From Actinocatenispora sera (lineage in GTDB: Bacteria > Actinomycetota > Actinomycetes > Mycobacteriales > Micromonosporaceae), in NCBI RefSeq assembly GCF_018324685.1, contig NZ_AP023354.1:1922001-1986000 (forward strand): 64,000 nucleotides of DNA, in the 5' to 3' direction. The notes under the pieces were generated by a model that searched no databases, was not told where the DNA came from, and saw only the letters and a list, made by a program, of their open reading frames with translations. Position 1 is the first letter of the stretch. Every line of letters starts with the position of its first letter. Positions 1 to 64,000 of this stretch are shown in pieces. The translations under genes were made by a program, and so were the position numbers.

Positions 1-572
1 CGCCCGGGTTCAGCCTGACCCGGCTGGGCACCGGCGACCGGTTGCGCGAGGCCGTCGGGGCGTTCGAACGCGTGCACCGCAACGCGACGAAGGCGACGGT
101 GCACGCGCCGGAGGGCCGGGTGGTGGAGACGCCGCGCAGCCGGACCGGCATCTTCGCCACCGAGCTGGCGCTGAACGCGATCGAGGAGATCCTGCTGCTC
201 GCCGCGGTGGTGCACGAGCAGCGCCGGACGCAGATGCTGGACCCGCGGATCCAGCAGGTGCTGGACCGGATCGTCGCCGACCCGGCCCGTCCGGTCACGG
301 TGGCCGAACTGGCCCGGGACGTCGCACTGTCCGCCTCCCGGCTGTCCCACCTGTTCCGCCGCGAGGTCGGCGACTCGATCGTGAACGTGGTGCTCGCGGT
401 GCGGTTGCGCAAGGCCGCGTCGCTGTTGGAGTTCTCCGACCGCGCCGTCGGCCGGATCGCCGCGGACACCGGGTTCTGTTCTCCGTACTACTTCAGCCGG
501 CAGTTCCACGCCCGGTACGGGCTGTCGCCCACGGCCTACCGCAGCCGGGTGCGCAGCCACCAACCGGTGTGA
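1..572 (+). CDS. AraC-family transcriptional regulator, 5' end outside window
   Basis: The reading frame is open from the first bases of the window to the stop at 570-572, so only the last 189 or so residues are present and the true start lies to the left. A TTG at 42 is an internal codon rather than a convincing start. The C-terminal hundred residues carry two helix-turn-helix motifs typical of AraC proteins: one around VAELARDVALSASRLSHLF and a second ending in the family signature F-x-S-x-x-YFSRQF near the stop, followed by the G-x-SPTAYR tail. The visible upstream part should belong to a cupin-type sensing domain. No ligand can be named. The next gene is on the same strand 204 bases downstream with its own start, so co-transcription is uncertain. 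Confidence 0.85.
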   Translation, partial: PGFSLTRLGTGDRLREAVGAFERVHRNATKATVHAPEGRVVETPRSRTGIFATELALNAIEEILLLAAVVHEQRRTQMLDPRIQQVLDRIVADPARPVTVAELARDVALSASRLSHLFRREVGDSIVNVVLAVRLRKAASLLEFSDRAVGRIAADTGFCSPYYFSRQFHARYGLSPTAYRSRVRSHQPV

Positions 573-776
573 CGCCACGGCGACGTGCCCGCAAGCTGGC
601 GGCGACGGCGGCAGCATCGGGCAAAACCGTAGCGCGACACGCTATGGGGCTGCCCGCCGGGCGCTCGTAGGGTCGTGGCGTGTGCTGCCCCGGCACACCA
701 CCTCCCAGCCGGCCCCTCATTGTCCACTGTGGACTCATTGACGGCTCGTGGGGTGCCCCGGGACGACGGGAGAGCC

Positions 777-2666
777 ATGCACGCCCCGATCAGTCGCCGT
801 ACGATCCTCGCCGCGGGCGGGGGCATCGCCGCCGCCACCGCCGTCGGCGGCACCGGACTCGCCACGGCTGCTGCGGCGGACCCGGCCAGTACCAACGGAT
901 ACGTCGACGTCCAGCTGCTGAACATCACCGACCTGCACGGGTACCTCCAGCCGCCGGCGGACGGCAGCGGTGGCCTCATCACCGGTGCCGGCGGCGCCAC
1001 GGTCCGGGTCGGCGGGGTCGCCTACCTCGCCAGTCACCTGAAGCGGATCAGGCGCAGCGATGCCAACTCGATCTTCTGCTCCGCCGGGGACAACTTCTCC
1101 GGCTGGCCGTACGAGGTCGACTCGCAGAACAACGAGCCCACCATCGAGGTCCTCAACAAGCTCGGGCTGCGCTTCTCCTCGGTCGGCAACCACGAGCTCG
1201 ACAAGAGCACCGACTTCCTGCTGCACCACATGCAGGACGGGCACCGTTACCCGTACGACGAGCCGTTCGTCGACTTCGTCGACTCCACCGGCCGGCGCTT
1301 CCACGGCGCGGACTGGACGTTCCACACCGGAAACGTGGTGCACCGGGACGGCAACCGGCTCGTTGCCCCGGCGTACAACATCGAGTACGTGGACGCCGGG
1401 CGCGGCCGCCGGATCCCGATCGGCTTCATCCACCTGACCGTCGAAGGCTGCGTGGAAGGCCCCGGCTTCAACTGCTCGTACCAGCCGACACTCGCCACCA
1501 CCGACCTGATCGCCGCGGCGAACCGGTCGGCCGCGGCGCTGAAACGCCGCGGCGTCAACGCGCTGATCGTGGTGATGCACGAGGGCGGGGTCGCCGGCAG
1601 CGACTACAACGCGGGTACCAACCCGACCGGGCCGGCGTTCGATCTCGCAGCGGTGGCCGACCCGGACATCGCCGCGATCGTCACCGGGCACTGGCACTGC
1701 CGGTTCAACATGATGGTGCCCGGACCGGACGGCGTGCCGCGGCCGGTCACCGAGGCCGGCTGCAACGGCCAGCTCGTCACCGAGGTCAACCTGAAGCTCG
1801 ATCCGTCGTCCGGCCGGTTCGTCCGCGAGCTGACCAGCGCCACCAACCACGCGGTGACCCGGGACGTCCCGGCCGATCCGGAGGTACGGGACATCGTCGA
1901 CTACTGGGTGGCCGCCGCGGATCGGCTGGCCGCCACCCCGATCGCCCGGCAGACCGGCGATCTGGTGCGCACCCCGAACGCCGACGGGGAGAGCACGCTC
2001 GGCAACTTCGTCGCCGACTTCATCCAGTGGGACGCCGAGCAGGACGGCCCGCGCGCCGCCGCCGAGTTCGCGTTCCTGCCGGTGCTGCCGCCGGTCGGGC
2101 GCAGCGCGCTGACCGGCGATCTGCCGTACGCCACGGAATCCAGCGAGGACGGCGTGATCTCCTACGGCGCGGCATGGCGGGCGTACGGGTTCGACTCGCC
2201 GATCGTCACGGTCACGATGACCGGCGATGCGTTCCGCCGCGGCCTGGAGCAGCAGTGGCAGACCCAGCCCGACGGTTCCGTGAAGTACGCGCCCGTCGCG
2301 GTCTCGCGCCAGGTCCGCTACCGCTACGACGTGACGAAGCCGGTCGGGCAGCGCATCGATCCGGCGACCGTGACGATCGACGGCGCGCCGCTCGACCCGG
2401 ACCGCGGCTACCGGGTCGCGACCAACGCGTACACGGTGCTCGCCTACGACGGCTACCCGGCGTTCACCGAGTACACCGACGCGGTGCGGCACAGCCTCGA
2501 CCACGAGGGCTTCATCCGGTACCTGCGGCTGCGCAAGGTGGTGTCGCCGCCGGCGCTGGGCCGTGCCCGGTCGGCGACCGGGGAGCACGCGCCGTCCGAC
2601 ACCCCGCCCACCGGGTCGGGGTCGGACGCCCGGCCCGAGCCACCCGGCGAGCCCAGCTCCCGCTGA
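777..2666 (+). CDS. Tat-exported 5'-nucleotidase / 2',3'-cyclic phosphodiesterase family metallophosphatase
   Basis: The 629-residue product has a twin-arginine signal (SRRTIL followed by an Ala/Gly-rich stretch to about residue 38), so it should be exported folded. The N-terminal calcineurin-like domain shows metal-binding motifs in order: ITDLHG near residue 45, SAGDNFSG, VGNHELD, VVMHEGG and TGHWHCRF. The C-terminal half matches the 5'-nucleotidase C domain, with an STLGNFVADF motif and a substrate-pocket stretch around YGFDSPIVTVTMTG. Enzymes of this type hydrolyse nucleotides outside the membrane to salvage phosphate and nucleosides. The ATG at 777 was chosen because GGGAGAG lies just upstream and the Tat motif follows at once; an in-frame codon at 675 would put an unrelated segment before the signal. 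The extreme C-terminus is Pro/Ser/Gly rich. The exact substrate is unknown. Confidence 0.85.
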   Translation: MHAPISRRTILAAGGGIAAATAVGGTGLATAAAADPASTNGYVDVQLLNITDLHGYLQPPADGSGGLITGAGGATVRVGGVAYLASHLKRIRRSDANSIFCSAGDNFSGWPYEVDSQNNEPTIEVLNKLGLRFSSVGNHELDKSTDFLLHHMQDGHRYPYDEPFVDFVDSTGRRFHGADWTFHTGNVVHRDGNRLVAPAYNIEYVDAGRGRRIPIGFIHLTVEGCVEGPGFNCSYQPTLATTDLIAAANRSAAALKRRGVNALIVVMHEGGVAGSDYNAGTNPTGPAFDLAAVADPDIAAIVTGHWHCRFNMMVPGPDGVPRPVTEAGCNGQLVTEVNLKLDPSSGRFVRELTSATNHAVTRDVPADPEVRDIVDYWVAAADRLAATPIARQTGDLVRTPNADGESTLGNFVADFIQWDAEQDGPRAAAEFAFLPVLPPVGRSALTGDLPYATESSEDGVISYGAAWRAYGFDSPIVTVTMTGDAFRRGLEQQWQTQPDGSVKYAPVAVSRQVRYRYDVTKPVGQRIDPATVTIDGAPLDPDRGYRVATNAYTVLAYDGYPAFTEYTDAVRHSLDHEGFIRYLRLRKVVSPPALGRARSATGEHAPSDTPPTGSGSDARPEPPGEPSSR

Positions 2667-2835
2667 CCCACCCGGCGGTCCGGCCGGCGGCGCGCTCCGC
2701 CTGTGCCGGGCCGCTCGGCGGGGCGGGCGGTGAATCGGGCCGCCGGTGCGCCGGGCGGAGGTTCGGTTCGTGCCGGGCCGCTCGCGGGTCGGCGGTGACC
2801 GGCTCGTGTCGCGTGGGCGGGCAGGCGGCCTCGGG

Positions 2836-3828
2836 TCAGGCCGGCAGGCCCAGGTCGGCGAGGTCGATGCCGGCCGGACGCAGCAGCCAGTGGTGGCCGC
2901 CCAGTCCGGTCGGGTCGGTCACTTCGGCGGCGTGCGTGGCCGCCGCCAGCGCGCGCAGGTACCCGGCCGGGTCGGTCGCCGCGTCCGCGAGCGGCGGCCG
3001 GGCCCCGGTGACCCCGAGCGCGCGCAGCGCCTCGCGCTGGCGTACCAGCAGATCGCCCGGGGCGAGCAGGGAGTCCCAGGCCACGTGCGCGGTCAGGTCG
3101 GTCGACCCGTCCGGTACCGGCGGCACCTGCCGGCCGTCGCGGTAGCCGGTCAGCGTGCCCGGGTACGGCCGGGCGCCGGCATGGTGACCGTAGTCGACGG
3201 CGACCGCGACGCCCCGTACCAGCCGGGCGGTGGCGTCGGCCCACGCGTCGTCTCGTGGATGACCGATCTCGGCGCGCGCCCCCGGCCCGGCCAGCGGCCA
3301 GTGACGGTCGAGCCAGCCGGCGTCCCGGCCGGTCAGCGGCGGGCCGAGTGTCTCGGCGCCGGTCGCCGGGTCGACCAGGACGAGCCGCGGCACCCCGTCC
3401 GGCCCGGCCTCGGCCACGTCCACCGGTACGTTGTCGAGCCACTCGGTGGCCAGCAGCAGCCCGGTGACCTGTGCCGGTAGCTCGTGCCGCCAGTCGACCG
3501 GGGACGGCAGCAGCCGGGGACGCGGTGCGAGATCGACGCCGGTGTACCGGACCCGGCCGGCCAGTTCGGTGGGCGTACCCGCAGCGAGCGCGGTCAGCAG
3601 CTCGCCGCCACCGGCGCCCACGTCGACCACGTCCAGGCGCGCCGGTCGGCCGAGCGCCGCGTCCAGCCGTACCAGCAGGGCGCCGATCGCGCGGGCCATC
3701 GGCACCGTCTGCGCGCTGGTCCGGAAGTGCCCGGCCGGCCCGGCGCCGGTGGTGAAGAACCCCTGATCGCCGTACAGCGCCGTCTCCATCGCCGTCCGCC
3801 ACCGCACCGGAGCGCCCGTGTCCGCCAT
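2836..3828 (-). CDS. MidA-like SAM-dependent methyltransferase (DUF185 family)
   Basis: This 330-residue protein has the signature of the MidA/NDUFAF7 family: an N-terminal ALYGDQGFFTT-like segment, then FRTSAQ, then the SAM-binding loop VDVGAGGGELL near residue 70. In mitochondria the family methylates a complex I subunit. The bacterial role is unsettled, so the target here is not known. The ATG at 3828 is preferred because the open frame further upstream becomes low-complexity and runs into the divergent kinase gene. It converges with the 5'-nucleotidase gene across about 170 bases of GC-rich DNA in which I see no clear terminator. Family assignment is fairly sure, substrate is not. Confidence 0.75.
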   Translation of the reverse strand: MADTGAPVRWRTAMETALYGDQGFFTTGAGPAGHFRTSAQTVPMARAIGALLVRLDAALGRPARLDVVDVGAGGGELLTALAAGTPTELAGRVRYTGVDLAPRPRLLPSPVDWRHELPAQVTGLLLATEWLDNVPVDVAEAGPDGVPRLVLVDPATGAETLGPPLTGRDAGWLDRHWPLAGPGARAEIGHPRDDAWADATARLVRGVAVAVDYGHHAGARPYPGTLTGYRDGRQVPPVPDGSTDLTAHVAWDSLLAPGDLLVRQREALRALGVTGARPPLADAATDPAGYLRALAAATHAAEVTDPTGLGGHHWLLRPAGIDLADLGLPA

Positions 3829-3892
3829 CCCACCATCCTGCCGCCCGGCCCGCCGGCCGGCCCGCTCCGGCGCGGGCGGGCCGGCACGTACC

Positions 3893-5371
3893 GTGGCACT
3901 GGTGTTGGGGTGGATCCGGCGGGCCTTCCGGCTGCCGCTTCGGTCGGTGGCGTTCGACGCGTCCGCCGCGGCGATCGTGGCCGCCTTCTCCGGTTTCGTA
4001 CTGTTCGCGAGCGAGTGGTGGAGCGGCCTGATCGGGTTCGGGATGGCCGTCACGCTGCTGCCGCGGCGGCGCTGGCCGGTCCCGGCGTTCGCGGTCATCT
4101 GCGTGCTCGGGCTGCTGCAGCTGATCCTCGCCGGCCGGATCCAGGCGTACGACATCGCCGTGCTGCTGGCGATGTACACGGTGGTGAAGTACGCGGACCG
4201 GATGGCCTGGGCGTGGCTCGCCGCGGCGACCGTCGTCGTCGGCTGCGCCGTCTTCGGCCTGATCGGCAACGGCACGCCGCCGGAGACCTGGTACCGGCGC
4301 GGCGCCACGCTGCTGATCTGGGCGATCCCGGTCTGGCTGACCGGTCTGGTGCTGCGCACCCGCCGCCTCTACGTGCGCAGCCTGGAGGAACGTGCCCGTA
4401 CCGCCGAGCAGGAGCGCGACCAGCGGGCCCGGCTGGCCGTCTCCGACGAGCGCAGCCGCATCGCCCGGGAACTGCACGACGTGGTCGCGCACAGCCTCGC
4501 CGTGATGATCGCCCAGGCCGACGGTGCCTCGTACGCGCTCGCCGGCGATCCGGCCACCGCCCGGGACGCCGTGCGTACCGTCGCCGACACCGGCCGCGGC
4601 GCGCTCGCCGAGATGCGCCGGCTGGTCGCCGTGCTGCGCGACCGCGGTGCCGACGACCCGGCCGCCGACCGCCGGACCGAGCGGCTCAACGACCTGTCCG
4701 TCCTGCTCGACGGGTTCCAGCGGGCCGGGCTGCGGGTCGCGGTGACCACCTCGGGCCGGCCCCGGCCGCTGCCGCACGGCCTCGAACTCGCCGGGTACCG
4801 GATCGTGCAGGAGTCGCTGACCAACGTGCTCAAGCACGCCGGCGCCGGCACGGACACCACCGTGGAGATCCGGTACCGGTCGGAATCGGTCACCGTCACC
4901 GTGCTCGACGGCGGCTCGCTCGACTCGGCGGTACCGGACCCGGTGCCCGGCGGCCACGGCCTGCTCGGCATGCGCGAACGGGTCGGTGTCTACGGCGGTA
5001 CGTTCTCCGCCGGCCCGCGCCGCGGCGCCCCGGGATGGCAGGTCACCGCCACCCTCCCGATCCCTGCCGACGCCAGCTCCCCGCCGGATCCCGAGCACGC
5101 GACCACACCACCGGCCCCGCGCGAGGCCTGCACCGAGGCAGATCCCGGCCCCGCCGCCTCGCTGTCGGGCCCGGGCGGTGCCGCCTCGCCGTCGGATTCT
5201 GGCGACCGCGCCACGCTGCCGGATCGCGCCGACCCCGCGGTACCGGACCTCGGCGCGCCGGCCGAGCCCGGCGCGCCCGGGGCCGCGCCGGGTGGCTCGA
5301 TGGCCGGCGAACCGGCCCCGCACGGTACGGTCGGCGCACGGCCGGCGAGGGAAGGGCAGCAACTCCGATGA
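3893..5371 (+). CDS. Two-component sensor histidine kinase, NarL/DesK type
   Basis: The 492-residue protein begins with several hydrophobic segments (roughly residues 15-145), giving a membrane sensor with little extracytoplasmic sequence. A coiled linker leads to a HisKA_3 dimerisation motif, RIARELHDVVAHSL, whose phospho-accepting histidine is about residue 195. The ATP-binding domain follows, with QESLTNVLKHA and the GHGLLGMRERV motif. After about residue 395 there is a roughly 95-residue Pro/Ala/Ser-rich tail not typical of the family. GTG at 3893 is chosen because it opens the first hydrophobic region; GTG at 3902 is also possible, and an ATG at 3818 would overlap the divergent methyltransferase gene. 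Its stop overlaps the response-regulator start (ATGA), so the two are translationally coupled. The stimulus is unknown. Confidence 0.9.
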   Translation: MALVLGWIRRAFRLPLRSVAFDASAAAIVAAFSGFVLFASEWWSGLIGFGMAVTLLPRRRWPVPAFAVICVLGLLQLILAGRIQAYDIAVLLAMYTVVKYADRMAWAWLAAATVVVGCAVFGLIGNGTPPETWYRRGATLLIWAIPVWLTGLVLRTRRLYVRSLEERARTAEQERDQRARLAVSDERSRIARELHDVVAHSLAVMIAQADGASYALAGDPATARDAVRTVADTGRGALAEMRRLVAVLRDRGADDPAADRRTERLNDLSVLLDGFQRAGLRVAVTTSGRPRPLPHGLELAGYRIVQESLTNVLKHAGAGTDTTVEIRYRSESVTVTVLDGGSLDSAVPDPVPGGHGLLGMRERVGVYGGTFSAGPRRGAPGWQVTATLPIPADASSPPDPEHATTPPAPREACTEADPGPAASLSGPGGAASPSDSGDRATLPDRADPAVPDLGAPAEPGAPGAAPGGSMAGEPAPHGTVGARPAREGQQLR

Positions 5372-6033
5372 CGATCCGGGTGGTGCTGGTCGACGACCAG
5401 GAGCTGGTCCGCGCCGGGTTCCGGATGGTGCTCGGCGCGCAGCCGGACATCGAGGTCGTCGGCGAGGCGGGCGACGGCGCGGCGGCACTGGCACTGCTCG
5501 ACCGGGTGGCCGCGGACGTCGTGGTGATGGACCTGCGGATGCCGCTGCTGGACGGTGTCGAGGCCACTCGCCGGCTGCTCGCCGACTCGCGTCCGGACCG
5601 CCCCCGGGTGCTCGCCCTGACCACCTTCGACACCGACGAGGACGCGTTCGCCGCGCTGCACGCCGGCGCCAGCGGTTTCCTGCTGAAGAACGTGCCGCCG
5701 GAGGACCTGCTCACCGCGATCCGCGTCGTCGCGTCCGGTGACTCCGTCGTCGCGCCGCGGGTCACCCGCCGGCTGCTCGACCGGTTCGCCGGGGAACTGA
5801 CCGCCCCGCCGCGGCCCGACACCCGCCTCGGCACCCTGACCGAGCGGGAACGCCAGGTGCTGCTGCTCGTCGCCGAGGGGCTCTCGAACGCCGAGATCGC
5901 CGAGCGGCTCGTGGTCGCCGAGGCGACCGTCAAGACGCACATCGGCCGGATCCTGACCAAGCTCGACCTGCGCGACCGCGTCCAGGCCGTCGTCTTCGCG
6001 TACGAGACCGGCCTGGTCCGCCCCGGCACCTGA
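5368..6033 (+). CDS. LuxR/NarL-type response regulator
   Basis: The 221-residue regulator starts at the ATG that overlaps the kinase stop by four bases. The receiver domain shows the acidic pocket VDDQ (residues 8-11), the phospho-acceptor Asp55 in VVMDLRMP, and the conserved lysine in FLLKNVPP. A LuxR-type helix-turn-helix occupies the last sixty-five residues, beginning LTERERQVLLLVAEG and including the recognition helix around VAEATVKTHIGRIL. It is the obvious partner of the kinase just upstream. No target site was recognised nearby. Confidence 0.93.
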   Translation: MTIRVVLVDDQELVRAGFRMVLGAQPDIEVVGEAGDGAAALALLDRVAADVVVMDLRMPLLDGVEATRRLLADSRPDRPRVLALTTFDTDEDAFAALHAGASGFLLKNVPPEDLLTAIRVVASGDSVVAPRVTRRLLDRFAGELTAPPRPDTRLGTLTERERQVLLLVAEGLSNAEIAERLVVAEATVKTHIGRILTKLDLRDRVQAVVFAYETGLVRPGT

Positions 6034-6116
6034 CCGCATCGTCGTCGGCGACGGCGCGGGCAGCGCGTGCGGGGTGCGGCGGCCGCCGCGCCGGGGCGAC
6101 GACGGGGCGGGCGCGG

Positions 6117-7160
6117 TCAGCGCGCCGCGAGTATCGCGTCGAGCAGGGGTGCGGGGCCGGAACGGAAGACGTCGACGGCGGGCAGCCCGGTCTCGCCGGT
6201 GGCCGCGGCGATCGCGTCGGCCGCCTCGGACTCGGACAGGTGGCCGGTGTTCAGCGCGATCGCGACCACCCGGGCGGCGGGCCCGCCGCCCCAGGTGGCG
6301 GCCGCCTCGTTCATCGCCACCACCTGCGGCAGCGGCGGGATCGGCAGCGGCAGGTGGCCCAGGTCGCGGGCGCCGGCGATGTGGCAGAGCACCAGGGCGT
6401 CCGGTGCGGTGCCGTGCAGCAGGCCGAGGCTGACCCCGGAGTACCAGGGATGGTTGAGGGCGGCCTGCCCCTCCACGAAGACGAGGTCGTGCTCGGCGGT
6501 GGCCGCGCACACGTGCTGGTGCATCAGGGTCGGCAGGAAGTCGGCCACCACGTGATCGGCCGGTACGCCGTCGCCGGCGACCAGGATGCCAGTCTGTCCG
6601 GTCGCGACGAACCGGGAGGACAGGCCGCGGCGGGCGGCCTCGCGGTCGAGCTCGACCATCGTGGTCATCTTTCCCGCGTTGCAGTCGGAGCCGACGGCGA
6701 GCACGGTGTGGCTGCCGGGTCGGTGGGTGCTCCCCGCGGTACCGACCCGGACGTCCTGCTGCGGTGGCCGGCGCAGGTCCCAGATCTGCCGGCCGGCCCG
6801 GTCGGCGGCGGCGGACAGCTCCGGGTCGTCGCCGAGCTGGTGGTGCAGCCCGCAGACCACGTCGAGTTTCGCCTCCAGCGCGGCGAGGATGCGATCACGC
6901 AGGCCCGGCGGGAGCGTCGACTGCATCGGCGAGATGCCCACGACGAACGTGTCCGGCCCGTACCGCAGGGCCGCGTCCAGGTCGTCGACGACCGGGATCG
7001 CCGGCACCCGCGGATCCCCGGTACGGTCCCGGGCGGTCCGGCCGGAGTGCGCGCTGTCGATCACCGCCACCACGTCGTCCGACCGGTACCGCAGCGCGCC
7101 GAGCGCGAGCTTGGGGCCCGTGCCGTCGAAGACGCCCTCGGCGTCGATCACCATCCGCAC
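6117..7160 (-). CDS. DgcN/DUF1611-family protein (P-loop N-acyltransferase-like)
   Basis: The product, about 347 residues, matches the DUF1611 family, now typified by DgcN, a D-glutamate N-acetyltransferase. An N-terminal domain carries VDDLDAAL and GISPMQSTLP. The C-terminal domain is a P-loop fold with GSDCNAGKMTT at residues 157-167, and the family motifs TGQTGILV and VEGQAALNHP follow. In other bacteria dgcN sits beside dgcA, an epimerase, in a D-amino-acid pathway. No dgcA lies in this window, so the role here is uncertain. The GTG at 7160 is preferred because GGAAGGGG lies seven bases upstream; the ATG at 7154 is the alternative. The gene is divergent from the pantothenate/NAD operon. 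Confidence 0.75.
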   Translation of the reverse strand: MRMVIDAEGVFDGTGPKLALGALRYRSDDVVAVIDSAHSGRTARDRTGDPRVPAIPVVDDLDAALRYGPDTFVVGISPMQSTLPPGLRDRILAALEAKLDVVCGLHHQLGDDPELSAAADRAGRQIWDLRRPPQQDVRVGTAGSTHRPGSHTVLAVGSDCNAGKMTTMVELDREAARRGLSSRFVATGQTGILVAGDGVPADHVVADFLPTLMHQHVCAATAEHDLVFVEGQAALNHPWYSGVSLGLLHGTAPDALVLCHIAGARDLGHLPLPIPPLPQVVAMNEAAATWGGGPAARVVAIALNTGHLSESEAADAIAAATGETGLPAVDVFRSGPAPLLDAILAAR

Positions 7161-7426
7161 CGCTGTGCCCCTTCCGTCACCGTCCCGCGCCGTCGGCCGG
7201 TGCTTCCCGCCCAACTGCGTCGGGCACACCTTAGAGCGTGTGCCACGCAGATGCACTCGGCCCAGGGGGCGAACCGCCGGAACCGCCGCAGAACGCCCAG
7301 CGCGATGAGAACTTACCCACAGGCCGGATTCTCGGGCCCGTGAACGATGCCACAAGCTGTGTCGGGCCCGCACCGGGGCGGGCAATACTTGCCGTGACCG
7401 GTACCTGTAGGAGGACTGGATCTTCG

Positions 7427-7495
7427 ATGAACATGGCAATGACCGGCCGGCGGCCGGCGAGGGGTGCGGTGGTCACCGGGCGGAGGCGGCCGTGA
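7427..7495 (+). CDS. Possible 22-residue leader peptide of the pan/nad operon
   Basis: A short frame, ATG at 7427 to TGA at 7493-7495, encodes 22 residues beginning [15 protein letters not shown] and rich in arginine. It is preceded by AGGAGG at 7409-7414, although the twelve-base gap to the ATG is long. Its stop overlaps the GTG start of the DUF2520 gene (GTGA), so translation could be coupled. A small inverted repeat, GGCAATACTTGCC, lies at 7381-7393 and could be an operator or part of a 5' structure. There is no run of codons suggesting classical attenuation. It may be non-coding with a chance open frame. Confidence 0.35.
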
Positions 7496-8409
7496 GCCCG
7501 AGCGGGCCGAGTCCGCAGGACCGGCCGGGGCGGCTCTCGGTCGGGGTGATCGGCGCCGGCCGGGTGGGCTCGGTGCTGGCCGCGGCGCTGCGCCGGGCCG
7601 GCCATTCGGTGTCCGGCGCGACGGCCGTGTCGGCGGCGTCGGTGGCACGGGTCGAGCGGCTGCTCCCCGGTACCCCGATCCGGCCGGCCGACGAGGTGGC
7701 GGCGTCCGCCGACCTGCTGCTGCTCGGGGTGCCGGACGACGCGCTGCGCGGGCTGGTCGAGGGGCTGGCCGCGACCGACGCGTTCCGAGCCGGGCAGCTG
7801 ATCGTGCACCCGAGCGGGGCGTACGGGATCGACGTGCTGGAGCCGGTTCTCGCGCACGGCGGCCTGCCGATGGCGCTGCATCCGGCGATGACGTTCACCG
7901 GCCGGCCCGAGGATCTGGAGCGGCTGTCCGACGTGTCGTTCGGGGTGACCGCGCCCGAACCGCTGCGGCCGGCGGCCGAGGTGCTCGTCCTGGAGATGGG
8001 CGGGGAGCCGCAGTGGGTGGCCGAGGAGCACCGACCGCTCTACCACGCCGCCCTGACGCACGGCGCGAACCACCTGGTGACGCTCGTGAACGAGGCGGTC
8101 GACCTGCTTCGCCAGGCCGGCGTGGTGCATCCGGAGCGGATGATCGCGCCGCTGCTGTCCGCCGCGCTGGACAACACGCTGCGGTTGGGCGACGCCGCGC
8201 TGACCGGCCCGGTGTCCCGCGGCGACGCCGGTACGGTGCGGCGGCACGTCGCGGCGGTCGGCGCGCAGGCGCCGGACTCGGTCGCCGCCTACCTGGCCCT
8301 GGCCCGGCGCACCGCCGACCGGGCGATCGCGGCCGGCCGGTTGCGGCCGACCGATGCGGAGGCGCTGCTCGGCGTGCTGGCCGAGCGTACGGATCGGACC
8401 GGATCATGA
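7492..8409 (+). CDS. Rossmann-fold protein with DUF2520 domain, candidate ketopantoate reductase-like enzyme
   Basis: The 305-residue protein has an N-terminal NAD(P)-binding fold with [12 protein letters not shown] near residue 18 and a C-terminal helical DUF2520 domain. The architecture resembles 6-phosphogluconate, pyrroline-carboxylate and ketopantoate reductases. It is the first full gene of the operon and overlaps panC by four bases. The same neighbour occurs upstream of panC in mycobacteria. No panE is visible in the window, so it is a reasonable, unproven candidate for the ketopantoate reduction that feeds PanC. GTG at 7492 has GGAGG a few bases upstream. Confidence 0.8.
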
Positions 8410-9323
8410 TCGTGGTGCGGGACAAGGACACGCTGCACAAGGTCCGAAGTGGACTGTCCGGTGTGGTCGGGGTGGTGATGACGATGGGCGCGCTGCACGA
8501 CGGGCACCGGGCGCTGATCGAGGCGGCCCGCGCGCAGTGCGACGCGGTGCTGGTGACGATCTTCGTCAACCCGCTGCAGTTCGGCCCGAACGAGGACCTG
8601 GACCGCTACCCGAGGCCGCTGGACGACGACCTCGCGCTGAGCGAGCAGGCCGGTGTCGACGTCGTCTTCGCGCCGAACGAGGCGGAGATGTACCCGAGCT
8701 GGCCGCCGGCGGTACGGGTCGATCCCGGTCCGCTGGGTCGCGAGCTGGAGGGTGCGAGCCGGCCCGGCTTCTTCGACGGGGTGCTGACCGTCGTGCTCAA
8801 GCTGCTGCACCTGACGGCGCCGCACGCGGTGTTCTTCGGCGAGAAGGACTACCAGCAGCTGGCGCTGGTCCGGCGGATGGTGCGCGACCTGGACGTGCGT
8901 ACCGACGCCGCACCGGTACGGGTCGTCGGGGTGCCGACGATCCGGGAGCCGAGCGGGCTGGCCCGCTCCAGCCGCAACTCCTACCTGTCCGGGCCCGACC
9001 GGGATGCGGCGCTGGCGCTGTCCGCGGCGTTGCGGGCGGGCGCCGAGGCGGCGGTCGGCGGCCCGGTGGCGGCGCTCGCCGCGGCCCGGGTGGTGCTCGA
9101 CGCGGCGCCGGTCGAGCTGGACTACCTGACGTTGACCGGCCCCGACCTGGGGCCGGCACCCGAGGTGGGCCCGGGGCGGCTGCTCGTCGCCGCCCGCGTC
9201 GGTACCACCCGGCTGATCGACAACCTGCACGTCGACTTGGGGCCTGACTCAGAATCCCGCGGGCCGGCTGCGGGTTCCAAGACGGGCCCTGGTGGCCACA
9301 AGCCGTCCACGGCGCAGGAGTAG
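8406..9323 (+). CDS. panC: Pantothenate synthetase
   Basis: PanC condenses pantoate with beta-alanine using ATP to make pantothenate in the cytoplasm. The 305-residue protein shows the family landmarks: [10 protein letters not shown] at residues 25-34 (the HIGH-like nucleotide motif), [18 protein letters not shown] for pantoate binding, [10 protein letters not shown], and SSRNSYLS at residues 188-195 as the second ATP motif. After the usual end of the enzyme there is a polar tail of about 28 residues. The ATG overlaps the DUF2520 stop (ATGA) and panD follows after eight bases, so the gene is mid-operon. Confidence 0.97.
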
Positions 9324-9331
9324 GGGAGACC

Positions 9332-9772
9332 ATGTTCCGAACGATGCTCAAGTCGAAGATCCACCGGGCCACGGTGACGCAGGCGGACCTGCACTACGTG
9401 GGCTCGGTGACGATCGACGCCGACCTGATGGCCGCGGCGGACCTGTTGGAGGGCGAGCAGGTCTCCATCGTGGACATCACCAACGGCGCCCGGCTGGAGA
9501 CGTACGTGATTCCCGGTGCGCCGGGGTCCGGCGTGATCGGCATCAACGGCGCGGCGGCACACCTGGTGCACCCGGACGACCTGGTCATCATCATGTCGTA
9601 CGCGGCGATGGACGAGACGCAGTCCCGGCAGTACCGCCCGCACGTGGTGCACGTCGACCGGGACAACCGGATCATCGAGCTGGGCAGCGATCCGGCCGCC
9701 GCACCGGCCGGCATCGCCGGCGATCCGGTGCCCGGCAACCTGGTCGCGGCGTCCACTGTGGACGCCCGGTGA
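9332..9772 (+). CDS. panD: Aspartate 1-decarboxylase
   Basis: PanD makes beta-alanine from aspartate and so supplies the second substrate of the PanC reaction next door. The 146-residue proenzyme has the self-cleavage site Gly24-Ser25 in HYVGSVTID, which yields the pyruvoyl cofactor, and the conserved [19 protein letters not shown] core. It is somewhat longer than the common 115-140 residues owing to a Pro/Ala-rich C-terminus, the region that in mycobacterial PanD affects stability. Its stop overlaps the nadB GTG by four bases. Confidence 0.97.
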
Positions 9773-11424
9773 CCGCGCCGGCCGCGGCGGTGCGGCAGCT
9801 GACGGTGCCGCACCGGCTCGCCGCGAGCGACCCGGGCTGGACGGACGAGACCGACGTCTGCGTGATCGGTTCCGGTGTCGCCGGCCTGACCGCGGCGCTG
9901 CACGCCCGGCAGGCCGGGCTGCGGGTCACCGTGGTGACCAAGGAGCGCATCGACGACGGCTCGACCCGGTGGGCGCAGGGCGGGATCGCGGCGGTCCTGG
10001 ACCCGCACGACACCCCCGCCGCGCACGCCGAGGACACCCACATCGCCGGCGTCGGGCTGTGCGATCCGGCCGCGGTGGACGTGCTGGTGACCGAGGGGCC
10101 GGCGCGGGTGCGCGAGCTGATCCGGTTCGGCGCCGAGTTCGACCGCAACGACGACGGATCGCTCGCGCTGACCCGGGAGGGTGGCCACCACGCGAACCGG
10201 ATCGTGCACGCGGGTGGCGACGCCAGCGGTGCCGAGGTGCAGCGCGCGCTGCACGCCGCGGTACGCCGGGATCCGTGGATCAAGCTGGTGGAGCACGCGC
10301 TGGTGCTCGACCTGCTGACCGACCGCACCGGACGGGCGGCCGGGGTGACCCTGCACGTCCTGGACGAGGGCAGCTCGGACGGCGTCGGCGCGATCCTGGC
10401 CCGCGCGGTGGTGCTCGCCACCGGCGGCATGGGCCAGGTGTTCGCCGCCACCACGAACCCGGTGGTGTCCACAGGGGACGGTGTGGGCCTCGCCCTGCGC
10501 GCTGGCGCCGCGGTGACCGACCTGGAGTTCCTCCAGTTCCATCCGACCTCGCTGTACCTCGGCGGCCGGGACGAGCTGGCGCAGCAGCCGCTGGTGTCCG
10601 AGGCGCTGCGCGGTGAGGGCGGGTACCTGGTCGACGCGGCCGGCAACCGCTTCATGCTCGGCCGGCACGAGCTGGCCGAGCTGGCGCCGCGGGACGTGGT
10701 GGCGAAGAACATCGTCCGCACGATGCTCGCGCAGCAGGTCGAGCACGTGTTCCTGGATGCCCGGCACCTCGGCCGGGAGATGCTGGAGCGCCGGTTCCCG
10801 ACGATCACCGCGCTCTGCCGCCAGGCCGGCATCGACCCGGTGACCGACCCGATCCCGGTGGCACCGGCGGCGCACTACGCGCCGGGCGGGGTGCGCACCG
10901 ACCTGTCCGGCCGCACCAGCGTGCCCGGCCTGTACGCGTGCGGCGAGGTGGCGTGCACCGGCGTGCACGGCGCGAACCGGCTGGCCTCCAACTCGCTGCT
11001 GGAGGCGCTGGTGTTCTCCGCCCGGATCTGCGCCGATCTGGCCCGGGACCTGCCGCCACAGGCGGACCCGGTCGCGACCGAGGGCACCGCGTGGGCGGTC
11101 GACCCGTCGGTACGCGAGCGGCTGCAGAAGACGATGTCCCGGGGTGCCGGGGTGCTGCGCAGCGGCGATTCGCTGGCCGCGACCGCGGCCGAGGTGGCCG
11201 AGCTGGCCGAGGCCCGGGCGCCCGCGTCGGCACCGGCCTGGGAGGCGACGAACCTGGTGACGGTCGCGGGTACGTTGCTCGCCGCCGCGTCCAGCCGGCG
11301 GGAGACCCGGGGCTGCCACTGGCGGGAGGACTTCGCCGATGCCGATCCGGCGTGGCTGGGCCACCTGGTCGCCACGATCGGACCGGGCGGCCAGATCGCT
11401 CAGACCTTCGAGGAGTCGCGGTGA
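9769..11424 (+). CDS. nadB: L-aspartate oxidase
   Basis: NadB is the flavoprotein that oxidises L-aspartate to iminoaspartate, the first step of de novo NAD synthesis. The 551-residue protein has the FAD dinucleotide motif [13 protein letters not shown] from residue 32, the [11 protein letters not shown] segment, the [15 protein letters not shown] active-site region, and the succinate dehydrogenase-like C-terminus with [23 protein letters not shown]. The GTG start overlaps panD and the stop overlaps nadC. No nadA (quinolinate synthase) is present in this window, so the middle step must be encoded elsewhere. Confidence 0.96.
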
Positions 11425-12344
11425 CCACCGTCGTACTAGGACAGTCCATAGTGGACTACGTGGCCGCCGCCGGGCTGGATCCGGGCCTGGTGTCGGACAC
11501 CGTGCGGCGAGCGCTGGCCGAGGATCTCGGCCCGGACGGGCTGGACGTGACCAGCGTGGCGACGATACCGGCCGAGCAGCTCGACGTGGCCGACATCATC
11601 GCGCGGGCGGACGGCGTGGTCGCCGGGCTGCCGGTCGCCGCGGCGGTGTTCGACCTCGCCTCGGGTGGCGCGACGAGCTTCCAGGCGCGGGTACCGGAGG
11701 GTGCGGCGGTGCGCCGCGGCGACGTGCTGGCCGAGGTGGCCGGTCCGGCCCGGGCGCTGCTGACCGCCGAACGCACCGCGCTCAACCTGCTCTGCCGGGC
11801 GAGCGGGGTGGCCACCCACACCCGGCGCTGGGCCGACGCGCTGGCCGGCACCGGCGCCACCGTCCTGGACACCCGCAAGACCACGCCCGGCCTGCGCTTC
11901 CTGGAGAAGTACGCGGTGCGCGCGGGCGGCGGTACGAACAAGCGGATGGGCCTGTACGACGTCGCGATGATCAAGGACAACCACGTGGTCGCCGCCGGCG
12001 GCATCACCGCGGCGTACCGGCGGGTGCGGGAGCGGTTCCCGGACGTGCCGGTGCAGGTCGAGGTGACCACGGTGGCCGAGGCGTTGGAGGCGGTCGGCGC
12101 CGGGGCCGACTTCCTGTTGTGCGACAACATGTCCACCGATCTGCTGCGCGAGGTGGTCGTCGCGGTCGACGGCCGGGCCGAGCTGGAGGCCACCGGCGGG
12201 CTGACCCTGGAGGTGGCCGCCGACTACGGCGCGACGGGCGTCGACTACCTGTCGGTCGGCGCGCTGACGCACTCGTCGCCGATCCTGGACATCGCGATGG
12301 ACCTGCGACCCCGGGCGACCGACGCCGACACCGGGGGTCGCTGA
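11421..12344 (+). CDS. nadC: Nicotinate-nucleotide pyrophosphorylase (quinolinate phosphoribosyltransferase)
   Basis: NadC converts quinolinate and PRPP to nicotinate mononucleotide, CO2 and pyrophosphate. The 307-residue protein carries the family motifs EDLGPDGLDVTS, ERTALNLLCRASGVAT, DTRKTTPGLRFLEKYAV, the GGGTNKRMGLYD loop and IKDNH, with a C-terminal LLCDNMS / EATGGL / DYLSVGALTHS barrel end. The GTG at 11421 overlaps the nadB stop by four bases, and the TGA shares one base with the coaX ATG. Both overlaps point to one polycistronic message. Confidence 0.97.
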   Translation: MTTVVLGQSIVDYVAAAGLDPGLVSDTVRRALAEDLGPDGLDVTSVATIPAEQLDVADIIARADGVVAGLPVAAAVFDLASGGATSFQARVPEGAAVRRGDVLAEVAGPARALLTAERTALNLLCRASGVATHTRRWADALAGTGATVLDTRKTTPGLRFLEKYAVRAGGGTNKRMGLYDVAMIKDNHVVAAGGITAAYRRVRERFPDVPVQVEVTTVAEALEAVGAGADFLLCDNMSTDLLREVVVAVDGRAELEATGGLTLEVAADYGATGVDYLSVGALTHSSPILDIAMDLRPRATDADTGGR

Positions 12345-13096
12345 TGCTGCTCGCCATCGACGTCGGGAACACCAACACCGTGCTCGCCACGTTCGACGGG
12401 GAGATCCTGACCCGGTCGTGGCGGATCAAGACCGACAGCCGGCACACCGCGGACGAGCTGGCGCTGACGATCCGCGGGCTGCTGGACGGCGCGAAGATCA
12501 CCGGCATCGCGGCCTGCTCGACCGTCCCGGCGGTACTGCACGAGCTGCGGCTGATGTTCGCCGGGTACTACCCGCAGGTGCCGGTGGTGGTGGTCGAGCC
12601 CGGCGTGCGCACCGGCGTGCAGCTGACCTACAACAACCCGCGCGAGGTCGGTACCGACCGGGTGATGAACACGCTCGCCGCGCACACCCTGTACGGCGGG
12701 CCGACGGTGGTGGTCGACTTCGGCACCTCGACCAGCTTCGACGTGGTGAGCGCGCGCGGCGAGTTCCTCGGCGGCGCGCTCGCCCCCGGCGTCGAGATCT
12801 CCGCGGACGCGCTCGCGGCGCGGGCCGCGCAGCTGGTCAAGGTGGAGCTGACCCGGCCGCCGCGGGCGGTCGGCAAGAACACCGTCGAGGCGCTGCAGTC
12901 CGGCATCCTGTACGGGTTCGCCGGCCAGGTGGACGGCATCGTCGGCCGGATCGCCGCCGAGGTCGGCGAGCTGCGCGCGGTGGTGGCGACCGGCGGGCTG
13001 GCGCCGCTGATCGTCGGCGAGTGCCGCACCGTCACCCACCACGAGCCGCACCTGACCCTGATCGGCCTGCGCCTGGTGCACGCGAAGAACGTCTGA
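12344..13096 (+). CDS. coaX: Type III pantothenate kinase
   Basis: CoaX phosphorylates pantothenate in the first committed step of CoA synthesis. The 250-residue protein has the ASKHA-fold signatures DVGNTNT at residues 6-12, EVGTDRVMN in the middle, VVVDFGTSTSFD for phosphate binding, GGALAPGVEIS, and a late VVATGGLAPLI. It closes the operon, so one transcript carries pantothenate synthesis, its kinase and two NAD synthesis steps. The same grouping is known in other actinobacteria. I see no strong terminator directly behind it. Confidence 0.96.
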   Translation: MLLAIDVGNTNTVLATFDGEILTRSWRIKTDSRHTADELALTIRGLLDGAKITGIAACSTVPAVLHELRLMFAGYYPQVPVVVVEPGVRTGVQLTYNNPREVGTDRVMNTLAAHTLYGGPTVVVDFGTSTSFDVVSARGEFLGGALAPGVEISADALAARAAQLVKVELTRPPRAVGKNTVEALQSGILYGFAGQVDGIVGRIAAEVGELRAVVATGGLAPLIVGECRTVTHHEPHLTLIGLRLVHAKNV

Positions 13097-13165
13097 CGAG
13101 CCTCCGGCTGCTGCGTCCGACCTGCGGCGATGGAGACTGATCGGTACCCGATCGACGATCATGCA

Positions 13166-13195
13166 TTGATTTCGGCGGTTTGTCGTCCTTACCAT
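13166..13195 (+). promoter_or_regulatory. Candidate promoter for the sedolisin gene
   Basis: TTGATT at 13166-13171 and TACCAT at 13190-13195 are 18 bases apart in an unusually AT-rich stretch after coaX, about 70 bases before the protease ATG at 13267. This is a fair match to a housekeeping sigma promoter. It is inferred from sequence only. Confidence 0.4.
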
Positions 13196-13266
13196 CCATC
13201 CGGACGTGTTCCACCAGTTGCGGACCCTCCGCCCTCACGGCGGGTCCCCACTCTGAAGGAGTCTGG

Positions 13267-14556
13267 ATGGACGACACCACCACTCGCCCGCGCCGACTGG
13301 CGCTCGTACTGGCCGCCACCGGCGCACTCGTCGCCGGTGCCCTGGCCACCACCCCGGCCGCCGCCGCACCGGCCCACCCCGACACCGGTACCAGGACGAT
13401 CGGAGCCCGGGGGTTCGGCTGCGCCACGGCGCAACCCGGCCGGATGTCCTGCCTCGGCAGGTTCGCACCGCGCCGGGTGCGCACCCGCGCCGGCCGGCCG
13501 GTCGCGCCGGCGACCACCGGCAGCCCCACCACCGTCGGGCTCACCCCGGCACAGCTGGTCGACGCGTACGGCCTGGGCAGCGCCAACGCCGCCGGCCGCA
13601 CCGTGGCCATCGTCGACGCGTACGACGCGCCCACCGCCGAAGCGGACCTCGCCACCTACCGTGCCGCGTACGGGCTGCCGGCCTGCACGAGCGCGAACGG
13701 CTGCTTCCGCAAGGTGAACCAGGACGGCGCCGCGAGCCCGCTGCCGGCCGGCGACTACGGCTGGGCCGAGGAGATCTCGCTGGACCTCGACATGGTCTCC
13801 GCGGTCTGCCCGTCCTGCCACATCCTGCTGGTCGAGGCGAACTCGGCGGACATCGACTCGCTCGGCGCGGCCGAGGACACCGCGGCCACCGCGAGCGGCG
13901 TCGTCGCCGTCTCCAACAGCTGGGGCGGTGCCGAGGACGCCACCGAACTCGATGCGGACAGCCACTTCCAGCACCCCGGCGTGGCGATCACCGCCAGCTC
14001 CGGCGACTCCGGGTACGGGGTGTCCTGGCCTGCGGCCTCGCCGTACGTCACGGCGGTCGGCGGTACCAGCCTGAGCACCGCGAGCAACGCCCGCGGCTGG
14101 ACCGAGACCGCCTGGTCCGGCGCCGGTTCCGGCTGCTCGACGCAGGAGGCGAAGCCGTCCTGGCAGCACGACAGCGGCTGCGCGAACCGCAGCGTCGCCG
14201 ACGTGTCCGCGGTGGCCGACCCGAACACCGGCGTCGCCGTGTACGACACGTACAACAGCTGCGGCACCGGTTCGTGGTGCGATCTGCTGCTGGCGCTCGG
14301 GCTGGCGCAGGGCGCGGACGGCTGGGTGCAGGTCGGCGGCACCAGCGCCTCGTCGCCGATCATCGCGTCGGTGTTCGCGCTGGCCGGCAACACCGGCTCG
14401 ATCGACCAGTCGTATCCGTACTCGCACGCGTCGGCGCTGCACGACGTGACGAGCGGCAACAACGGCAGCTGCGGTGGCAGCTACCTGTGCACCGCGGGGG
14501 CCGGCTACGACGGCCCGACCGGCCTCGGCACCCCGAACGGCACCGGCGCCTTCTGA
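13267..14556 (+). CDS. Secreted sedolisin-family (S53) serine protease
   Basis: The 429-residue protein has a signal peptide (Arg-rich start, hydrophobic core, Ala-rich cleavage region near residue 34). The catalytic layout fits sedolisins: Glu169 and Asp173 in WAEEISLDLD, oxyanion Asp247 in SSGDSGYG, and nucleophile Ser360 in VGGTSASSP. The pro-region is short, about 50 residues, rather than the large propeptide of kumamolisin-type enzymes, and several cysteines suggest disulfides. Family members are usually acid-active endopeptidases. The ATG at 13267 follows AAGGAG by six bases. The gene is monocistronic and converges with the LysR gene. Confidence 0.85.
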   Translation: MDDTTTRPRRLALVLAATGALVAGALATTPAAAAPAHPDTGTRTIGARGFGCATAQPGRMSCLGRFAPRRVRTRAGRPVAPATTGSPTTVGLTPAQLVDAYGLGSANAAGRTVAIVDAYDAPTAEADLATYRAAYGLPACTSANGCFRKVNQDGAASPLPAGDYGWAEEISLDLDMVSAVCPSCHILLVEANSADIDSLGAAEDTAATASGVVAVSNSWGGAEDATELDADSHFQHPGVAITASSGDSGYGVSWPAASPYVTAVGGTSLSTASNARGWTETAWSGAGSGCSTQEAKPSWQHDSGCANRSVADVSAVADPNTGVAVYDTYNSCGTGSWCDLLLALGLAQGADGWVQVGGTSASSPIIASVFALAGNTGSIDQSYPYSHASALHDVTSGNNGSCGGSYLCTAGAGYDGPTGLGTPNGTGAF

Positions 14557-14594
14557 CGAACCCCGATCCACGTCGACCGATGGGCCGGACCGCG

Positions 14595-15470
14595 TCAGCG
14601 GCCCGGCCCGGCCGTCGCGGTGACCGTCGACCACAGGGCCGCGACGAGCGGCGTACGCAGGTGGTCGCGGCGCACGCACGGCCCGATCCGGAACGGCGCC
14701 AGCGGCGGCCGCGCCGGAACCTCGGTCAGCCGGTCGGCGAGCGCGCTGCTCGACAGCACCAGCCGAGGGACGACCCCGACGCCGCAGCCGAGCGCGACGA
14801 GCGCCAGCAGCGCCTCGTGGCTGTCCACGAAGGACACCCGGGTGGGCGGGCTGTCGCGCCGGCGCAACCAGCGGTCCGCCGCGGTGCGGGCGAGTCCGCT
14901 CCGCGGTAGAACCAGCGGGGTACCGGCGGTGATCCGGCGCGGTGCGGCCGGGCCGAGAGCCGTGACGAACACCAGCGGCGTCTCGGTCAGCGGCCGGCTG
15001 ATCAGCGACGCCGGGATCCGGTCCGGCAGCGCGGCGACCGCGAGGTCCACCGACCCGTCGTCGACCCGGGCGATCGCCTCGGCCGCGGCGCCGGTGCGCA
15101 GCTCCAACTCGACCTGCGGGTGGGCGGCCCGGAACGGTGCCAGGAGGTCCGGCAGCAGCGTCTGGCAGGCGGTCACCGAGGCGAACAGGGTGACCCGGCC
15201 GGTCAGCTCGTCGCTGTCGCCGGCGGGCTCCCGGTACTCGTCCCACAGCCGCAACGCGTCCCGCGCGTAGCGCTGGAACCGGTGCCCCGCCGCGGTCAGC
15301 GCGACGCCGCGCGGGCCGCGGTCGAGCAGCCGTTCGCCGGCCTGTACCTCCAACCGCTGGATCACCCGGGTCAGCGTGGCGGGGCTGACGTGGCACTCCG
15401 CGGAGGTCCGGCCGAAGTTGAGCGTGTGCCCGAGATGCAGGTAGAGCCGCAGGTCACGATGGGCGTCCAT
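14595..15470 (-). CDS. ilvY: LysR-family regulator, IlvY-like
   Basis: The 291-residue protein has an N-terminal winged helix beginning MDAHRDLRLYLHLGHTLNFGR with the recognition segment CHVSPATLTRVIQRLE, then a periplasmic-binding-like effector domain. This opening matches IlvY, which activates ilvC in response to acetohydroxy acids. Consistent with that, it is divergently placed 80 bases from an ilvC relative, with a T-N11-A palindrome between. Because that ilvC copy is internally deleted, the regulator may act on another locus or only on itself. The specific name is inferred from similarity and context. Confidence 0.7.
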   Translation of the reverse strand: MDAHRDLRLYLHLGHTLNFGRTSAECHVSPATLTRVIQRLEVQAGERLLDRGPRGVALTAAGHRFQRYARDALRLWDEYREPAGDSDELTGRVTLFASVTACQTLLPDLLAPFRAAHPQVELELRTGAAAEAIARVDDGSVDLAVAALPDRIPASLISRPLTETPLVFVTALGPAAPRRITAGTPLVLPRSGLARTAADRWLRRRDSPPTRVSFVDSHEALLALVALGCGVGVVPRLVLSSSALADRLTEVPARPPLAPFRIGPCVRRDHLRTPLVAALWSTVTATAGPGR

Positions 15471-15503
15471 GAAGGCGTTCCGGTTCCTGAAACGATCCGA
15501 TGC

Positions 15504-15529
15504 GATAGTTGCGCTTGCTGCAAGCTATC
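15504..15529. promoter_or_regulatory. Palindromic operator between ilvY-like gene and ilvC remnant
   Basis: A near-perfect inverted repeat spans 15504-15529: outer GATAG / CTATC, and inner GCTTGCTGCAAGC (15513-15525), a perfect 13-base palindrome. T15510-N11-A15522 fits the LysR-type box. Its position in the divergent intergenic region fits IlvY-like binding. Confidence 0.55.
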
Positions 15530-15550
15530 CCGGCGACCTAGAACTGCGCC

Positions 15551-16120
15551 ATGACCACGTTCACCTCCGACGTCTTCGACGTCGAGACGATCGAACTTGC
15601 CGGCACCACCGAGAGCATCGTCCGCGGCGGCCGGCACCTGTTCGGCCGGCTGCCGGCCGCGCTCGCCGGGGTACGCCGGATCGGGGTGCTCGGGTGGGGT
15701 CCGCAGGGTCGCGCCCAGGCGCTGAACCTGCGCGACTCGCTGGCCGGTACCGGGATCGGCGTCACGGTCGGAGTGTTCGTGGCCGCGATGGTCGCGCAGA
15801 TCGACGTCCTCGCCGAACACGGGCATGCCTGGTCCGAGATCGTCAACGAGTCGGTCATCGAGGCGGTCGACTCGTTGCTGCCGTACATGCGGGCCCGCGA
15901 CGTCTCCTACATGGTCGACAACTGCTCGATGACCGCCCGGCTCGGCGCGCGGAAATGGGGTCCGCGGTTCGCGGCGGCCCTCGATCAGCTCGCGTTCCCG
16001 GCCGCCGACGGCATCGAGCCGCTCGATCCCGCACCGCTCGCGGCGTTCGCCGATCATCCGGTGCACGGGGTACTCGCGCGGCTCGCCCCGCTCCGCCCGC
16101 CGGTCGACATCTCCGTCTGA
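15551..16120 (+). pseudogene. ilvC: Ketol-acid reductoisomerase with internal in-frame deletion
   Basis: The 189-residue product is a clear fragmentary class II (long form) IlvC. Residues 10-74 match the start of the NADPH-binding domain, including ETIELAGTTESIVRGG and GVLGWGPQGRAQALNLRDSL. Residues 75-150 match the extreme C-terminal knotted domain, including HAWSEIVNESVIEAVDSL and MVDNCSMTARLGARKWGPRF. Everything between, roughly 300 residues of a protein normally near 490, is missing, with a seamless junction near base 15773. Most of the NADPH site and nearly all acidic Mg2+ ligands are gone, so reductoisomerase activity is not expected. The frame has stayed open and codon use looks normal, so it is either a recent deletion or a small protein with a new role. 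Confidence 0.75.
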
Positions 16121-16160
16121 CCCGCCACCGCGCCACGCCCGCCCGGGCCCGCGGCGCGCG

Positions 16161-16198
16161 GTCAGGCGCGGGCCGCGCGGTCAGGCGCGGGCCGCGCG
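16161..16198. repeat. 19-base tandem duplication at the end of the flavin monooxygenase gene
   Basis: GTCAGGCGCGGGCCGCGCG occurs twice in direct tandem, at 16161-16179 and 16180-16198. Each copy contains the stop of the minus-strand gene, so the duplication repeats the last codons and the stop. It looks like replication slippage. Confidence 0.7.
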
Positions 16199-17353
16199 GT
16201 AGGCGGCGGCGTCTCGCTGGTACCGCTGGTGCTCGGCCCGGTGGTCCGGGATGTGGTCAGCGGCGCCGGCGAAGCGGGTCAGGCCCTCGTTCGCGGCCGC
16301 GGCAAGCGGTGCGGACCGCGCCCACATCCGCTTCTCGTACCCGGCGAGCGCGGCGTCGGCCGGCTGCGTCGCGATCGCGGTGGCCAGCTCGGCGGCGTCC
16401 AGCAGCGCGAGGTTCGCGCCCCAGCCGCCGAGCGGTGGCATCACGTGCGCCGCGTCGCCGACCAGCGTGACGCCGGGCCGGTGCGGCCAGGTGAGCCCCG
16501 CCGGCAGCGCGTGGATCGGCCGGTGCAGGTACCGGCCGTCGGTGTCGGTCAGCAGTGGCCGGAACCGCGCGCCCCAGCCGCCGTACGCGTCGAGCAGGTA
16601 GCGCCGGATCGCCGCGGCGTCGCTCGGGTCGAGCCCGGCCCGCCGGGGCCAGTCGGCCTCGATGCGCATGCTGAGGTAGCAGCGGATCTGGCCGCCGCTG
16701 TTGCGTTGCGCGACGATGGCCCGCCCGGCGCCGTCGTTCGCGAACAGGTGACCGGTGCCGACCAGTGCGGCGATCTCCGGGTGCCGCGCTTCCACGTCGT
16801 CGAACCGCACCTCGACGAACGACACCCCGGTGTACGCCGGGGCGGCGTCGCTGACCAGCGGCCGGACCCGGGACCAGGTGCCGTCGGCGCCGATCACGAG
16901 ATCGGCCGCGGCGTGGCCACCGTCCGCGAAGCGCAGCCGGTACCCGCCGTCGACCGCGTCGACGCCGACCACCCGGTGTCCGAAGTGGACGGTACCGGCG
17001 GGCACGCTGCCGGCGAGCAAGCGGCGCAGCTGCCCGCGGTCGATCTCCGGGGCCGCGTCGTCGTCGGCGTCCGGGACGAACGCGGCGAGCTCGGTGCCGT
17101 GCTGGTCGACCCGCCGCTTCGCCTGGTCCTCGTACCGGGCGACGGCGGTGAACGCCTCCAGCAGGCCGGCGTCGGCGAGCGCGATCTGCCCGGTGTCGGC
17201 GTGCAAATCGAGGCTCCCACCGGCGTCTCGCGAGGTCAGCGACGTGTCGGCGTCGTAGACGGTCGCGGGGATGTCGTGGTTGTGCAGGACCCGGGCGCAC
17301 ATCAGGCCGGCCGGGCCGGCGCCGACGATCGCGATGCGGGGTGTGGTGTTCAT
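16181..17353 (-). CDS. FAD-dependent monooxygenase (PHBH/TetX-like)
   Basis: The 390-residue protein opens with the FAD motif IAIVGAGPAGLMCARVL at residues 7-23. It has the mid-protein DG motif (VIGADGTWSRVR) and the late GDAAHVMPPLGGWGANLAL motif that binds the FAD phosphate. This is the class A flavoprotein hydroxylase fold shared by aromatic hydroxylases and TetX tetracycline monooxygenases; the substrate cannot be read from sequence. ATG at 17353 follows GGAGGAG. The divergent TetR gene and the repeated operator-like sites between them suggest induction by a small molecule that is also the TetR ligand. Confidence 0.85.
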   Translation of the reverse strand: MNTTPRIAIVGAGPAGLMCARVLHNHDIPATVYDADTSLTSRDAGGSLDLHADTGQIALADAGLLEAFTAVARYEDQAKRRVDQHGTELAAFVPDADDDAAPEIDRGQLRRLLAGSVPAGTVHFGHRVVGVDAVDGGYRLRFADGGHAAADLVIGADGTWSRVRPLVSDAAPAYTGVSFVEVRFDDVEARHPEIAALVGTGHLFANDGAGRAIVAQRNSGGQIRCYLSMRIEADWPRRAGLDPSDAAAIRRYLLDAYGGWGARFRPLLTDTDGRYLHRPIHALPAGLTWPHRPGVTLVGDAAHVMPPLGGWGANLALLDAAELATAIATQPADAALAGYEKRMWARSAPLAAAANEGLTRFAGAADHIPDHRAEHQRYQRDAAAYRAARA

Positions 17354-17391
17354 GGCGCTCCTCCTTCGACGACGCGACCATCCTGACTGGT

Positions 17392-17433
17392 CGCTCGGTA
17401 AGTTGGACCGTAACTGAACGGGCGCTCGGTAAG
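17392..17433. promoter_or_regulatory. Direct-repeat operator candidate in the monooxygenase/TetR intergenic region
   Basis: CGCTCGGTAAG occurs at 17392-17402 and again at 17423-17433, 31 bases apart, about three helical turns. The second copy is preceded by ACTGAACG, giving an imperfect inverted repeat with CGCTCGGT as TetR proteins prefer. It lies between the divergent genes starting at 17353 and 17466. Confidence 0.5.
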
Positions 17434-17465
17434 CAACTACACTGGGACCCCGTGAGAGGAGGGTC

Positions 17466-18104
17466 ATGACCGGACGCGAACGGCGCAGCGGCGCCGACAC
17501 CCGCGCGCAGATCCAGCGGGTCGCGCGACAGCTGTTCACCGAGAAGGGCTACGAGGCGACCTCGACCCGCGACCTGACCGAGGCGCTCGGCCTGACCAAG
17601 TCGTCGCTCTACTACCACTTCCGCAACAAGGAGGAGATCCTCGCCAGCCTGGTCGAACAGCGCCGCCGCGACCTGGACGAGCTGATCGACTGGGTGCGCG
17701 ACCAGCCGCGCGGGCCCGACCTGGCGCGCCGGACCGCGCTGCGCTGGCTCGCCGGTACCACCCCGGAACACCTCGCGACGATGCGACTCGCACACGCCAA
17801 CCAGCCGGTCATGCGGCGGATCACCGGCCACGGCACCGACGTGGTCGGTGGGATCGACCGGCTGATCGACCTGCTCGCCGGCGAGCACACCGACCCGCAG
17901 GGCCGGATCCTGCTGCGGATGACGTTCGACACCGTCCGGGCGGCGCTGCTCGCCGCCCCGGCTGGCGTCGAACCGGCCGACGTGCTCGCCGCCGCCCGGC
18001 GCGCCACCCTCGCCCTCACCGCCGCGGTCGCCGACCCGCCGCCGGACACCGCCACCGACCCGCCGGACACCGCCGCCGACCCACGCGCGGACACCGCCGG
18101 CTGA
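17466..18104 (+). CDS. TetR/AcrR-family repressor
   Basis: The 212-residue protein has a typical TetR N-terminus: ARQLFTEKGYEATSTRDLTEALGLTKSSLYYHFRNKEEIL forms the helix-turn-helix and the YYHF hallmark. The rest is a helical ligand domain. The C-terminus runs into a low-complexity Pro/Asp/Thr repeat (PPDTA units). ATG at 17466 follows GAGGAGG. It is divergent from the flavin monooxygenase gene and most likely represses it and itself through the repeated sites between them. Confidence 0.9.
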   Translation: MTGRERRSGADTRAQIQRVARQLFTEKGYEATSTRDLTEALGLTKSSLYYHFRNKEEILASLVEQRRRDLDELIDWVRDQPRGPDLARRTALRWLAGTTPEHLATMRLAHANQPVMRRITGHGTDVVGGIDRLIDLLAGEHTDPQGRILLRMTFDTVRAALLAAPAGVEPADVLAAARRATLALTAAVADPPPDTATDPPDTAADPRADTAG

Positions 18105-18174
18105 CGTCCCTCGCCGTCTACCCGGAGGCGGACAAACCGTCGGCTGACGCCCTCGCCGTCTACCCGCAAGCGGG
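18099..18174. repeat. Imperfect direct repeat after the TetR gene
   Basis: A segment beginning GGCTGACG and containing CTCGCCGTCTACCCG appears at 18099 and again at 18142, 43 bases apart, with a few substitutions. It overlaps the TetR stop and lies in the convergent gap before the methyltransferase gene. No function is evident. Confidence 0.5.
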
Positions 18175-18214
18175 CGCCGCCGGCCAGTCTGTGCTGCGCG
18201 GGCGGCGCCGCGGA

Positions 18215-18943
18215 TCAGCGGCGGGCGGTGCGGAACGCGGACGTCAGGTACGGCATCGGGAAGCGGTCCCGGCCGCGCAGGTCGGGGTGCGTGGCGCACA
18301 GCTGCCGCACCTCCGACTCCAGCCGGTCCCGCTCCGCCGGCGCCGAGGTCAGGTAGTACGAGCGGGAGCGGATCAGCGCGACGAGCAGGTCGGGTGAGGA
18401 CGGCACCTCGTGCCGGAAGTCGGCCCGCTGCATCGGCTCGAACAGCTCGTCCGGCAGCTCCGGCGGGACCACCGCCTCGCTGCCGACGATCTCGGTCAGC
18501 CGCGCGACCCAGTCGACCTCGTTGTCCCGGTGGTTCCAGATCGGCGCGAACACCCCGCCGGGCGCCAGCAACCGGGCGATCTCCGGGTGCGCCACCGCAG
18601 GATCGAACCAGTGGTACGACTGGGCCGCCACCACGGCGTCGACGCTGGCGTCCGGCAGCGGTACGGACTCGGCGGAGCCGGCGGGGGTCGCCACCCCGGG
18701 CAGTCGGGCGGCGAGCTTGGCGCGCATCCCGGGGTCGGGTTCGACCGCGAGCACGTCGTGCCCGGCGGCGACCAGCTGCCGGGTGAAGATGCCGGTTCCG
18801 GCGCCGAGGTCGACCACCTTCCGCGATGCCGGGCCGAGCATCCAGTCGATCGCCTCGGCCGGATAGGACGGGCGTACCTCGTCGTACAGATCGGCGGCGG
18901 GGCCGAAGGACAACCGGTGTCTGTCGCGCTTCTCGGGCTCCAT
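18215..18943 (-). CDS. Class I SAM-dependent methyltransferase
   Basis: The 242-residue protein carries the Methyltransf_11 fold: [15 protein letters not shown] near residue 38, EPDP as the acidic ribose-binding loop, then [10 protein letters not shown] and RLLAPGGVF. The YHWFD motif resembles the trans-aconitate/UbiE-like group of small-molecule methyltransferases, but the substrate is not predictable. ATG at 18943 is preceded by TAGCGT eight bases upstream and no Shine-Dalgarno sequence, which fits a leaderless message. Confidence 0.8.
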
Positions 18944-19104
18944 GCCGGGCCACGCTACCGACGCGGTGCGACGGCGCCGAGCCGCCGCCGGGGATCGCCA
19001 CCGTTTCCGCACGAGGCCTGCACACCGACCGCTCGCCGGCGGCGCCGGGGCGACTCGTTACGCTGAGCGTTGCGTGTCACCGACCCAGCGAACAGAGAGT
19101 TGCC

Positions 19105-20613
19105 GTGAGTACCGACGAGCCGCGCAACGCAGACGAGCAGGACGAGCTTCCCGAGCAGATGCGGGTCCGGCGGGAGAAGCGGGCCAAGATGCTCTCCGAC
19201 GGCGTCGAGCCGTACCGGCTGGGTTTCCCCCGCACCGCGACCCTCGCCGAGGTGCGCGACAAGTACGGCGACCTGCCGCCGGACACCACGACCGGGGACA
19301 CGGTCGCGGTCACCGGCCGGGTGATCTTCATCCGCAACACCGGCAAGCTGTGCTTCGCCACGCTGCGCGCCGGTGACGGTACCGAGCTGCAGGCGATGCT
19401 GTCCGCCGCCGAGGTGGGCAAGGAGTCGCTGGACGAGTGGAAGCGCCTGGTCGACCTGGGCGACCACGTCGGCATCGAGGGTGAGGTGATCACCAGCCGG
19501 CGCGGCGAGCTGTCGGTGTTCGCGAGCCGCTGGGAGATCACCTCGAAGGCGCTGCGGCCGCTGCCGGTGGCGCACAAGCCGATGTCGGAGGAGGCGCGGG
19601 TCCGGCAGCGCTACGTCGACCTCATCATGCGCCCGGAGGCCCGGCAGACGGTACGGACCCGGGCGAACGTGGTGCGCAGCCTGCGCGATACGTTGCACGA
19701 GCGGGGTTTCGTCGAGGTCGAGACGCCGATGCTGCAGCCGTTGCACGGTGGAGCGACCGCGCGACCGTTTGTCACCCATTCGAATGCGCTCGATATCGAT
19801 CTGTATCTACGGATCGCGCCGGAGCTCTATCTCAAGCGCGCGGCGGTCGGTGGAATCGAGAAGGTCTTCGAGATCAACCGCAACTTCCGGAACGAAGGCG
19901 TCGACTCCTCGCACTCGCCGGAGTTCGCCATGCTGGAGTTCTATGAGGCTTATGGGAACTATGACACGGTGGCCGATCTGACCCAGGAGCTCGTGGTGCG
20001 CGCCGCCCTTGCGGTGCACGGCAGCACGATGGTCACCCATCAGGATGGCAGTCAGTTCGATCTCGGCGGGGAATGGCGCCGGATCAGCATGTACGGGGCG
20101 CTGTCCGACGCGCTCGGCGAAGAGGTGACACCGGCCACCGAGCACGCGAAGCTGGTGGCGTACGCGCAGGCGCACGAAATTGCGGTGGACCCGGCCTGGG
20201 GCGCCGGGAAGCTCGCCGAGGAGCTGTTCGACGAGTTGGTCGCCGACCGGCTCGTCGAACCGACGTTCGTGCGCGACTATCCGGTCGAGACGTCACCGTT
20301 GGTGCGACCGCACCGCAGCATCCCCGGGGTGGTCGAGAAGTGGGATCTGTACGTGCAGGGATTCGAGCTCGGCACCGGCTACTCGGAGCTGGTCGACCCG
20401 GTCGTCCAGCGGGAACGGTTGACCGCGCAGTCGCTGCTCGCGGCCGGCGGTGACGCCGAGGCGATGCAGCTGGACGAGGACTTCCTGCGCGCTCTCGAAT
20501 ACGGCATGCCGCCGACCGGCGGGGTCGGAATGGGGATTGACCGGCTGTTGATGGCGCTCACCGGTCTCGGCATCCGGGAAACCATCCTGTTCCCGCTTGT
20601 CCGCCCGGAGTAG
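19105..20613 (+). CDS. lysS: Lysyl-tRNA synthetase, class II
   Basis: The 502-residue enzyme charges tRNA-Lys. The N-terminal OB-fold anticodon domain ([19 protein letters not shown]) precedes the class II catalytic core: motif 1 around [20 protein letters not shown], motif 2 [20 protein letters not shown], and motif 3 [11 protein letters not shown] near the end. GTG at 19105 follows an AGAGAG stretch. It leads the conserved lysS-lsr2-clpC order. Codon use changes inside the gene: from about base 19740 many codons end in A or T (for example TTT, CAT, AAT, TAT, GGA), unlike the 5' half, which suggests a recombined 3' segment. Confidence 0.97.
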
Positions 20614-20684
20614 TCGGCCGGTCACGGTACTGCCCGCCGAACCGGTCATCGTGTGCCGGTGCGGGGTAAAGCAGCATCGGCGGT

Positions 20685-20765
20685 GGCTCAATTATCTCTT
20701 GGTTTTTCCCCGCCCGGGTATTCGTCGGGCCGATGAGTTATTGTTTTCCCCGAGCTCGGCAATCG
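20685..20765. promoter_or_regulatory. Locally AT-rich promoter region of lsr2
   Basis: Between lysS and lsr2, the runs CTCAATTATCTCTTGGTTTTT and GATGAGTTATTGTTTTCC stand out in a background with very few A/T tracts. They are suitable both for the lsr2 promoter and for binding by Lsr2 itself, which prefers AT-rich DNA. Autoregulation is inferred. Confidence 0.45.
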
Positions 20766-20786
20766 ACCACCAGAAGGGATCGCGCT

Positions 20787-21143
20787 GTGGCGCAGAAGGT
20801 ACAGGTCCTCCTCGTCGACGACCTGGACGGCGGGGAAGCCGCGGAGACCGTGAAGTTCGGTCTGGACGGTATGAACTACGAGATCGACCTTTCCGATTCC
20901 AATGCCCAGGGCCTGCGTGACGCGCTCGCGACGTACGTCGAGAAGGCGCGCAAGCTCGGTCGCGGTGGCGTGGCCCGCGGTGGCGCCGCGCCGCGAAATC
21001 GAGGCACCTCCTCGGCGGCCAGCGACCGCGAGCAGAATCGCGCCATCCGCGAGTGGGCAAAGCGTAAAGGCCTGGATATCTCCGATCGCGGACGCATTTC
21101 CGCCGACATCGTGGAGCGTTACCACGCGGAGGCGGGTCGCTGA
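20787..21143 (+). CDS. lsr2: Lsr2 nucleoid-associated silencer
   Basis: The 118-residue protein matches Lsr2, the actinobacterial H-NS analogue that bridges AT-rich and foreign DNA. The N-terminal dimerisation domain (QKVQVLLVDDLDGGEA to ALATYVEKARKL) is followed by a Gly/Arg-rich linker. The C-terminal DNA-binding domain carries IREWAKRKGLDISDRGRIS, and its RGR is the AT-hook-like minor-groove motif. GTG at 20787 follows AGAAGGGA; an upstream ATG at 20733 would add a segment absent from the family. A strong terminator follows at once. Confidence 0.97.
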   Translation: MAQKVQVLLVDDLDGGEAAETVKFGLDGMNYEIDLSDSNAQGLRDALATYVEKARKLGRGGVARGGAAPRNRGTSSAASDREQNRAIREWAKRKGLDISDRGRISADIVERYHAEAGR

Positions 21144-21165
21144 GTCGACCCGACCGCAGCTGGGC

Positions 21166-21199
21166 CGCGGCCCGGACACCGACGGGTGTCCGGGCCGCG
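21166..21199 (+). terminator. Strong hairpin after lsr2
   Basis: CGCGGCCCGGACACC (21166-21180) and GGTGTCCGGGCCGCG (21185-21199) form a perfect 15-base-pair stem with a GACG loop, 22 bases after the lsr2 stop. There is no U-tract, as is usual in actinobacteria. Confidence 0.75.
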
Positions 21200-21671
21200 T
21201 GCTGTTCCGGCCGGGCCGCCGAGCCGGTGATCACCTGGTGTTCTGAGACGCATTCGAACGGTGATGTCGACCACCGTCGCGGGACGGCCGGGCGACCGTC
21301 CGGGCCGGCCGCGACCGGGTGAACGGGTCGCGCCGGGCAGGTTCCCGGCGCCGTCGACGACGCGCCGATTTCGCTCTTGGCGTACAGCCGTGGCGGGGTG
21401 GAACAGCCCGGCCCTGCGCCTGGTTGACTCAAAGGTCCTGCACACCGGCACAGTCACGGCCGACCGGCTGTGTCCCGTGGTTGGTTTGGCGGGGGGTTGG
21501 GCGCCCGCCGCCGTCAGGAGAAGGTCAGCCGCCAGCGATAGAGTGATGACACGGACACCAGCAGGTGCTCGTGGCTTGGCGGAGAACTCGGCAGCGGGTT
21601 CGCCGGCAAGGCTCACAACCGGGTGACCGAGGACCGCAACCGGGACACGAGCACGTGAGGAGCACGAAGGA
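21200..21671. other. Long regulatory gap upstream of clpC
   Basis: About 470 bases separate the lsr2 terminator from clpC, with no credible gene. The gap holds a ClgR-like site near 21368, a TTGACT at about 21423, and TAGAGT at 21539-21544 as a possible -10. The clpC start is preceded by a GAGGAG/GAAGGA ribosome site. Confidence 0.5.
21368..21385. promoter_or_regulatory. ClgR-like binding site
   Basis: ATTTCGCTCTTGGCGTAC at 21368-21385 contains CGC-N5-GCG with flanking A/T positions. It fits the ClgR consensus as I recall it from Corynebacterium, with one mismatch. ClgR activates clp genes in actinobacteria, and this site lies about 290 bases upstream of clpC. Confidence 0.35.
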
Positions 21672-24191
<2,520 letters not shown>

Positions 24192-24207
24192 CAGCAGGCA
24201 ACACCGC

Positions 24208-24239
24208 ACTGGCCCCGGACCGCACGGTCCGGGGCCAGT
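24208..24239 (+). terminator. clpC terminator
   Basis: ACTGGCCCCGGACCG (24208-24222) and CGGTCCGGGGCCAGT (24225-24239) form a perfect 15-base inverted repeat around CA, 16 bases after the clpC stop, followed by GTCGTTTC. Confidence 0.85.
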
Positions 24240-24253
24240 GTCGTTTCGGGGTC

Positions 24254-24331
24254 GGCGTCCGGGCGTGGCCGGTGGTGCCGGCGTCCGGGTATGGCCGGTG
24301 GTGCCGGCGTCCGGGTATGGCCGGTGGTGCC
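24254..24331. repeat. Three tandem copies of a 26-base unit
   Basis: Units beginning GGCGTCCGGG and ending GGTGGTGCC occupy 24254-24279, 24280-24305 and 24306-24331. The last two are identical and the first differs at two bases. They sit between the clpC terminator and the CGNR gene stop, outside any coding sequence I trust. Confidence 0.85.
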
Positions 24332-24339
24332 GACGGAGG

Positions 24340-24945
24340 TCAGGCGGTGCCGGCGTGTCGCTGGTAGTGCCGGGCGACCCGGGCGCGGTTGCCGCAGGAC
24401 GGCCGGCACCACTGCTGGCGGGGGCTGCTGCGGACGAAGTAGCGCACGCAACGCGGTGCCTGGCAGGCCCGGAGCTGATCGAGGTTCGGGCCGGACAGGA
24501 ACTCGATGGCCGCGCGGGCAAGGCCGGCGGCCAGGCGGGACCGCTCGTCGTCCGGTTCGCCGCGCCAGGCGACGGTCGGCGCCGCCGCGTCCGGCCAGCC
24601 GAGTACCGGGTGTACGGGGACCGCGGCGGCGGCCAGGTTGAGCCGGTCCAGCGCCACAGGCGACGGCAGCAGCGCGTGCGCGTCCGCGCGGCTCGGCGGC
24701 TCGGGCCGTACGGCCTCGGCGAACAGGCTGCGCATCGCCAGCCGCACGGACACGACGGCGGCCCGGGTCGGCTCGTCGGCGGCACCGATGCCACCGAGGT
24801 ACGAGCGGAGCGGCTCGGCCTCCGCCCGCAGCCAGGACGCCAGGCCGGGAACGTCGGCGAGGTCGTCGGCGACCCCGCCGGCCCCGTCGTGCCGGAGCGT
24901 GCCGGACAGGGCCAGGGACAGCCGGACCACCTGCTCGGACGACAT
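24340..24945 (-). CDS. CGNR zinc-finger (ABATE-domain) transcriptional regulator
   Basis: The 201-residue protein has an N-terminal helical ABATE-type domain and a C-terminal CGNR zinc finger: CQAPRCVRYFVR then QQWCRPSCGNRARVARHYQR, giving four cysteines as C-x4-C and C-x3-C with the CGNR box near residue 185. Such proteins are presumed DNA-binding stress regulators. The start at 24945 has GGGAAGGGACG upstream. It is divergent from the metallophosphoesterase gene, with a long palindrome between the two starts that is its likely operator. Confidence 0.85.
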   Translation of the reverse strand: MSSEQVVRLSLALSGTLRHDGAGGVADDLADVPGLASWLRAEAEPLRSYLGGIGAADEPTRAAVVSVRLAMRSLFAEAVRPEPPSRADAHALLPSPVALDRLNLAAAAVPVHPVLGWPDAAAPTVAWRGEPDDERSRLAAGLARAAIEFLSGPNLDQLRACQAPRCVRYFVRSSPRQQWCRPSCGNRARVARHYQRHAGTA

Positions 24946-24995
24946 CGATCTCGTCCCTTCCCGGTTGCGGAGTCGGACCGGCTCACTCTAGCGTG

Positions 24996-25026
24996 CCTAA
25001 TGCTTGATCTGAATCAAGGCATTAGG
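24996..25026. promoter_or_regulatory. Long inverted repeat overlapping the phosphoesterase ribosome-binding site
   Basis: CCTAATGCTTGAT (24996-25008) pairs with ATCAAGGCATTAGG (25013-25026) with one bulged base and a short CTGA loop. The right arm runs into the GGAGGAG ribosome site of the gene at 25037. It can be a protein operator or an mRNA hairpin that hides the ribosome site. Confidence 0.65.
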
Positions 25027-25036
25027 AGGAGAGCCC

Positions 25037-25783
25037 GTGTTGCTCATCGCACACGTCAGTGACACCCACCTGGACAGCCATCCACGCTCCGCCGAGCGGA
25101 CCGCCCGGGTGTTCGACTACCTGCACGAACTGCCGCGGCAGGTGGACGCGATCCTGGTCACCGGGGACATCGCCGACCACGGCGAGGTCGCCGAGTACGA
25201 GCTGGCGGCCAGGCTGTTCGACTCGCCGCTGCCGGTCCTCGTCTCCCCGGGCAACCACGACGTCCGGGCCGCGTACCGGAAGGGGCTGCTCGGCGACGAC
25301 AGCGGCGCGACCGGGCCGATCAACGCGCGGCACGACGTCGCCGGCGCGGTGTTCCTGGTCGCCGACTCGTCGATCCCCGGCGAGGACGCCGGGCGGCTCG
25401 ACGCGGAGACGCTGGACTGGCTCGCCACCGAACTCGACTCGATCCCGGCGGCCACGCCGACCTTCGTGGCGTTCCACCATCCGCCGGTCGTCCTGCACCA
25501 TCCGGTCATCGATCCGACCCGGTTGCTGGACGCCGACCCGCTCGCCGCGCTGGTGGCCGCGCATCCGCAGGTCGTCGCGGTGCTGACCGGCCACTTCCAC
25601 ACCGCCGCCGCGAGTACGTTCGCCGGCCGGCCGCTGCGGATCGCGCCCGGCGTGGTGTCCACGCTGCGGATGCCGTGGGAGGGCGACGGACCGCTGGTCA
25701 CACAGAGCCAGCCGCCGGGCGTCGCGTTCCACGTGTACGACGACGCCGGGCTGCTCACCACGCACTACCGGGTGGTGGTGTAG
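25037..25783 (+). CDS. Metallophosphoesterase, CpdA-like
   Basis: The 248-residue cytoplasmic protein has the complete calcineurin-like set: HVSDTHLD at residues 5-12, GDIADHGE, PGNHDVR, AFHHPP and TGHFHTA. The size and motif spacing resemble class III phosphodiesterases such as CpdA and Rv0805, which act on cyclic nucleotides or other phosphodiesters, but substrate range in this family is broad. GTG at 25037 follows TAGGAGGAGAG. It is divergent from the CGNR regulator and its ribosome site lies inside a palindrome, so regulation by that protein is plausible. Confidence 0.85.
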   Translation: MLLIAHVSDTHLDSHPRSAERTARVFDYLHELPRQVDAILVTGDIADHGEVAEYELAARLFDSPLPVLVSPGNHDVRAAYRKGLLGDDSGATGPINARHDVAGAVFLVADSSIPGEDAGRLDAETLDWLATELDSIPAATPTFVAFHHPPVVLHHPVIDPTRLLDADPLAALVAAHPQVVAVLTGHFHTAAASTFAGRPLRIAPGVVSTLRMPWEGDGPLVTQSQPPGVAFHVYDDAGLLTTHYRVVV

Positions 25784-25790
25784 CCGCCGG

Positions 25791-26678
25791 TCAGGACGGC
25801 AGGGCGTAGCGGTCGCCGGGGAGGCGGTGCACCAGGCCGTCGTCGAGCAGGCCGGCCAGCGCCCGCTCGCGCTGGGTACCGTCCTGCCACACCGCGTCGA
25901 GCGCGGCGCGCGGCACCGGCGCGGTGGCCTCCCGCAGCACCGCCATCAGCAGGCCACGCACCTGCCGGTCGGTGCCGGCGAACTTCTGGACCTTGCGGGC
26001 CGGTCCGGTCGCCGCCGGGCGGCCGGCGCGCTGCCAGCCGCACTCGGCGTACACCGGGCAGTCCGCGCAGCGCGGGGCGCGGGCGGTGCAGATCAGCGCG
26101 CCGAGCTCCATGAACGCGATCGAGGCGCGGGCCGCATCGGCCGGGTCGGCCGGCAGCAGCTCCTCCACCGCGGCTAGGTCGGCCACCGTACGAGGCGGGC
26201 CGGCGTCGGCGAGCGCCGTCACGGCCCGGGCGACGAACCGGCGGACGTTGGTGTCCACCACCGGGTGCCGGTCGCCGTAGGCGAACACGGCGACCGCCCG
26301 CGCCGTGTACGAACCGATGCCGGGCAGCGCCAGCAGCGCCTCGACCTCCCGCGGCACCTCGCCGCCGTGCCGCTCCACCAGCGCCTTCGCGCACTCGTGC
26401 AGCCGCAGCGCGCGACGCGGGTAGCCCAGCCGGCCCCAGGCCCGGATCACCTCGGCCGCCGGCTCGACGGCCAGGTCCTGCGGGGTGGGCCAGCGGGCCA
26501 GCCACTCCCGCCACACCGGCAGTACCCGGTGCACCGGGGTCTGCTGCAGCATGATCTCGCTGACCAGCACCGCCCAGGCGGACACGTCCGGCGCCCGCCA
26601 GGGCAGCTCGCGGGCGTGTTCGGCGTACCAGTCGCCGACGAGCGCGGCCAACCGCCGCTGGAGTACCGAGCCGTCCAT
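25791..26678 (-). CDS. mutY: A/G-specific adenine glycosylase
   Basis: MutY removes adenine paired with 8-oxoguanine. The 295-residue protein carries the catalytic region SEIMLQQTPV with its glutamate, the helix-hairpin-helix LPGIGSYTARAVAVF, the catalytic aspartate in VVDTNVRR, and the iron-sulfur ligands C-x6-C-x2-C-x5-C in CTARAPRCADCPVYAEC. The C-terminal 8-oxoG-recognition domain is short, as in mycobacteria. ATG at 26678. It converges with the phosphoesterase gene, seven bases away. Its closeness to disA and radA matches the mycobacterial neighbourhood. Confidence 0.95.
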   Translation of the reverse strand: MDGSVLQRRLAALVGDWYAEHARELPWRAPDVSAWAVLVSEIMLQQTPVHRVLPVWREWLARWPTPQDLAVEPAAEVIRAWGRLGYPRRALRLHECAKALVERHGGEVPREVEALLALPGIGSYTARAVAVFAYGDRHPVVDTNVRRFVARAVTALADAGPPRTVADLAAVEELLPADPADAARASIAFMELGALICTARAPRCADCPVYAECGWQRAGRPAATGPARKVQKFAGTDRQVRGLLMAVLREATAPVPRAALDAVWQDGTQRERALAGLLDDGLVHRLPGDRYALPS

Positions 26679-26752
26679 CGTCGCCCGATCCTGCCACACC
26701 GCCCCGGCAGACCCCGGTACCGCCGGGACGAGGCGCTCGGTGCCGAGCCGCG

Positions 26753-27253
26753 TTATGCGCGGTAGTTCTTGCCGATCGGGGTGCCGGGGATCGGCTGGGC
26801 GATCAACGCGACCGGGATGAACAGGCAGATCTGGCCGATCACCAGGGTGAGCGTCCACAGCGCCCGCTCGTCGTAGTGCGCGGCGGCCCGGGCGTACAGC
26901 TCGTCGTCGACCCGCCGGCCGGTCGGGTTCGGCACGAGTACCGCCTCCACCAGCTCCAACGCGACCCGCTCGGCGTCGGTGAAGTACGGTGCGTCCCGCC
27001 ACGAGGCGACCGCGGTGATGCGCTCCTCCGGCTCCCCCGCCTTGCGCAGCAGGTCCGTCTGCCGCACCGTGTGGTAGGTGCTGCCGACGATCTGGCCGGC
27101 CCGCAGCTGTACCAGGCCGATCGTCGCCCGGGGCACGGCGCCGTTGCGGGCCGCCTTGGCCAGCGCGGTCGACACGGCGCCCAGCTCCGGGAAGTACCGG
27201 GCCGGGTCGGGCAGCCGGGAGGTGGCGGCGGCTGGTTCGGTGCTCGTGGTCAT
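26753..27253 (-). CDS. Carboxymuconolactone decarboxylase/AhpD-like protein lacking the redox cysteines
   Basis: The 166-residue protein is all-helical and AhpD-like: LRAGQIVGSTYHTVRQTDLLRKAG aligns with the usual core in which a C-x2-C pair and a following histidine form the active site. Here those three positions are Ser, His and Gln, so peroxidase activity of the AhpD kind is unlikely. Such CMD-domain proteins are typical partners of ECF41 sigma factors, and an ECF41 gene is divergent 189 bases away. A promoter-like motif matching that of the sigma gene precedes this gene. The C-terminus is hydrophobic (LTLVIGQICLFIPVALI). Its function is unknown. Confidence 0.8.
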   Translation of the reverse strand: MTTSTEPAAATSRLPDPARYFPELGAVSTALAKAARNGAVPRATIGLVQLRAGQIVGSTYHTVRQTDLLRKAGEPEERITAVASWRDAPYFTDAERVALELVEAVLVPNPTGRRVDDELYARAAAHYDERALWTLTLVIGQICLFIPVALIAQPIPGTPIGKNYRA

Positions 27254-27310
27254 CTCGCGTGGTTCCTCTCGTCCGAACGGGCGTCGGTCGTCCCGATGCC
27301 TCGCCCCTTC

Positions 27311-27337
27311 GACGACGCGCGGCTGCCGAACGTGAGG
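27311..27337 (-). promoter_or_regulatory. Candidate ECF41 promoter of the AhpD-like gene
   Basis: Read on the minus strand, CCTCACG (27337-27331), 16 bases, then CGTC (27314-27311). The spacing and the TCACG / CGTC core match the ECF41 promoter form TGTCACA-N16-CGTC as I recall it from the literature. The gene begins at 27253. Confidence 0.55.
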
Positions 27338-27372
27338 CGGCCCGGCGCTGTGATGTGCCCGCCGGACGGTGG

Positions 27373-27399
27373 CGTCACGACCGGGCGTGCTGTTTCGTC
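27373..27399 (+). promoter_or_regulatory. Candidate ECF41 promoter of the sigma gene
   Basis: CGTCACG (27373-27379), exactly 16 bases, then CGTC (27396-27399). This would start transcription near 27406, about 36 bases before the ATG at 27442, and implies autoregulation. Confidence 0.6.
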
Positions 27400-27441
27400 G
27401 AACCGGTGGGGGAGTCGGGGTACGAGAGGGACGGTGGGTGG

Positions 27442-28362
27442 ATGGACACGGGGTTTGTGGACGATCCGGGCCTGGCGGCGGTCGTCGGCGAGCGGCGCGC
27501 GCTGATGAACCTCGCGTACCGGCTGTTGGGCTCGCTCGCCGACGCCGAAGACGTCGTGCAGGAGACGTACCTGCGCTGGTACCGGCTGTCCGCGGAGCAG
27601 CGGGCGCAGATCGTGTCGCCGGGCGGCTGGTTGACCACGGTGGCCAGCCGGATCTGCCTCGACGTGCTCGGCTCGGCGCGCGCCCGGCGGGAGCGCTACG
27701 TCGGCGAGTGGATTCCCGAGCCGGTGCCGGGCGACGGGACGCCGCTCGGTGGCCCGGTGGCGGGCCCGCCCGACGATCCGGCCGACCGGGTCACCCTGGA
27801 CGAGTCGATCACGATGGCGTTCCTGGTCGTCCTGGACTCGATGACGCCGGCCGAGCGGGTCGCGCTGATCCTGCACGACGTCTTCGGGTACCGGTTCGCC
27901 GACGTGGCGGGGATCGTCGGCCGCAGCGAGGCGGCGTGCCGGCAGCTGGCCACCTCGGCGCGGCGCCGGATCCGGGCGGCGCAGCCCGCGGCGGCGCCGG
28001 ACGGCGCGGTGCGCCAGCGGGTGGTCCGGGACTTCCGCCGGGCCTGGGAGGCGCAGGACATCGACGCGCTGTTGGGCCTGCTCGATCCGGACGCCACCGT
28101 CGTGGTGGACGGCGGCGGGCTGGTGCATGCGGCCCTGCGTCCGATCCACGGTGGGGACCGGATCGTCCGGTACCTGCTGCGCTTCGTCGGCCCCGGTCCG
28201 CGCACGACGCTGCTGGAACGCACCGTGAACGGCCGGCCGGGCCTGGTGGCGCGGCGCGGCGACGACCTGGTCGTGGTGGCCGCGGTCGAGGTCACCGGCG
28301 ACCGGATCAGCCGGATCTGGGCGGTACGTAACCCGGAGAAGCTCCGCGCCGACTGGGCGTAG
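27442..28362 (+). CDS. ECF41-group RNA polymerase sigma factor with fused C-terminal SnoaL-like domain
   Basis: The 306-residue protein has sigma region 2 (LAYRLLGSLADAEDVVQETYLRWY) and region 4 (LDSMTPAERVALILHDVFGYRFADVAGIVGRSEAACRQLATSARRR). A roughly 110-residue SnoaL-like domain follows in place of a separate anti-sigma factor. Both motifs reported for ECF41 are visible: DGGG at the VVVDGGG stretch and an NPDKL-like NPEKL near the C-terminus. In this group the fused domain itself controls activity. ATG at 27442 follows GGGTGG. The divergent AhpD-like gene and the downstream dehydrogenase/epimerase-like gene are the classic partner types, and all three carry the same promoter motif. Confidence 0.93.
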   Translation: MDTGFVDDPGLAAVVGERRALMNLAYRLLGSLADAEDVVQETYLRWYRLSAEQRAQIVSPGGWLTTVASRICLDVLGSARARRERYVGEWIPEPVPGDGTPLGGPVAGPPDDPADRVTLDESITMAFLVVLDSMTPAERVALILHDVFGYRFADVAGIVGRSEAACRQLATSARRRIRAAQPAAAPDGAVRQRVVRDFRRAWEAQDIDALLGLLDPDATVVVDGGGLVHAALRPIHGGDRIVRYLLRFVGPGPRTTLLERTVNGRPGLVARRGDDLVVVAAVEVTGDRISRIWAVRNPEKLRADWA

Positions 28363-28416
28363 AAACGTAACCTTCACCGCATATCCGCCGAAACCCGATC
28401 TGCGCCGATCGTGGCA

Positions 28417-28443
28417 CGTCACGTTTCCGGCCGGCGTACCGTC
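28417..28443 (+). promoter_or_regulatory. Candidate ECF41 promoter of the SDR gene
   Basis: CGTCACG (28417-28423), exactly 16 bases, then CGTC (28440-28443). Expected initiation falls at about 28450-28452, on the ATG at 28452, so the message would be leaderless. Confidence 0.65.
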
Positions 28444-28451
28444 GGATGGTC

Positions 28452-29231
28452 ATGACACGAGTGTTGGTGACAGGCGGTACGGGTGTGCTCGGCCGGGCAC
28501 TGGTCGAGCGGCTCAAGGAACGCGCCGAGGTACGGGTGCTCAGCCGGCGCGAGGGGCTGCCGACCGGTTCGGTCCGCGGCGACCTGGAGAGCGGCACCGG
28601 GCTGGCCCAGGCTCTCGACGGGGTGGACGCGATCGCGCACTGCGCGACCAGCGCCGACTACCGACATCCCGAGCGCGACGTGGCGCAGACCCGGCGGCTG
28701 CTCGCCGAGCGCGGCGAGCGGCCGCTGACCTACATCTCGATCGTCGGCGTGGACGAGATCCCGTTCGCCTACTACCGGGCCAAGCTCAACTCGGAACTGG
28801 CCATCGCGCAGTCCGGCGCGCCGTGGACGGTGCTGCGCGCCACCCAGTTCCACGACCTGGTGTTGCGCTTCCTGCGGCCGATCGCGCGCCCGCCGATCGC
28901 CCTGGTACCGAACCTGACGGTGCAGCCGGTCGACGTCGGCGACGTGGCCGACCGGATGGCCGACCTGGTGCTCGGTGAGCCGGCCGGGCGGGTGCCGGAC
29001 ATGGGCGGGCCGGAGGTGACCGCGCTGCCCGACCTGATGCGCACGTACCTGTCGGTCGCCGGACTGCAGCGGCGCGTGCTGCGGATGCCGGTACGGCTGC
29101 CGGGGCGCACCATGGCGGCGTTCCGGGGCGGCGCGCACCTGACGCCGGACCACCCCGACGGGCGCGTCACGTTCGCCGAGTACCTGGAGCGGTTGCGCCA
29201 GTCGGACGGCACCATCAGCAGCGCGTACTGA
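28452..29231 (+). CDS. NAD(P)-binding SDR/NmrA-like oxidoreductase
   Basis: The 259-residue protein is an atypical short-chain dehydrogenase/epimerase-like protein: VLVTGGTGVLGRALVERL at residues 4-21 binds NAD(P), then AIAHCATSADYR, TYISIVGVDEIPFAYYRAK (YxxxK type) and LRATQFHD. It resembles NmrA/YwnB-like proteins that sense or use NAD(P)H. The ATG at 28452 is preferred to the one at 28446 because the ECF41-like promoter ends at 28443, there is no ribosome-binding site, and initiation should fall on it. It is a likely member of the sigma factor's regulon. The substrate is unknown. Confidence 0.85.
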   Translation: MTRVLVTGGTGVLGRALVERLKERAEVRVLSRREGLPTGSVRGDLESGTGLAQALDGVDAIAHCATSADYRHPERDVAQTRRLLAERGERPLTYISIVGVDEIPFAYYRAKLNSELAIAQSGAPWTVLRATQFHDLVLRFLRPIARPPIALVPNLTVQPVDVGDVADRMADLVLGEPAGRVPDMGGPEVTALPDLMRTYLSVAGLQRRVLRMPVRLPGRTMAAFRGGAHLTPDHPDGRVTFAEYLERLRQSDGTISSAY

Positions 29232-29333
29232 CCGGTCCGGTGCCCGCACACCACGTGTGACGCGGGTGATCGGCGGCCGTCGATCCGGCGCGCCTACCGG
29301 CTTTCGCCGACGTCGTCGCTAACGTGTTCGAGC

Positions 29334-30047
29334 ATGCGGATGACGGTTGGCCCGCTCCCACCCGCCGTCTACTGGCGACGGCGGGTGGTCGTGCTGGCCG
29401 GCGTGGCGCTGGTGGTCGTGCTCACCGTGTGGGCGTGCAGCCCGGGGGCGCCCAAGACGTCGTCCGGCCCGCACGCGGCCGGAGCGAAGCACTCGTCGCG
29501 CCCCGGGTCCGGCTCCGGAACGGCGACCGGCCCGGTGACCGGTGACCCGTCGCCCACTGGCAGCGCCTCGGCGAGCCCCACGCCGACCGCAGGCAGCGGC
29601 GACGGCGCGCCGGTCGACGCCTCCGCCGTACCACCGCCGGCCGACGACGACGAACCCGCCGGGCACTGCAGCGACGACGCGCTGACCGTCTCGGTACGGG
29701 TGGACCCGCGCACCATGCCGGCCGGTTCGACCCCGGCGCTGTACCTGACCATCGGGAACGGCTCGCGCAAGGCGTGCACCCGCGACATCGGCGCCGACCA
29801 GCAGGAGCTGTACGTCAAGCACGGCGACACGACGGTCTGGTCGTCGGACTACTGCGACGCCAACCACGGCTCCGACGTCCGCCGGTTCGACCCGGGCGTG
29901 CACGTCACGTACCGGTTGGTGTGGGACGGCCGCACGGCGAGCAAGGGCTGCAAGACGGCCCGGCACGCCCTGTCCCGCGGCTCCTACTCGCTGGACGGCC
30001 GGGTCGGCACCAAGCACGCCAAGCCCTTCCCGCTGACCGTCACCTGA
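29334..30047 (+). CDS. Membrane-anchored secreted protein of unknown function
   Basis: The 237-residue protein has an N-terminal hydrophobic segment (about residues 17-34) ending VWACSPG, which could be a lipobox or an uncleaved anchor. A Ser/Thr/Gly/Pro-rich linker follows to about residue 105. The C-terminal extracytoplasmic domain of about 130 residues has paired cysteines (CSDDALTV, CTRDIG, YCDANHG, KGCKTA) and looks like a small beta-sandwich. I do not recognise a named family. The start lies eight bases after TAACGT with no clear Shine-Dalgarno sequence. It converges with disA. Confidence 0.75.
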   Translation: MRMTVGPLPPAVYWRRRVVVLAGVALVVVLTVWACSPGAPKTSSGPHAAGAKHSSRPGSGSGTATGPVTGDPSPTGSASASPTPTAGSGDGAPVDASAVPPPADDDEPAGHCSDDALTVSVRVDPRTMPAGSTPALYLTIGNGSRKACTRDIGADQQELYVKHGDTTVWSSDYCDANHGSDVRRFDPGVHVTYRLVWDGRTASKGCKTARHALSRGSYSLDGRVGTKHAKPFPLTVT

Positions 30048-30096
30048 CCGCCTCACTCGGCCCAGTCGAGCTGCGGTTCCGCACAGCAAGGGGCCG

Positions 30097-31173
30097 TCAG
30101 ACGTAGCGTTCCAGGATGGAGGCCTCGGCGAGGCGGGAGAGGCCCTCGCGGACGGTGCGGGCGCGGCTGTCGCCGACGCCGTCGACGGCCTGCAGGTCCT
30201 CCACGGTGGCGCCGAGCAGCCGCTGCAGCCCCCCGAAGTGGCCGACCAGCCGGTCGACCACCGGGGACGGCAGCCGCGGCACCTTCGCCAGCAGCCGGAA
30301 CCCCAGCGGGCTGATCGCCGCCTCCAGCGCCTCGGTGGTCGCCGGGTAGCTGAGCGCCTTGGCGACCGCGGTCAGGTCCAGCAGCTCGGTCGCGGACAGC
30401 TCGTCGAGCTGCGCCAGCACCTCGTGCACCTCCGGCGGGATCCGCCCCGGCGGGAAGTAGTCGCGGATGACCAGGGCGCGGTCCTCGTCCACGCCGGCCA
30501 TCAGCTCGTCGAGCTGCAGCGCCAGCAGCCGGCCGTCGGTGCCGAGCTCGATCACGTACCCCTCGATCTCGTCGGCGATCCGGCGCACCATCTCCAACCG
30601 CTGCACCACGGCCATCGCGTCCCGCACCGTGACCAGGTCCTCGATCTCCAGCGCGGACAGCGTGCCGGACACCTCGTCCAGTCGCGCCTTGTACCGCTCC
30701 AGGGTGGCGAGCGCCTGGTTCGCCCGGGACAGGATCGCCGCCGAGTCGTCCAGCACGTGCCGCTGCCCGGTCACGTACAGGCTGATGATGTGCATCGACT
30801 GGCTCACCGAGATCACCGGGTACCCGGTCTGCCGGGCCACCCGCTCCGCGGTGCGGTGCCGGGTGCCGGACTCCTCGGTCGGGATCGACGGATCGGGCAT
30901 CAGGTGCACCGCGGCCTGCACGATGCGTGAGCAGTCGTTGGTGAGGATGACCGCGCCGTCCATCTTGCACAGCTCGCGCAGCCGGGTCGCGGAGAACTCG
31001 ACGTCCAGCGGGAAACCCCCGGTGCACAGCACGTCGACGGCCCGGTCGTACCCGAGCACGATCAGCGCCCCGGTGTTGCCGCGCAGGATCCGCTCCAGGC
31101 CCTCCCGCAGTGCGGTGCCCGGCGCCATCAGCGCGAGCGTCGCGCGCAGCGGATCATCCCGGTCGATTGGCAC
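30097..31173 (-). CDS. disA: Diadenylate cyclase / DNA integrity scanning protein DisA
   Basis: DisA makes c-di-AMP from two ATP and responds to branched DNA. The 358-residue protein has the N-terminal DAC domain with the catalytic motifs DGA at residues 72-74 and RHR at 105-107. A helical linker follows, and then a C-terminal helix-hairpin-helix domain ([30 protein letters not shown]). GTG at 31173 has GAAGGAG eight bases upstream. radA lies just upstream on the same strand, as in many Gram-positive bacteria where RadA interacts with DisA. Confidence 0.97.
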
Positions 31174-31386
31174 CTCGCCGCTCCTTCGATCACCGCCGGA
31201 GAACCGGGGCCGCCCCGCCCCGGTCACGGGCCACCCCGCCCGGCACAGTGTAGGGAATCCGGGGCATGCCATCACCGCCCCGACGATCACTCGCTCACGC
31301 TTCGTGTCCGAAGCGATGTGCACGGCTCCGGTCGGCCGCGAGCAGGCGAAGGCAATGCCGTCGGTACCGGTATGAACCGGGCGGGG

Positions 31387-32859
31387 TCAGTCGCGCGATT
31401 CCCGAGTGGCGTCGGCCACCGCGCGCAGCGCCGCGCCCAGGTCGGGCACCTCGGTGACCGACAGCCCGGCCGGCGCGTCGACCCCGGTCGCGGCCGGCCC
31501 GCAGCCGACCGGCACCAGCGCCCGGGTGAAGCCCAGCCGGGCCGCCTCGGACAGCCGCCGCGGCACCGCCGAGACCGGCCGCACCTCGCCGGCGAGCCCG
31601 ACCTCGCCGATCGCGACCAGGTCGGCCGGCAGCGGGAAGTCGCGGGACGCCGACGCCACCGCCAGACTCACCGCGAGGTCGGCCGACGGCTCGGTCACCC
31701 GCACCCCGCCGACCGTCGCGGCGAACACCTCCCGGTCGTGCAGCCGCACCTTGCAGCGGCGTTCCAGCACCGCGAGCGCCATCGCCACCCGGGCCGAGTC
31801 GAGCCCGGACACCGCGCGCCGCGGCGACGGCAGCACCGACGGCGCCACCAGCGCCTGCACCTCGGTGAGCAGCGGCCGGCGGCCCTCCACCGTCACCGTC
31901 ACGCAGGTGCCCGGCACCGGGTCGGCATGCCGGGACAGGAACAGCCCGGACGGGTCGGCCAGGCCGCGGATGCCGCCGTCGTGCATCTCGAAGCAGCCGA
32001 CCTCGTCTGCCGCACCGAACCGGTTCTTCACCGCGCGGACCAGCCGCAACGTCGAGTGCCGGTCGCCCTCGAAGTGCAGCACCACGTCGACCAGGTGCTC
32101 CAGCACCCGGGGCCCGGCGATCGCGCCGTCCTTCGTCACGTGGCCGACCAGCACGGTGGCGATGCCGCGCTCCTTGGCCACCGCGACCAGCGCCGCGGTG
32201 ACCGCCCGGACCTGGGTCACCCCGCCGGCCGAACCGTCCACCTCCGGGGAGGCGATGGTCTGCACCGAGTCGAGGATGAGCAGGCCCGGCTTGACCGTGT
32301 CGATGTGGCCGAGCACGTTCGCCAGGTCGGTCTCGGTGGCGAGGAACAGGCTGTCGTGCACCGCACCGGTGCGCTCGGCCCGCAGCCGCACCTGCGCCGC
32401 CGACTCCTCGCCGCTGACCACCAGCGACGGGGTGGCCGCGGGCTGCGCCGGCGCGCTGGCACACCAGCGGTAGGCCACCTCCAGCAGCAGCGTCGACTTG
32501 CCGACGCCGGGCTCGCCGGCGAGCAGCACCACCGAACCCGGCACCAGGCCGCCACCGAGCACCCGGTCGAGCTCGCCGACGCCGGTCGGCCGGTGCGCCG
32601 CCTCCTCCAGATCGACCGTGCCGATCGGGCTGGCCGGCACGGACGGGGCGCGCGCGGCGAGTGCCGGCATGGCCGCCGGTGCGGCCGCGGCCGGCGCCGC
32701 CTCGACGACCGAGCCCCAGCTGCCGCAGTCGGGGCAGCGGCCCACCCATTTCGGCACCGCGAACCCGCACGCGTCGCAGTGGTACGCGGGGCGGACGGTG
32801 CGGACCGCCGCACCGCGTGAGGCGGAACCGGGTCGAGTGCCGGAGCTTCGGGAAGTCAC
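31387..32859 (-). CDS. radA: DNA repair protein RadA
   Basis: RadA is a RecA-like helicase for branch migration. The 490-residue protein has the zinc finger C28-x2-C31 and C42-x2-C45, Walker A GEPGVGKSTLL, and the family-specific KNRFG motif (VKNRFGAADEVG). A Lon-like C-terminal domain with YGFTR-related GFTRALVP follows. The GTG at 32859 lies seven bases after TAGCGT with no ribosome-binding site, suggesting a leaderless transcript. About 210 bases separate it from disA, so disA may have its own promoter. Confidence 0.96.
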   Translation of the reverse strand: MTSRSSGTRPGSASRGAAVRTVRPAYHCDACGFAVPKWVGRCPDCGSWGSVVEAAPAAAAPAAMPALAARAPSVPASPIGTVDLEEAAHRPTGVGELDRVLGGGLVPGSVVLLAGEPGVGKSTLLLEVAYRWCASAPAQPAATPSLVVSGEESAAQVRLRAERTGAVHDSLFLATETDLANVLGHIDTVKPGLLILDSVQTIASPEVDGSAGGVTQVRAVTAALVAVAKERGIATVLVGHVTKDGAIAGPRVLEHLVDVVLHFEGDRHSTLRLVRAVKNRFGAADEVGCFEMHDGGIRGLADPSGLFLSRHADPVPGTCVTVTVEGRRPLLTEVQALVAPSVLPSPRRAVSGLDSARVAMALAVLERRCKVRLHDREVFAATVGGVRVTEPSADLAVSLAVASASRDFPLPADLVAIGEVGLAGEVRPVSAVPRRLSEAARLGFTRALVPVGCGPAATGVDAPAGLSVTEVPDLGAALRAVADATRESRD

Positions 32860-32866
32860 GGCCGAA

Positions 32867-32872
32867 ACGCTA
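32867..32872 (-). promoter_or_regulatory. Leaderless -10 element of radA
   Basis: On the minus strand TAGCGT (32872-32867) is followed by seven bases and the GTG start at 32859. No Shine-Dalgarno sequence intervenes. Confidence 0.45.
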
Positions 32873-32879
32873 TGCCCCG

Positions 32880-32936
32880 GGTACGACAGTGCCGCGGCGC
32901 CGCGCCCGGCAGGCGCGATGCCGCGGCACTCGTACC
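32880..32936 (-). terminator. Hairpin after the lpqE-like gene
   Basis: GGTACGA-CA-GTGCCGCGGC (32880-32898) pairs with GCCGCGGCAC-TCGTACC (32920-32936), leaving two bulged bases and a GC-rich 21-base loop. It lies directly downstream of the minus-strand lipoprotein gene and upstream of radA. Confidence 0.65.
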
Positions 32937-32944
32937 GGTTCGGC

Positions 32945-33637
32945 TCAGCCCTCTTCGGGGTGCTCGACGCCCGCCGGGGAGCGCTCGGTGACCTTCTCCG
33001 GCGGTGCCATCGGCACGTCGATCTGGATGTCGCCGGCCTTCTGGAAGTGGAACACCAGGCGCACCGTCTGGCCCGGCCGCAGGTCCCGGCGCACCTTGTA
33101 CAGCTCGAGGTATTTGCCCTGGTCCGGCAGGAGCGTCAGCAGGTCCTGGGACGCCACCTTGAGGTCGAACCGGTCCGGGCCGGGCGGCTGGTCGTTCGGC
33201 GTCGGCGAGGCGCTGCCGGACGGCGATGCGGTACCCGACGGGGACGCGCTGCCGGACGGCGACGCGGAGGCCGAGGCGGAGCTGTCGACGAAGACGACGG
33301 ACTCGGCCGCGTTGGTGCTCACCGAGGTCAGCACGTCGTCGTCGGCTCCCGAGTTGGCGATCCGGGTCACCAGCGGGGCGTCCTGGCCCGCGGTGTACGT
33401 CGCGTCGCCGTCGCCGCGGAACAGCACGGTGAGGTCGCGCAGCGCGATGGTGCCGGAGTCGGACTGGGCGTTCGCGCCCTGCACGGCGGGCTGGATCTTC
33501 GCGGTCTCGGAGATCTGTCCGGCACCGCAGCCGGCGAGCACCGCGGCGGCACCCACCCCGGCAACCAGCGCGAGCGCGCCGCGTCGGGTGAACCGACGCA
33601 GCCGAGGCGATCGAGACGACACAACACTGCGGCTCAC
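32945..33637 (-). CDS. LpqE-like lipoprotein
   Basis: The 230-residue protein has a signal peptide ending in the lipobox LAGC near residue 37, so it should be a membrane lipoprotein. A beta-rich domain follows, interrupted near the middle by a low-complexity insert of SASASPSG-type repeats. The C-terminal half (LRPGQTVRLVFHFQKAGDIQIDVPM) resembles the copper-chaperone-like fold seen in mycobacterial LpqE, which also neighbours radA and carD. No metal-binding histidine or methionine cluster is obvious. GTG at 33637. The name is by position and weak similarity. Confidence 0.65.
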   Translation of the reverse strand: MSRSVVSSRSPRLRRFTRRGALALVAGVGAAAVLAGCGAGQISETAKIQPAVQGANAQSDSGTIALRDLTVLFRGDGDATYTAGQDAPLVTRIANSGADDDVLTSVSTNAAESVVFVDSSASASASPSGSASPSGTASPSGSASPTPNDQPPGPDRFDLKVASQDLLTLLPDQGKYLELYKVRRDLRPGQTVRLVFHFQKAGDIQIDVPMAPPEKVTERSPAGVEHPEEG

Positions 33638-33749
33638 GGTGCCGATCCTCCTTGCTGCAATGCCCAGGTAGGCCATCGGACAGCCTAATGCCGGCCGTAC
33701 CGGTACGTGCGGAGAGGTGCCGATCGGGGCGGGCGACCGGCTCGACGGG

Positions 33750-34616
33750 TCAGCCGGTGGCGGCGCCGGCGAGTACCAGCAGGGCGACGTCGACCAGGGC
33801 GACCACGAGCACCACCCGGAAGGTGGCGCGGGAGCCCGGCCGGCGTCCGGCGACGGCGCCGACCACGAGCGCGGCGAGCGCCACCGCGAACCCGGCCGGG
33901 CCGTACCAACCCCGTACGCCGTAGGCGAGCAGGCCGGAGGCGGCCAGCAGCAGCGCCGCGCCGACCCACCAGGCGGTCCGGGCGCCGAGCCGGTGCGGCA
34001 GTCCCGCGATGCCGGCGGCGCGGTCGGCCGCCAGGTCGGGCAGCGTGTTGAAGAAGTGCGCCCCGCCGCCGAGGGCGGCGCCCGCGGCGCACAGCCACCA
34101 CGGCACCGCGACACCCGCGCCGAGCAGCACGAACGCCGGCAACAGGGCGAACGAGGCGAGGTAGGGCAGCACCGAGGCGGGCGTGGCCTTCAGCGGCCGG
34201 TCGTACAGCCAGGCGCAGCCGACCGCGGCGAGGTGCACCGCGCCGGCCAGCCACCCGGACAGCAGCGACAGCGGTACCGTCGCCGCCGCCGCGGCGACCG
34301 CCGACGCGCGCAGCGTGGCCGGCGTGACCAGCCCGGTCACCACCGGCTTGTCCCGGCGGCCGGCGGCGAGGTCGCGGGCCGCGTCCAGCCAGTCGTTCGC
34401 CCAGCCGACGGAGAGCTGGCCGGTGACCACCGCGGCGGCCACCGACGCCGTACCGGCGGCGCCGCGGCCGACCGCGACCGACAGCACGGTCGCCACCAGT
34501 GTGACCGCCGCCACAGGCTCCGGGTGGCAGCCGCGGACGAGCCCCAGCACGGTTCGCCGCACCCGCGCCGGACCGCCGCCGGTCGTCGCCGGCTCGTCCG
34601 GTCGCCGCACGCTCAC
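33750..34616 (-). CDS. UbiA-family membrane prenyltransferase
   Basis: The 288-residue protein is polytopic, with about eight membrane segments. It carries both aspartate-rich motifs of UbiA enzymes: N74-D75-x2-D78-x3-D82 in NDWLDAARD and D194-x3-D198 in NTLPDLAAD. Such enzymes move a prenyl chain from its diphosphate onto an aromatic acceptor. The divergent methyltransferase, acyl-CoA dehydrogenase-like and type III PKS genes suggest the acceptor is a polyketide phenol rather than a quinone precursor. GTG at 34616 is about ten bases after GGAG. A housekeeping menaquinone or haem role is the alternative, but those genes are absent here. Confidence 0.85.
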   Translation of the reverse strand: MSVRRPDEPATTGGGPARVRRTVLGLVRGCHPEPVAAVTLVATVLSVAVGRGAAGTASVAAAVVTGQLSVGWANDWLDAARDLAAGRRDKPVVTGLVTPATLRASAVAAAAATVPLSLLSGWLAGAVHLAAVGCAWLYDRPLKATPASVLPYLASFALLPAFVLLGAGVAVPWWLCAAGAALGGGAHFFNTLPDLAADRAAGIAGLPHRLGARTAWWVGAALLLAASGLLAYGVRGWYGPAGFAVALAALVVGAVAGRRPGSRATFRVVLVVALVDVALLVLAGAATG

Positions 34617-34772
34617 CAGGCAAGACTCCGCATCCGCATACGGCCAGTCTGCCCGTCCTCGTCCGGTCCCCGCGCGTACCGCTGCGGCGTGGCACGCCGG
34701 GCTGGCACGCGGCGTACCCCGATGAACCACCCGAGCATCCCGTTCGTGTGACAGGGTCGGGAGGTGACCGCG

Positions 34773-35570
34773 ATGGTGCGCACCGTCGATCGGGCGCCGG
34801 GCCGGCACCGGGGCCGCAACGAGCTGTCCCAGTACGAGCGGCTGCGGGACGAGTGGTGGCGCCCGGGCGGCGTGTTCGCCTCGCTGAGCTGGCTGGCCGA
34901 GGCGCGGGCCCGGCTGGTACCGCCGGCGCCCCGGCCCGGCGCGGTACTGGTCGACCTGGGCTGCGGCGGTGGGCTGCTCGCGCCGTGGCTGGCCGGTCGC
35001 GGGTACCGGCACGTCGGCGTCGACCCCGTCGCCACCTCGCTGCGGGTGGCCCGGGAACACGGGGTGACGCCGCTCGCCGGCGACGCGTACCGGGTGCCGC
35101 TCGCGTCCGGCTGCGCCGACGTGGTGGTGGCCGGTGAGCTGCTGGAACACGTGGCCGACCCGGCCCGGGTGATCGCCGAGGCGGCACGGCTGCTGCGGCC
35201 GGGCGGGCTGCTGGTCGGCGACACGATCAACGCGACGATGGTGGCCCGGCTGATCCTCGTCACGCTGGGTGAGCGGATACCGGGGGTCGTGCTGCCGCGT
35301 GGCCCGGGGGGCCGGCTGCGGTTCCGGCCGGTGATCGCGGCCGGCATCCACGACCCGGACCTGTTCGTACCGCCCGGGCTGCTGCGCACCGCGGCCCGCG
35401 CGCACGGGGTGGACCTGCAGGTACGCGGGCTGCGGCCGGGCGTACCCGGGCTGCTGCGGTTCGTCGCGACCGGGCGCGGGCCGGTGACCATGCGGGCCGG
35501 TGGTTCGTCGGCGCTGCTCTACCAGTTTCGCGGCCGGCGCCGCGGCCGGCCGCCGGGTGAGACACCGTGA
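34773..35570 (+). CDS. UbiG-like SAM-dependent methyltransferase
   Basis: The roughly 265-residue protein has the UbiG-type opening NELSQYERLRDEWWRPGGVFASLSWL, then VDLGCGGGLLAPWLAG for SAM, GVDPV as the acidic loop, and CADVVVAGELLEHVADP. UbiG enzymes O-methylate hydroxylated, prenylated phenols. Beside a UbiA enzyme and a type III PKS, that is the likely job here. The ATG at 34773 has GGGAGG at good spacing; a GTG at 34764 is possible. The gene leads a three-gene plus-strand group. Confidence 0.85.
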   Translation: MVRTVDRAPGRHRGRNELSQYERLRDEWWRPGGVFASLSWLAEARARLVPPAPRPGAVLVDLGCGGGLLAPWLAGRGYRHVGVDPVATSLRVAREHGVTPLAGDAYRVPLASGCADVVVAGELLEHVADPARVIAEAARLLRPGGLLVGDTINATMVARLILVTLGERIPGVVLPRGPGGRLRFRPVIAAGIHDPDLFVPPGLLRTAARAHGVDLQVRGLRPGVPGLLRFVATGRGPVTMRAGGSSALLYQFRGRRRGRPPGETP

Positions 35571-35613
35571 GAAGCAGGCATCGGCGGCCCGACCGGCGCC
35601 AGAGGGAGGCGAC

Positions 35614-36822
35614 GTGACCAGTACGCGTGAGGTGACCGAGGAGCAGCCGCTGACACCGGACCGGGCGGTGGCGGCGGCCGCCGCGCTGGTGCCGGACTTC
35701 GCCGCGCGGGCGGCCGGGTACGACGTGGACGGCGCGCTGCCGGCCGCGGACCTCGCCGCGCTGCGGGACGCCGGCCTGCTCGGGCTGATGGTGCCGCCGC
35801 GGCTGGGTGGTGCCGGCGCCGGGTTCGCCGACTACGCACGGGTGGCGATGGAGCTGGGCCGCGGCAACGGCGCGACCGCGCTGATCTACAACATGCACGC
35901 CTCGGTCACCGGCGCGCTGGCGCAGACCCCGGACGAGCTGGCCCGCGCGCTCGGCGCGACCGACGCGTACTTCGCCGCCCGGGACGCGATCCTGACCGCC
36001 ACGGTGCGCGACGGCGCCCGCTACGCGGTGGCGATGAGCGAACCCCGGGCCGGCTCCCGGCTGTCCGAACTGACCAGCACCTACCGCGCGGACGGCAACG
36101 GGTTCGTCATCGACGGCCACAAGTGCTTCGTCTCCGGCGCCGAGGGCGCCGCCGGCTACCTGGTGGCGGCCCGCTCGTCGGCCGAGCCGGACAAGATCTC
36201 CCAGTTCCTGGTACCGGCCGGCGACGGCGTCCGGGTCGCGCCGAACTGGGACGTGCTCGGCATGCGCGCCACCGCGAGCCACGACCTGCACCTGTCGGTA
36301 CGGGTACCGGCCGACGCCCTCCTCGGCGGCGTGGAGGGGCTGGCCCTCCTGGTCGCCCAGGTGATGCCGCAGTGGCTGGTGGCGAGCTACGCCGCGGTGT
36401 ACGTCGGGGTCGCGCAGGCCGCCGTGGACGCCGCAGTGTCCTATGTGGAAGGTCGGAACCTGGCCACGCTCCCCGCGGTACGGGCCCGGATCGGCCGCGC
36501 CGAGGCCAGCGTCGCCGCGACCCGCCTCGCGGTACTCGAGGCCGCCCGCCGGGTCGACGACGATCCGGGCGCGCCGGAGACCAACCGCTGGGTGTGGCGG
36601 GCCAAGCTGCTTGCCGGGGACACCGCGGCGCGGGTGGCGAGCGATCTGCTGGAGGCGGCCGGCGCCGGCGCCTCCCGCCGCGGCCAGCCGCTGGAACGGC
36701 TGTACCGGGACGCCCGGTGCGGCGCGCTCCAGCCGGCGACCAGCGACGTGTGCGCGGACTGGCTCGGCGTCGCCGCCCTCGGCGGCGACCCGAACGCCGC
36801 CGGGACGGCCCCTCGATGGTGA
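35614..36822 (+). CDS. Acyl-CoA dehydrogenase-like flavoprotein
   Basis: The 402-residue protein follows the acyl-CoA dehydrogenase fold. It has an N-terminal helical domain (LRDAGLLGLMVPPRLGGAG), a middle beta domain with AMSEPRAGSRLSELTSTYRADGNGFVIDGHKCFVSGA, and a C-terminal helical domain ending DVCADWLGV. GTG at 35614 follows GGGAGG. It overlaps the type III PKS start, so the two are probably translated together. Possible roles are desaturation of an acyl starter, reduction of a prenyl chain, or flavin-dependent oxidation of the polyketide. Sequence alone does not decide. Confidence 0.8.
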   Translation: MTSTREVTEEQPLTPDRAVAAAAALVPDFAARAAGYDVDGALPAADLAALRDAGLLGLMVPPRLGGAGAGFADYARVAMELGRGNGATALIYNMHASVTGALAQTPDELARALGATDAYFAARDAILTATVRDGARYAVAMSEPRAGSRLSELTSTYRADGNGFVIDGHKCFVSGAEGAAGYLVAARSSAEPDKISQFLVPAGDGVRVAPNWDVLGMRATASHDLHLSVRVPADALLGGVEGLALLVAQVMPQWLVASYAAVYVGVAQAAVDAAVSYVEGRNLATLPAVRARIGRAEASVAATRLAVLEAARRVDDDPGAPETNRWVWRAKLLAGDTAARVASDLLEAAGAGASRRGQPLERLYRDARCGALQPATSDVCADWLGVAALGGDPNAAGTAPRW

Positions 36823-37967
36823 GCCCGGACGCGGTGTCGACCCCGCGGGCGCCGAGCCGGACCGCGGCGACGCCGCTGGCCACGCTGGCGTCCGCGGCCG
36901 GGCGCGACGGCGGCGAGGGCGCGGCGGTCGTGCCGGTACTGGCCGGGCTGGCCGCGGCCTTCCCACCGGCGGTGGACCAGTCGACGCTGTGGACCGACTT
37001 CTTCGCCCAGCACTACCGGGACGTGCGCGGTGCCGGCCGGATCTTCGCGCACGCCGGCGTGCAGCGGCGCCATGCGGCCGTCAACCCGCTGGTCGAGGAC
37101 ATCTCCCCGGCCGGCACCGGTGACCGGATGCGGCGGTACCTGACCGAGGCGCTGCCGCTCGGCCGGTCGGCGGTGACCGCGGCGCTTGCCGACGCCGGCC
37201 TGTCGGTACACGATCCGGGCCTGCTCGCGGTGGTGTCGTGCACCGGCTACGTGACGCCGGGGGTGGACATCCGGCTCGCCGCGGACCTCGGCCTGCGCGA
37301 CGACGTACAGCGGCTGCTGATCGGCCACATGGGCTGCTACGCGGCGCTGCCCGGCCTGGCCACGGTCGCCGACTTCGTCACCGTGCACCGCCGTCCCGCC
37401 GTCCTGCTGTGCGTCGAACTGACCTCGCTGCACCTGCAGCCGGCGACCCGGGACCTGTCCCAGGTGGTGGCGCACGCGCTGTTCTCCGACGCGGCGGTGG
37501 CCGCGGTGCTGCGGCCGGCCGAGGCGACCCAGCCGGTACCGGGGCTGGCGGTGGTGGACGTGGCCGCGGTCACCGACGTGACCACGTCCGACCAGATGAC
37601 CTGGGACGTCACCGACCACGGCTTCCGGATGGGGCTGTCCGCCCGGGTTCCGGACACGCTGGCCGGGCAGCTGCCGGGCACGGTGGCGACGCTGCTGCGC
37701 CGGCACGGCCTGTCCGTCGCCGACGTGGCGCACTGGGCGGTACATCCGGGCGGTCCGCGCATCCTGGACGTGGTGCAGGAGCGGCTCGGGCTGTCCGACG
37801 CGGCGCTGGAGCCGTCCCGCGCGACGCTGCGGGAGCACGGCAACTGCTCGTCCGGCACCGTGCTCGCGGTGCTCCAGGAGCTGCCGGTACGCCTCGGCGA
37901 GCGCACCGTCGCCCTCGCGTTCGGCCCGGGCCTGACCCTGTATGCCGTGCTCTTGCGCGCCGTCTGA
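36816..37967 (+). CDS. Type III polyketide synthase (chalcone/alkylresorcinol synthase family)
   Basis: The 383-residue protein has the complete catalytic triad of the family: Cys174 in GHMGCYAALPG, His310 in VHPGGPRILD and Asn343 in EHGNCSSGTVL, plus the terminal FGPGLTLY motif. It should extend an acyl-CoA starter with malonyl-CoA and cyclise the chain to a pyrone, resorcinol or quinone precursor. An N-terminal extension of about 45 residues precedes the conserved part. ATG at 36816 and GTG at 36819 both overlap the upstream stop. With the adjacent prenyltransferase and methyltransferase it resembles the agq cluster reported from Actinoplanes missouriensis for alkyl-O-dihydrogeranyl-methoxyhydroquinones. 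Confidence 0.92.
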   Translation: MVSPDAVSTPRAPSRTAATPLATLASAAGRDGGEGAAVVPVLAGLAAAFPPAVDQSTLWTDFFAQHYRDVRGAGRIFAHAGVQRRHAAVNPLVEDISPAGTGDRMRRYLTEALPLGRSAVTAALADAGLSVHDPGLLAVVSCTGYVTPGVDIRLAADLGLRDDVQRLLIGHMGCYAALPGLATVADFVTVHRRPAVLLCVELTSLHLQPATRDLSQVVAHALFSDAAVAAVLRPAEATQPVPGLAVVDVAAVTDVTTSDQMTWDVTDHGFRMGLSARVPDTLAGQLPGTVATLLRRHGLSVADVAHWAVHPGGPRILDVVQERLGLSDAALEPSRATLREHGNCSSGTVLAVLQELPVRLGERTVALAFGPGLTLYAVLLRAV

Positions 37968-37992
37968 CCGGCCGGCGTTGAGGCAGGGCCGG

Positions 37993-38730
37993 TCAGCCGG
38001 CGAGGGCGGGCACCCGTTCGGCGAAGTCGGTGGGGTCGACGGTGGTGGCCACGGTGGCGATCACCGCGCCGTGCTGGTCGACCAGCAGCGCCGTGGCGGT
38101 CCTGTCGGTGAGCTTCGTCCGGTGCTGGCCGGCGGCGACCGCCTCGGTGAGTTCGCCGCCGTGGTCGCGCACCGCGGTGACCCGGCTGCCGGCCGGGAGC
38201 GCCGGCAGCGTCGGCGGTGCGGTCGCGCCGACCACGAGCACCCGCACCTGGCTGCCGGCGGCCTTGGCGGTGCCGTCGATCAGGCTGCGGCAGGCGCAGT
38301 GCCGCAGCACCAGGACGACGGCCGGGTGCACGCCGCGCAGGGCGACCGACCGGCCCGCGGCGGTGGCGAGGGTGAGGTCGGGCAGCGGCGCACCGGTCTG
38401 CACGGCGGTGGCCTTGCTGCTCGGGGTGCCGCCGCCGCGCCGGCCCTGCGGGAACAGGGCGGCGAACAGGCTGGTGGTGGCGACCAGCACGGCCATGGTG
38501 AGCAGCACGAGCGGGAGCATCAGGTGGTGCATCCGCCGGCCGGGCCGCAGCCCGTGTCGATGCAGCAGCGCCTCGCGGCGCAGCTCGCGCCGCACCTTCG
38601 CGGCTTCGTGGTCGAGTTCGGCGGCGTCATCGGGAATGACGATGCGTCCCCACTCCGGCGGGAGGCCGGGCAGGCCGTCGGGATCCGGCGACCTGCGGCC
38701 GCCGTCGTCGTCACCAAGTTGACCGCTCAC
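37993..38730 (-). CDS. Single-pass membrane protein with thioredoxin-like outer domain
   Basis: The 245-residue protein has an acidic, charged cytoplasmic N-terminus and one transmembrane segment near residues 70-92 (MLPLVLLTMAVLVATTSLFAALF). The outer domain, VAVRG/VVLVLRHCACRSLIDG with VRVLVVGATAPPTLPAL, looks like a peroxiredoxin or thioredoxin fold with a CAC pair. GTG at 38730 is chosen because GAGGAGG lies six bases upstream, although the frame is open further up. It converges with the PKS gene. I know of no assigned function. Confidence 0.65.
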   Translation of the reverse strand: MSGQLGDDDGGRRSPDPDGLPGLPPEWGRIVIPDDAAELDHEAAKVRRELRREALLHRHGLRPGRRMHHLMLPLVLLTMAVLVATTSLFAALFPQGRRGGGTPSSKATAVQTGAPLPDLTLATAAGRSVALRGVHPAVVLVLRHCACRSLIDGTAKAAGSQVRVLVVGATAPPTLPALPAGSRVTAVRDHGGELTEAVAAGQHRTKLTDRTATALLVDQHGAVIATVATTVDPTDFAERVPALAG

Positions 38731-39036
38731 CGCTGCCTCCTCGGCCGCTTGCCTCCACTCTCTCTCACGTTGCCGGAGAGCACCAGGGATGGCGCCGGAC
38801 CAGATCGGATCCGGGCTGCGCCGGTGGGTGTTTAGGGACGAAGCAGACACCTGACTTTTCGTGCCCATTAGATTACCTGTAGTCGCGATCGGCCGCCGTG
38901 TGCCGCGCGAATCGCCGTTTGTCAAGTCGAGTAGGCCTCCTCACACGCCGCTGACCAGCGGTTATGGCGGCATGCGGAGTCCCGGTCCGGGGCAACGGCG
39001 TGTTACCCTTAACACAGCGAAAGGGGTTTCGAACCT
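38731..39036. other. Divergent intergenic region upstream of carD
   Basis: About 306 bases lie between the membrane-protein gene and carD, with no credible gene. It contains a comparatively AT-rich stretch around 38830-38885 (including TTAGATTACCTGTAGT) and TTACCCTTAACA at 39003-39014 just before carD, which may be its -10 region. No palindrome stood out. Confidence 0.45.
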
Positions 39037-39522
39037 ATGGCTTTCAGTGTCGGCGAGACCGTTGTTTACCCCCACCACGGGGCCGCACTCATCGAGGCAA
39101 TCGAGACCCGGACCATCCGGGGCGAGGAAAAGCAGTACCTCGTGCTCAAGGTTGCGCAGGGCGATCTGACGGTGCGGGTTCCAGCTGAAAACGCCGAGAT
39201 CGTCGGTGTCCGGGAAGTGGTTGGCGAAGAGGGCCTGAACAAGGTCTTCGATGTGCTGCGCGCTCCGCACACCGAGGAGCCGACCAACTGGTCGCGGCGG
39301 TACAAGGCAAATCTGGAGAAGCTGGCGTCCGGCAACCCGCTCAAGGTTGCCGAGGTCGTGCGGGACCTGTGGCGCCGGGAGCGGGAGCGTGGGCTGTCGG
39401 CTGGCGAGAAGCGGATGCTCGCCAAGGCCCGCGACATCCTGGTCGGTGAGGTGGCCCTCGCCGAGAAGAGCACCAAGGACGAGGCAGAGTCGTTGCTCGA
39501 TCGGGTGCTGTCCGAGGCCTGA
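39037..39522 (+). CDS. carD: CarD, RNA polymerase-binding transcription factor
   Basis: The 161-residue protein matches actinobacterial CarD, which binds the RNA polymerase beta subunit and stabilises open complexes at rRNA and many other promoters. The N-terminal RID domain ([20 protein letters not shown]) precedes a helical DNA-binding domain carrying the conserved tryptophan in the [13 protein letters not shown] helix. ATG at 39037 follows AAAGGGG. It begins the carD-ispD-ispF row also seen in mycobacteria. Codons are less GC-biased than in neighbouring genes. Confidence 0.97.
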
Positions 39523-39561
39523 GCCAAGCACGACGCCATCCGCAGGAACGAGGACCGCGAC

Positions 39562-40269
39562 GTGACCGCGTCGAGAGCAGGACGCGGCGACGTCGCGGTC
39601 CTCGTGCCTGCTGCGGGTCGGGGCGAGCGGCTGGGCCCCGGGCTGCCGAAGGCGCTGCGCGAGCTGGCCGGTTCGCCGCTGCTGGTGCACGCGGTGCGCC
39701 GGCTGGCGCAGGCCGACTGCGTCGGTCACGTCGTGGTCGCGGTGCCGGCCGGCGCGGTCGACTCGGTGTCCGCGCTGCTCACCCCGGTCCTCGCCGGGAG
39801 CGGGGTGGGCCTGGACCTGGTCGTCGGCGGCGCCGAGCGGCAGCAGTCGGTGGCGCTGGCGCTCGCCGCGGTGCCCGGCGGGTACCCGATCATCCTGGTG
39901 CACGACGCGGCCCGGGCGTTCGCGCCGCCGGAGCTGGTCGATCGGGTCGCCGCGGCGGTCCGGGCCGGCAGCGATGCGGTGATCCCGGTGCTGCCGGTCG
40001 TCGACACCATCAAGCAGGTCGACCCGGACGGCGCCGTCACCGGTACGGTCGACCGTTCGGTACTGCGCGCGGTGCAGACCCCGCAGGGCTTCCGGCGCAC
40101 GGTGCTGGCCGCGGCGCACGCGGCCGACACCGATGGTGGCGCGACCGACGACGCCGGCCTGGTCGAGCGCCTCGGCGGCCGGGTGACCACGGTGCCCGGC
40201 GCCGAGTCCGCCTTCAAGATCACCAGGCCGTTCGACCTGCAGGTCGCCGCCCTCCTCGTCGACCCGTAG
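39562..40269 (+). CDS. ispD: 2-C-methyl-D-erythritol 4-phosphate cytidylyltransferase
   Basis: IspD transfers CMP to MEP in the non-mevalonate isoprenoid pathway. The 235-residue protein has the nucleotide-binding start VLVPAAGRGERLGPGLPKAL, GGAERQQSV, the catalytic HDAARAF, and the later TPQGFR and ESAFKIT motifs. GTG at 39562. A modest hairpin (GCGGTCC/GGACCGC, 40290-40312) follows the stop, and ispF appears to have its own promoter. The isoprenoid supply could also feed the nearby UbiA prenyltransferase. Confidence 0.96.
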   Translation: MTASRAGRGDVAVLVPAAGRGERLGPGLPKALRELAGSPLLVHAVRRLAQADCVGHVVVAVPAGAVDSVSALLTPVLAGSGVGLDLVVGGAERQQSVALALAAVPGGYPIILVHDAARAFAPPELVDRVAAAVRAGSDAVIPVLPVVDTIKQVDPDGAVTGTVDRSVLRAVQTPQGFRRTVLAAAHAADTDGGATDDAGLVERLGGRVTTVPGAESAFKITRPFDLQVAALLVDP

Positions 40270-40315
40270 CCGCTCGCATCGCGACCGGTGCGGTCCGGGC
40301 GGAACGGACCGCCAC

Positions 40316-40404
40316 GCGGTCCTGCGGCTCGCCAGCGGTCCGACGGCGCTCGCCGCGCGGTCGTGCGGCTCGACCGCGGTCCCTCGGCGCTCGCCGCGCG
40401 GTTC
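40316..40404. repeat. 41-base imperfect tandem repeat between ispD and ispF
   Basis: Two units of 41 bases, 40316-40356 and 40357-40397, differ at five positions; each begins GCGGTC and ends GCTCGCCGC. A partial third copy starts at 40398 and runs into the ispF promoter. Confidence 0.75.
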
Positions 40405-40406
40405 GC

Positions 40407-40412
40407 TAGGCT
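40407..40412 (+). promoter_or_regulatory. Leaderless -10 element of ispF
   Basis: TAGGCT at 40407-40412 is followed by exactly six bases and the ispF GTG at 40419, without a ribosome-binding site. Confidence 0.5.
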
Positions 40413-40418
40413 CGCGGC

Positions 40419-40895
40419 GTGATCATCCCGCTGGTCGGCGTCGGCACCGACATCCACGCGTACCAGGCCGATCGTGACTGCTGGGTCGCCGGACTGTACT
40501 GGCCGGGCCAGCCCGGTTTGGCCGGCCACTCGGACGGCGACGTGGCCGCGCACGCTGCCTGCGACGCGCTGCTGTCCGCGGCCGGGTTGGGCGATCTCGG
40601 CGCGAACTTCGGTACCGCCGAGCCGCAGTGGGCCGGCGCCGCCGGTACCGCGTTGCTGGCCGAGACGGCGCGCCGGGTCGGCGCCGCCGGGTACGCGGTG
40701 GGCAACATCGCGGTCCAGCTGATCGGGCGGTCGCCGAAGATCGGGCCGCGCCGGGGCGAGGCGCAGGACGCGTTGTCGGCGGCGTTGGGTGGGGCGCCGG
40801 TACGGGTGTCCGCGACGACCAGTGACGGGTTGGGGTTCACGGGGCGGGGCGAAGGCTTGGCGGCGATCGCCACGGCCCTGGTGTACCCGGCCTGA
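40419..40895 (+). CDS. ispF: 2-C-methyl-D-erythritol 2,4-cyclodiphosphate synthase
   Basis: IspF cyclises CDP-ME 2-phosphate in the same pathway as IspD. The 158-residue protein has the metal site in [35 protein letters not shown], and the late [16 protein letters not shown]. In many enzymes the first of these reads D-x-H; here it is DIH, so the ligands are conserved. The length is normal. GTG at 40419. cysS, which follows ispF in mycobacteria, is not here. Confidence 0.95.
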
Positions 40896-41029
40896 CGAAT
40901 CACCGCATCGGGCTCGGTACGGATGTCTGGACTCCGCATGGTTCGCCTCGGAGGGTCGGGGAATGGTGGGGCGACGGTGCGGGGTGATGGGGAGAGGCGA
41001 GTTGGAGGTCGGTGGGGGTGTCGGGTCGT

Positions 41030-41035
41030 TAGGCT
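41030..41035 (+). promoter_or_regulatory. Leaderless -10 element of the TPR gene
   Basis: TAGGCT at 41030-41035, six bases, then GTG at 41042: the same arrangement and hexamer as at ispF. Confidence 0.5.
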
Positions 41036-41041
41036 CGGGGC

Positions 41042-42088
41042 GTGACGGGGGAGCCGGACGAGACGGGGCGGGACACCGCTGCCGAGGTGCGCACGTTCAT
41101 CCAGCGCGCCGACCTGCTCGACGACCTGGGCCACTTCGCCGAGGCGGCCGAGGAACTGCGGGATGCGCTGCGGCTGGCGCCGGACAATCCGGAGGCGCTG
41201 GCGACGCTCGGCATGGTGGAGTTGCGGGCCGGGCGCGCGCAACAGGCGTTGCCGCCGGCTCGCGCCGCGCTCGCCGCCGATCCGGAACACCTGCTCGGCC
41301 AGGTGGTCTGCGGGTACGCGCTGGTCGCGCTGGAACGCAAGCAGGATGCGATCGAGGCCGCGGAACGGCTCGTGGAGGTCGAACCGGAGTCGTGGCTGCG
41401 GCAGTTGCACTTCGCGGCGATCGTCCGTCAGGTGCGCAACGGCCAGGCGAGCCTGGACGCGGCCTGGCAGGCGGTCCGGCTCGCGCCGGAGGAGCCGGAG
41501 ACACATCTGGTGCTGTCCGCGGTCGCGGCCGATCTGGGGCTGGCCGACGTGGCCCGGCGGGCGCGCGCGGAGGCGCTCCGGTTGGATCCGCGGGCGGCGG
41601 ACGTCGAGCAGCCGTCGGTGCTGCGGCTGCGCCCGTCCCGGAACGGCGGTAAGCCGGCGCCGGACGAACGTACCGAACCGGAGCCGGCGGCCGGCCGTGG
41701 CGTGCGCAGCGGGATGTCGCGGTTCCTCGCGATCGGCGCGCTGTACGCCTGGGGCGGCCCGCTGGTGGTGGCGTTGACCATGCTGGTCGGCGGTGGTGTG
41801 GCCCGGGTGGTGGCCGCCGCGGTCGGGTTGCTCGGGGTGCTGCTGTTCGGCGTGTTCCGGGTGCACCCGCCGGCCGGTACGCAGCCGGCGTTGCGGGTGC
41901 TGCCGTCGCTCGATCGTTGGCTCGCGGCGGGATGCTGGTGCGTACTGGCATGCCCGCCGATGCTGCTGGTGTTCGCCCTGGTGGCCTCGCCGTGGCCGCT
42001 GGGCGTGCTGATCCTGCTGGGCGCGTTCGCGTTCGCCGCGCTGGTGCTGCGTGCTGACGACCTGCACCGCGCCGGCCGTGGCCGGTGA
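41042..42088 (+). CDS. Tetratricopeptide-repeat membrane protein
   Basis: The 348-residue protein has TPR units in its first two thirds, for example DDLGHFAEAAEELRDALRLAPDNPEALATLG and two or three degenerate copies to about residue 195. A charged linker (around residue 205-225) leads to two pairs of hydrophobic segments near the C-terminus (ALYAWGGPLVVALTMLVGGG and the segments to residue 335). It is probably a membrane-tethered scaffold. No partner is evident and I do not recognise a named family. Strong hairpins follow the stop. Confidence 0.75.
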   Translation: MTGEPDETGRDTAAEVRTFIQRADLLDDLGHFAEAAEELRDALRLAPDNPEALATLGMVELRAGRAQQALPPARAALAADPEHLLGQVVCGYALVALERKQDAIEAAERLVEVEPESWLRQLHFAAIVRQVRNGQASLDAAWQAVRLAPEEPETHLVLSAVAADLGLADVARRARAEALRLDPRAADVEQPSVLRLRPSRNGGKPAPDERTEPEPAAGRGVRSGMSRFLAIGALYAWGGPLVVALTMLVGGGVARVVAAAVGLLGVLLFGVFRVHPPAGTQPALRVLPSLDRWLAAGCWCVLACPPMLLVFALVASPWPLGVLILLGAFAFAALVLRADDLHRAGRGR

Positions 42089-42109
42089 GCGGCCCCGCCG
42101 GAGGGGCGG

Positions 42110-42138
42110 GGTGCCGGTGGCGGCGGGCCACCGGCACC
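42110..42138. terminator. Bidirectional terminator between TPR gene and hmgA
   Basis: GGTGCCGGTGGC (42110-42121) and GCCACCGGCACC (42127-42138) form a perfect 12-base stem with a GGCGG loop. A second hairpin, CCCCGCC/GGCGGGG, lies just before it. Both are in the convergent gap. Confidence 0.75.
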
Positions 42139-42145
42139 GTGCCGG

Positions 42146-43312
42146 TCAGACCTTGCGGTTCCAGGTCCAGGCGTAGCCGGTGTCCTCGACGGACAGGCCG
42201 GGCTCGCACAGGTCGAGCGGGCGGAACGTGTCGACCATGACGGCGAGCTCGTCGAAGAACTCGACGCCGAGCGCGCGCTCCACGGCGCCCGGCTGGGGTC
42301 CGTGGGTGAAGCCGGACGGGTGCAGCGAGATCGAGCCCTGCTCGATGCCGGAGCCGCGCCGAGCCTCGTAGTTTCCGCCGGTGTAGAACATCATCTCGTC
42401 GGAGTCGACGTTGTGATGGTTGTACGGGATCGGGATCGCGAGCTCGTGGTAGTCGACCTTGCGTGGCACGAACGAGCACAGCACGAAGTTCGGTCCCTCG
42501 AAGGTCTGGTGCACCGGCGGCGGCTGGTGGATCCGGCCGGTGATCGGCTCGAAGTCGAAGATGGAGAACGCCCACGGATACAGGCAGCCGTCCCAGCCGA
42601 CGGCGTCGAACGGGTGCTGCGCGTACACGAACTTCGTCCAGCCGCCGCGCTGCTGCACGATGACCTCGACCTCGGTCTCGTCGACCAGCAGCGGCTCGCT
42701 GGGGCCGCGCACGTCGCGCTCGCAGTACGGCGAGTGCTCGAGGAACTGGCCGCGGACCGAGAGGTACTTCTTCGGCGGGCCGATGTGGCCGGTGGACTCG
42801 ACGGACAGCATCCGCAGCGGCTCGTCGCCGGTGGGCACCACGCGGTAGATCACCGACATCGGGATGATCACGTAGTCGCCGAGGCGCACGTCGAGCGCGC
42901 CGAACTGGGTCTCGACCGTCGCGGTACCGGCCTCGACGTAGAGGCACTCGTCGCCGATGGCGTTGCGATACAGCGGGCTCGGCCGGTCGGCGGTCACGTA
43001 CGAGACGCGCACGTCGTCGTTGGCGACCAGGTGCTGCCGGCCGGTGATGGCGTCCGCGCCGGTGGTGTCGAGCTTGTGCGTCTGCAGGTGCCGCGGCTTG
43101 AGCGGGTGGTTCGGGGTGCGGGTGACGCGCGGCGCGTCGTACGCGTCGGCCGCGAGGATGGCGGTCGGCGGGTAGCGGTGGTAGAGCAGGGAGGAGTCGC
43201 TGGAGAACCCCTCCTGGCCCATCAGCTCCTCCTTGTAGAGGGAGCCGTCGGGCTGCCGGAACTGGGTGTGGCGCTTCGGTGGGATCTCGCCCACCCGCCG
43301 GTAGTACGGCAT
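42146..43312 (-). CDS. hmgA: Homogentisate 1,2-dioxygenase
   Basis: HmgA opens the ring of homogentisate to maleylacetoacetate, the key step of tyrosine catabolism. The 388-residue protein matches the actinobacterial short form. It has RRVGEIPPKRHTQFR at the start, LYRNAIGDECLYVEAG, a cupin core with PYNHHNVDSDEMMFY, and SISLHPSGFTHGPQPGA supplying the iron histidines and glutamate. ATG at 43312 follows GGGAGGG. It is divergent from an unknown gene and fahA; pat-like and hppD genes for the earlier steps lie 8-11 kb away. Confidence 0.95.
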   Translation of the reverse strand: MPYYRRVGEIPPKRHTQFRQPDGSLYKEELMGQEGFSSDSSLLYHRYPPTAILAADAYDAPRVTRTPNHPLKPRHLQTHKLDTTGADAITGRQHLVANDDVRVSYVTADRPSPLYRNAIGDECLYVEAGTATVETQFGALDVRLGDYVIIPMSVIYRVVPTGDEPLRMLSVESTGHIGPPKKYLSVRGQFLEHSPYCERDVRGPSEPLLVDETEVEVIVQQRGGWTKFVYAQHPFDAVGWDGCLYPWAFSIFDFEPITGRIHQPPPVHQTFEGPNFVLCSFVPRKVDYHELAIPIPYNHHNVDSDEMMFYTGGNYEARRGSGIEQGSISLHPSGFTHGPQPGAVERALGVEFFDELAVMVDTFRPLDLCEPGLSVEDTGYAWTWNRKV

Positions 43313-43387
43313 CGGCCCTCCCGGGTACGGGTGCCGCCGGGCGGTTCCCGCCGGCCGGCACCAACGATCGTTGTCACCAACAGTGCT

Positions 43388-43428
43388 CGTCCGATAATCG
43401 GACGCTATTGTCCTATACACGTAGCGTC
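43388..43428. promoter_or_regulatory. Overlapping palindromes in the hmgA divergent promoter region
   Basis: CGTCCGAT-A-ATCGGACG at 43388-43404 is a perfect palindrome. GACGCTA (43401-43407) and TAGCGTC (43422-43428) form a second one sharing bases with the first. The CGATAATCG core resembles IclR-type sites of aromatic catabolism. TACGGT at 43432-43437 lies seven bases before the ATG at 43445 and may be a leaderless -10. Confidence 0.6.
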
Positions 43429-43444
43429 GACTACGGTCAGCGGT

Positions 43445-44419
43445 ATGTCAACCGAGTCGCCGATCCCGGCGCTGTTTCGTGCGCTCGTCGACGACGCCGC
43501 CCTCTTTCCGCCCGGCAATGCCCCCATGCCGGTCGCGGTGGCCGAACACCGGCACCACCGCACGGCACCGTACACCGATCTGGTCGGGCCGCTGTTGCTC
43601 CCGACGGCGCGGTGGAGCGAGCTGGTCGACTGCCTGGACGCGCCGAGCGGCGGCCCGGCCGGTATGGACGCGCCGAGCGGCGGCCCGGCCGGTCCGGAAC
43701 GGCCGCGCGGGACCCGGCCGCCCCGGCTGGACATCGGCCTGATCGGGCCGATCGACACGATCGAGGCGGTGGTCCCGGACGTCCGGGTGGACCCGCGGGT
43801 GGTGCTGCGCCAGCTCGAATGCCCGGTCGGCGCCGAGCCGGGCGAGGTCGAGGACGTCGCCACCCGGCTCGCGGCGGCGGTCGACCAAGCGGTGCGCCGG
43901 TACGTCGAGCTGCCCCGCGGCCCGCACCTGCTCGCCGCGGTCGACGCGCTCGCTGCCGCCGGCCCCGGCACCGGGGCGAAGCTGCGTACCGGGGGGCTCA
44001 CCGCAGAGGCGTTCCCGACCGAGGCGGAGCTTGCCGGCTTCCTCGACCGGTGCCGGGCGCGCGGGCTCGGGTTCAAGCTGACGGCGGGGCTCCACCACGC
44101 GGTACGGCACACCGCGGCGGCGACCGGCTTCGAACACCACGGCTACCTGAACGTCCTGGCGGCGGTGTGCCTCGGCGCGCTGCCCGACCCGCCGTTCGCC
44201 GGTACCGAGCAGGCGCTGGCCTGCCGCCAGGCCGGACCGCTGGCCGAGGTGGCCCGTGCGATGCTGCCGCGCGACGGCGAGTCGAGCCGGTCGCGTACCT
44301 GGTTCACCTCGTACGGTTCGTGCAGCGTGGCCGAGCCGCTGACCGACCTGGTGGAGCTCGGCCTGCTCGCCCGCGCCCTGCTCTCCCACCTGCCTGCGCC
44401 GAGAAAGGCTCACGCGTGA
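43445..44419 (+). CDS. Conserved-looking protein between hmgA and fahA, function unknown
   Basis: The 324-residue soluble protein is not one I can name. Visible features are an N-terminal ALFRALVDDAALFPPGNAPM, an alpha/beta-like pattern with LDIGLIGPIDTIEAV and GAKLRTGGLTAEAFPT, and a histidine-rich GFKLTAGLHHAVRHTA segment suited to a barrel active site. Its stop overlaps the fahA GTG by four bases, so it is co-translated with fumarylacetoacetase. No maleylacetoacetate isomerase gene is present, so a role at that step or in handling its product is possible but unproven. A DAPSGGPAG duplication sits near residues 65-83. Confidence 0.7.
   Translation: MSTESPIPALFRALVDDAALFPPGNAPMPVAVAEHRHHRTAPYTDLVGPLLLPTARWSELVDCLDAPSGGPAGMDAPSGGPAGPERPRGTRPPRLDIGLIGPIDTIEAVVPDVRVDPRVVLRQLECPVGAEPGEVEDVATRLAAAVDQAVRRYVELPRGPHLLAAVDALAAAGPGTGAKLRTGGLTAEAFPTEAELAGFLDRCRARGLGFKLTAGLHHAVRHTAAATGFEHHGYLNVLAAVCLGALPDPPFAGTEQALACRQAGPLAEVARAMLPRDGESSRSRTWFTSYGSCSVAEPLTDLVELGLLARALLSHLPAPRKAHA
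43637..43693. repeat. 27-base direct duplication inside the unknown gene
   Basis: A 27-base segment starting GACGCGCCGAGCGG is repeated perfectly at 43637-43663 and 43667-43693. It duplicates DAPSGGPAG in the protein without breaking the frame. Confidence 0.85.
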
Positions 44420-45648
44420 CCAGTTGGATCGAGATCCCGGCGGCCTCGCCGTTCCCGGCGAACAACCTGCCGTACGGGATCGTCAGCAAGGACGGTGGCC
44501 GGCGGCACGTCGCGGTCGCGATCGGGGACCAGGTGCTGTCGCTCGCGGCGACCGCGAACACCGGTCTGTTGGACGACGCGCTGCGCGACGAGTTCGGCGT
44601 GGTGGACCGGGCCATCTTCGACGCACCGAGCCTGAACCCGTTCCTGGTCAAGGGGTTCGACGTCTGGCATGCGGTGCGCGTGCGGCTGCTGGAGTTGGTC
44701 GCCGACGGTTCGTACGAGCCGGCGCTGCGGTCCGCGCTGGTTGCGCGGAGCGACGTGACCGTGCACCTGCCGGTCGAGGTGGCCGACTACGTCGACTTCT
44801 ACTCCTTCGAGGAGCACGCCGGGAACGTCGGCCGGCTGTTCCGGCCGAACCAGCCGCCGCTGCTGCCGAACTGGCACCGGCTGCCGGTCGGCTACCACGG
44901 GCGGGCCGGCACCATCGTGGTCTCCGGTACCGACATCGTGCGGCCGTCCGGGCAGCGGCTCGTCGACGGCGAACCCGAGTACGGGCCGAGCCTGCGGCTG
45001 GACATCGAGGCCGAGGTCGGCTTCGTGGTCGGCACCCCGAGCCCGCAGGGCTCCTCGGTGTCCACTGTGGACTTCGAGCGGACGGTGTTCGGCGCGGTCC
45101 TGGTGAACGACTGGTCGGCGCGCGACATCCAGGCATTCGAGTACGTGCCGCTCGGCCCGTTCCTCGGCAAGTCGTTCGCCACCAGCATCTCGCCCTGGGT
45201 GGTACCGCTGGAGGCGCTCGCCGCCGCCCGGGTGCCGGCGCCCGCGCAGGACCCGGTCCCGGCCGACTACCTGCTGCCGGCGGGCAACGCGTACGACCTG
45301 TCGCTCGCGGTCGACTGGAACGGCAGCACGGTGTCGCGCCCGCCGTTCGCCGGCATGTACTGGACCGCCGCGCAGCAGCTCGCCCACCTCACCGTCAACG
45401 GCGCCAGCGTGCGCACCGGCGACCTGTACGCCTCCGGCACGGTGTCCGGGCCGCGCCCCGGCGGCAGCGGCTGCTTCCTGGAACTGACCTGGGGCGGCGC
45501 CGAGCCGGTCACCCTGGACGACGGCAGCGAGCGGGTGTTTCTGGCCGACGGCGACACCATCACGATCACCGGCACCGCACCGGGCGCCGACGGTACGACG
45601 ATCGGCTTCGGCGAGGTGACCGGCACCATCCTGCCGGCCCGCGGCTGA
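44416..45648 (+). CDS. fahA: Fumarylacetoacetase
   Basis: FahA splits fumarylacetoacetate to fumarate and acetoacetate, the last step of tyrosine breakdown. The 410-residue protein shows the family's N-terminal SH3-like domain (SPFPANNLPYGIVS). It then has VDFYSFEEHAGNVGRLFRPN, LPVGYHGRAGTIVVSGT, the catalytic/metal region SLRLDIEAEVGFVVG, and LVNDWSARDIQAFEYVPLGPFLGKSFATSISPW. GTG at 44416 overlaps the preceding stop. The length is normal. Confidence 0.96.
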   Translation: MTSWIEIPAASPFPANNLPYGIVSKDGGRRHVAVAIGDQVLSLAATANTGLLDDALRDEFGVVDRAIFDAPSLNPFLVKGFDVWHAVRVRLLELVADGSYEPALRSALVARSDVTVHLPVEVADYVDFYSFEEHAGNVGRLFRPNQPPLLPNWHRLPVGYHGRAGTIVVSGTDIVRPSGQRLVDGEPEYGPSLRLDIEAEVGFVVGTPSPQGSSVSTVDFERTVFGAVLVNDWSARDIQAFEYVPLGPFLGKSFATSISPWVVPLEALAAARVPAPAQDPVPADYLLPAGNAYDLSLAVDWNGSTVSRPPFAGMYWTAAQQLAHLTVNGASVRTGDLYASGTVSGPRPGGSGCFLELTWGGAEPVTLDDGSERVFLADGDTITITGTAPGADGTTIGFGEVTGTILPARG

Positions 45649-45684
45649 GACCGGGACCGGACAGCCACCCCATGCGTTGACCGT

Positions 45685-45744
45685 CCTTTGCTCTGCTTCC
45701 TCATGGGAAGCAGGGGTGCTTCCTCATGGGAAGCAGAGCAAAGG
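45685..45744. repeat. Nested palindromic repeat element
   Basis: The outer arms CCTTTGCTCTGCTTCC (45685-45700) and GGAAGCAGAGCAAAGG (45729-45744) are perfectly complementary. Inside, TGCTTCCTCATGGGAAGCAG occurs twice, at 45694-45713 and 45717-45736, and each copy is itself a hairpin (CTTCC/GGAAG arms). The whole can fold as one long stem or two small ones. It could be a terminator for fahA or a dispersed REP-like element. Confidence 0.8.
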
Positions 45745-45833
45745 GGGCCGCAAGCGGGTAGTCGGGCCGCGATCATCGAACTGTCCGCGTTGCTCTGATC
45801 ACGCCACGTATCCTGCGGCTCGGGGGTGGTCGG

Positions 45834-47447
45834 ATGGGGAGGCACCGCGCCGCGGAACCGGACGAGCCGGTCGCCGTCGAGGTCCCGGGCGTGGGCTCCC
45901 GCTGGGTGGTCCTCGCGCTGCTGTCGGCGTCGCTGCTGATCATCGCGATGGACGCGACGATCCTCAACGTCGCGCTGCCGGCGCTGGTCGACGACCTGCG
46001 CGCGAACTCGGTCGAGCAGCTCTGGATCGTCGACGGGTACGCGCTGGCGCTGTCCGGGCTGCTGGTCACCGCCGGCGCGATGGGCGACCGCACCGGTCGC
46101 CGCCGGGTACTGCTGATCGGGTACGGCATCTTCGGTGTCGCCTCGATCGGCGCGGTGATCTCGACCAACCCGGCCGAGCTGATCGCGAGCCGGGTCGGCC
46201 TCGGCATCGGCGGTGCCGCGATCATGCCGGCGACGCTGTCGATGCTGCGCCAGGTGTTCACCGACGCGCGCGAGCGGACGTTCGCGTTCGGCGTCTGGTC
46301 GGCGGTGTTCGGCGCCGGGATGGCGCTGGGCCCGCTGCTCGGCGGCTGGCTGCTGGAGCACTTCAGCTGGCACGCGGTCTTCCTGATCAACGTGCCGATC
46401 GCGATGGCCGCGATGGTGCTCGGTCGCTGGTTGCTGCCCGACTACCACCGGCCGGTGCCGGCCCGGTGGGACTGGGCCGGCGTGGTGCTGTCCATCCTCG
46501 CCATCGTCGGCATCGCCAACGCGATCAAGCTCGCCGGCAGGAACGGCCTGCACGACCCGGTCGTCTGGGTCTCGCTGATCGTCGCCGTCGTCTGCGGGTA
46601 CGCGTTCCTCCGCAACTCGCTGCGCCGCCGGCACCCGCTGCTGGACGTACGGCTGTTCGCCCGGCGCGGTTTCACCGGCGCCGTGGCGGCCATCGCACTG
46701 GCCATGTTCGGCCTCGTCGGGCTGCTGTTCCTGGCCAGCCAGTGGTTCCAGTACGCGCACGGCGACAGCCCGCTGGAAGCCGGTGTGCACCTGCTGCCGT
46801 TGCCGCTCGCGCTGATCGCCGGCACCCTCGGCGCGCCGGCGCTGATCGCCCGGTTCGCCCCGCGGTCCGTGCTGACGCTGGCGCTGCTGGTCGTGGCGGT
46901 GGGGATGGCGGTGCCGTGGTTCGCCGCCCGTGCCGGCGACCTGACGTACCCACCGGTCGGTGCGTTCCTGGCGCTGACCGGGCTCGGCGCCGGTGCCGCG
47001 TCGACGATCGCGTCGGTACTGCTGATGGCGTCGTCGCCGGCCGAGCAGGCCGGCAGCGCCGCCGCGGTGGACGAGGTCAGCTACGAGCTGGGCGGGGCGT
47101 TCGGAGTGGCCGCGCTCGGCAGCCTCGCGGTCCGGCTCTACCGCGCGCACCTGCCGGCGCTGCCGGCCGAGCACGCCGGACCGGCCGCCGAGTCGGTCGG
47201 CGACGCGGCGCAGATCTCCACCGACCTGGGGCACCCGCCCGGCACGGGCGGGCCGCTGGCCGGTGCGTTCAGCGCGTTCGGCCGCGCGTTCGTCGACACG
47301 GCGCTGGTCTCGGCGGTGGTCCTGCTGCTCGCGGCGCTGGTCAGCCTGGTGTTGATCCCGCGCGACCTGCGCCCGGGCGGCGAGGACCGGGCGGCGCGGG
47401 AGACCCGTACCGGCCCGCCGCGCCGACCGGAGATCGACCGGCGTTGA
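45834..47447 (+). CDS. MFS drug exporter, EmrB/QacA (DHA2) type
   Basis: The 537-residue protein has about fourteen predicted membrane segments, as in the DHA2 family of proton-driven drug exporters. Family signs are LNVALPALVDDLRA with the TM1 aspartate region, WIVDGYALALSGLLVTAGAMGDRTGRRR as motif A, and GAGMALGPLLGGWLLEHFSWHAVFLINVP as motif C and after. An extracytoplasmic loop of about 60 residues precedes the last segment. ATG at 45834 follows CTCGGGGGTGGTCGG. No regulator is adjacent, so the substrate cannot be inferred. Confidence 0.88.
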   Translation: MGRHRAAEPDEPVAVEVPGVGSRWVVLALLSASLLIIAMDATILNVALPALVDDLRANSVEQLWIVDGYALALSGLLVTAGAMGDRTGRRRVLLIGYGIFGVASIGAVISTNPAELIASRVGLGIGGAAIMPATLSMLRQVFTDARERTFAFGVWSAVFGAGMALGPLLGGWLLEHFSWHAVFLINVPIAMAAMVLGRWLLPDYHRPVPARWDWAGVVLSILAIVGIANAIKLAGRNGLHDPVVWVSLIVAVVCGYAFLRNSLRRRHPLLDVRLFARRGFTGAVAAIALAMFGLVGLLFLASQWFQYAHGDSPLEAGVHLLPLPLALIAGTLGAPALIARFAPRSVLTLALLVVAVGMAVPWFAARAGDLTYPPVGAFLALTGLGAGAASTIASVLLMASSPAEQAGSAAAVDEVSYELGGAFGVAALGSLAVRLYRAHLPALPAEHAGPAAESVGDAAQISTDLGHPPGTGGPLAGAFSAFGRAFVDTALVSAVVLLLAALVSLVLIPRDLRPGGEDRAARETRTGPPRRPEIDRR

Positions 47448-47503
47448 TCGGACGGGGCGAGAAGTTTCGCGGCTCGGGGATGCGCCGTTAACCGATTTAT
47501 TCG

Positions 47504-47509
47504 TACTAT
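47504..47509 (+). promoter_or_regulatory. Candidate leaderless -10 of the RNase gene
   Basis: TACTAT at 47504-47509 is followed by six bases and the ATG at 47516. The surrounding ACCGATTTATTCG is AT-rich for this genome and no ribosome-binding site is seen. Confidence 0.45.
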
Positions 47510-47515
47510 CCGGAC

Positions 47516-48259
47516 ATGAGACTACATGCCCTGATGCTCCGCCGAGCCCTGGTGACCACCGTCGCCGGGCTCGCCGGGGTCTTCGCCCTCGGTACCGGGG
47601 TCGCCCAGGCCCAACCGGCCCACCCGGTACCGGCCCGCCACGTCGCCGCGGCGTCCGTCGCCGCGCCGGCCGACATCTCCGACTGCACGCTGGGCAGCCT
47701 CCCGGCACAGGCCACCGACACGGTGGACCTGATCCACTCCGGTGGGCCGTTCCCCTACCCGGACAACGACGGGGTGGTGTTCGACAACCGGGAGGGCGTG
47801 CTGCCCGCCGAGTCGTCCGGCTACTACCACGAGTACACCGTCATCACGCCCGGCTCGCCGAACCGCGGCACCCGGCGGATCGTCACCGGCGGCTCGCCGC
47901 TGACCGACCCGGCGCACTACTACTACACCGGCGACCACTACGAGACGTTCTGCGAGATCACCGACGCGAACGGGGGCGGGGGAGGCGGCGTACCGGCGTG
48001 CACCGACCTGCCGTCGCAGGTGCAGGACACCATCGGGCTGGTCGAGGCCGGCGGCCCGTTCCAGTACGAGCAGGACGGCACCGTGTACCAGAACCGGGAG
48101 GGCGTGCTGCCCGCCGAATCGGCCGGCTACTACCACCTGTACGTGGTGCCCACCCCCGGCGACTCCGGCACCGGTGACCGCCGGCTGATCAGCGGATCCG
48201 GCGGCGAGTACTACTACACCGGCGACGACTACGGCAGCTTCTGCCAGGTCCAGTCCTAG
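47516..48259 (+). CDS. Secreted tandem RNase Sa-like (N1/T1 family) protein with an inactive second domain
   Basis: The 247-residue protein has a signal peptide to about residue 32 and two copies of the guanyl-specific RNase Sa fold. Copy 1 (about 57-146) keeps the catalytic set known from RNase Sa: Glu106 in YYHEYTV, Arg121 in RGTRR and His141 in YYTGDHY, plus the NRE base-recognition loop and Cys57/Cys146. Copy 2 (about 162-243) keeps NRE, the RR pair and Cys162/Cys243, but Glu becomes Leu208 and His becomes Asp238, so it should be catalytically dead. A Gly-rich linker joins them. No barstar-like inhibitor gene was found nearby; an exported enzyme with disulfides may not need one. Confidence 0.9.
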   Translation: MRLHALMLRRALVTTVAGLAGVFALGTGVAQAQPAHPVPARHVAAASVAAPADISDCTLGSLPAQATDTVDLIHSGGPFPYPDNDGVVFDNREGVLPAESSGYYHEYTVITPGSPNRGTRRIVTGGSPLTDPAHYYYTGDHYETFCEITDANGGGGGGVPACTDLPSQVQDTIGLVEAGGPFQYEQDGTVYQNREGVLPAESAGYYHLYVVPTPGDSGTGDRRLISGSGGEYYYTGDDYGSFCQVQS

Positions 48260-48321
48260 GGTCTGGCTGGACCGGCACCACGGAGACCGCGGCGCACCTA
48301 CTGGCGTCGCGAACCGCCAAC

Positions 48322-48352
48322 CCGGGGCGGGCACCGACGGTGCCCGCCCCGG
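48322..48352. terminator. Bidirectional terminator between RNase and MFS genes
   Basis: CCGGGGCGGGCACC (48322-48335) and GGTGCCCGCCCCGG (48339-48352) form a perfect 14-base stem with a GAC loop in the convergent gap. Confidence 0.85.
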
Positions 48353-48353
48353 A

Positions 48354-49577
48354 TCAGTCCAGGTCGCGCTGCCGGCGAACCGGGCCGACCGCCAGTACCA
48401 GCGGGGTGGCGAAGGTGAACGCACAGATCACGGCGAGCGCGTCGCGGTTGCCGACGGCGCTGGCGACCAGACCGGCGACCAGCGCGCCGAGCGGGATCGC
48501 GCCCCACGAGACGAACCGCACCGTCGCCATCACCCGGGACAGCAGCTCCGGCGGGGTGACGGTCTGCCGGTGCGTACGGGTGAGCACGCTCAGCACCACC
48601 ACACCGGCGGCGAAGCCGGCGTTGCCGGCGGCGAACACCAGCAACCCCCAGCCGCTGCGGGCCAGCGGCATCAGCAGCGCGAGTACCGCGGCGACGGTGC
48701 CGGCCAGCAGCAACGCCCGGGCGGAGCCGAGCCGGCGGGCGATCCGCGGCGTCAGCGCGGCACCGACCAGGCTGCCCACCCCCTCGGTCGCCATCAGCAC
48801 GCCGACCAGGCCGGGCGCCGCGCCGAGGGTACGGACCAGGAACACCGGGGTGAGGGTGAGCAGCGCGCCGCAGACGAAGTTGACCAGCGTCGCGGCGGCG
48901 ACGCAGGAGCGCATCAGCCGGTGCCGGGCGACGTACCGGAGGCCGTCGGCGATCATCCGCAGCGGCGAACCGGTGGGCGCGTCGCCGGTACGGCGGGGGC
49001 GGGGCAGGCCGGCCAGCATGATCGCCGAGACCAGGTAGCTGACCACGTCGAACAGCAGGCTCGCGACCGCGCCGACCGCCTGCACCAGTACGCCACCGAG
49101 CGACGGGCCGGACAGCTGGGTCACCGCGTGGGTACCGGAGGTGAGGCTGTTGCGGCCGGTCAGCTGATCGGCCGGGACGATCGCGGGCAGCAGCGTCGAG
49201 TTGCCGACGAAGAACACCACGCTGGCCAGCCCGACGACGAGTGCGACCACCACCAGCTGCGGCAGGCGCAGCAAGCCGAGGGCGGCGGCAGCCGGGATGG
49301 ACAGCAGCGCGAGCGCTCGTAGCAGGTCCATGGCCACCTGGGTTCCGCGCAGCGGCAGCCGGGCGACGAGCACGCCGGCCGGCAGCCCGATCAGCAGCCA
49401 GGACACGTACGAGGCGGCCGCGATCAGGCTGACCTGGAACGTCGTGGCGTTCAGGGTGGCGACCGCGAGCAGCGGCAGGGCCACCGCGGTGACCGCGTCG
49501 CCGACGTTGCTGATCGTCGACGCGGTCCAGTACCGCCAGAACGCGCCGGTCGCGGCGCGCCGGTCGAGCGTCGTCAC
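48354..49577 (-). CDS. MFS transporter (enterobactin-exporter/MFS_3-like)
   Basis: The 407-residue protein has about twelve hydrophobic segments and the MFS_3 pattern: FWRYWTASTISNVGDAVTAVALPLLA at the start, GLPAGVLVARLPLR as motif A, and LTGRNSLTSGTHAVTQLSGPSLGGVL. These usually export drugs, siderophores or metabolites. GTG at 49577 follows GGAGGA. A 25-base palindrome separates it from the divergent HxlR-peroxiredoxin gene, so it is the likely target of that regulator and may export a compound linked to redox stress. Confidence 0.88.
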   Translation of the reverse strand: MTTLDRRAATGAFWRYWTASTISNVGDAVTAVALPLLAVATLNATTFQVSLIAAASYVSWLLIGLPAGVLVARLPLRGTQVAMDLLRALALLSIPAAAALGLLRLPQLVVVALVVGLASVVFFVGNSTLLPAIVPADQLTGRNSLTSGTHAVTQLSGPSLGGVLVQAVGAVASLLFDVVSYLVSAIMLAGLPRPRRTGDAPTGSPLRMIADGLRYVARHRLMRSCVAAATLVNFVCGALLTLTPVFLVRTLGAAPGLVGVLMATEGVGSLVGAALTPRIARRLGSARALLLAGTVAAVLALLMPLARSGWGLLVFAAGNAGFAAGVVVLSVLTRTHRQTVTPPELLSRVMATVRFVSWGAIPLGALVAGLVASAVGNRDALAVICAFTFATPLVLAVGPVRRQRDLD

Positions 49578-49593
49578 GCGTATCCTCCGAGGC

Positions 49594-49623
49594 AGTCAGT
49601 TCCTAATGGGAACTGACTATAAT
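49594..49623. promoter_or_regulatory. Palindromic operator and -10 element between MFS and HxlR-Prx genes
   Basis: AGTCAGTTCC (49594-49603) and GGAACTGACT (49609-49618) are perfect 10-base arms around TAATG. A consensus TATAAT at 49618-49623 overlaps the right edge and is the -10 of the rightward gene. A protein bound to the palindrome would block this promoter. Confidence 0.75.
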
Positions 49624-49655
49624 GGCGAGGGCGGGACGGCGAAAGCAGGGGAGAG

Positions 49656-50525
49656 ATGCGCTACACGGACCTGGCCGACGCCGACTGTTCGATCGCCCAG
49701 GCGCTCGGCGTCGTCGGCGACTGGTGGACGCTGCTGGTGGTGCGCGACGTGGCCGGCGGCCTGCACCGCTTCGACGCGCTGGCCGCCGAACTCGGCGTCA
49801 GCCGCAAGGTGCTGGCGCAGCGGCTCGCCACCCTGGTCGAGCACGGCGTGCTCGACCGCCGCCGCTACCAGGACCACCCGCCGCGGTACGAGTACCACCT
49901 GTCCGACGCCGGCCGCGGCCTGCTGCCGGTGCTGATCGCCCTGCAGGACTGGGGATCCCGGTACGTCAGCGGGGACGGCACGCTGCGCGCCACCGGCGTC
50001 GAGGGCTCCGCCGAGGTGCGCGCCGCCCGCGCCCTGGTCGGTACCCGGATCCCGCCGGTGCTGCTCGGCCGCGGCACCGGCGCCGTCGACCCGGTCGCCG
50101 ACACCCCGCGTACCGTCCTGTTCTGCTTCCCCGGCGCGTACCGGCCGGGCGTGCAGGGCTACCCGCCGGGCTGGGGCGACATCCCCGGCGCGGCCGGCTG
50201 CACCCTGGAGTCCCGCACCTACCAGGCCCGGGCGGCCGACTTCGCCGCCGCGGGCGCGAGCGTACGGGGGATCAGCACGCAGCGGCCGGACCAGCTCGAC
50301 GCGTTCGCCGAGCACGAGGGGATCCGGTTCCCGCTGCTGTCCGATGCCGACCTCGCGCTCACCGCCGCGCTGCGGCTGCCGACGTTCCGGGCCGCCGGCG
50401 TCGACCGGCTCAAGCGGCTGACCCTGGTGGTCGACGCCGACCGGGTGGTGCGCGCGGTGGACTACCCGATCACCGACCCGACCGGCTCGGTCGACGACGC
50501 GCTCCGCCTCGTCGACTCCGGCTGA
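49656..50525 (+). CDS. HxlR-type winged-helix regulator fused to a peroxiredoxin-like domain
   Basis: The 289-residue protein joins two domains. Residues 1-105 are an HxlR winged helix (CSIAQALGVVGDWWTLLVVRDVAGGLHRFDAL, LGVSRKVLAQRLATLVEHGVLDRR) with Cys11 at the position used for thiol or aldehyde sensing in the family. Residues about 150-285 form a redoxin/AhpC-TSA-like domain with VLFCFPGAY, GCTLESRTYQ (Cys182 at the peroxidatic position), VRGISTQRPDQLDAFAEHEGIRFPLLSD and LVVDADRVVRAV. ATG at 49656 follows GGGGAGAG. The fusion suggests direct coupling of peroxide or thiol state to DNA binding at the adjacent palindrome, which is inferred. Confidence 0.85.
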   Translation: MRYTDLADADCSIAQALGVVGDWWTLLVVRDVAGGLHRFDALAAELGVSRKVLAQRLATLVEHGVLDRRRYQDHPPRYEYHLSDAGRGLLPVLIALQDWGSRYVSGDGTLRATGVEGSAEVRAARALVGTRIPPVLLGRGTGAVDPVADTPRTVLFCFPGAYRPGVQGYPPGWGDIPGAAGCTLESRTYQARAADFAAAGASVRGISTQRPDQLDAFAEHEGIRFPLLSDADLALTAALRLPTFRAAGVDRLKRLTLVVDADRVVRAVDYPITDPTGSVDDALRLVDSG

Positions 50526-50535
50526 CCGCACCGCA

Positions 50536-50565
50536 CCACGACGGCGGTACGACCGCCGGTCGTGG
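50536..50565. terminator. Terminator between HxlR-Prx and aminotransferase genes
   Basis: CCACGACGGCGGT (50536-50548) pairs with ACCGCCGGTCGTGG (50552-50565), leaving one bulged base and an ACG loop, in the convergent gap. Confidence 0.7.
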
Positions 50566-50588
50566 CGACCGCACCGGGCCGGCGGTGC

Positions 50589-51713
50589 TCAGCCGGTGGT
50601 GCCTCGGGCGGCGGCGAGGAACGCGTCGTTCTCCTCCGGCGTGCCGATCGTGACGCGGACCCCCTCCGGGAACGGGCGGACGATCACGCCGTGGCTCTCG
50701 CACTGCTTGCCGAAGCCGATCGGGTCGGCCACCGGCAGCCAGAAGAAGTTCGCCTGCGACGCCGGGGTGCCCGGGACCAGCGCGCGCAGCTGCGGCAGCA
50801 GCCGGTCCCGCTCGGCCAGGACCAGGTCGACCCGGCGGCGCATCTCGTCGGCCGCGTGCAGCGCCGCGATCGCGGCCGCCTGGGCGAGCATGTTCGTCGC
50901 GAACGGGGTGAGCACGGTGCGCAGCGTGTTCGCCACCTCCGGCGAGGCGACCAGCCAGCCGCAGCGCAGCCCGGCCAGCCCCCACGCCTTGGACATCGTC
51001 CGCAGCACCACCACGTTGGGCCGGTCGGCGAACTCGACCAGCCCGTCCGGCACCTCCTCGTCGGTGATGAACTCCCGGTACGCTTCGTCCAGCACCACCA
51101 GCACGTCGTCCGGCACCGCGTCCAGGAACCGGGTCAGCTCGGCCCGGTGCAGCGCCGTCCCGGTCGGGTTGTTCGGGTTGCACACCAGTACGAGCCGGGT
51201 CGCCGGGGTGATCGCGGCGAGCATCGCGTCCAGGTCGTGCCCGTGCCCGGCCGACGTGCTTCCTCCCGCGGAGGCCGTCGCTGGCAGCTTGTTCGGTACC
51301 TGCACCGAGCGGGCGCCGGCGCCGAGCACGACCAGCGGGTACGCCTCGAACGAGCGCCACGAGTAGACGATCTCGTCGCCCGGTTGGCAGGTCGACTTGC
51401 ACAGCAGGTCCAGCAGCCCGACCGAGCCGCAGCCGGTGACGATCCGGTCCGGCGTCACCTCGTACCGCTGGGCCAACTCGTCGCGCAGCGCGATCACCGC
51501 GGCGTCCGGGTACCGATTGACCTCGGTCATCGCGGCGGTGATGGCCTCGGGGACGCCGGGCAGCGGGCCGTACGGCACCTCGTTGGAGGCGAGCTTGATC
51601 GCGGCCGGGATACCCAGCTCGCGGGCGAGGTCGGCCGGACTGCGGCCCGGCACGTACGGCGGGAGCGCGGCCAGGTCCGGTCGGGTCAGGGGACGACGAT
51701 CGCTCTCACTCAT
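50589..51713 (-). CDS. HisC-like aminotransferase, probable aromatic amino acid transaminase
   Basis: The 374-residue PLP enzyme belongs to the histidinol-phosphate aminotransferase branch. It has KLASNEVPYGPLP, TGCGSVGLLDLL, NPNNPTGT, VVLDEAYREF, and the PLP lysine in RTMSKAWGLAGLRCGW. In actinobacteria this branch includes Pat enzymes acting on phenylalanine, tyrosine and tryptophan. No other his genes are near, while hppD is two genes away, so conversion of tyrosine to 4-hydroxyphenylpyruvate is the more likely role. ATG at 51713 has GGAAGGA upstream and lies eight bases inside the RDD gene. Confidence 0.85.
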   Translation of the reverse strand: MSESDRRPLTRPDLAALPPYVPGRSPADLARELGIPAAIKLASNEVPYGPLPGVPEAITAAMTEVNRYPDAAVIALRDELAQRYEVTPDRIVTGCGSVGLLDLLCKSTCQPGDEIVYSWRSFEAYPLVVLGAGARSVQVPNKLPATASAGGSTSAGHGHDLDAMLAAITPATRLVLVCNPNNPTGTALHRAELTRFLDAVPDDVLVVLDEAYREFITDEEVPDGLVEFADRPNVVVLRTMSKAWGLAGLRCGWLVASPEVANTLRTVLTPFATNMLAQAAAIAALHAADEMRRRVDLVLAERDRLLPQLRALVPGTPASQANFFWLPVADPIGFGKQCESHGVIVRPFPEGVRVTIGTPEENDAFLAAARGTTG

Positions 51714-52560
51714 GAGACGTCCTTCCGTCGTTGGCCGGCCCGTCCGCGGGCGGCGGCAGGTCGGCGGGCCGGGCCGACACCACGATGGTGCGGGCCGACT
51801 TGTCGTGGATGCACTGCGCGAGCGGCTTGTCCCAGGTGCACCAGAGCACGTCGATCAGCTGCACCGGGGCGCAGCACGGGAAGAACAGGTTCGGGATCGC
51901 CATCACCGCCCAGCGGCGGAACGACGATCCGAAGTCGGCCGGTGCGCCGTCCAGCCGGACCACCTTGATGCCCAGCAGCCGCTTGCCGAACGTCTGCCCG
52001 TTGCGCGCGGTACCGATCACCTCGTAGGCGAACCAGAGCACCAGCGAGATCGCGATCATCGCGTAGAGCAGGGTGGTCAGCTGCGGGTCGTTCGGCACCT
52101 CGGTCTGCGGGTTGACCATGGCCTCCCGCACGTACGGCATCAGTGCGGCGATGTACTTGTAGCCGAGCCAGGCGTTCGCCACGATGCTGAGCGCCCCGAC
52201 GATGGCCACGTCGATCAGCCGGGCGCCGAGCCGGCGCTCCAGCGACGCCGACACGAAGCCGGCCGGCATCGTCGGCTTCGGCAGCGCCCGCAGCACGGCG
52301 CCGGGGCGCAGCAGCTCCGGCGGCACCTGCTGACCGGCACCGGTCGTGGCGGGATGCGGCACCTCGGCGCCGGTCCAACCCGGATGTACCTGCGGGGTCT
52401 CCGGGACGGGTGGCGGCGGTGGCGGTGGCTGGGGCGGGGTCGCCGGCGGCGTGGCGTCGGCCGGCAGCGGGTCGCCGAGCCACTGCTCGCCATCCCAGTA
52501 GCGCTGCGTCTCCGGCGCCGCCGGATCCTTGTACCACCCGGGGGAGATCGACTTAGCCAT
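51706..52560 (-). CDS. RDD-family membrane protein with DUF2510 N-terminus
   Basis: The 284-residue protein begins with a DUF2510 module (SPGWYKDPAAPETQRYWDGEQW), then a Pro-rich linker including an uninterrupted run of prolines. The RDD domain follows with three membrane segments (LIDVAIVGALSIVANAWLGY, LLYAMIAISLVLWFAYEVI and a third near FRRWAVMAIPNLFF) and the conserved GQTFGKRLLGIKVV. RDD proteins have been tied to transport or membrane stress, with no firm function for this subgroup. The stop overlaps the aminotransferase start by eight bases. Confidence 0.85.
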   Translation of the reverse strand: MAKSISPGWYKDPAAPETQRYWDGEQWLGDPLPADATPPATPPQPPPPPPPVPETPQVHPGWTGAEVPHPATTGAGQQVPPELLRPGAVLRALPKPTMPAGFVSASLERRLGARLIDVAIVGALSIVANAWLGYKYIAALMPYVREAMVNPQTEVPNDPQLTTLLYAMIAISLVLWFAYEVIGTARNGQTFGKRLLGIKVVRLDGAPADFGSSFRRWAVMAIPNLFFPCCAPVQLIDVLWCTWDKPLAQCIHDKSARTIVVSARPADLPPPADGPANDGRTSHE

Positions 52561-52872
52561 GCCGAGTCACCGCGGCACTCGAACCGGGGTGGGGACCGGA
52601 CGCACGGTACCCGTGATTCGCGCGCTGACGATTCGCTCGCTGACGCTCGCTCATGCACCTTCCTCGACGACCACCGTGCCGACGCGGGCCCGCGAGACCG
52701 CTGCCGGTGGGCGCGACCACGCACGGTGGAGGGCCCGGCGAAAGCTGACAGAGCAAGGTTACGGGTAGCAGCAACCGGAACGACCGCCCCCGCCCCCGGG
52801 GCCCGGCCGTGGCACCGGCGCGGGCCGCGACGTCGTTGGCGCGGCCCGCGCCGGAAGAACGCGGCGCGCGGG
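52561..52872. other. Intergenic region with hppD terminator
   Basis: There is no credible gene in these 312 bases. A perfect 15-base stem, CCGGCGCGGGCCGCG (52815-52829) with CGCGGCCCGCGCCGG (52840-52854), lies just downstream of hppD on the minus strand and is its terminator. The part nearer 52600 should hold the RDD promoter, and no clear element was seen. Confidence 0.7.
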
Positions 52873-54700
<1,828 letters not shown>

Positions 54701-54702
<2 letters not shown>

Positions 54703-54728
54703 TACCGCGCGGTATCACGCGGTACCAT
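54701..54728. promoter_or_regulatory. Operator/promoter of the Doc toxin-antitoxin operon
   Basis: GATACCGCGCGGTATC (54701-54716) is a perfect palindrome. A further half site, GCGGTACC, starts at 54719, ten bases after GCGGTATC. TACCAT at 54723-54728 lies six bases before the antitoxin ATG, giving a leaderless promoter under the operator. Confidence 0.65.
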
Positions 54729-54734
54729 CGACTC

Positions 54735-54932
54735 ATGGCGATGACGTTGCGACTCACCGACGAAGAGACCAAGCAGTTGCAGGATGCTGCCGAGCGGGAG
54801 CACCTCTCGATGCAGGAGGTTGCCCGGCGGGCGATCCGCGAGTACGTCTCCCGCCGCACGCAGACGCGCGACGCGGCGTTGGCACGGATCGTCTCCGAGG
54901 ACGCGGAACTGCTCGACCGGCTCGCGCAGTGA
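54735..54932 (+). CDS. Ribbon-helix-helix antitoxin
   Basis: The 65-residue protein starts MAMTLRLTDEETKQLQDAAEREHLSMQEVARRAIREYV, a ribbon-helix-helix DNA-binding fold as in CopG/Phd-like antitoxins. The short charged C-terminal tail ([16 protein letters not shown]) should wrap the toxin. Its stop overlaps the toxin GTG by four bases, the usual coupling in such pairs. It most likely represses the operon through the palindrome just upstream. ATG at 54741 is an alternative start. Confidence 0.85.
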   Translation: MAMTLRLTDEETKQLQDAAEREHLSMQEVARRAIREYVSRRTQTRDAALARIVSEDAELLDRLAQ

Positions 54933-55312
54933 CCGACTACCTCGATCTCGCGGACCTGATCGCGGCCGCTCGCGCCTACCTCGGACGCGAACCCGAGGTG
55001 CGCGACTGGGGTCTGCTGGAGTCGGCGCTTGCCCGCCCCCGGGCCACTGTGTTCGGCGACGACGCGTACCCGCAGTTGCGCCAGAAGGCTGCGGCGTTGC
55101 TGCACTCGCTGGCGCGCAACCATGCGCTGATCGACGGAAACAAGCGACTCGCCTGGGTGTCCACCCGACTGTTCCTGATACTCAACGGCGCGGATGTCCG
55201 GGCGCCCAGCGTCGACGAGGGAGAGCGGCTCGTCGTGGCGATCGCGGCCGGTGAACTCGACGTCGAGAAGATCGCCGCGACGCTGTCGACCTGGGCGGTC
55301 CAGCCCGGCTGA
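54929..55312 (+). CDS. doc: Doc-type toxin of the Fic family
   Basis: The 127-residue protein is of Doc size and carries the Fic/Doc motif H65-A-L-I-D69-G70-N71-K72-R73 followed by LAWV. Doc proteins are kinases that phosphorylate elongation factor Tu and halt translation. The motif's G-N-K-R form is the Doc variety rather than the G-N-G-R of AMP-adding Fic enzymes. GTG at 54929 overlaps the antitoxin stop. All recognised catalytic positions are present, so the toxin is probably active. Confidence 0.88.
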
Positions 55313-55338
55313 CCGAGGATTTCAACCTTTCCGTGCTC

Positions 55339-55381
55339 GTCAACCAAGGTTGACACCGTGGCCGTGTCAACGTAAGTTGAC
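55339..55381. promoter_or_regulatory. Twin palindromic operators over a leaderless promoter
   Basis: GTCAACCAAGGTTGAC (55339-55354) and GTCAACGTAAGTTGAC (55366-55381) share the form GTCAAC-N4-GTTGAC, 27 bases centre to centre. A consensus TTGACA (55350-55355) overlaps the first, and TAAGTT (55373-55378) within the second lies 17 bases on, six bases before the ATG at 55385. Confidence 0.7.
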
Positions 55382-55384
55382 GGT

Positions 55385-55606
55385 ATGGCTACTGGAGTGC
55401 AGCTGGCCGAGGCGGCTGGCAGCAAGGACCCGGCGATCGGCCTCCGGGCGGTACGAGCGCTGCGCGAGCTCGCCGAGCGCCTGGAGGCGCTGCAGGTGGC
55501 CGCGGCGCGCGAGGCGGGCTGGTCCTGGGAGTCGATCGCGGTGCTGCTCGGGGTCAGCAGGCAGGCCGTGCACAAGAAACACGCCAAGGGTCGAAAGGAT
55601 CGCTGA
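55385..55606 (+). CDS. Small helix-turn-helix protein
   Basis: The 73-residue protein has an amphipathic helix (residues about 18-43) and a helix-turn-helix at 47-66, [20 protein letters not shown], ending in a basic tail. It resembles the small HTH proteins that accompany stand-alone Clp N-domain proteins in actinobacteria. No ribosome-binding site precedes the ATG; a TTGACA/TAAGTT promoter places initiation at the start codon. The twin palindromes over that promoter make it a likely autoregulator. It ends three bases before the Clp N-domain gene. Confidence 0.8.
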
Positions 55607-55608
55607 CG

Positions 55609-56160
55609 ATGTTCGAACGGTTCACCAAGGGCGCCCGCGCGGCCGTGGTCATGGCGCAGGAGGAGGCGCGGGCGTTGCGGCACGACCACGTCGGTACCGA
55701 GCACGTGCTGCTCGGCATCCTCGCCATCGACCGGGGCCCGGCCGCCGCCGCGCTCACCTCGCTCGGGGTCGCGTTCGAGCCGGCCCGGGTGTACGTGGCG
55801 GGGCTGGGACACGAGCACGACAACGCGCTGGACGCCGACGCGCTCGCCACCGTCGGCATCGACCTGGCCGAGGTCAGGCGGGCCGCCGAGGAGTCGTTCG
55901 GGCCGGGCGCGCTGGACCGGCCGACGAAGCCGTTCCAGGCCGGGCACATCCCGTTCGATCCGGCCGCGAAGAAGACGCTGGAGCTCGCCCTGCGGGAGGC
56001 GGTGCACCGGAAGGACACCGAGATCAACGACGGGCACATCCTGCTCGGCGTGATCCGGGCGGAGCCGAACCCGGCGACCGCGACGCTCCGGGCACTCGGC
56101 GTCGAACCCGACGCGGTACGCGAGGCGGTCGAGCGGGAAATGCCGCACCGGGCAGCGTGA
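55609..56160 (+). CDS. Stand-alone Clp N-domain protein
   Basis: The 183-residue protein consists only of two Clp_N repeats like the N-domain of ClpC, with no ATPase modules. Its start, [23 protein letters not shown], copies the ClpC start encoded at 21672; [14 protein letters not shown] and [10 protein letters not shown] are the repeat signatures, joined by [20 protein letters not shown]. Such a protein could bind the same adaptors or damaged (phospho-arginine-like) substrates as ClpC and so act as a decoy, adaptor or sensor. It is cotranscribed with the small HTH protein. ATG at 55609 has AAAGGA ten bases upstream. Confidence 0.88.
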
Positions 56161-56207
56161 TCCTGCCCCTGCTGCGGTGGGTTCCCGAGCCGGGGCCGAC
56201 CGCGCGG

Positions 56208-56213
56208 TACCGT
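56208..56213 (+). promoter_or_regulatory. Leaderless -10 element of the cds1-like gene
   Basis: TACCGT at 56208-56213 is followed by six bases and GTG at 56220, without a ribosome-binding site. Confidence 0.4.
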
Positions 56214-56219
56214 CGCCGG

Positions 56220-57311
56220 GTGGAACAACTCGACCGGGGCAACGCCGCCCGCGGCTGGGTGGCGGACGCGGTGCGCAGGGTCGCCGCGGACGCCAACCGC
56301 AGCGCCGACACGCATCTGCTCGCCTTCCCGCTGCCGTTCGACTGGGGCATCGACCTGTACCTCAAGGACGAGTCGGTGCATCCGACCGGCTCGCTGAAGC
56401 ACCGGCTGGCCCGGTCGCTGTTCCTGTACGGGCTGTGCAACGGCTGGATCACCGAGGGCACCACGATCGTGGAGGCCTCGTCCGGTTCCACCGCGGTCAG
56501 CGAGGCGTACTTCGCCCGCATGCTCGGGCTGCCGTTCGTCGCGGTGATCCCGGCGACCACCAGCCCGGAGAAGATCGAACTGATCGAGTTCGCCGGCGGC
56601 CGGTGCCACCTGGTCGAGGACGCCTCCCGGGTGTACGACGAGGCGCGCACGCTGGCCGGCAAGCTCGGCGGCCACTTCATGGACCAGTTCACCTACGCCG
56701 AGCGGGCCACCGATTGGCGCGGCAACAACAACATCGCCGAGTCGATCTTCGAACAGCTGGCGCTGGAACGACACCCGATCCCGGAGTGGATCGTGGTCGG
56801 CGCCGGCACCGGCGGCACGTCCGCGACCATCGGCCGGTTCCTCCGGTACCGGCAGCACCCGACACGGCTCGCCGTGGTCGACGTGGAGAACTCGGCGTTC
56901 TACCAGGGCTGGGTCGACGACGACGCGGAGCACACGGTGTGCGCCGGCTCCCGGATCGAGGGCATCGGCCGGCCCCGGGTCGAACCGTCGTTCCTGCCCG
57001 GCGTGGTCGACCGGATGATGCGGGTGCCGGACGCGGCCTCGATCGCCGCGATGCGCGCGGCGGCCACGCTGCTCGGGCGGCGCGTCGGCGGCTCCACCGG
57101 TACCAACCTGTGCGGGGCGTTCGCGCTGATCGCCGAGCTGCGCGCGGCCGGCCGGACCGGCAGCGTGGTGACGCTGCTGTGCGACTCCGGCGACCGCTAC
57201 GCCGGCACGTACTACGACGACGACTGGCTGGCCGCGCAGCACCTGGACCCGGCACCGTACCTCGCCACCGTGGAACGCTTCCTCGCCACCGGCCACTGGC
57301 GCGAACCCTGA
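56220..57311 (+). CDS. cds1: PLP-dependent cysteine desulfhydrase, Cds1-like
   Basis: The 363-residue enzyme belongs to the cysteine synthase fold group and closely follows mycobacterial Cds1, which releases H2S, pyruvate and ammonia from cysteine. Signatures are [37 protein letters not shown] with PLP lysine 60, [12 protein letters not shown], a [18 protein letters not shown] phosphate loop, [12 protein letters not shown], and [14 protein letters not shown] at the C-terminus. The GTG start has only a leaderless promoter upstream. The product could influence redox balance and respiration. The name rests on similarity as I recall it. Confidence 0.82.
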
Positions 57312-57374
57312 CCCACGCACCGCCCGCGCCACGGGGGCAACGCGACGTCACCCGATGATCGACGGTGTGCGGTC

Positions 57375-57998
57375 TCAGACGACCCGGTCGGCCAGGCCGG
57401 GGTAGTGGCGGACCAGCCCGTCCGGGTCGACCGTCAGCTCCGCGGCGAACGACCCGGACTGGTAGCGCACCTTGTCGTCGCCGATCGCCCGGTAGGTCTG
57501 CTCGCTCGGCAGTACGGTCAGCTCGGGCAGCAGCACCCAGGCCGCGGTGATCGTGTGCGGCACCGTGTCCGGCTCGTGCAGCAGCCCGAGCCGGCGCAGC
57601 GGCAGCATCGTGGTGAGTGGCGAGAACTGCAGGTCGACGTCGGTGGCCGGGGACAGCTCCTCCGGCAGCTCGGCGCCGGGCAGCGCCGCACCGGGCCGCC
57701 CGGCCCGGGCGAGCAGCTGGTCCAGCCGGCCCGACTCGTTCGCGGTGACCCGCCACCGACCGGCGGCGCGTTCCAGGCGCACCCGGCGCCGCCAACCGGC
57801 CCCTTCGGCCTCCACCTCGAGCATCCGGGTCGCCCACGTCTCGTCGGTGAGCAGCTGGAACTGGCACACGTACGGCACCGGGTCGGCGCTGATGATCGTG
57901 CCGCGGGCACGCAGCCCCTGGCTGTCGTCGTACAGCACGTGCTCGGTGCCGGTGGTGTCCAGCCGCCGCCACAGCGCCGACCTGCCCAGCGTCGCCAT
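57375..57998 (-). CDS. Putative glycolipid-binding family protein (DUF1089)
   Basis: The 207-residue protein matches the glycolipid-binding/DUF1089 family. It has ALWRRLDTTGTEHVLY and LRARGTIISADPVPYVCQFQLLTDETWATRMLEVEAEG, then the conserved DVDLQFSPLTTMLPLRRL and SEQTYRAIGDDKVRYQSGSFAAELTVDPDGLVRHYPGL. The fold is a beta-rich pseudo-barrel. The family name comes from distant structural similarity and no reaction is established. ATG at 57998 is chosen because the conserved domain starts there and GGCGAG lies just upstream. It converges with the cds1-like gene. Confidence 0.85.
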   Translation of the reverse strand: MATLGRSALWRRLDTTGTEHVLYDDSQGLRARGTIISADPVPYVCQFQLLTDETWATRMLEVEAEGAGWRRRVRLERAAGRWRVTANESGRLDQLLARAGRPGAALPGAELPEELSPATDVDLQFSPLTTMLPLRRLGLLHEPDTVPHTITAAWVLLPELTVLPSEQTYRAIGDDKVRYQSGSFAAELTVDPDGLVRHYPGLADRVV

Positions 57999-58119
57999 CT
58001 CGCCTCCCGTGTCAGCCACCTGCCGCGGTCGAGTCGCGGCACCCCGCCCGGGGCGACTCCCGACCAGCCTGCCACGGTGCCGGCCGGTTCGACGGTCCAC
58101 CGCTCGGCGTGTGCGCGGG

Positions 58120-61100
58120 TCAGGCCAGGATGACCCAGAGCGCCACGCCGATCAGTACCAGGAACACCACGCCGATCAGCAGAACCAGCATGGTGCGCCG
58201 GGTGGAGGTCTGCTGGTTCAGGTCGCCGGTGGCATCCGGCGGCGCGTTGCGCGGTCCGAGGATGCTGCCGGCCAGCGACCCGGTCGTCTCCAGCGGGTTC
58301 AGCGCGGGATAGCCGGGTGCCGCCGCACCGGGCGCACCCGCGGTGGTCGGTGGGCCGCCGGCGGGAGACGCACCCGCGGTGGTCGGTGGGCCGCCGGTGG
58401 GAGGCGCACCCGCGGTGGTCGGTGGGCCGCCGGCGGATGTCGGGGCACCGGCCGGATTCGACGCACCCGTGGTGGTCGGTGGGCCGCCGGCGGGTCCTGC
58501 CGCACCGGGTGCACCCACGGTCGGTTGGCCGGCGGAGCCGGTGCCGACCGGGGGGCCGAACGTGCCGGGTGCGGAGCGGTCGATGCCGCCGGGGCGGGCG
58601 GCGGCGCGGTCCGCGTCGGTCCACGGCCGGGGCGGCGGATCGGTCGCGTACCGCGGCTCACGTGCGCGATCGGATCCCGGCCGGGCGGCGTCGCCCGGTC
58701 CGGCGGTCTGCTCGGGCCAAGCGGCGTACCCGGATGCGGCGGCGCCGTGCCCGGGCGCGGCACCGGTGTACGGGTCCGGGGCCGGCCCCGGCTGCTGCCG
58801 GTGCGCGGCACCGGCGGGCTGGTCGTACTGCTGCTCGTGCCGACCCGGGGCGGCGGACCGGTACTCGTTCCGGTCGGGTGCCTGCGGGCGGTGTGCATCG
58901 GCCGCGGTGCGGTCGTGCTCGGCGGCGAGTTGGGCAGCGAAGCGTTGCGCGGGTGGCAGGCTGCCGGGCGGAGCCTCGGCCCCGTCACCCAGGAACGCGG
59001 GATTCTGCTGTCGGGGTGGGGCGCCCGGACCCCCCGGGCCGCCCCCACCGGTACCGCCACCCTCGCCGCCGTCCCGCCGCGCCTGCTCGCCGCCGGCCCG
59101 GTCCGAGCCGCGCCACCACGAACCGGCGTCCGGCGCGGCGCCGCTCGGCTCCGGCGGCGCCGAGTTGGGGTAGCGCGGATCGGCAGCGCCGTACGTACCG
59201 GGCTGGCCGCCGGCCGGCGGCTGCCCGCCGTACTGGCCGGGCGGGTACGCCTGGTCCTGCGGCGCCGCCGTCCCGCCGTACTGCCGGTCGGGCTGCTGCC
59301 CACCGCCGTAGACCCCGCCGTACTGCTGGTCGCCGGGCTGCTGGCCTGCACCGTACTGCTGGTCGCCGGGCCGGCCGCCGTGCTGGTCGTCCGGCGCACG
59401 GTACTGGCCCGCCTGGCTCGGTGGCGCGCCCGCCTGGCTCGCCGACCGGTACGGGCCGCCGCCCTGCGGCGCGCCGTACTGGCCCTGCTCGTGCGGGTCC
59501 GGCGCCCGGTAACCGCCCTGGTCCTGCGGCGCGGCGGCGAATCCGCTTTGGTCCTGCGGTGCGGGCGCGCCGTACGTGCCGCCGCCCTGCGGCGCGGCAC
59601 CGTAGGCACCCTGGTCCGGCGGTGCGGCACCGTACGTCCCGCCGCCCTGCGGTGCGGCACCGTAGGCACCTTGGTCCGGCGGCGCGGCACCGTAGGCACC
59701 TTGGTCCGGCGGCGCGGCACCGTAGGCACCCTGGTCCTGTGGTGCCGTGCCGTACGTCCCGCCGTCCTGCGGCGCGGCACCGTACGTTCCCGAGCCGGCG
59801 TTCGACGGCCCCGCTTCGTAGGACCCGGCGCCCTGCGGTGCGGCACCGTACGGGTCGGCGGCGGTCGGCCCGCCGTACCGGTCCTGCTGCGGATTCTGGG
59901 ACGGCTCGGCGGGGTTGCGCTGCGCCGGTGCGCCGGCCGGACCGGCACCGTTCGGGTCGGCCGGTGGCCAGCCGGGCTGCGCCGGCTGGGAGCCGCCCGC
60001 GGCGGCAGGGTCGCCGGCACCGGCCACGCCGTGCTCCCACCAGCCGTTGGCCCGCTGCGCGTCGGCACCGCCCTCCGCCGGCGTCGCCGCGGCGGGCTGT
60101 GCGGGGTTCGGCTCGCCGCCGGTGCCACCGTCCAGCAGCGCGGCGAGTTCGTCGGCGCTGATCCGGTTCGCGGCCGGCACCGTGGCCCGGCCCCGGGCGG
60201 CGACGACCGGCGGCACGTCGTCGCCCGGCCAGGGCGCGGCGGCCGGCGGCCAGGCGGCCGGCGGGCCGTCGTCGGCCGGCCGCGGCTCGTCGTCGCGCGC
60301 GTGCCGGGCCGCGCCGTCGCCGTACTCGACCGGTTCCGGCCTTGCCTGCCCGTAGCCGGCCTGCTCCGGTCGCGCCTGCTGGTAGCTGGGCTGTTCCGGC
60401 CGGGCCTGCTCGTAGCCAGACCGCTCCGGCCGGGCCTGCTCGTCACCGGGCTGCGCGTGCTCATGCCCGGCCTGCGCCTGCCCGTACTCGGGCTGCGCCG
60501 GCTGCTGGTGCCCGGGCGGCGGGCTCTGCTGGTACCCGGGCTGCTCGGGTGCGGCCGGCTCGGACCGCTGCTCGTGGCCGGATGCAGCGGCGGCCGGTTC
60601 GGCCGACGGAGCCGGCTCCTGCCAGGCGTCGGCGAACGCCGCCCACGGCGACCCGCCGTCCGCCGCCGGCGCGGCCGCGTCCGCTGGCGCGTACCGGTCG
60701 ACCGGTTCCTGGCCGGGTACCGCGAAGCCGCCCGATGCGGTGCCGGCCGCCTCGCCCGGCACGGGGTGCCCCGCGCCGCCGTCGGCTGGTGCGTACCGAT
60801 CGACCGGTTCCTGGCCGGGCATCGCGAAGCCGCCGCCACCGTCGGCCGGCGCGAACCGGTCCCCGGGTGCCTGCTCGGGCGTGCCGCCATCCGGCGCCGG
60901 CGCCTGCTCGCGCGGCGCGTAGCGGTCGACGGGCTCCTGCCCGGGTACGGCGAAGCCGCCCGGACCGTCCGCGGGCGCGTAGCGGTCGACGGGCTCCTGC
61001 CCGGGTACGGCGAAGCCGCCCGGCTGCGCTCCCTGGTCGGCCGGCGCGTACTGCGCGCTCTGGTCGGCCGGTGCGTACCGGTCGGCCGGCTCCTGGCCCG

Positions 61101-62460
61101 GCACCGCGAAGCTGCCCGCGCCGTCGGCCGGCGCGTACCGGTCCACGGGTTCCTGGCCGGGTACCGCGAAGTTGCCCGATGCGGTGCCGGCCGCCTCGCC
61201 CGGCGCCGGGTGCCCCGCGCCGCCGTCGGCCGGTGCGTACCGGTCGACCGGTTCCTGGCCGGGCATCGCGAAGCCGTCGGCCGGTCGGTCGGCGGACGCG
61301 TGCTCGGCCGGGGCCGGCTGTCCCCGGTCGCCGAACCAGTCGCGCTGGTCGTCGGCGGACTGGGCCTGCTCGGCCGGCTGGCTGTGCTGCCCGGCGGCCG
61401 GCTGCTCCGGCGGCGTCGGGTCGGACCACGCTGCCGGCTGGTCGGCGTTCGGCTGGCTGTCGCCGGCGGGCGCGGCGGCGGCCCACGGGTCCGGCGGCAG
61501 CTCGTCCGAGTCGTAACCGCCGAGGTCGGCCGGGGAATCGGGGGTCTCGGCCGGCACCGGCGCCGGCTCGTCCGGGCCGGGCGCGGCGCCGCCGACCCAC
61601 ACCGGCCCGTCCACCGGTGGCGGGGGCGGCTGGTACGGCTCGGGCAGCGCGGCGGCCTCGTCCACCTGCGGCTCGCCCCAGCCGGGCGGCGGTTCCGGCG
61701 GCTCGCCGTCCGCGCCGGGCTGCTGTCCCGGCTGGTCGCCGGCGTGCCGGCCGGCCTCGCCGGGGTACCGATCGGCCGGCGCGGCGTCGCCCGGCTCGGG
61801 CTGACCGCCCCAGCTCGACGCGGCCGGCTCGGCGGCCGGCGGTTCGCCCCACGACGTGCCCGCGCCGGGCTGACCGCCGGGCTGGGCCGGCGGTTCGCCC
61901 CAGGCGTCGGCGGAGCCACCGGGCTGCGCCGGCGGTTCGCCCCACGCGTCGGCCGGGCCGCCGGACTGGGCTGGCGGTTCGCGCCACGCGTCGGTCGGGC
62001 CGCCGGACTGGGCAGGCGATTCGCCCCGGGCATCCGGCTGTTCGCCCCAGGCCGGGGCTGCGGGGGCCGGTGGCGCACCCCACGGCGTGGACTCCGGCGG
62101 GATCTCCCGGCCGGCGGGCTGCTGCGGGTCGCCCCAAGGGTTGCTGCCCGCCGCGGGCGGCTCGCCCCACGGACCGTTGCCCGTCGGTGCCTGCGACTCG
62201 CCCCACGGACCGTTGCCCGTCGGTGCCTGCGACTCGCCCCACGGACCGTTGCCCGTCGGTGCCGGCGGCTCGCCCCACGGCCCACCAGCGGGAGCGCCCG
62301 GCTGGCCGGCGGGCGGCCAGGACGGCGGTTGCGCCGAGCCGGCGGGCGCCCGGTACTGGCCGGCAGCCGGTGGCTGGTCGACCGGCGTGCCGCAGCGCGG
62401 GCAGATGCCCACGGCCGGTGGCACGCGCTCACCGCACGTCGAACACGTCCGGTCTTCCAT
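58120..62460 (-). CDS. Giant repeat-rich, tail-anchored zinc-ribbon protein
   Basis: The 1446-residue protein has an N-terminal zinc ribbon, CSTCGERVPPAVGICPRCG (C-x2-C ... C-x2-C). About 1380 residues of low-complexity Pro/Ala/Gly/Gln/Asp sequence follow, and then a single C-terminal membrane segment (MLVLLIGVVFLVLIGVALWVILA). Repeat families run in order: GPWGE-x-QAPTGN units, DAWGEPPAQ-GG units, seven FA(V/M)PGQEP(V/A)DRYAP units, then QARPE, then about nine G-x-YGAAP(P/Q) units, then GGPPTTAGA units. There is no domain suggesting an enzyme. The N-terminus should face the cytoplasm with the tail in the membrane, a layout suited to a scaffold or condensate former. ATG at 62460 follows GGGAGGG. 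The 5' neighbour is a peptidoglycan hydrolase. Confidence 0.8.
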   Translation of the reverse strand: MEDRTCSTCGERVPPAVGICPRCGTPVDQPPAAGQYRAPAGSAQPPSWPPAGQPGAPAGGPWGEPPAPTGNGPWGESQAPTGNGPWGESQAPTGNGPWGEPPAAGSNPWGDPQQPAGREIPPESTPWGAPPAPAAPAWGEQPDARGESPAQSGGPTDAWREPPAQSGGPADAWGEPPAQPGGSADAWGEPPAQPGGQPGAGTSWGEPPAAEPAASSWGGQPEPGDAAPADRYPGEAGRHAGDQPGQQPGADGEPPEPPPGWGEPQVDEAAALPEPYQPPPPPVDGPVWVGGAAPGPDEPAPVPAETPDSPADLGGYDSDELPPDPWAAAAPAGDSQPNADQPAAWSDPTPPEQPAAGQHSQPAEQAQSADDQRDWFGDRGQPAPAEHASADRPADGFAMPGQEPVDRYAPADGGAGHPAPGEAAGTASGNFAVPGQEPVDRYAPADGAGSFAVPGQEPADRYAPADQSAQYAPADQGAQPGGFAVPGQEPVDRYAPADGPGGFAVPGQEPVDRYAPREQAPAPDGGTPEQAPGDRFAPADGGGGFAMPGQEPVDRYAPADGGAGHPVPGEAAGTASGGFAVPGQEPVDRYAPADAAAPAADGGSPWAAFADAWQEPAPSAEPAAAASGHEQRSEPAAPEQPGYQQSPPPGHQQPAQPEYGQAQAGHEHAQPGDEQARPERSGYEQARPEQPSYQQARPEQAGYGQARPEPVEYGDGAARHARDDEPRPADDGPPAAWPPAAAPWPGDDVPPVVAARGRATVPAANRISADELAALLDGGTGGEPNPAQPAAATPAEGGADAQRANGWWEHGVAGAGDPAAAGGSQPAQPGWPPADPNGAGPAGAPAQRNPAEPSQNPQQDRYGGPTAADPYGAAPQGAGSYEAGPSNAGSGTYGAAPQDGGTYGTAPQDQGAYGAAPPDQGAYGAAPPDQGAYGAAPQGGGTYGAAPPDQGAYGAAPQGGGTYGAPAPQDQSGFAAAPQDQGGYRAPDPHEQGQYGAPQGGGPYRSASQAGAPPSQAGQYRAPDDQHGGRPGDQQYGAGQQPGDQQYGGVYGGGQQPDRQYGGTAAPQDQAYPPGQYGGQPPAGGQPGTYGAADPRYPNSAPPEPSGAAPDAGSWWRGSDRAGGEQARRDGGEGGGTGGGGPGGPGAPPRQQNPAFLGDGAEAPPGSLPPAQRFAAQLAAEHDRTAADAHRPQAPDRNEYRSAAPGRHEQQYDQPAGAAHRQQPGPAPDPYTGAAPGHGAAASGYAAWPEQTAGPGDAARPGSDRAREPRYATDPPPRPWTDADRAAARPGGIDRSAPGTFGPPVGTGSAGQPTVGAPGAAGPAGGPPTTTGASNPAGAPTSAGGPPTTAGAPPTGGPPTTAGASPAGGPPTTAGAPGAAAPGYPALNPLETTGSLAGSILGPRNAPPDATGDLNQQTSTRRTMLVLLIGVVFLVLIGVALWVILA
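58338..58450. repeat. 36-base coding repeats near the 3' end of the giant gene
   Basis: Four imperfect copies containing GTGGTCGGTGGGCCGCCGG recur about every 36 bases. They encode the GGPPTTAGA units just before the membrane segment. Confidence 0.7.
59575..59770. repeat. 30-base coding repeats (YGAAP units)
   Basis: Copies containing GGCGCGGCACCGTAGGCACC recur every 30 bases or multiples of it, some of them identical. They encode ten-residue G-x-YGAAP-type units in the giant gene. Confidence 0.75.
60690..61285. repeat. PGQEPVDRYAP coding repeats with long identical blocks
   Basis: Seven units encode FA(V/M)PGQEP(V/A)DRYAP. A 50-base block is identical at 60914-60963 and 60974-61023, exactly 60 bases apart. 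A larger block of roughly 115 bases near 60713 recurs almost unchanged near 61154, indicating recent internal duplication. Confidence 0.8.
62175..62285. repeat. 36-base coding repeats (GPWGESQAPTGN units)
   Basis: Three to four copies containing CGCCCCACGGACCGTTGCCC recur every 36 bases and encode twelve-residue units near the N-terminus of the giant protein. Confidence 0.8.
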
Positions 62461-62729
62461 CGAGCCCTCCCAAGGCTTCCGGCAAACGCTCCGTTTCACG
62501 GTGCCATATCGCCGCGATCAGGCCCACGCTGCGCATGGCCCGTCGAAGGGAACGTCACGCTGCCCGGTCACCATCGACCCGGCCCCGTGAGCCTACGAGG
62601 CATCGGCGGCGCTCATTTGACAGGGACCACCCAGTTTGCCCACATCATGGGACCCGGCCGACCTCCCGCACGGACCGTACCGGTCGGGTACCGGCATGCA
62701 GTGTCCGGTGCGTTCAACGGTGGGGTGAT

Positions 62730-64000
62730 TCAGCAGGTCGGCGACGGGCTCGCGGACCCCGACGGGCTGGGGCTCGGGCTGGGGCTGGGCGAACCGGAGC
62801 CGGACGGCGAGGGACTCGCCGAACAGCTGGGCGACGGGGAGGTGCCGTCCCCGTCGCCACCGGACGGCGAGGTGGACGGCGACGTGGACCCCGACGGCGA
62901 GGTCGACGGGCCGCCGGGGGTCGCCCCGGTGGAGCCGGACGGCGACGGGCTCGGCGAGGTACCCGACGGGGACGGGCCGGGGGAGGCCGGCGGCTTGGGC
63001 TTGGTCGGCTTCTTCTTCACCGCCGGCACCACCCGGGTGGCGCCGTAGAAGCCGCCCAGCGACAGCGGCACGACCTGCACCGGGATACCGAACGTCGGCG
63101 CCTGCACGATCTTCCCGTGCCCGACGTACATCGCGACGTGGTAGATCGAGGTGGACACCCCGGGGGTGTTGCCGTAGAAGACGAGGTCACCGGGCAGCAG
63201 CTTGGACAGCGGCACCGGCGAGCCGGCGGTCGCCCGGTACTGCTGGTCGGCGATGCGGGGCAGCGCCACCCCGGCATGCTGGTACGAGTCGAGCACCAGG
63301 CCGGAGCAGTCGTAGGCGTTCGGCCCCTCGGCCCCCCACACGTACGGCTTGCCGACCTGGTGCACCGCGAACCTGACCGCGGCGAGCGCCTTCGCGTTGG
63401 CCTGCATCCCGTCGACCGCGCCACCGATGGTGCCCCGGTACTGCTGGGCGGCCTGCTGCTGTTGCTGCTGCAGGGTCGACAGCGAGGCGTTGTTCTGGTC
63501 CTGCAGCTTCTTCAGGTCGGCCTTGGCCTGATCGAGCTGCTTGCGCAGCGACGCGTACCGGTCCTTGTCGGTGCGCTGGTCCTTCAGCGCCTTCTGGTAG
63601 GCCGCGTCGGCCGCCGCGTACAGCTTCTTGGCCTGCCGGTACGACGCGCCGGCCGAGCTGCCCTGCACGGTGCCGGGCTCGGCCAGCCACGGCGCGAGCT
63701 TCGCGAGCTGGCGGTACTCCCGGGCGGACGGGTCGAGGTGCCGCGGGATCTTCGCCGCGCTGCGGTACGCCTTGCTGCCGTTGTCGCCGGCCCGGCCCTG
63801 GAAGTAGTTCATCTCCTCCCGGGCCACGTCGAGGTTGCGCTTCGCCGCGTCCACGTTCGACTGGGCGGTGTCGATCTGGTCCTGCGCCTGCTTGGCCTGC
63901 TCGGCGAGGGTCTGCACCTTGACCGTCTGGGTGGCGATGCGGCTGCTCAGCGGCCCGGTCGGGTCGGTACCCGCGGCGGGCCGGCCGGTGCTGCCGGGCG
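62730..64000 (-). CDS. NlpC/P60 peptidoglycan endopeptidase, RipA-like, 5' end outside window
   Basis: The frame is open through the right edge of the window, so the start and any signal peptide are missing; GTG at 63917 is internal. About 420 residues are visible. A long coiled-coil region (VKVQTLAEQAKQAQDQIDTAQ... to LQQQQQQAAQQY) precedes the NlpC/P60 domain. Its catalytic cysteine is in AYDCSGLVLDSY, the histidine in IYHVAMYVGHGKIV, and VWGAEGPN and LPGDLVFYG are typical. The last hundred residues are a Ser/Pro/Gly tail of SPSPSG repeats ending in Cys. Such enzymes cut peptide stems of the cell wall during division. The tail is unusual for RipA. Confidence 0.85.
   Translation of the reverse strand, partial: PGSTGRPAAGTDPTGPLSSRIATQTVKVQTLAEQAKQAQDQIDTAQSNVDAAKRNLDVAREEMNYFQGRAGDNGSKAYRSAAKIPRHLDPSAREYRQLAKLAPWLAEPGTVQGSSAGASYRQAKKLYAAADAAYQKALKDQRTDKDRYASLRKQLDQAKADLKKLQDQNNASLSTLQQQQQQAAQQYRGTIGGAVDGMQANAKALAAVRFAVHQVGKPYVWGAEGPNAYDCSGLVLDSYQHAGVALPRIADQQYRATAGSPVPLSKLLPGDLVFYGNTPGVSTSIYHVAMYVGHGKIVQAPTFGIPVQVVPLSLGGFYGATRVVPAVKKKPTKPKPPASPGPSPSGTSPSPSPSGSTGATPGGPSTSPSGSTSPSTSPSGGDGDGTSPSPSCSASPSPSGSGSPSPSPSPSPSGSASPSPTC

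Follow-up and report, generated by a model that had tools for sequence, protein, structure and literature searches.

The locus studied here raises the question of which genes an ECF41-type sigma factor controls, and what the products of these genes are likely to do. It lies in a stretch of 64,000 nucleotides of Actinocatenispora DNA (the window), in which the sigma gene is placed between a divergent gene of the carboxymuconolactone decarboxylase (CMD)/AhpD fold and an SDR gene 3' of it (Table 1). The host is described as a soil actinomycete.

Table 1. Positions in the window of the genes, predicted promoters and protein motifs of the locus.
Feature	Position	Strand	Basis
CMD/AhpD-fold gene, 166 aa, divergent candidate target	26753..27253	-	PF02627; AF2 model; alignments
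Predicted CMD promoter CCTCACG-N16-CGTC	27311..27337	-	Rank 3 in window; -10 box end to ATG, 57 nt
Predicted autoregulatory sigma promoter CGTCACG-N16-CGTC	27373..27399	+	Rank 2 in window
ECF41 sigma factor, 306 aa	27442..28362	+	NF007214; Pfam domains; SigJ 5xe7
Sigma region 2, residues 18-80	27493..27681	+	PF04542
Linker motif WIPEP (ECF41 signature WLPEP)	27709..27723	+	Motif match
Sigma region 4, residues 126-177	27817..27972	+	PF08281
SnoaL_2 domain, putatively regulatory, residues 195-270	28024..28251	+	PF12680
DGGG motif	28108..28119	+	Motif match
NPEKL motif (ECF41 NPDKL)	28330..28344	+	Motif match
Predicted SDR promoter CGTCACG-N16-CGTC	28417..28443	+	Rank 1 in window; -10 box end to ATG 28452, 8 nt
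SDR/NAD(P)-binding epimerase-like gene, candidate target	28452..29231	+	PF13460, PF01370; start re-assigned by promoter position; longest ORF from 28446

Sigma factor and gene neighbourhood

The sigma protein has the size of an ECF factor, with regions 2 and 4 only (Sigma70_r2 and Sigma70_r4_2, both over the Pfam cut-off), followed by a SnoaL_2 domain (29.3 bits, cut-off 27). It matched the SigJ subfamily model NF007214 at 299.6 bits (cut-off 271), and the closest solved structure by sequence was SigJ 5xe7. In the ECF41 proteins that have been studied, the C-terminal extension acts mostly as an inhibitor, with a link between its NPDKL tail and the linker motif WLPEP; DGGG is also counted among the ECF41 motifs. 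The window protein contains DGGG together with WIPEP and NPEKL, which carry one change each. The WLPEP linker motif is named in PMC3426412, and NPDKL and YVGPWLPEP are given in PMC7730460. The domains and the three motifs bear out the proposal of a first-pass annotation that this is an ECF41 factor with a fused SnoaL-like domain, and its expectation of CMD, oxidoreductase or epimerase neighbours held as well, in that CMD and an epimerase-like SDR (both SDR domains over the Pfam cut-off) adjoin the sigma gene on its two flanks, as COE neighbours of ECF41 factors do. The neighbours checked for an anti-sigma gene encode a MutY-like protein, CMD, SDR, a 237-aa protein and DisA. The 237-aa protein had no NCBIfam match at 1e-10; its gene is also present in genome G002, whose corresponding locus is without this sigma gene.

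Promoter sites in the window and in the genome

All three promoter sites reported earlier were recovered exactly, in position, strand and N16 spacer. The loose pattern SSTCACG-N16-CGTC gave six matches in the window against a shuffle mean of 1.15, and none of 100 shuffles reached six; the other three matches read GGTCACG and lie elsewhere in the window. A 27-bp matrix was derived from 26 sites in other genera; it contains no Actinocatenispora site and allows 16-bp spacing only. Of about 128,000 positions in the window, it scored these three sites highest (19.6, 18.6 and 14.8; next 6.5). Over 100 simulated windows, 20 positions in total reached 14.8 (best 19.8, mean of window maxima 12.1), against three in the real window.

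Relative to the published TGTCACA, the -35 element differs at two of seven positions in CGTCACG and at three of seven in CCTCACG. The published motif cited earlier, TGTCACA-N16-CGTC, agrees with the sites in architecture, spacing and CGTC; for the -35 element, the consensus of the related-locus sites (26 sites of other genera) is CCTCACA.

The own genome was covered by pattern searches and short stretches, so that sites outside the searched patterns would be unseen. The loose pattern was matched 69 times and its reverse 51 times, which by itself is close to random. Random genome-wide frequency had been named beforehand as grounds for rejecting the regulon proposal; the loose form comes near to it, whereas a stricter pattern was far above its control (71 matches versus 6 reversed) in 24 genomes picked for holding the loci or as congeners, with 34 of the 71 in the CMD loci that inspired the pattern and 37 outside them. 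The three window sites all fall outside the strict pattern, as does the own-genome site of the four-helix membrane-protein (4-TM) gene described below. In the own genome, NSTCACA-N16-CGTC showed no excess (9 versus 8 reversed; the 4-TM site is among the 9), and SSTGACR gave at least 173 matches versus 63 reversed, among the matches listed. A site at 2,497,282 (score 17.5) was set aside as probable chance, there being no gene start close downstream.

Conservation in related loci

In all 19 loci with a sigma match of at least 350 bits, which span four families, a promoter site precedes the sigma gene, and a further site precedes either CMD or a same-direction membrane-protein gene directly upstream of CMD, presumably in one operon. 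In congeners, the boxes are kept while the flanking sequence varies: the CMD site is also present in A. comari (L091) and in genome G003, and the sigma promoter boxes are intact in A. comari. In G003, the -10 box of the sigma gene reads CGCC (site score 9.2), which counts against the explanation favoured below and weakens the support for autoregulation in that congener. One locus (L101) has a CMD of the cysteine-less type described below, without this sigma gene in the locus and without a site above 9.2. Taken on these comparisons, autoregulation is probable, and control of both flanking genes is supported.

Unlinked candidate targets

Conserved sites also precede an unlinked FAD/NAD(P) oxidoreductase gene (the FAD gene) and the unlinked 4-TM gene. 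For the FAD gene, the site starts 57-66 bp upstream in all four Actinocatenispora genomes. Among 27 loci of homologues outside the genus, none had a matrix site in front; in five, a relaxed TGTCAC match with a spacing of 16 or 17 bp was present in that place.

In Nonomuraea and its relatives, the 4-TM gene is part of the cluster. For its survey, 30 of 60 matches were obtained as loci, representing 29 genes (L195 is the other half of L176). A site starts 62-111 bp upstream of 13 of the 29, and one gene lies behind a sigma promoter at -885; the remaining 15, mostly lower-scoring, had no site in front. The site accompanies the 4-TM orthologue both when linked and when unlinked to the sigma gene. 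In the own genome it scores 14.0, which is within reach of chance in the simulated windows. The 4-TM protein has two invariant histidines, and its model (pLDDT 82.4) matched no solved structure at E <= 0.001. Haem binding was left as a lead, as the COX15-CtaA match (E 0.021) is below its cut-off.

From these sites, the regulon probably extends past the locus to at least two distant genes. The earlier picture of one sigma factor serving itself and two flanking effectors is supported by conserved sites; calling it a local regulon is probably too restrictive. The accessible part of the RIViT-seq study (PMC9205884) contains nothing on ECF41 targets.

Start of the SDR gene

SDR proteins are recognised by the motifs GxxGxxG and YxxxK, present in the translation as GGTGVLG and YYRAK. 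ATG 28446 lies only 2 nt past the -10 box, and the start at ATG 28452 is considered more likely. As the promoter ends 8 nt before the latter codon, a leaderless SDR mRNA starting there is predicted. A gap of 8-9 nt between -10 box and ATG recurs at the CMD and sigma genes of L108 and L111, the CMD gene of L109 and the SDR gene of G002, the last with a variant site (-10 GGTC) and an identical 8-nt gap.

CMD protein

The CMD fold was recognised at 39.2 bits (cut-off 23), and the AF2 model (pLDDT 93.4) superimposed on 2o4d with TM-scores of 0.79/0.90 and also matched AhpD 7xw1. In alignments, Ser58, His61 and Gln65 take the places of the two catalytic cysteines and the catalytic histidine, in this order, leaving the protein without the CxxC and His of its relatives, and both cysteines and the catalytic histidine are likewise lost in 19 of 19 such sigma-CMD loci. 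Glu36 of PA0269 aligns with Gly46, in a column that is variable in CxxC relatives too. Cysteine-less CMDs made up 67 of 80 fetched CMD loci, a proportion that overstates the loss among CMDs generally, since one of the six fetching peptide patterns (YHTVRQTD) spans the cysteine-less site. The CMD tree excludes four rows (L062, L148, L156 and L157).

The label AhpD-like is therefore apt for the fold, given the model and the 2o4d match, and misleading for function, as CxxC and the catalytic histidine are gone. Because the chemical centre used by its relatives is lost, the protein probably does a different job; we infer that it binds a ligand or works as a non-thiol enzyme, instead of serving as a thiol peroxidase. 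According to Wecke et al. (2012; PMC3426412), ECF41-linked CMDs contain CxxC, which these authors took as a hint of involvement in oxidative stress. Judged by their sequences, the CMDs of these loci contradict that statement. A literature search, made mostly in papers open without subscription and in main texts without supplements, found no account of ECF41-linked CMDs that lack CxxC, nor of this promoter variant, nor of ECF41 factors in these genera, which is no proof of absence.

Proposed switch and alternative explanations

We regard it as probable that the sigma factor is an ECF41 regulator with a fused SnoaL_2 brake that drives its own gene, CMD, SDR and likely the unlinked FAD and 4-TM genes, and that CMD is not a thiol peroxidase. 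The SnoaL_2 domain would be the brake of the sigma factor and probably its sensor, with a small hydrophobic ligand presumably lifting the inhibition. The freed sigma factor would then direct RNA polymerase to CCTCACA/CGTCACG-N16-CGTC promoters, namely those of the sigma gene itself, of the cysteine-less CMD gene in divergent orientation, of the SDR gene with its predicted leaderless mRNA and, most likely, of the two unlinked genes. The predicted products resemble a small set for redox or lipophilic-metabolite handling.

A bolder version, in our view distinctly unlikely as a whole, makes CMD the ligand-binding partner of the switch (carrier, sink or direct feedback partner), sharing the hydrophobic ligand type of SnoaL_2, by analogy with the Sesn-C domain of Sestrin. 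A single promoter code would then cover small binding proteins (SnoaL_3, YceI, cupin and CMD) and also redox enzymes, all of them recruited repeatedly by the sigma clade. Its targets would be mobile, keeping their promoter when relocated, and the clade would form a family of related, partly insulated lipophilic-metabolite switches.

The sites might instead form a shared pool, the window sigma factor and two sisters reading overlapping sets, so that a sister would be the main driver of the two distal genes (FAD and 4-TM) and perhaps of SDR. This we hold to be unlikely while giving it some weight: the own genome contains three members of a 37-row sigma clade, each with a divergent pair of like architecture, and in G002, where no sigma factor exceeds 67% identity to that of the window, the FAD and 4-TM sites are retained along with an SDR site in variant form. 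However, the four sites of the sister at 886 kb read CCTGACR (among the matches listed) and the pair of the sister at 6.11 Mb has -10 elements GGTC and TGTC, whereas window and distal sites have TCAC and CGTC, and the -35 element of the FAD gene, CGTCACG, is identical to those in front of sigma and SDR in the window. TCAC versus TGAC is not claimed as a strict separator of the sisters, as both types occur at single loci (L102, L104, L108 and L109). A purely local regulon with coincidental distal sites, as in the studied ECF41 factors of Bacillus licheniformis and Rhodobacter sphaeroides, would fit the near-random loose motif and the high-scoring site with no gene close downstream, but is very unlikely given that the distal sites are kept in congeners amid variable flanks and that the site tracks the 4-TM orthologue whatever its linkage. 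An origin of the three sites by chance in GC-rich DNA, or a role for them in binding another regulator, was already disfavoured and is extremely improbable: single sites of at least 14.8 occur about 0.2 times per simulated window, but here three precede three gene starts in one locus, and site pairs recur throughout the related loci.

Under the proposed ECF41 switch, the sigma-target link and the promoter were kept while the thiol centre was lost, which suggests that, at least here, the function does not lie in thiol peroxidase activity. A ligand common to sensor and effectors becomes a testable idea, and the cross-genus promoter code would allow regulons to be predicted in the clade, unlinked members included.

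Comparison with known systems

According to Wecke et al., the inducing condition was known for no ECF41 factor (PMC3426412). ECF41 regulons of larger size have a precedent, since a paper cited in PMC8999054 assigns, in its title, control of motility and lateral flagella to an Azospirillum ECF41 factor. With Ecf41Bli, Ecf41Rsp and M. tuberculosis SigJ (PMC3426412), the window protein shares sigma2-sigma4 and a C-terminal SnoaL-like extension, a WLPEP-type linker, an NPDKL-type motif, COE neighbours, a bipartite promoter with a spacer of about 16 bp and CGTC, and perhaps the lack of an obvious anti-sigma gene. It differs in its -35 element (CCTCACA/CGTCACG, not TGTCACA), in a CMD without CxxC, in several likely targets, some of them unlinked, and in the predicted leaderless SDR mRNA. 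Sinorhizobium meliloti RpoE9 is likewise an ECF41 factor with a CMD target (SMb20029) and a TGTCACA-type promoter, but has one target only, a CMD gene that lies upstream, is likely co-transcribed and retains CxxC (PMC6180224). The closest solved fold to the window CMD is PA0269 (2o4d, 2ijc and 7xw1; PMC3141380); of its relay of Glu36, Cys48, Tyr50, Cys51 and His55, only the tyrosine is kept (Tyr60). Sesn-C of Sestrin2 (PMC4674687) is also an AhpD-related fold that lost its catalytic residues and turned regulator; unlike the window CMD, it is a eukaryotic domain within a larger protein, and the regulator parallel is offered as an analogy only.

The sigma factor locus

The locus lies within a single-contig 7.04-Mb genome (positions 1,922,001-1,986,000). 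The sigma factor combines the domains of regions 2 and 4_2 with a SnoaL_2 domain. Its linker contains YVGEWIPEP, a DGGG motif is present, and NPEKL stands close to the C-terminus; the protein matched the NCBIfam SigJ-subfamily model (299.6 against a cut-off of 271), and SigJ (5xe7) was the nearest solved structure by sequence search. With these domains and motifs the first-pass annotation of an ECF41 locus was borne out; its three promoter sites were exact in coordinates and sequence, and promoters of this kind are kept across genera. The carboxymuconolactone decarboxylase/AhpD-fold protein (CMD) was 93% identical to that of A. comari (L091, the closest named CMD locus), 93% to that of congener G001 and 90% to that of congener G003. 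The cluster sits in a housekeeping run of Clp ATPase (which we take to be ClpC), phosphoesterase, MutY-like, [CMD-sigma-SDR], 237-aa protein, DisA and RadA genes, in which the MutY-like product scored below its NCBIfam cut-off.

Coordinates of the locus and of related features (L, related locus; own, A. sera genome; 4-TM, four-helix membrane protein)
Feature	Coordinates	Strand	Remark
CMD gene	window 26753-27253	minus	
Sigma gene	window 27442-28362	plus	
SDR gene	window 28452-29231	plus	
CMD site	window 27337-27311	minus	CCTCACG-N16-CGTC
Sigma site	window 27373-27399	plus	CGTCACG-N16-CGTC
SDR site	window 28417-28443	plus	CGTCACG-N16-CGTC
Housekeeping run	window 21672-32859		
4-TM family member	L092:4560-4958		has relatives
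Own 4-TM gene	L174:2182-2568; own 1,528,181-1,528,567		
G003 4-TM gene	L176/L195; 6,619,288-6,619,667		two overlapping pieces
FAD gene site	own 2,009,583-2,009,609		CGTCACGTTTCGTTCCGCCGTCTCGTC
886-kb sister sites	L171:2876-10928; own ~886-894 kb		four CCTGACR sites
6.11-Mb sister sigma	L034; own 6,111,308-6,112,165	minus	divergent pair, -10 GGTC and TGTC
G002 CMD-like piece	L256 ~4167-4378		CCTGACG-N16-CGTC upstream (18.6)

Promoter motif scanning

The loose pattern SSTCACG-N16-CGTC gave six matches in the window, three of them away from the reported sites, and 69 matches genome-wide against 51 for the reversed pattern, which is weak evidence. The proposal that the motif exceeds random frequency genome-wide thus barely held for this pattern; it held for a narrower, strict form, with 71 matches in 24 genomes (34 in CMD loci, 37 elsewhere) against 6 reversed. 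The strict form matched none of the three window sites nor the site of the own-genome 4-TM gene, and so undercounts in Actinocatenispora. A 27-bp matrix with the spacer fixed at 16 bp was derived from 26 sites that precede sigma or CMD genes, all of them in other genera. In the window it ranked the reported sites first to third (19.6, 18.6 and 14.8; next score 6.5). Since 20 positions in 100 simulated windows scored at least 14.8 (best 19.8), one site of that score is indecisive alone, but a single locus in which three gene starts each have such a site is decisive. When spacers of 15-17 bp were allowed, matches preceding the sigma and CMD genes of L091-L111 all had 16, save one L104 match with 17.

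Promoter conservation

Related loci were searched with the window CMD as query, and the best 80 of 168 were kept. Among these, 19 (L091-L111 without L099 and L101) held a sigma factor of the clade, scoring at least 350 bits, in the CMD locus. A matrix site preceded the sigma gene in all 19. A site also preceded the CMD gene in 15 and, in the other four (L092, L093, L098, L102), a small membrane-protein gene that lies directly upstream of CMD in the same direction, probably as an operon. The consensus of the 26 sites was CCTCACA with CGTC, and its -35 element therefore differs from the TGTCACA published for ECF41 (PMC3426412). L099 had a divergent site pair common to CMD and membrane-protein genes, without a sigma factor of at least 350 bits in its 10.5-kb locus; L101, whose CMD is of the same type, lacked a sigma gene in its locus, and its matrix scores did not exceed 9.2. 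On alignment, the SDR boxes were largely kept among the window, A. comari and G003 (TGTCACG in the last) amid varying flanks, and the CMD -35 element was CCTCACG in A. comari and GCTCACA in G003. Upstream of the G003 sigma gene CGTCACG was intact and the -10 box was CGCC, which would count against autoregulation there.

The predicted SDR promoter

The SDR -10 box lies 8 nt from ATG 28452, and an in-frame upstream ATG (28446) lies only 2 nt from the box. Gaps of 8-9 nt to an in-frame ATG were also found for CMD and sigma genes of L108 and L111 and for the L109 CMD gene, and the L109 sigma gene has GTG at 7 nt. The recurring gap indirectly supports a start about 8 nt past the -10 box, and a leaderless SDR mRNA is predicted. 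In congener G002 the order is mutY-SDR-237aa-disA, the SDR gene (62% identical) adjoining mutY with no sigma or CMD gene between. Its site, TGTCACG-N16-GGTC, lies 8 nt from the ATG; it scored only 1.7 on account of GGTC, and its recognition relied on a relaxed pattern and visual inspection. The sigma/CMD pair either arrived beside an SDR gene with a pre-existing ECF41-type promoter, or was lost while SDR kept a changed promoter; both readings suggest that SDR can be served in trans.

The cysteine-less CMD

The AlphaFold2 model of the window CMD (pLDDT 93.4) had an AhpD-type fold near PA0269 (2o4d) and AhpD (7xw1). Compared with the PA0269 relay of Glu36, Cys48, Tyr50, Cys51 and His55, as described in the cited section of PMC3141380, it has Ser58, Tyr60, His61 and Gln65 at matching places, and Gly46 opposite Glu36; Gly46 says little, because that column also varies among 13 CxxC relatives (Glu in 6). 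Within the best 80 of 168 loci both cysteines were absent in 67, kept in 13, and in no case was one kept. All 19 clade-sigma loci lacked both cysteines and the catalytic histidine, with Ser-His-Gln in 16 and Ala-His-Gln, Asn-His-Gln and Ser-His-Lys in one each. In the CMD tree a branch with 100/100 support split the 13 CxxC rows from the 72 others (window included), and all 25 His61 rows fell inside a 29-row clade (100/100); this would fit a single loss of the cysteines, if the root is on the CxxC side. Two other own-genome CMDs near ECF41-type sigma genes (L036, L042) kept CxxC. Candidate roles are a non-thiol enzyme, a ligand carrier or, by analogy with Sestrin Sesn-C, where the section cited reports loss of AhpD catalytic residues (PMC4674687), a regulator. 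A second cysteine-less group, of GSTYLTVLHTGNLR type, comprises many of L117-L147; many of these loci also encode an ECF sigma factor whose linker has LPDP and which lacks NPDKL.

Unlinked candidate genes

In Nonomuraea and relatives the cluster includes a third gene, whose product, some 120 residues long, was modelled with four helices (4-TM) and has two invariant histidines (His46 and His103, L092 numbering). The members tested gave no Pfam match over the cut-off, and the model no solved fold match with E <= 0.001. The own-genome homologue is separated from the window locus by about 421 kb; its site, CCTCACACTTTTCCGCCGTGCCTCGTC, begins 80 bp ahead of the gene and scored 14.0. Homologues in 23 other genomes gave 60 matches, of which 30 were viewed as loci, representing 29 genes (L195 is the second half of L176). 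A site started 62-111 bp upstream of 13, L187 lay behind a sigma promoter at -885, and the remaining 15 had no matrix site upstream. Site presence tracked homology score, except that site-less L188 and L194 outscored L189, which has a site. The site was kept though the gene is not beside the sigma gene in the own genome, G001, G003 and G075. The G003 gene is possibly broken, by a frameshift or a sequencing error.

The second candidate, an FAD/NAD(P) oxidoreductase gene (FAD gene; Pyr_redox_2), has a site of score 27.3 starting 66 bp before the gene start. Orthologues in G001, G002 and G003 (76, 57 and 77% identical) have sites at -66, -57 and -66, and the boxes stand out in the congener alignment. 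At other homologue loci, none of the 27 scanned among the matches listed had a matrix site before the gene; five (L273, L275, L280, L284, L286) had a relaxed TGTCAC match 38-98 bp upstream with 16- or 17-bp spacing. These candidate TGTCAC-type sites in other genera resemble the published ECF41 motif. A more distant Microtetraspora homologue (L244) had a matrix site.

Sister sigma factors and possible wider targets

The sigma tree groups the window factor with two other own-genome factors, located at 886 kb and 6.11 Mb, within a 37-row clade of support 100/99. The sites of the 886-kb ECF41 sister precede its own gene and SnoaL_3, cupin and epimerase genes; the gene divergent from the 6.11-Mb sister looked, by eye, LUD-domain (LutC-like). 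Twenty-eight stretches were read, picked around distal strict-pattern matches with a few related places. In these stretches, sites stand before additional sigma genes of this type and also, whether next to a sigma gene or away from one, before YceI, SnoaL_3, FMN_red, Pyr_redox_2 and cytochrome b genes (families tested) and, by eye, NmrA-like, P450 and CxxC-containing CMD genes; L247 and one site of L249 had no clear gene. Such targets point to a possible role in handling quinone-like, isoprenoid or other lipophilic redox metabolites. The CMD-like piece of G002, matching residues 128-165, is perhaps a remnant.

Proposed mechanism and comparison with known systems

According to PMC3426412, the ECF41 C-terminal extension is mostly inhibitory, its first part is required for activity, and no inducing condition was known at the time. 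In the proposed mechanism a ligand or other signal would free the window sigma factor, which would start its own gene, CMD and SDR, and probably the unlinked pair of genes as well; the response would be made sharper by positive autoregulation, G003 perhaps excepted. The locus does not represent a new type of system. The same publication (Wecke et al.) states, in the section cited, that all ECF41-linked CMDs have CxxC, and the window CMD clade is an exception. With all regulation predicted, what is new is the promoter variant, the cysteine-less CMD as a target, and evidence that the regulon has unlinked members.
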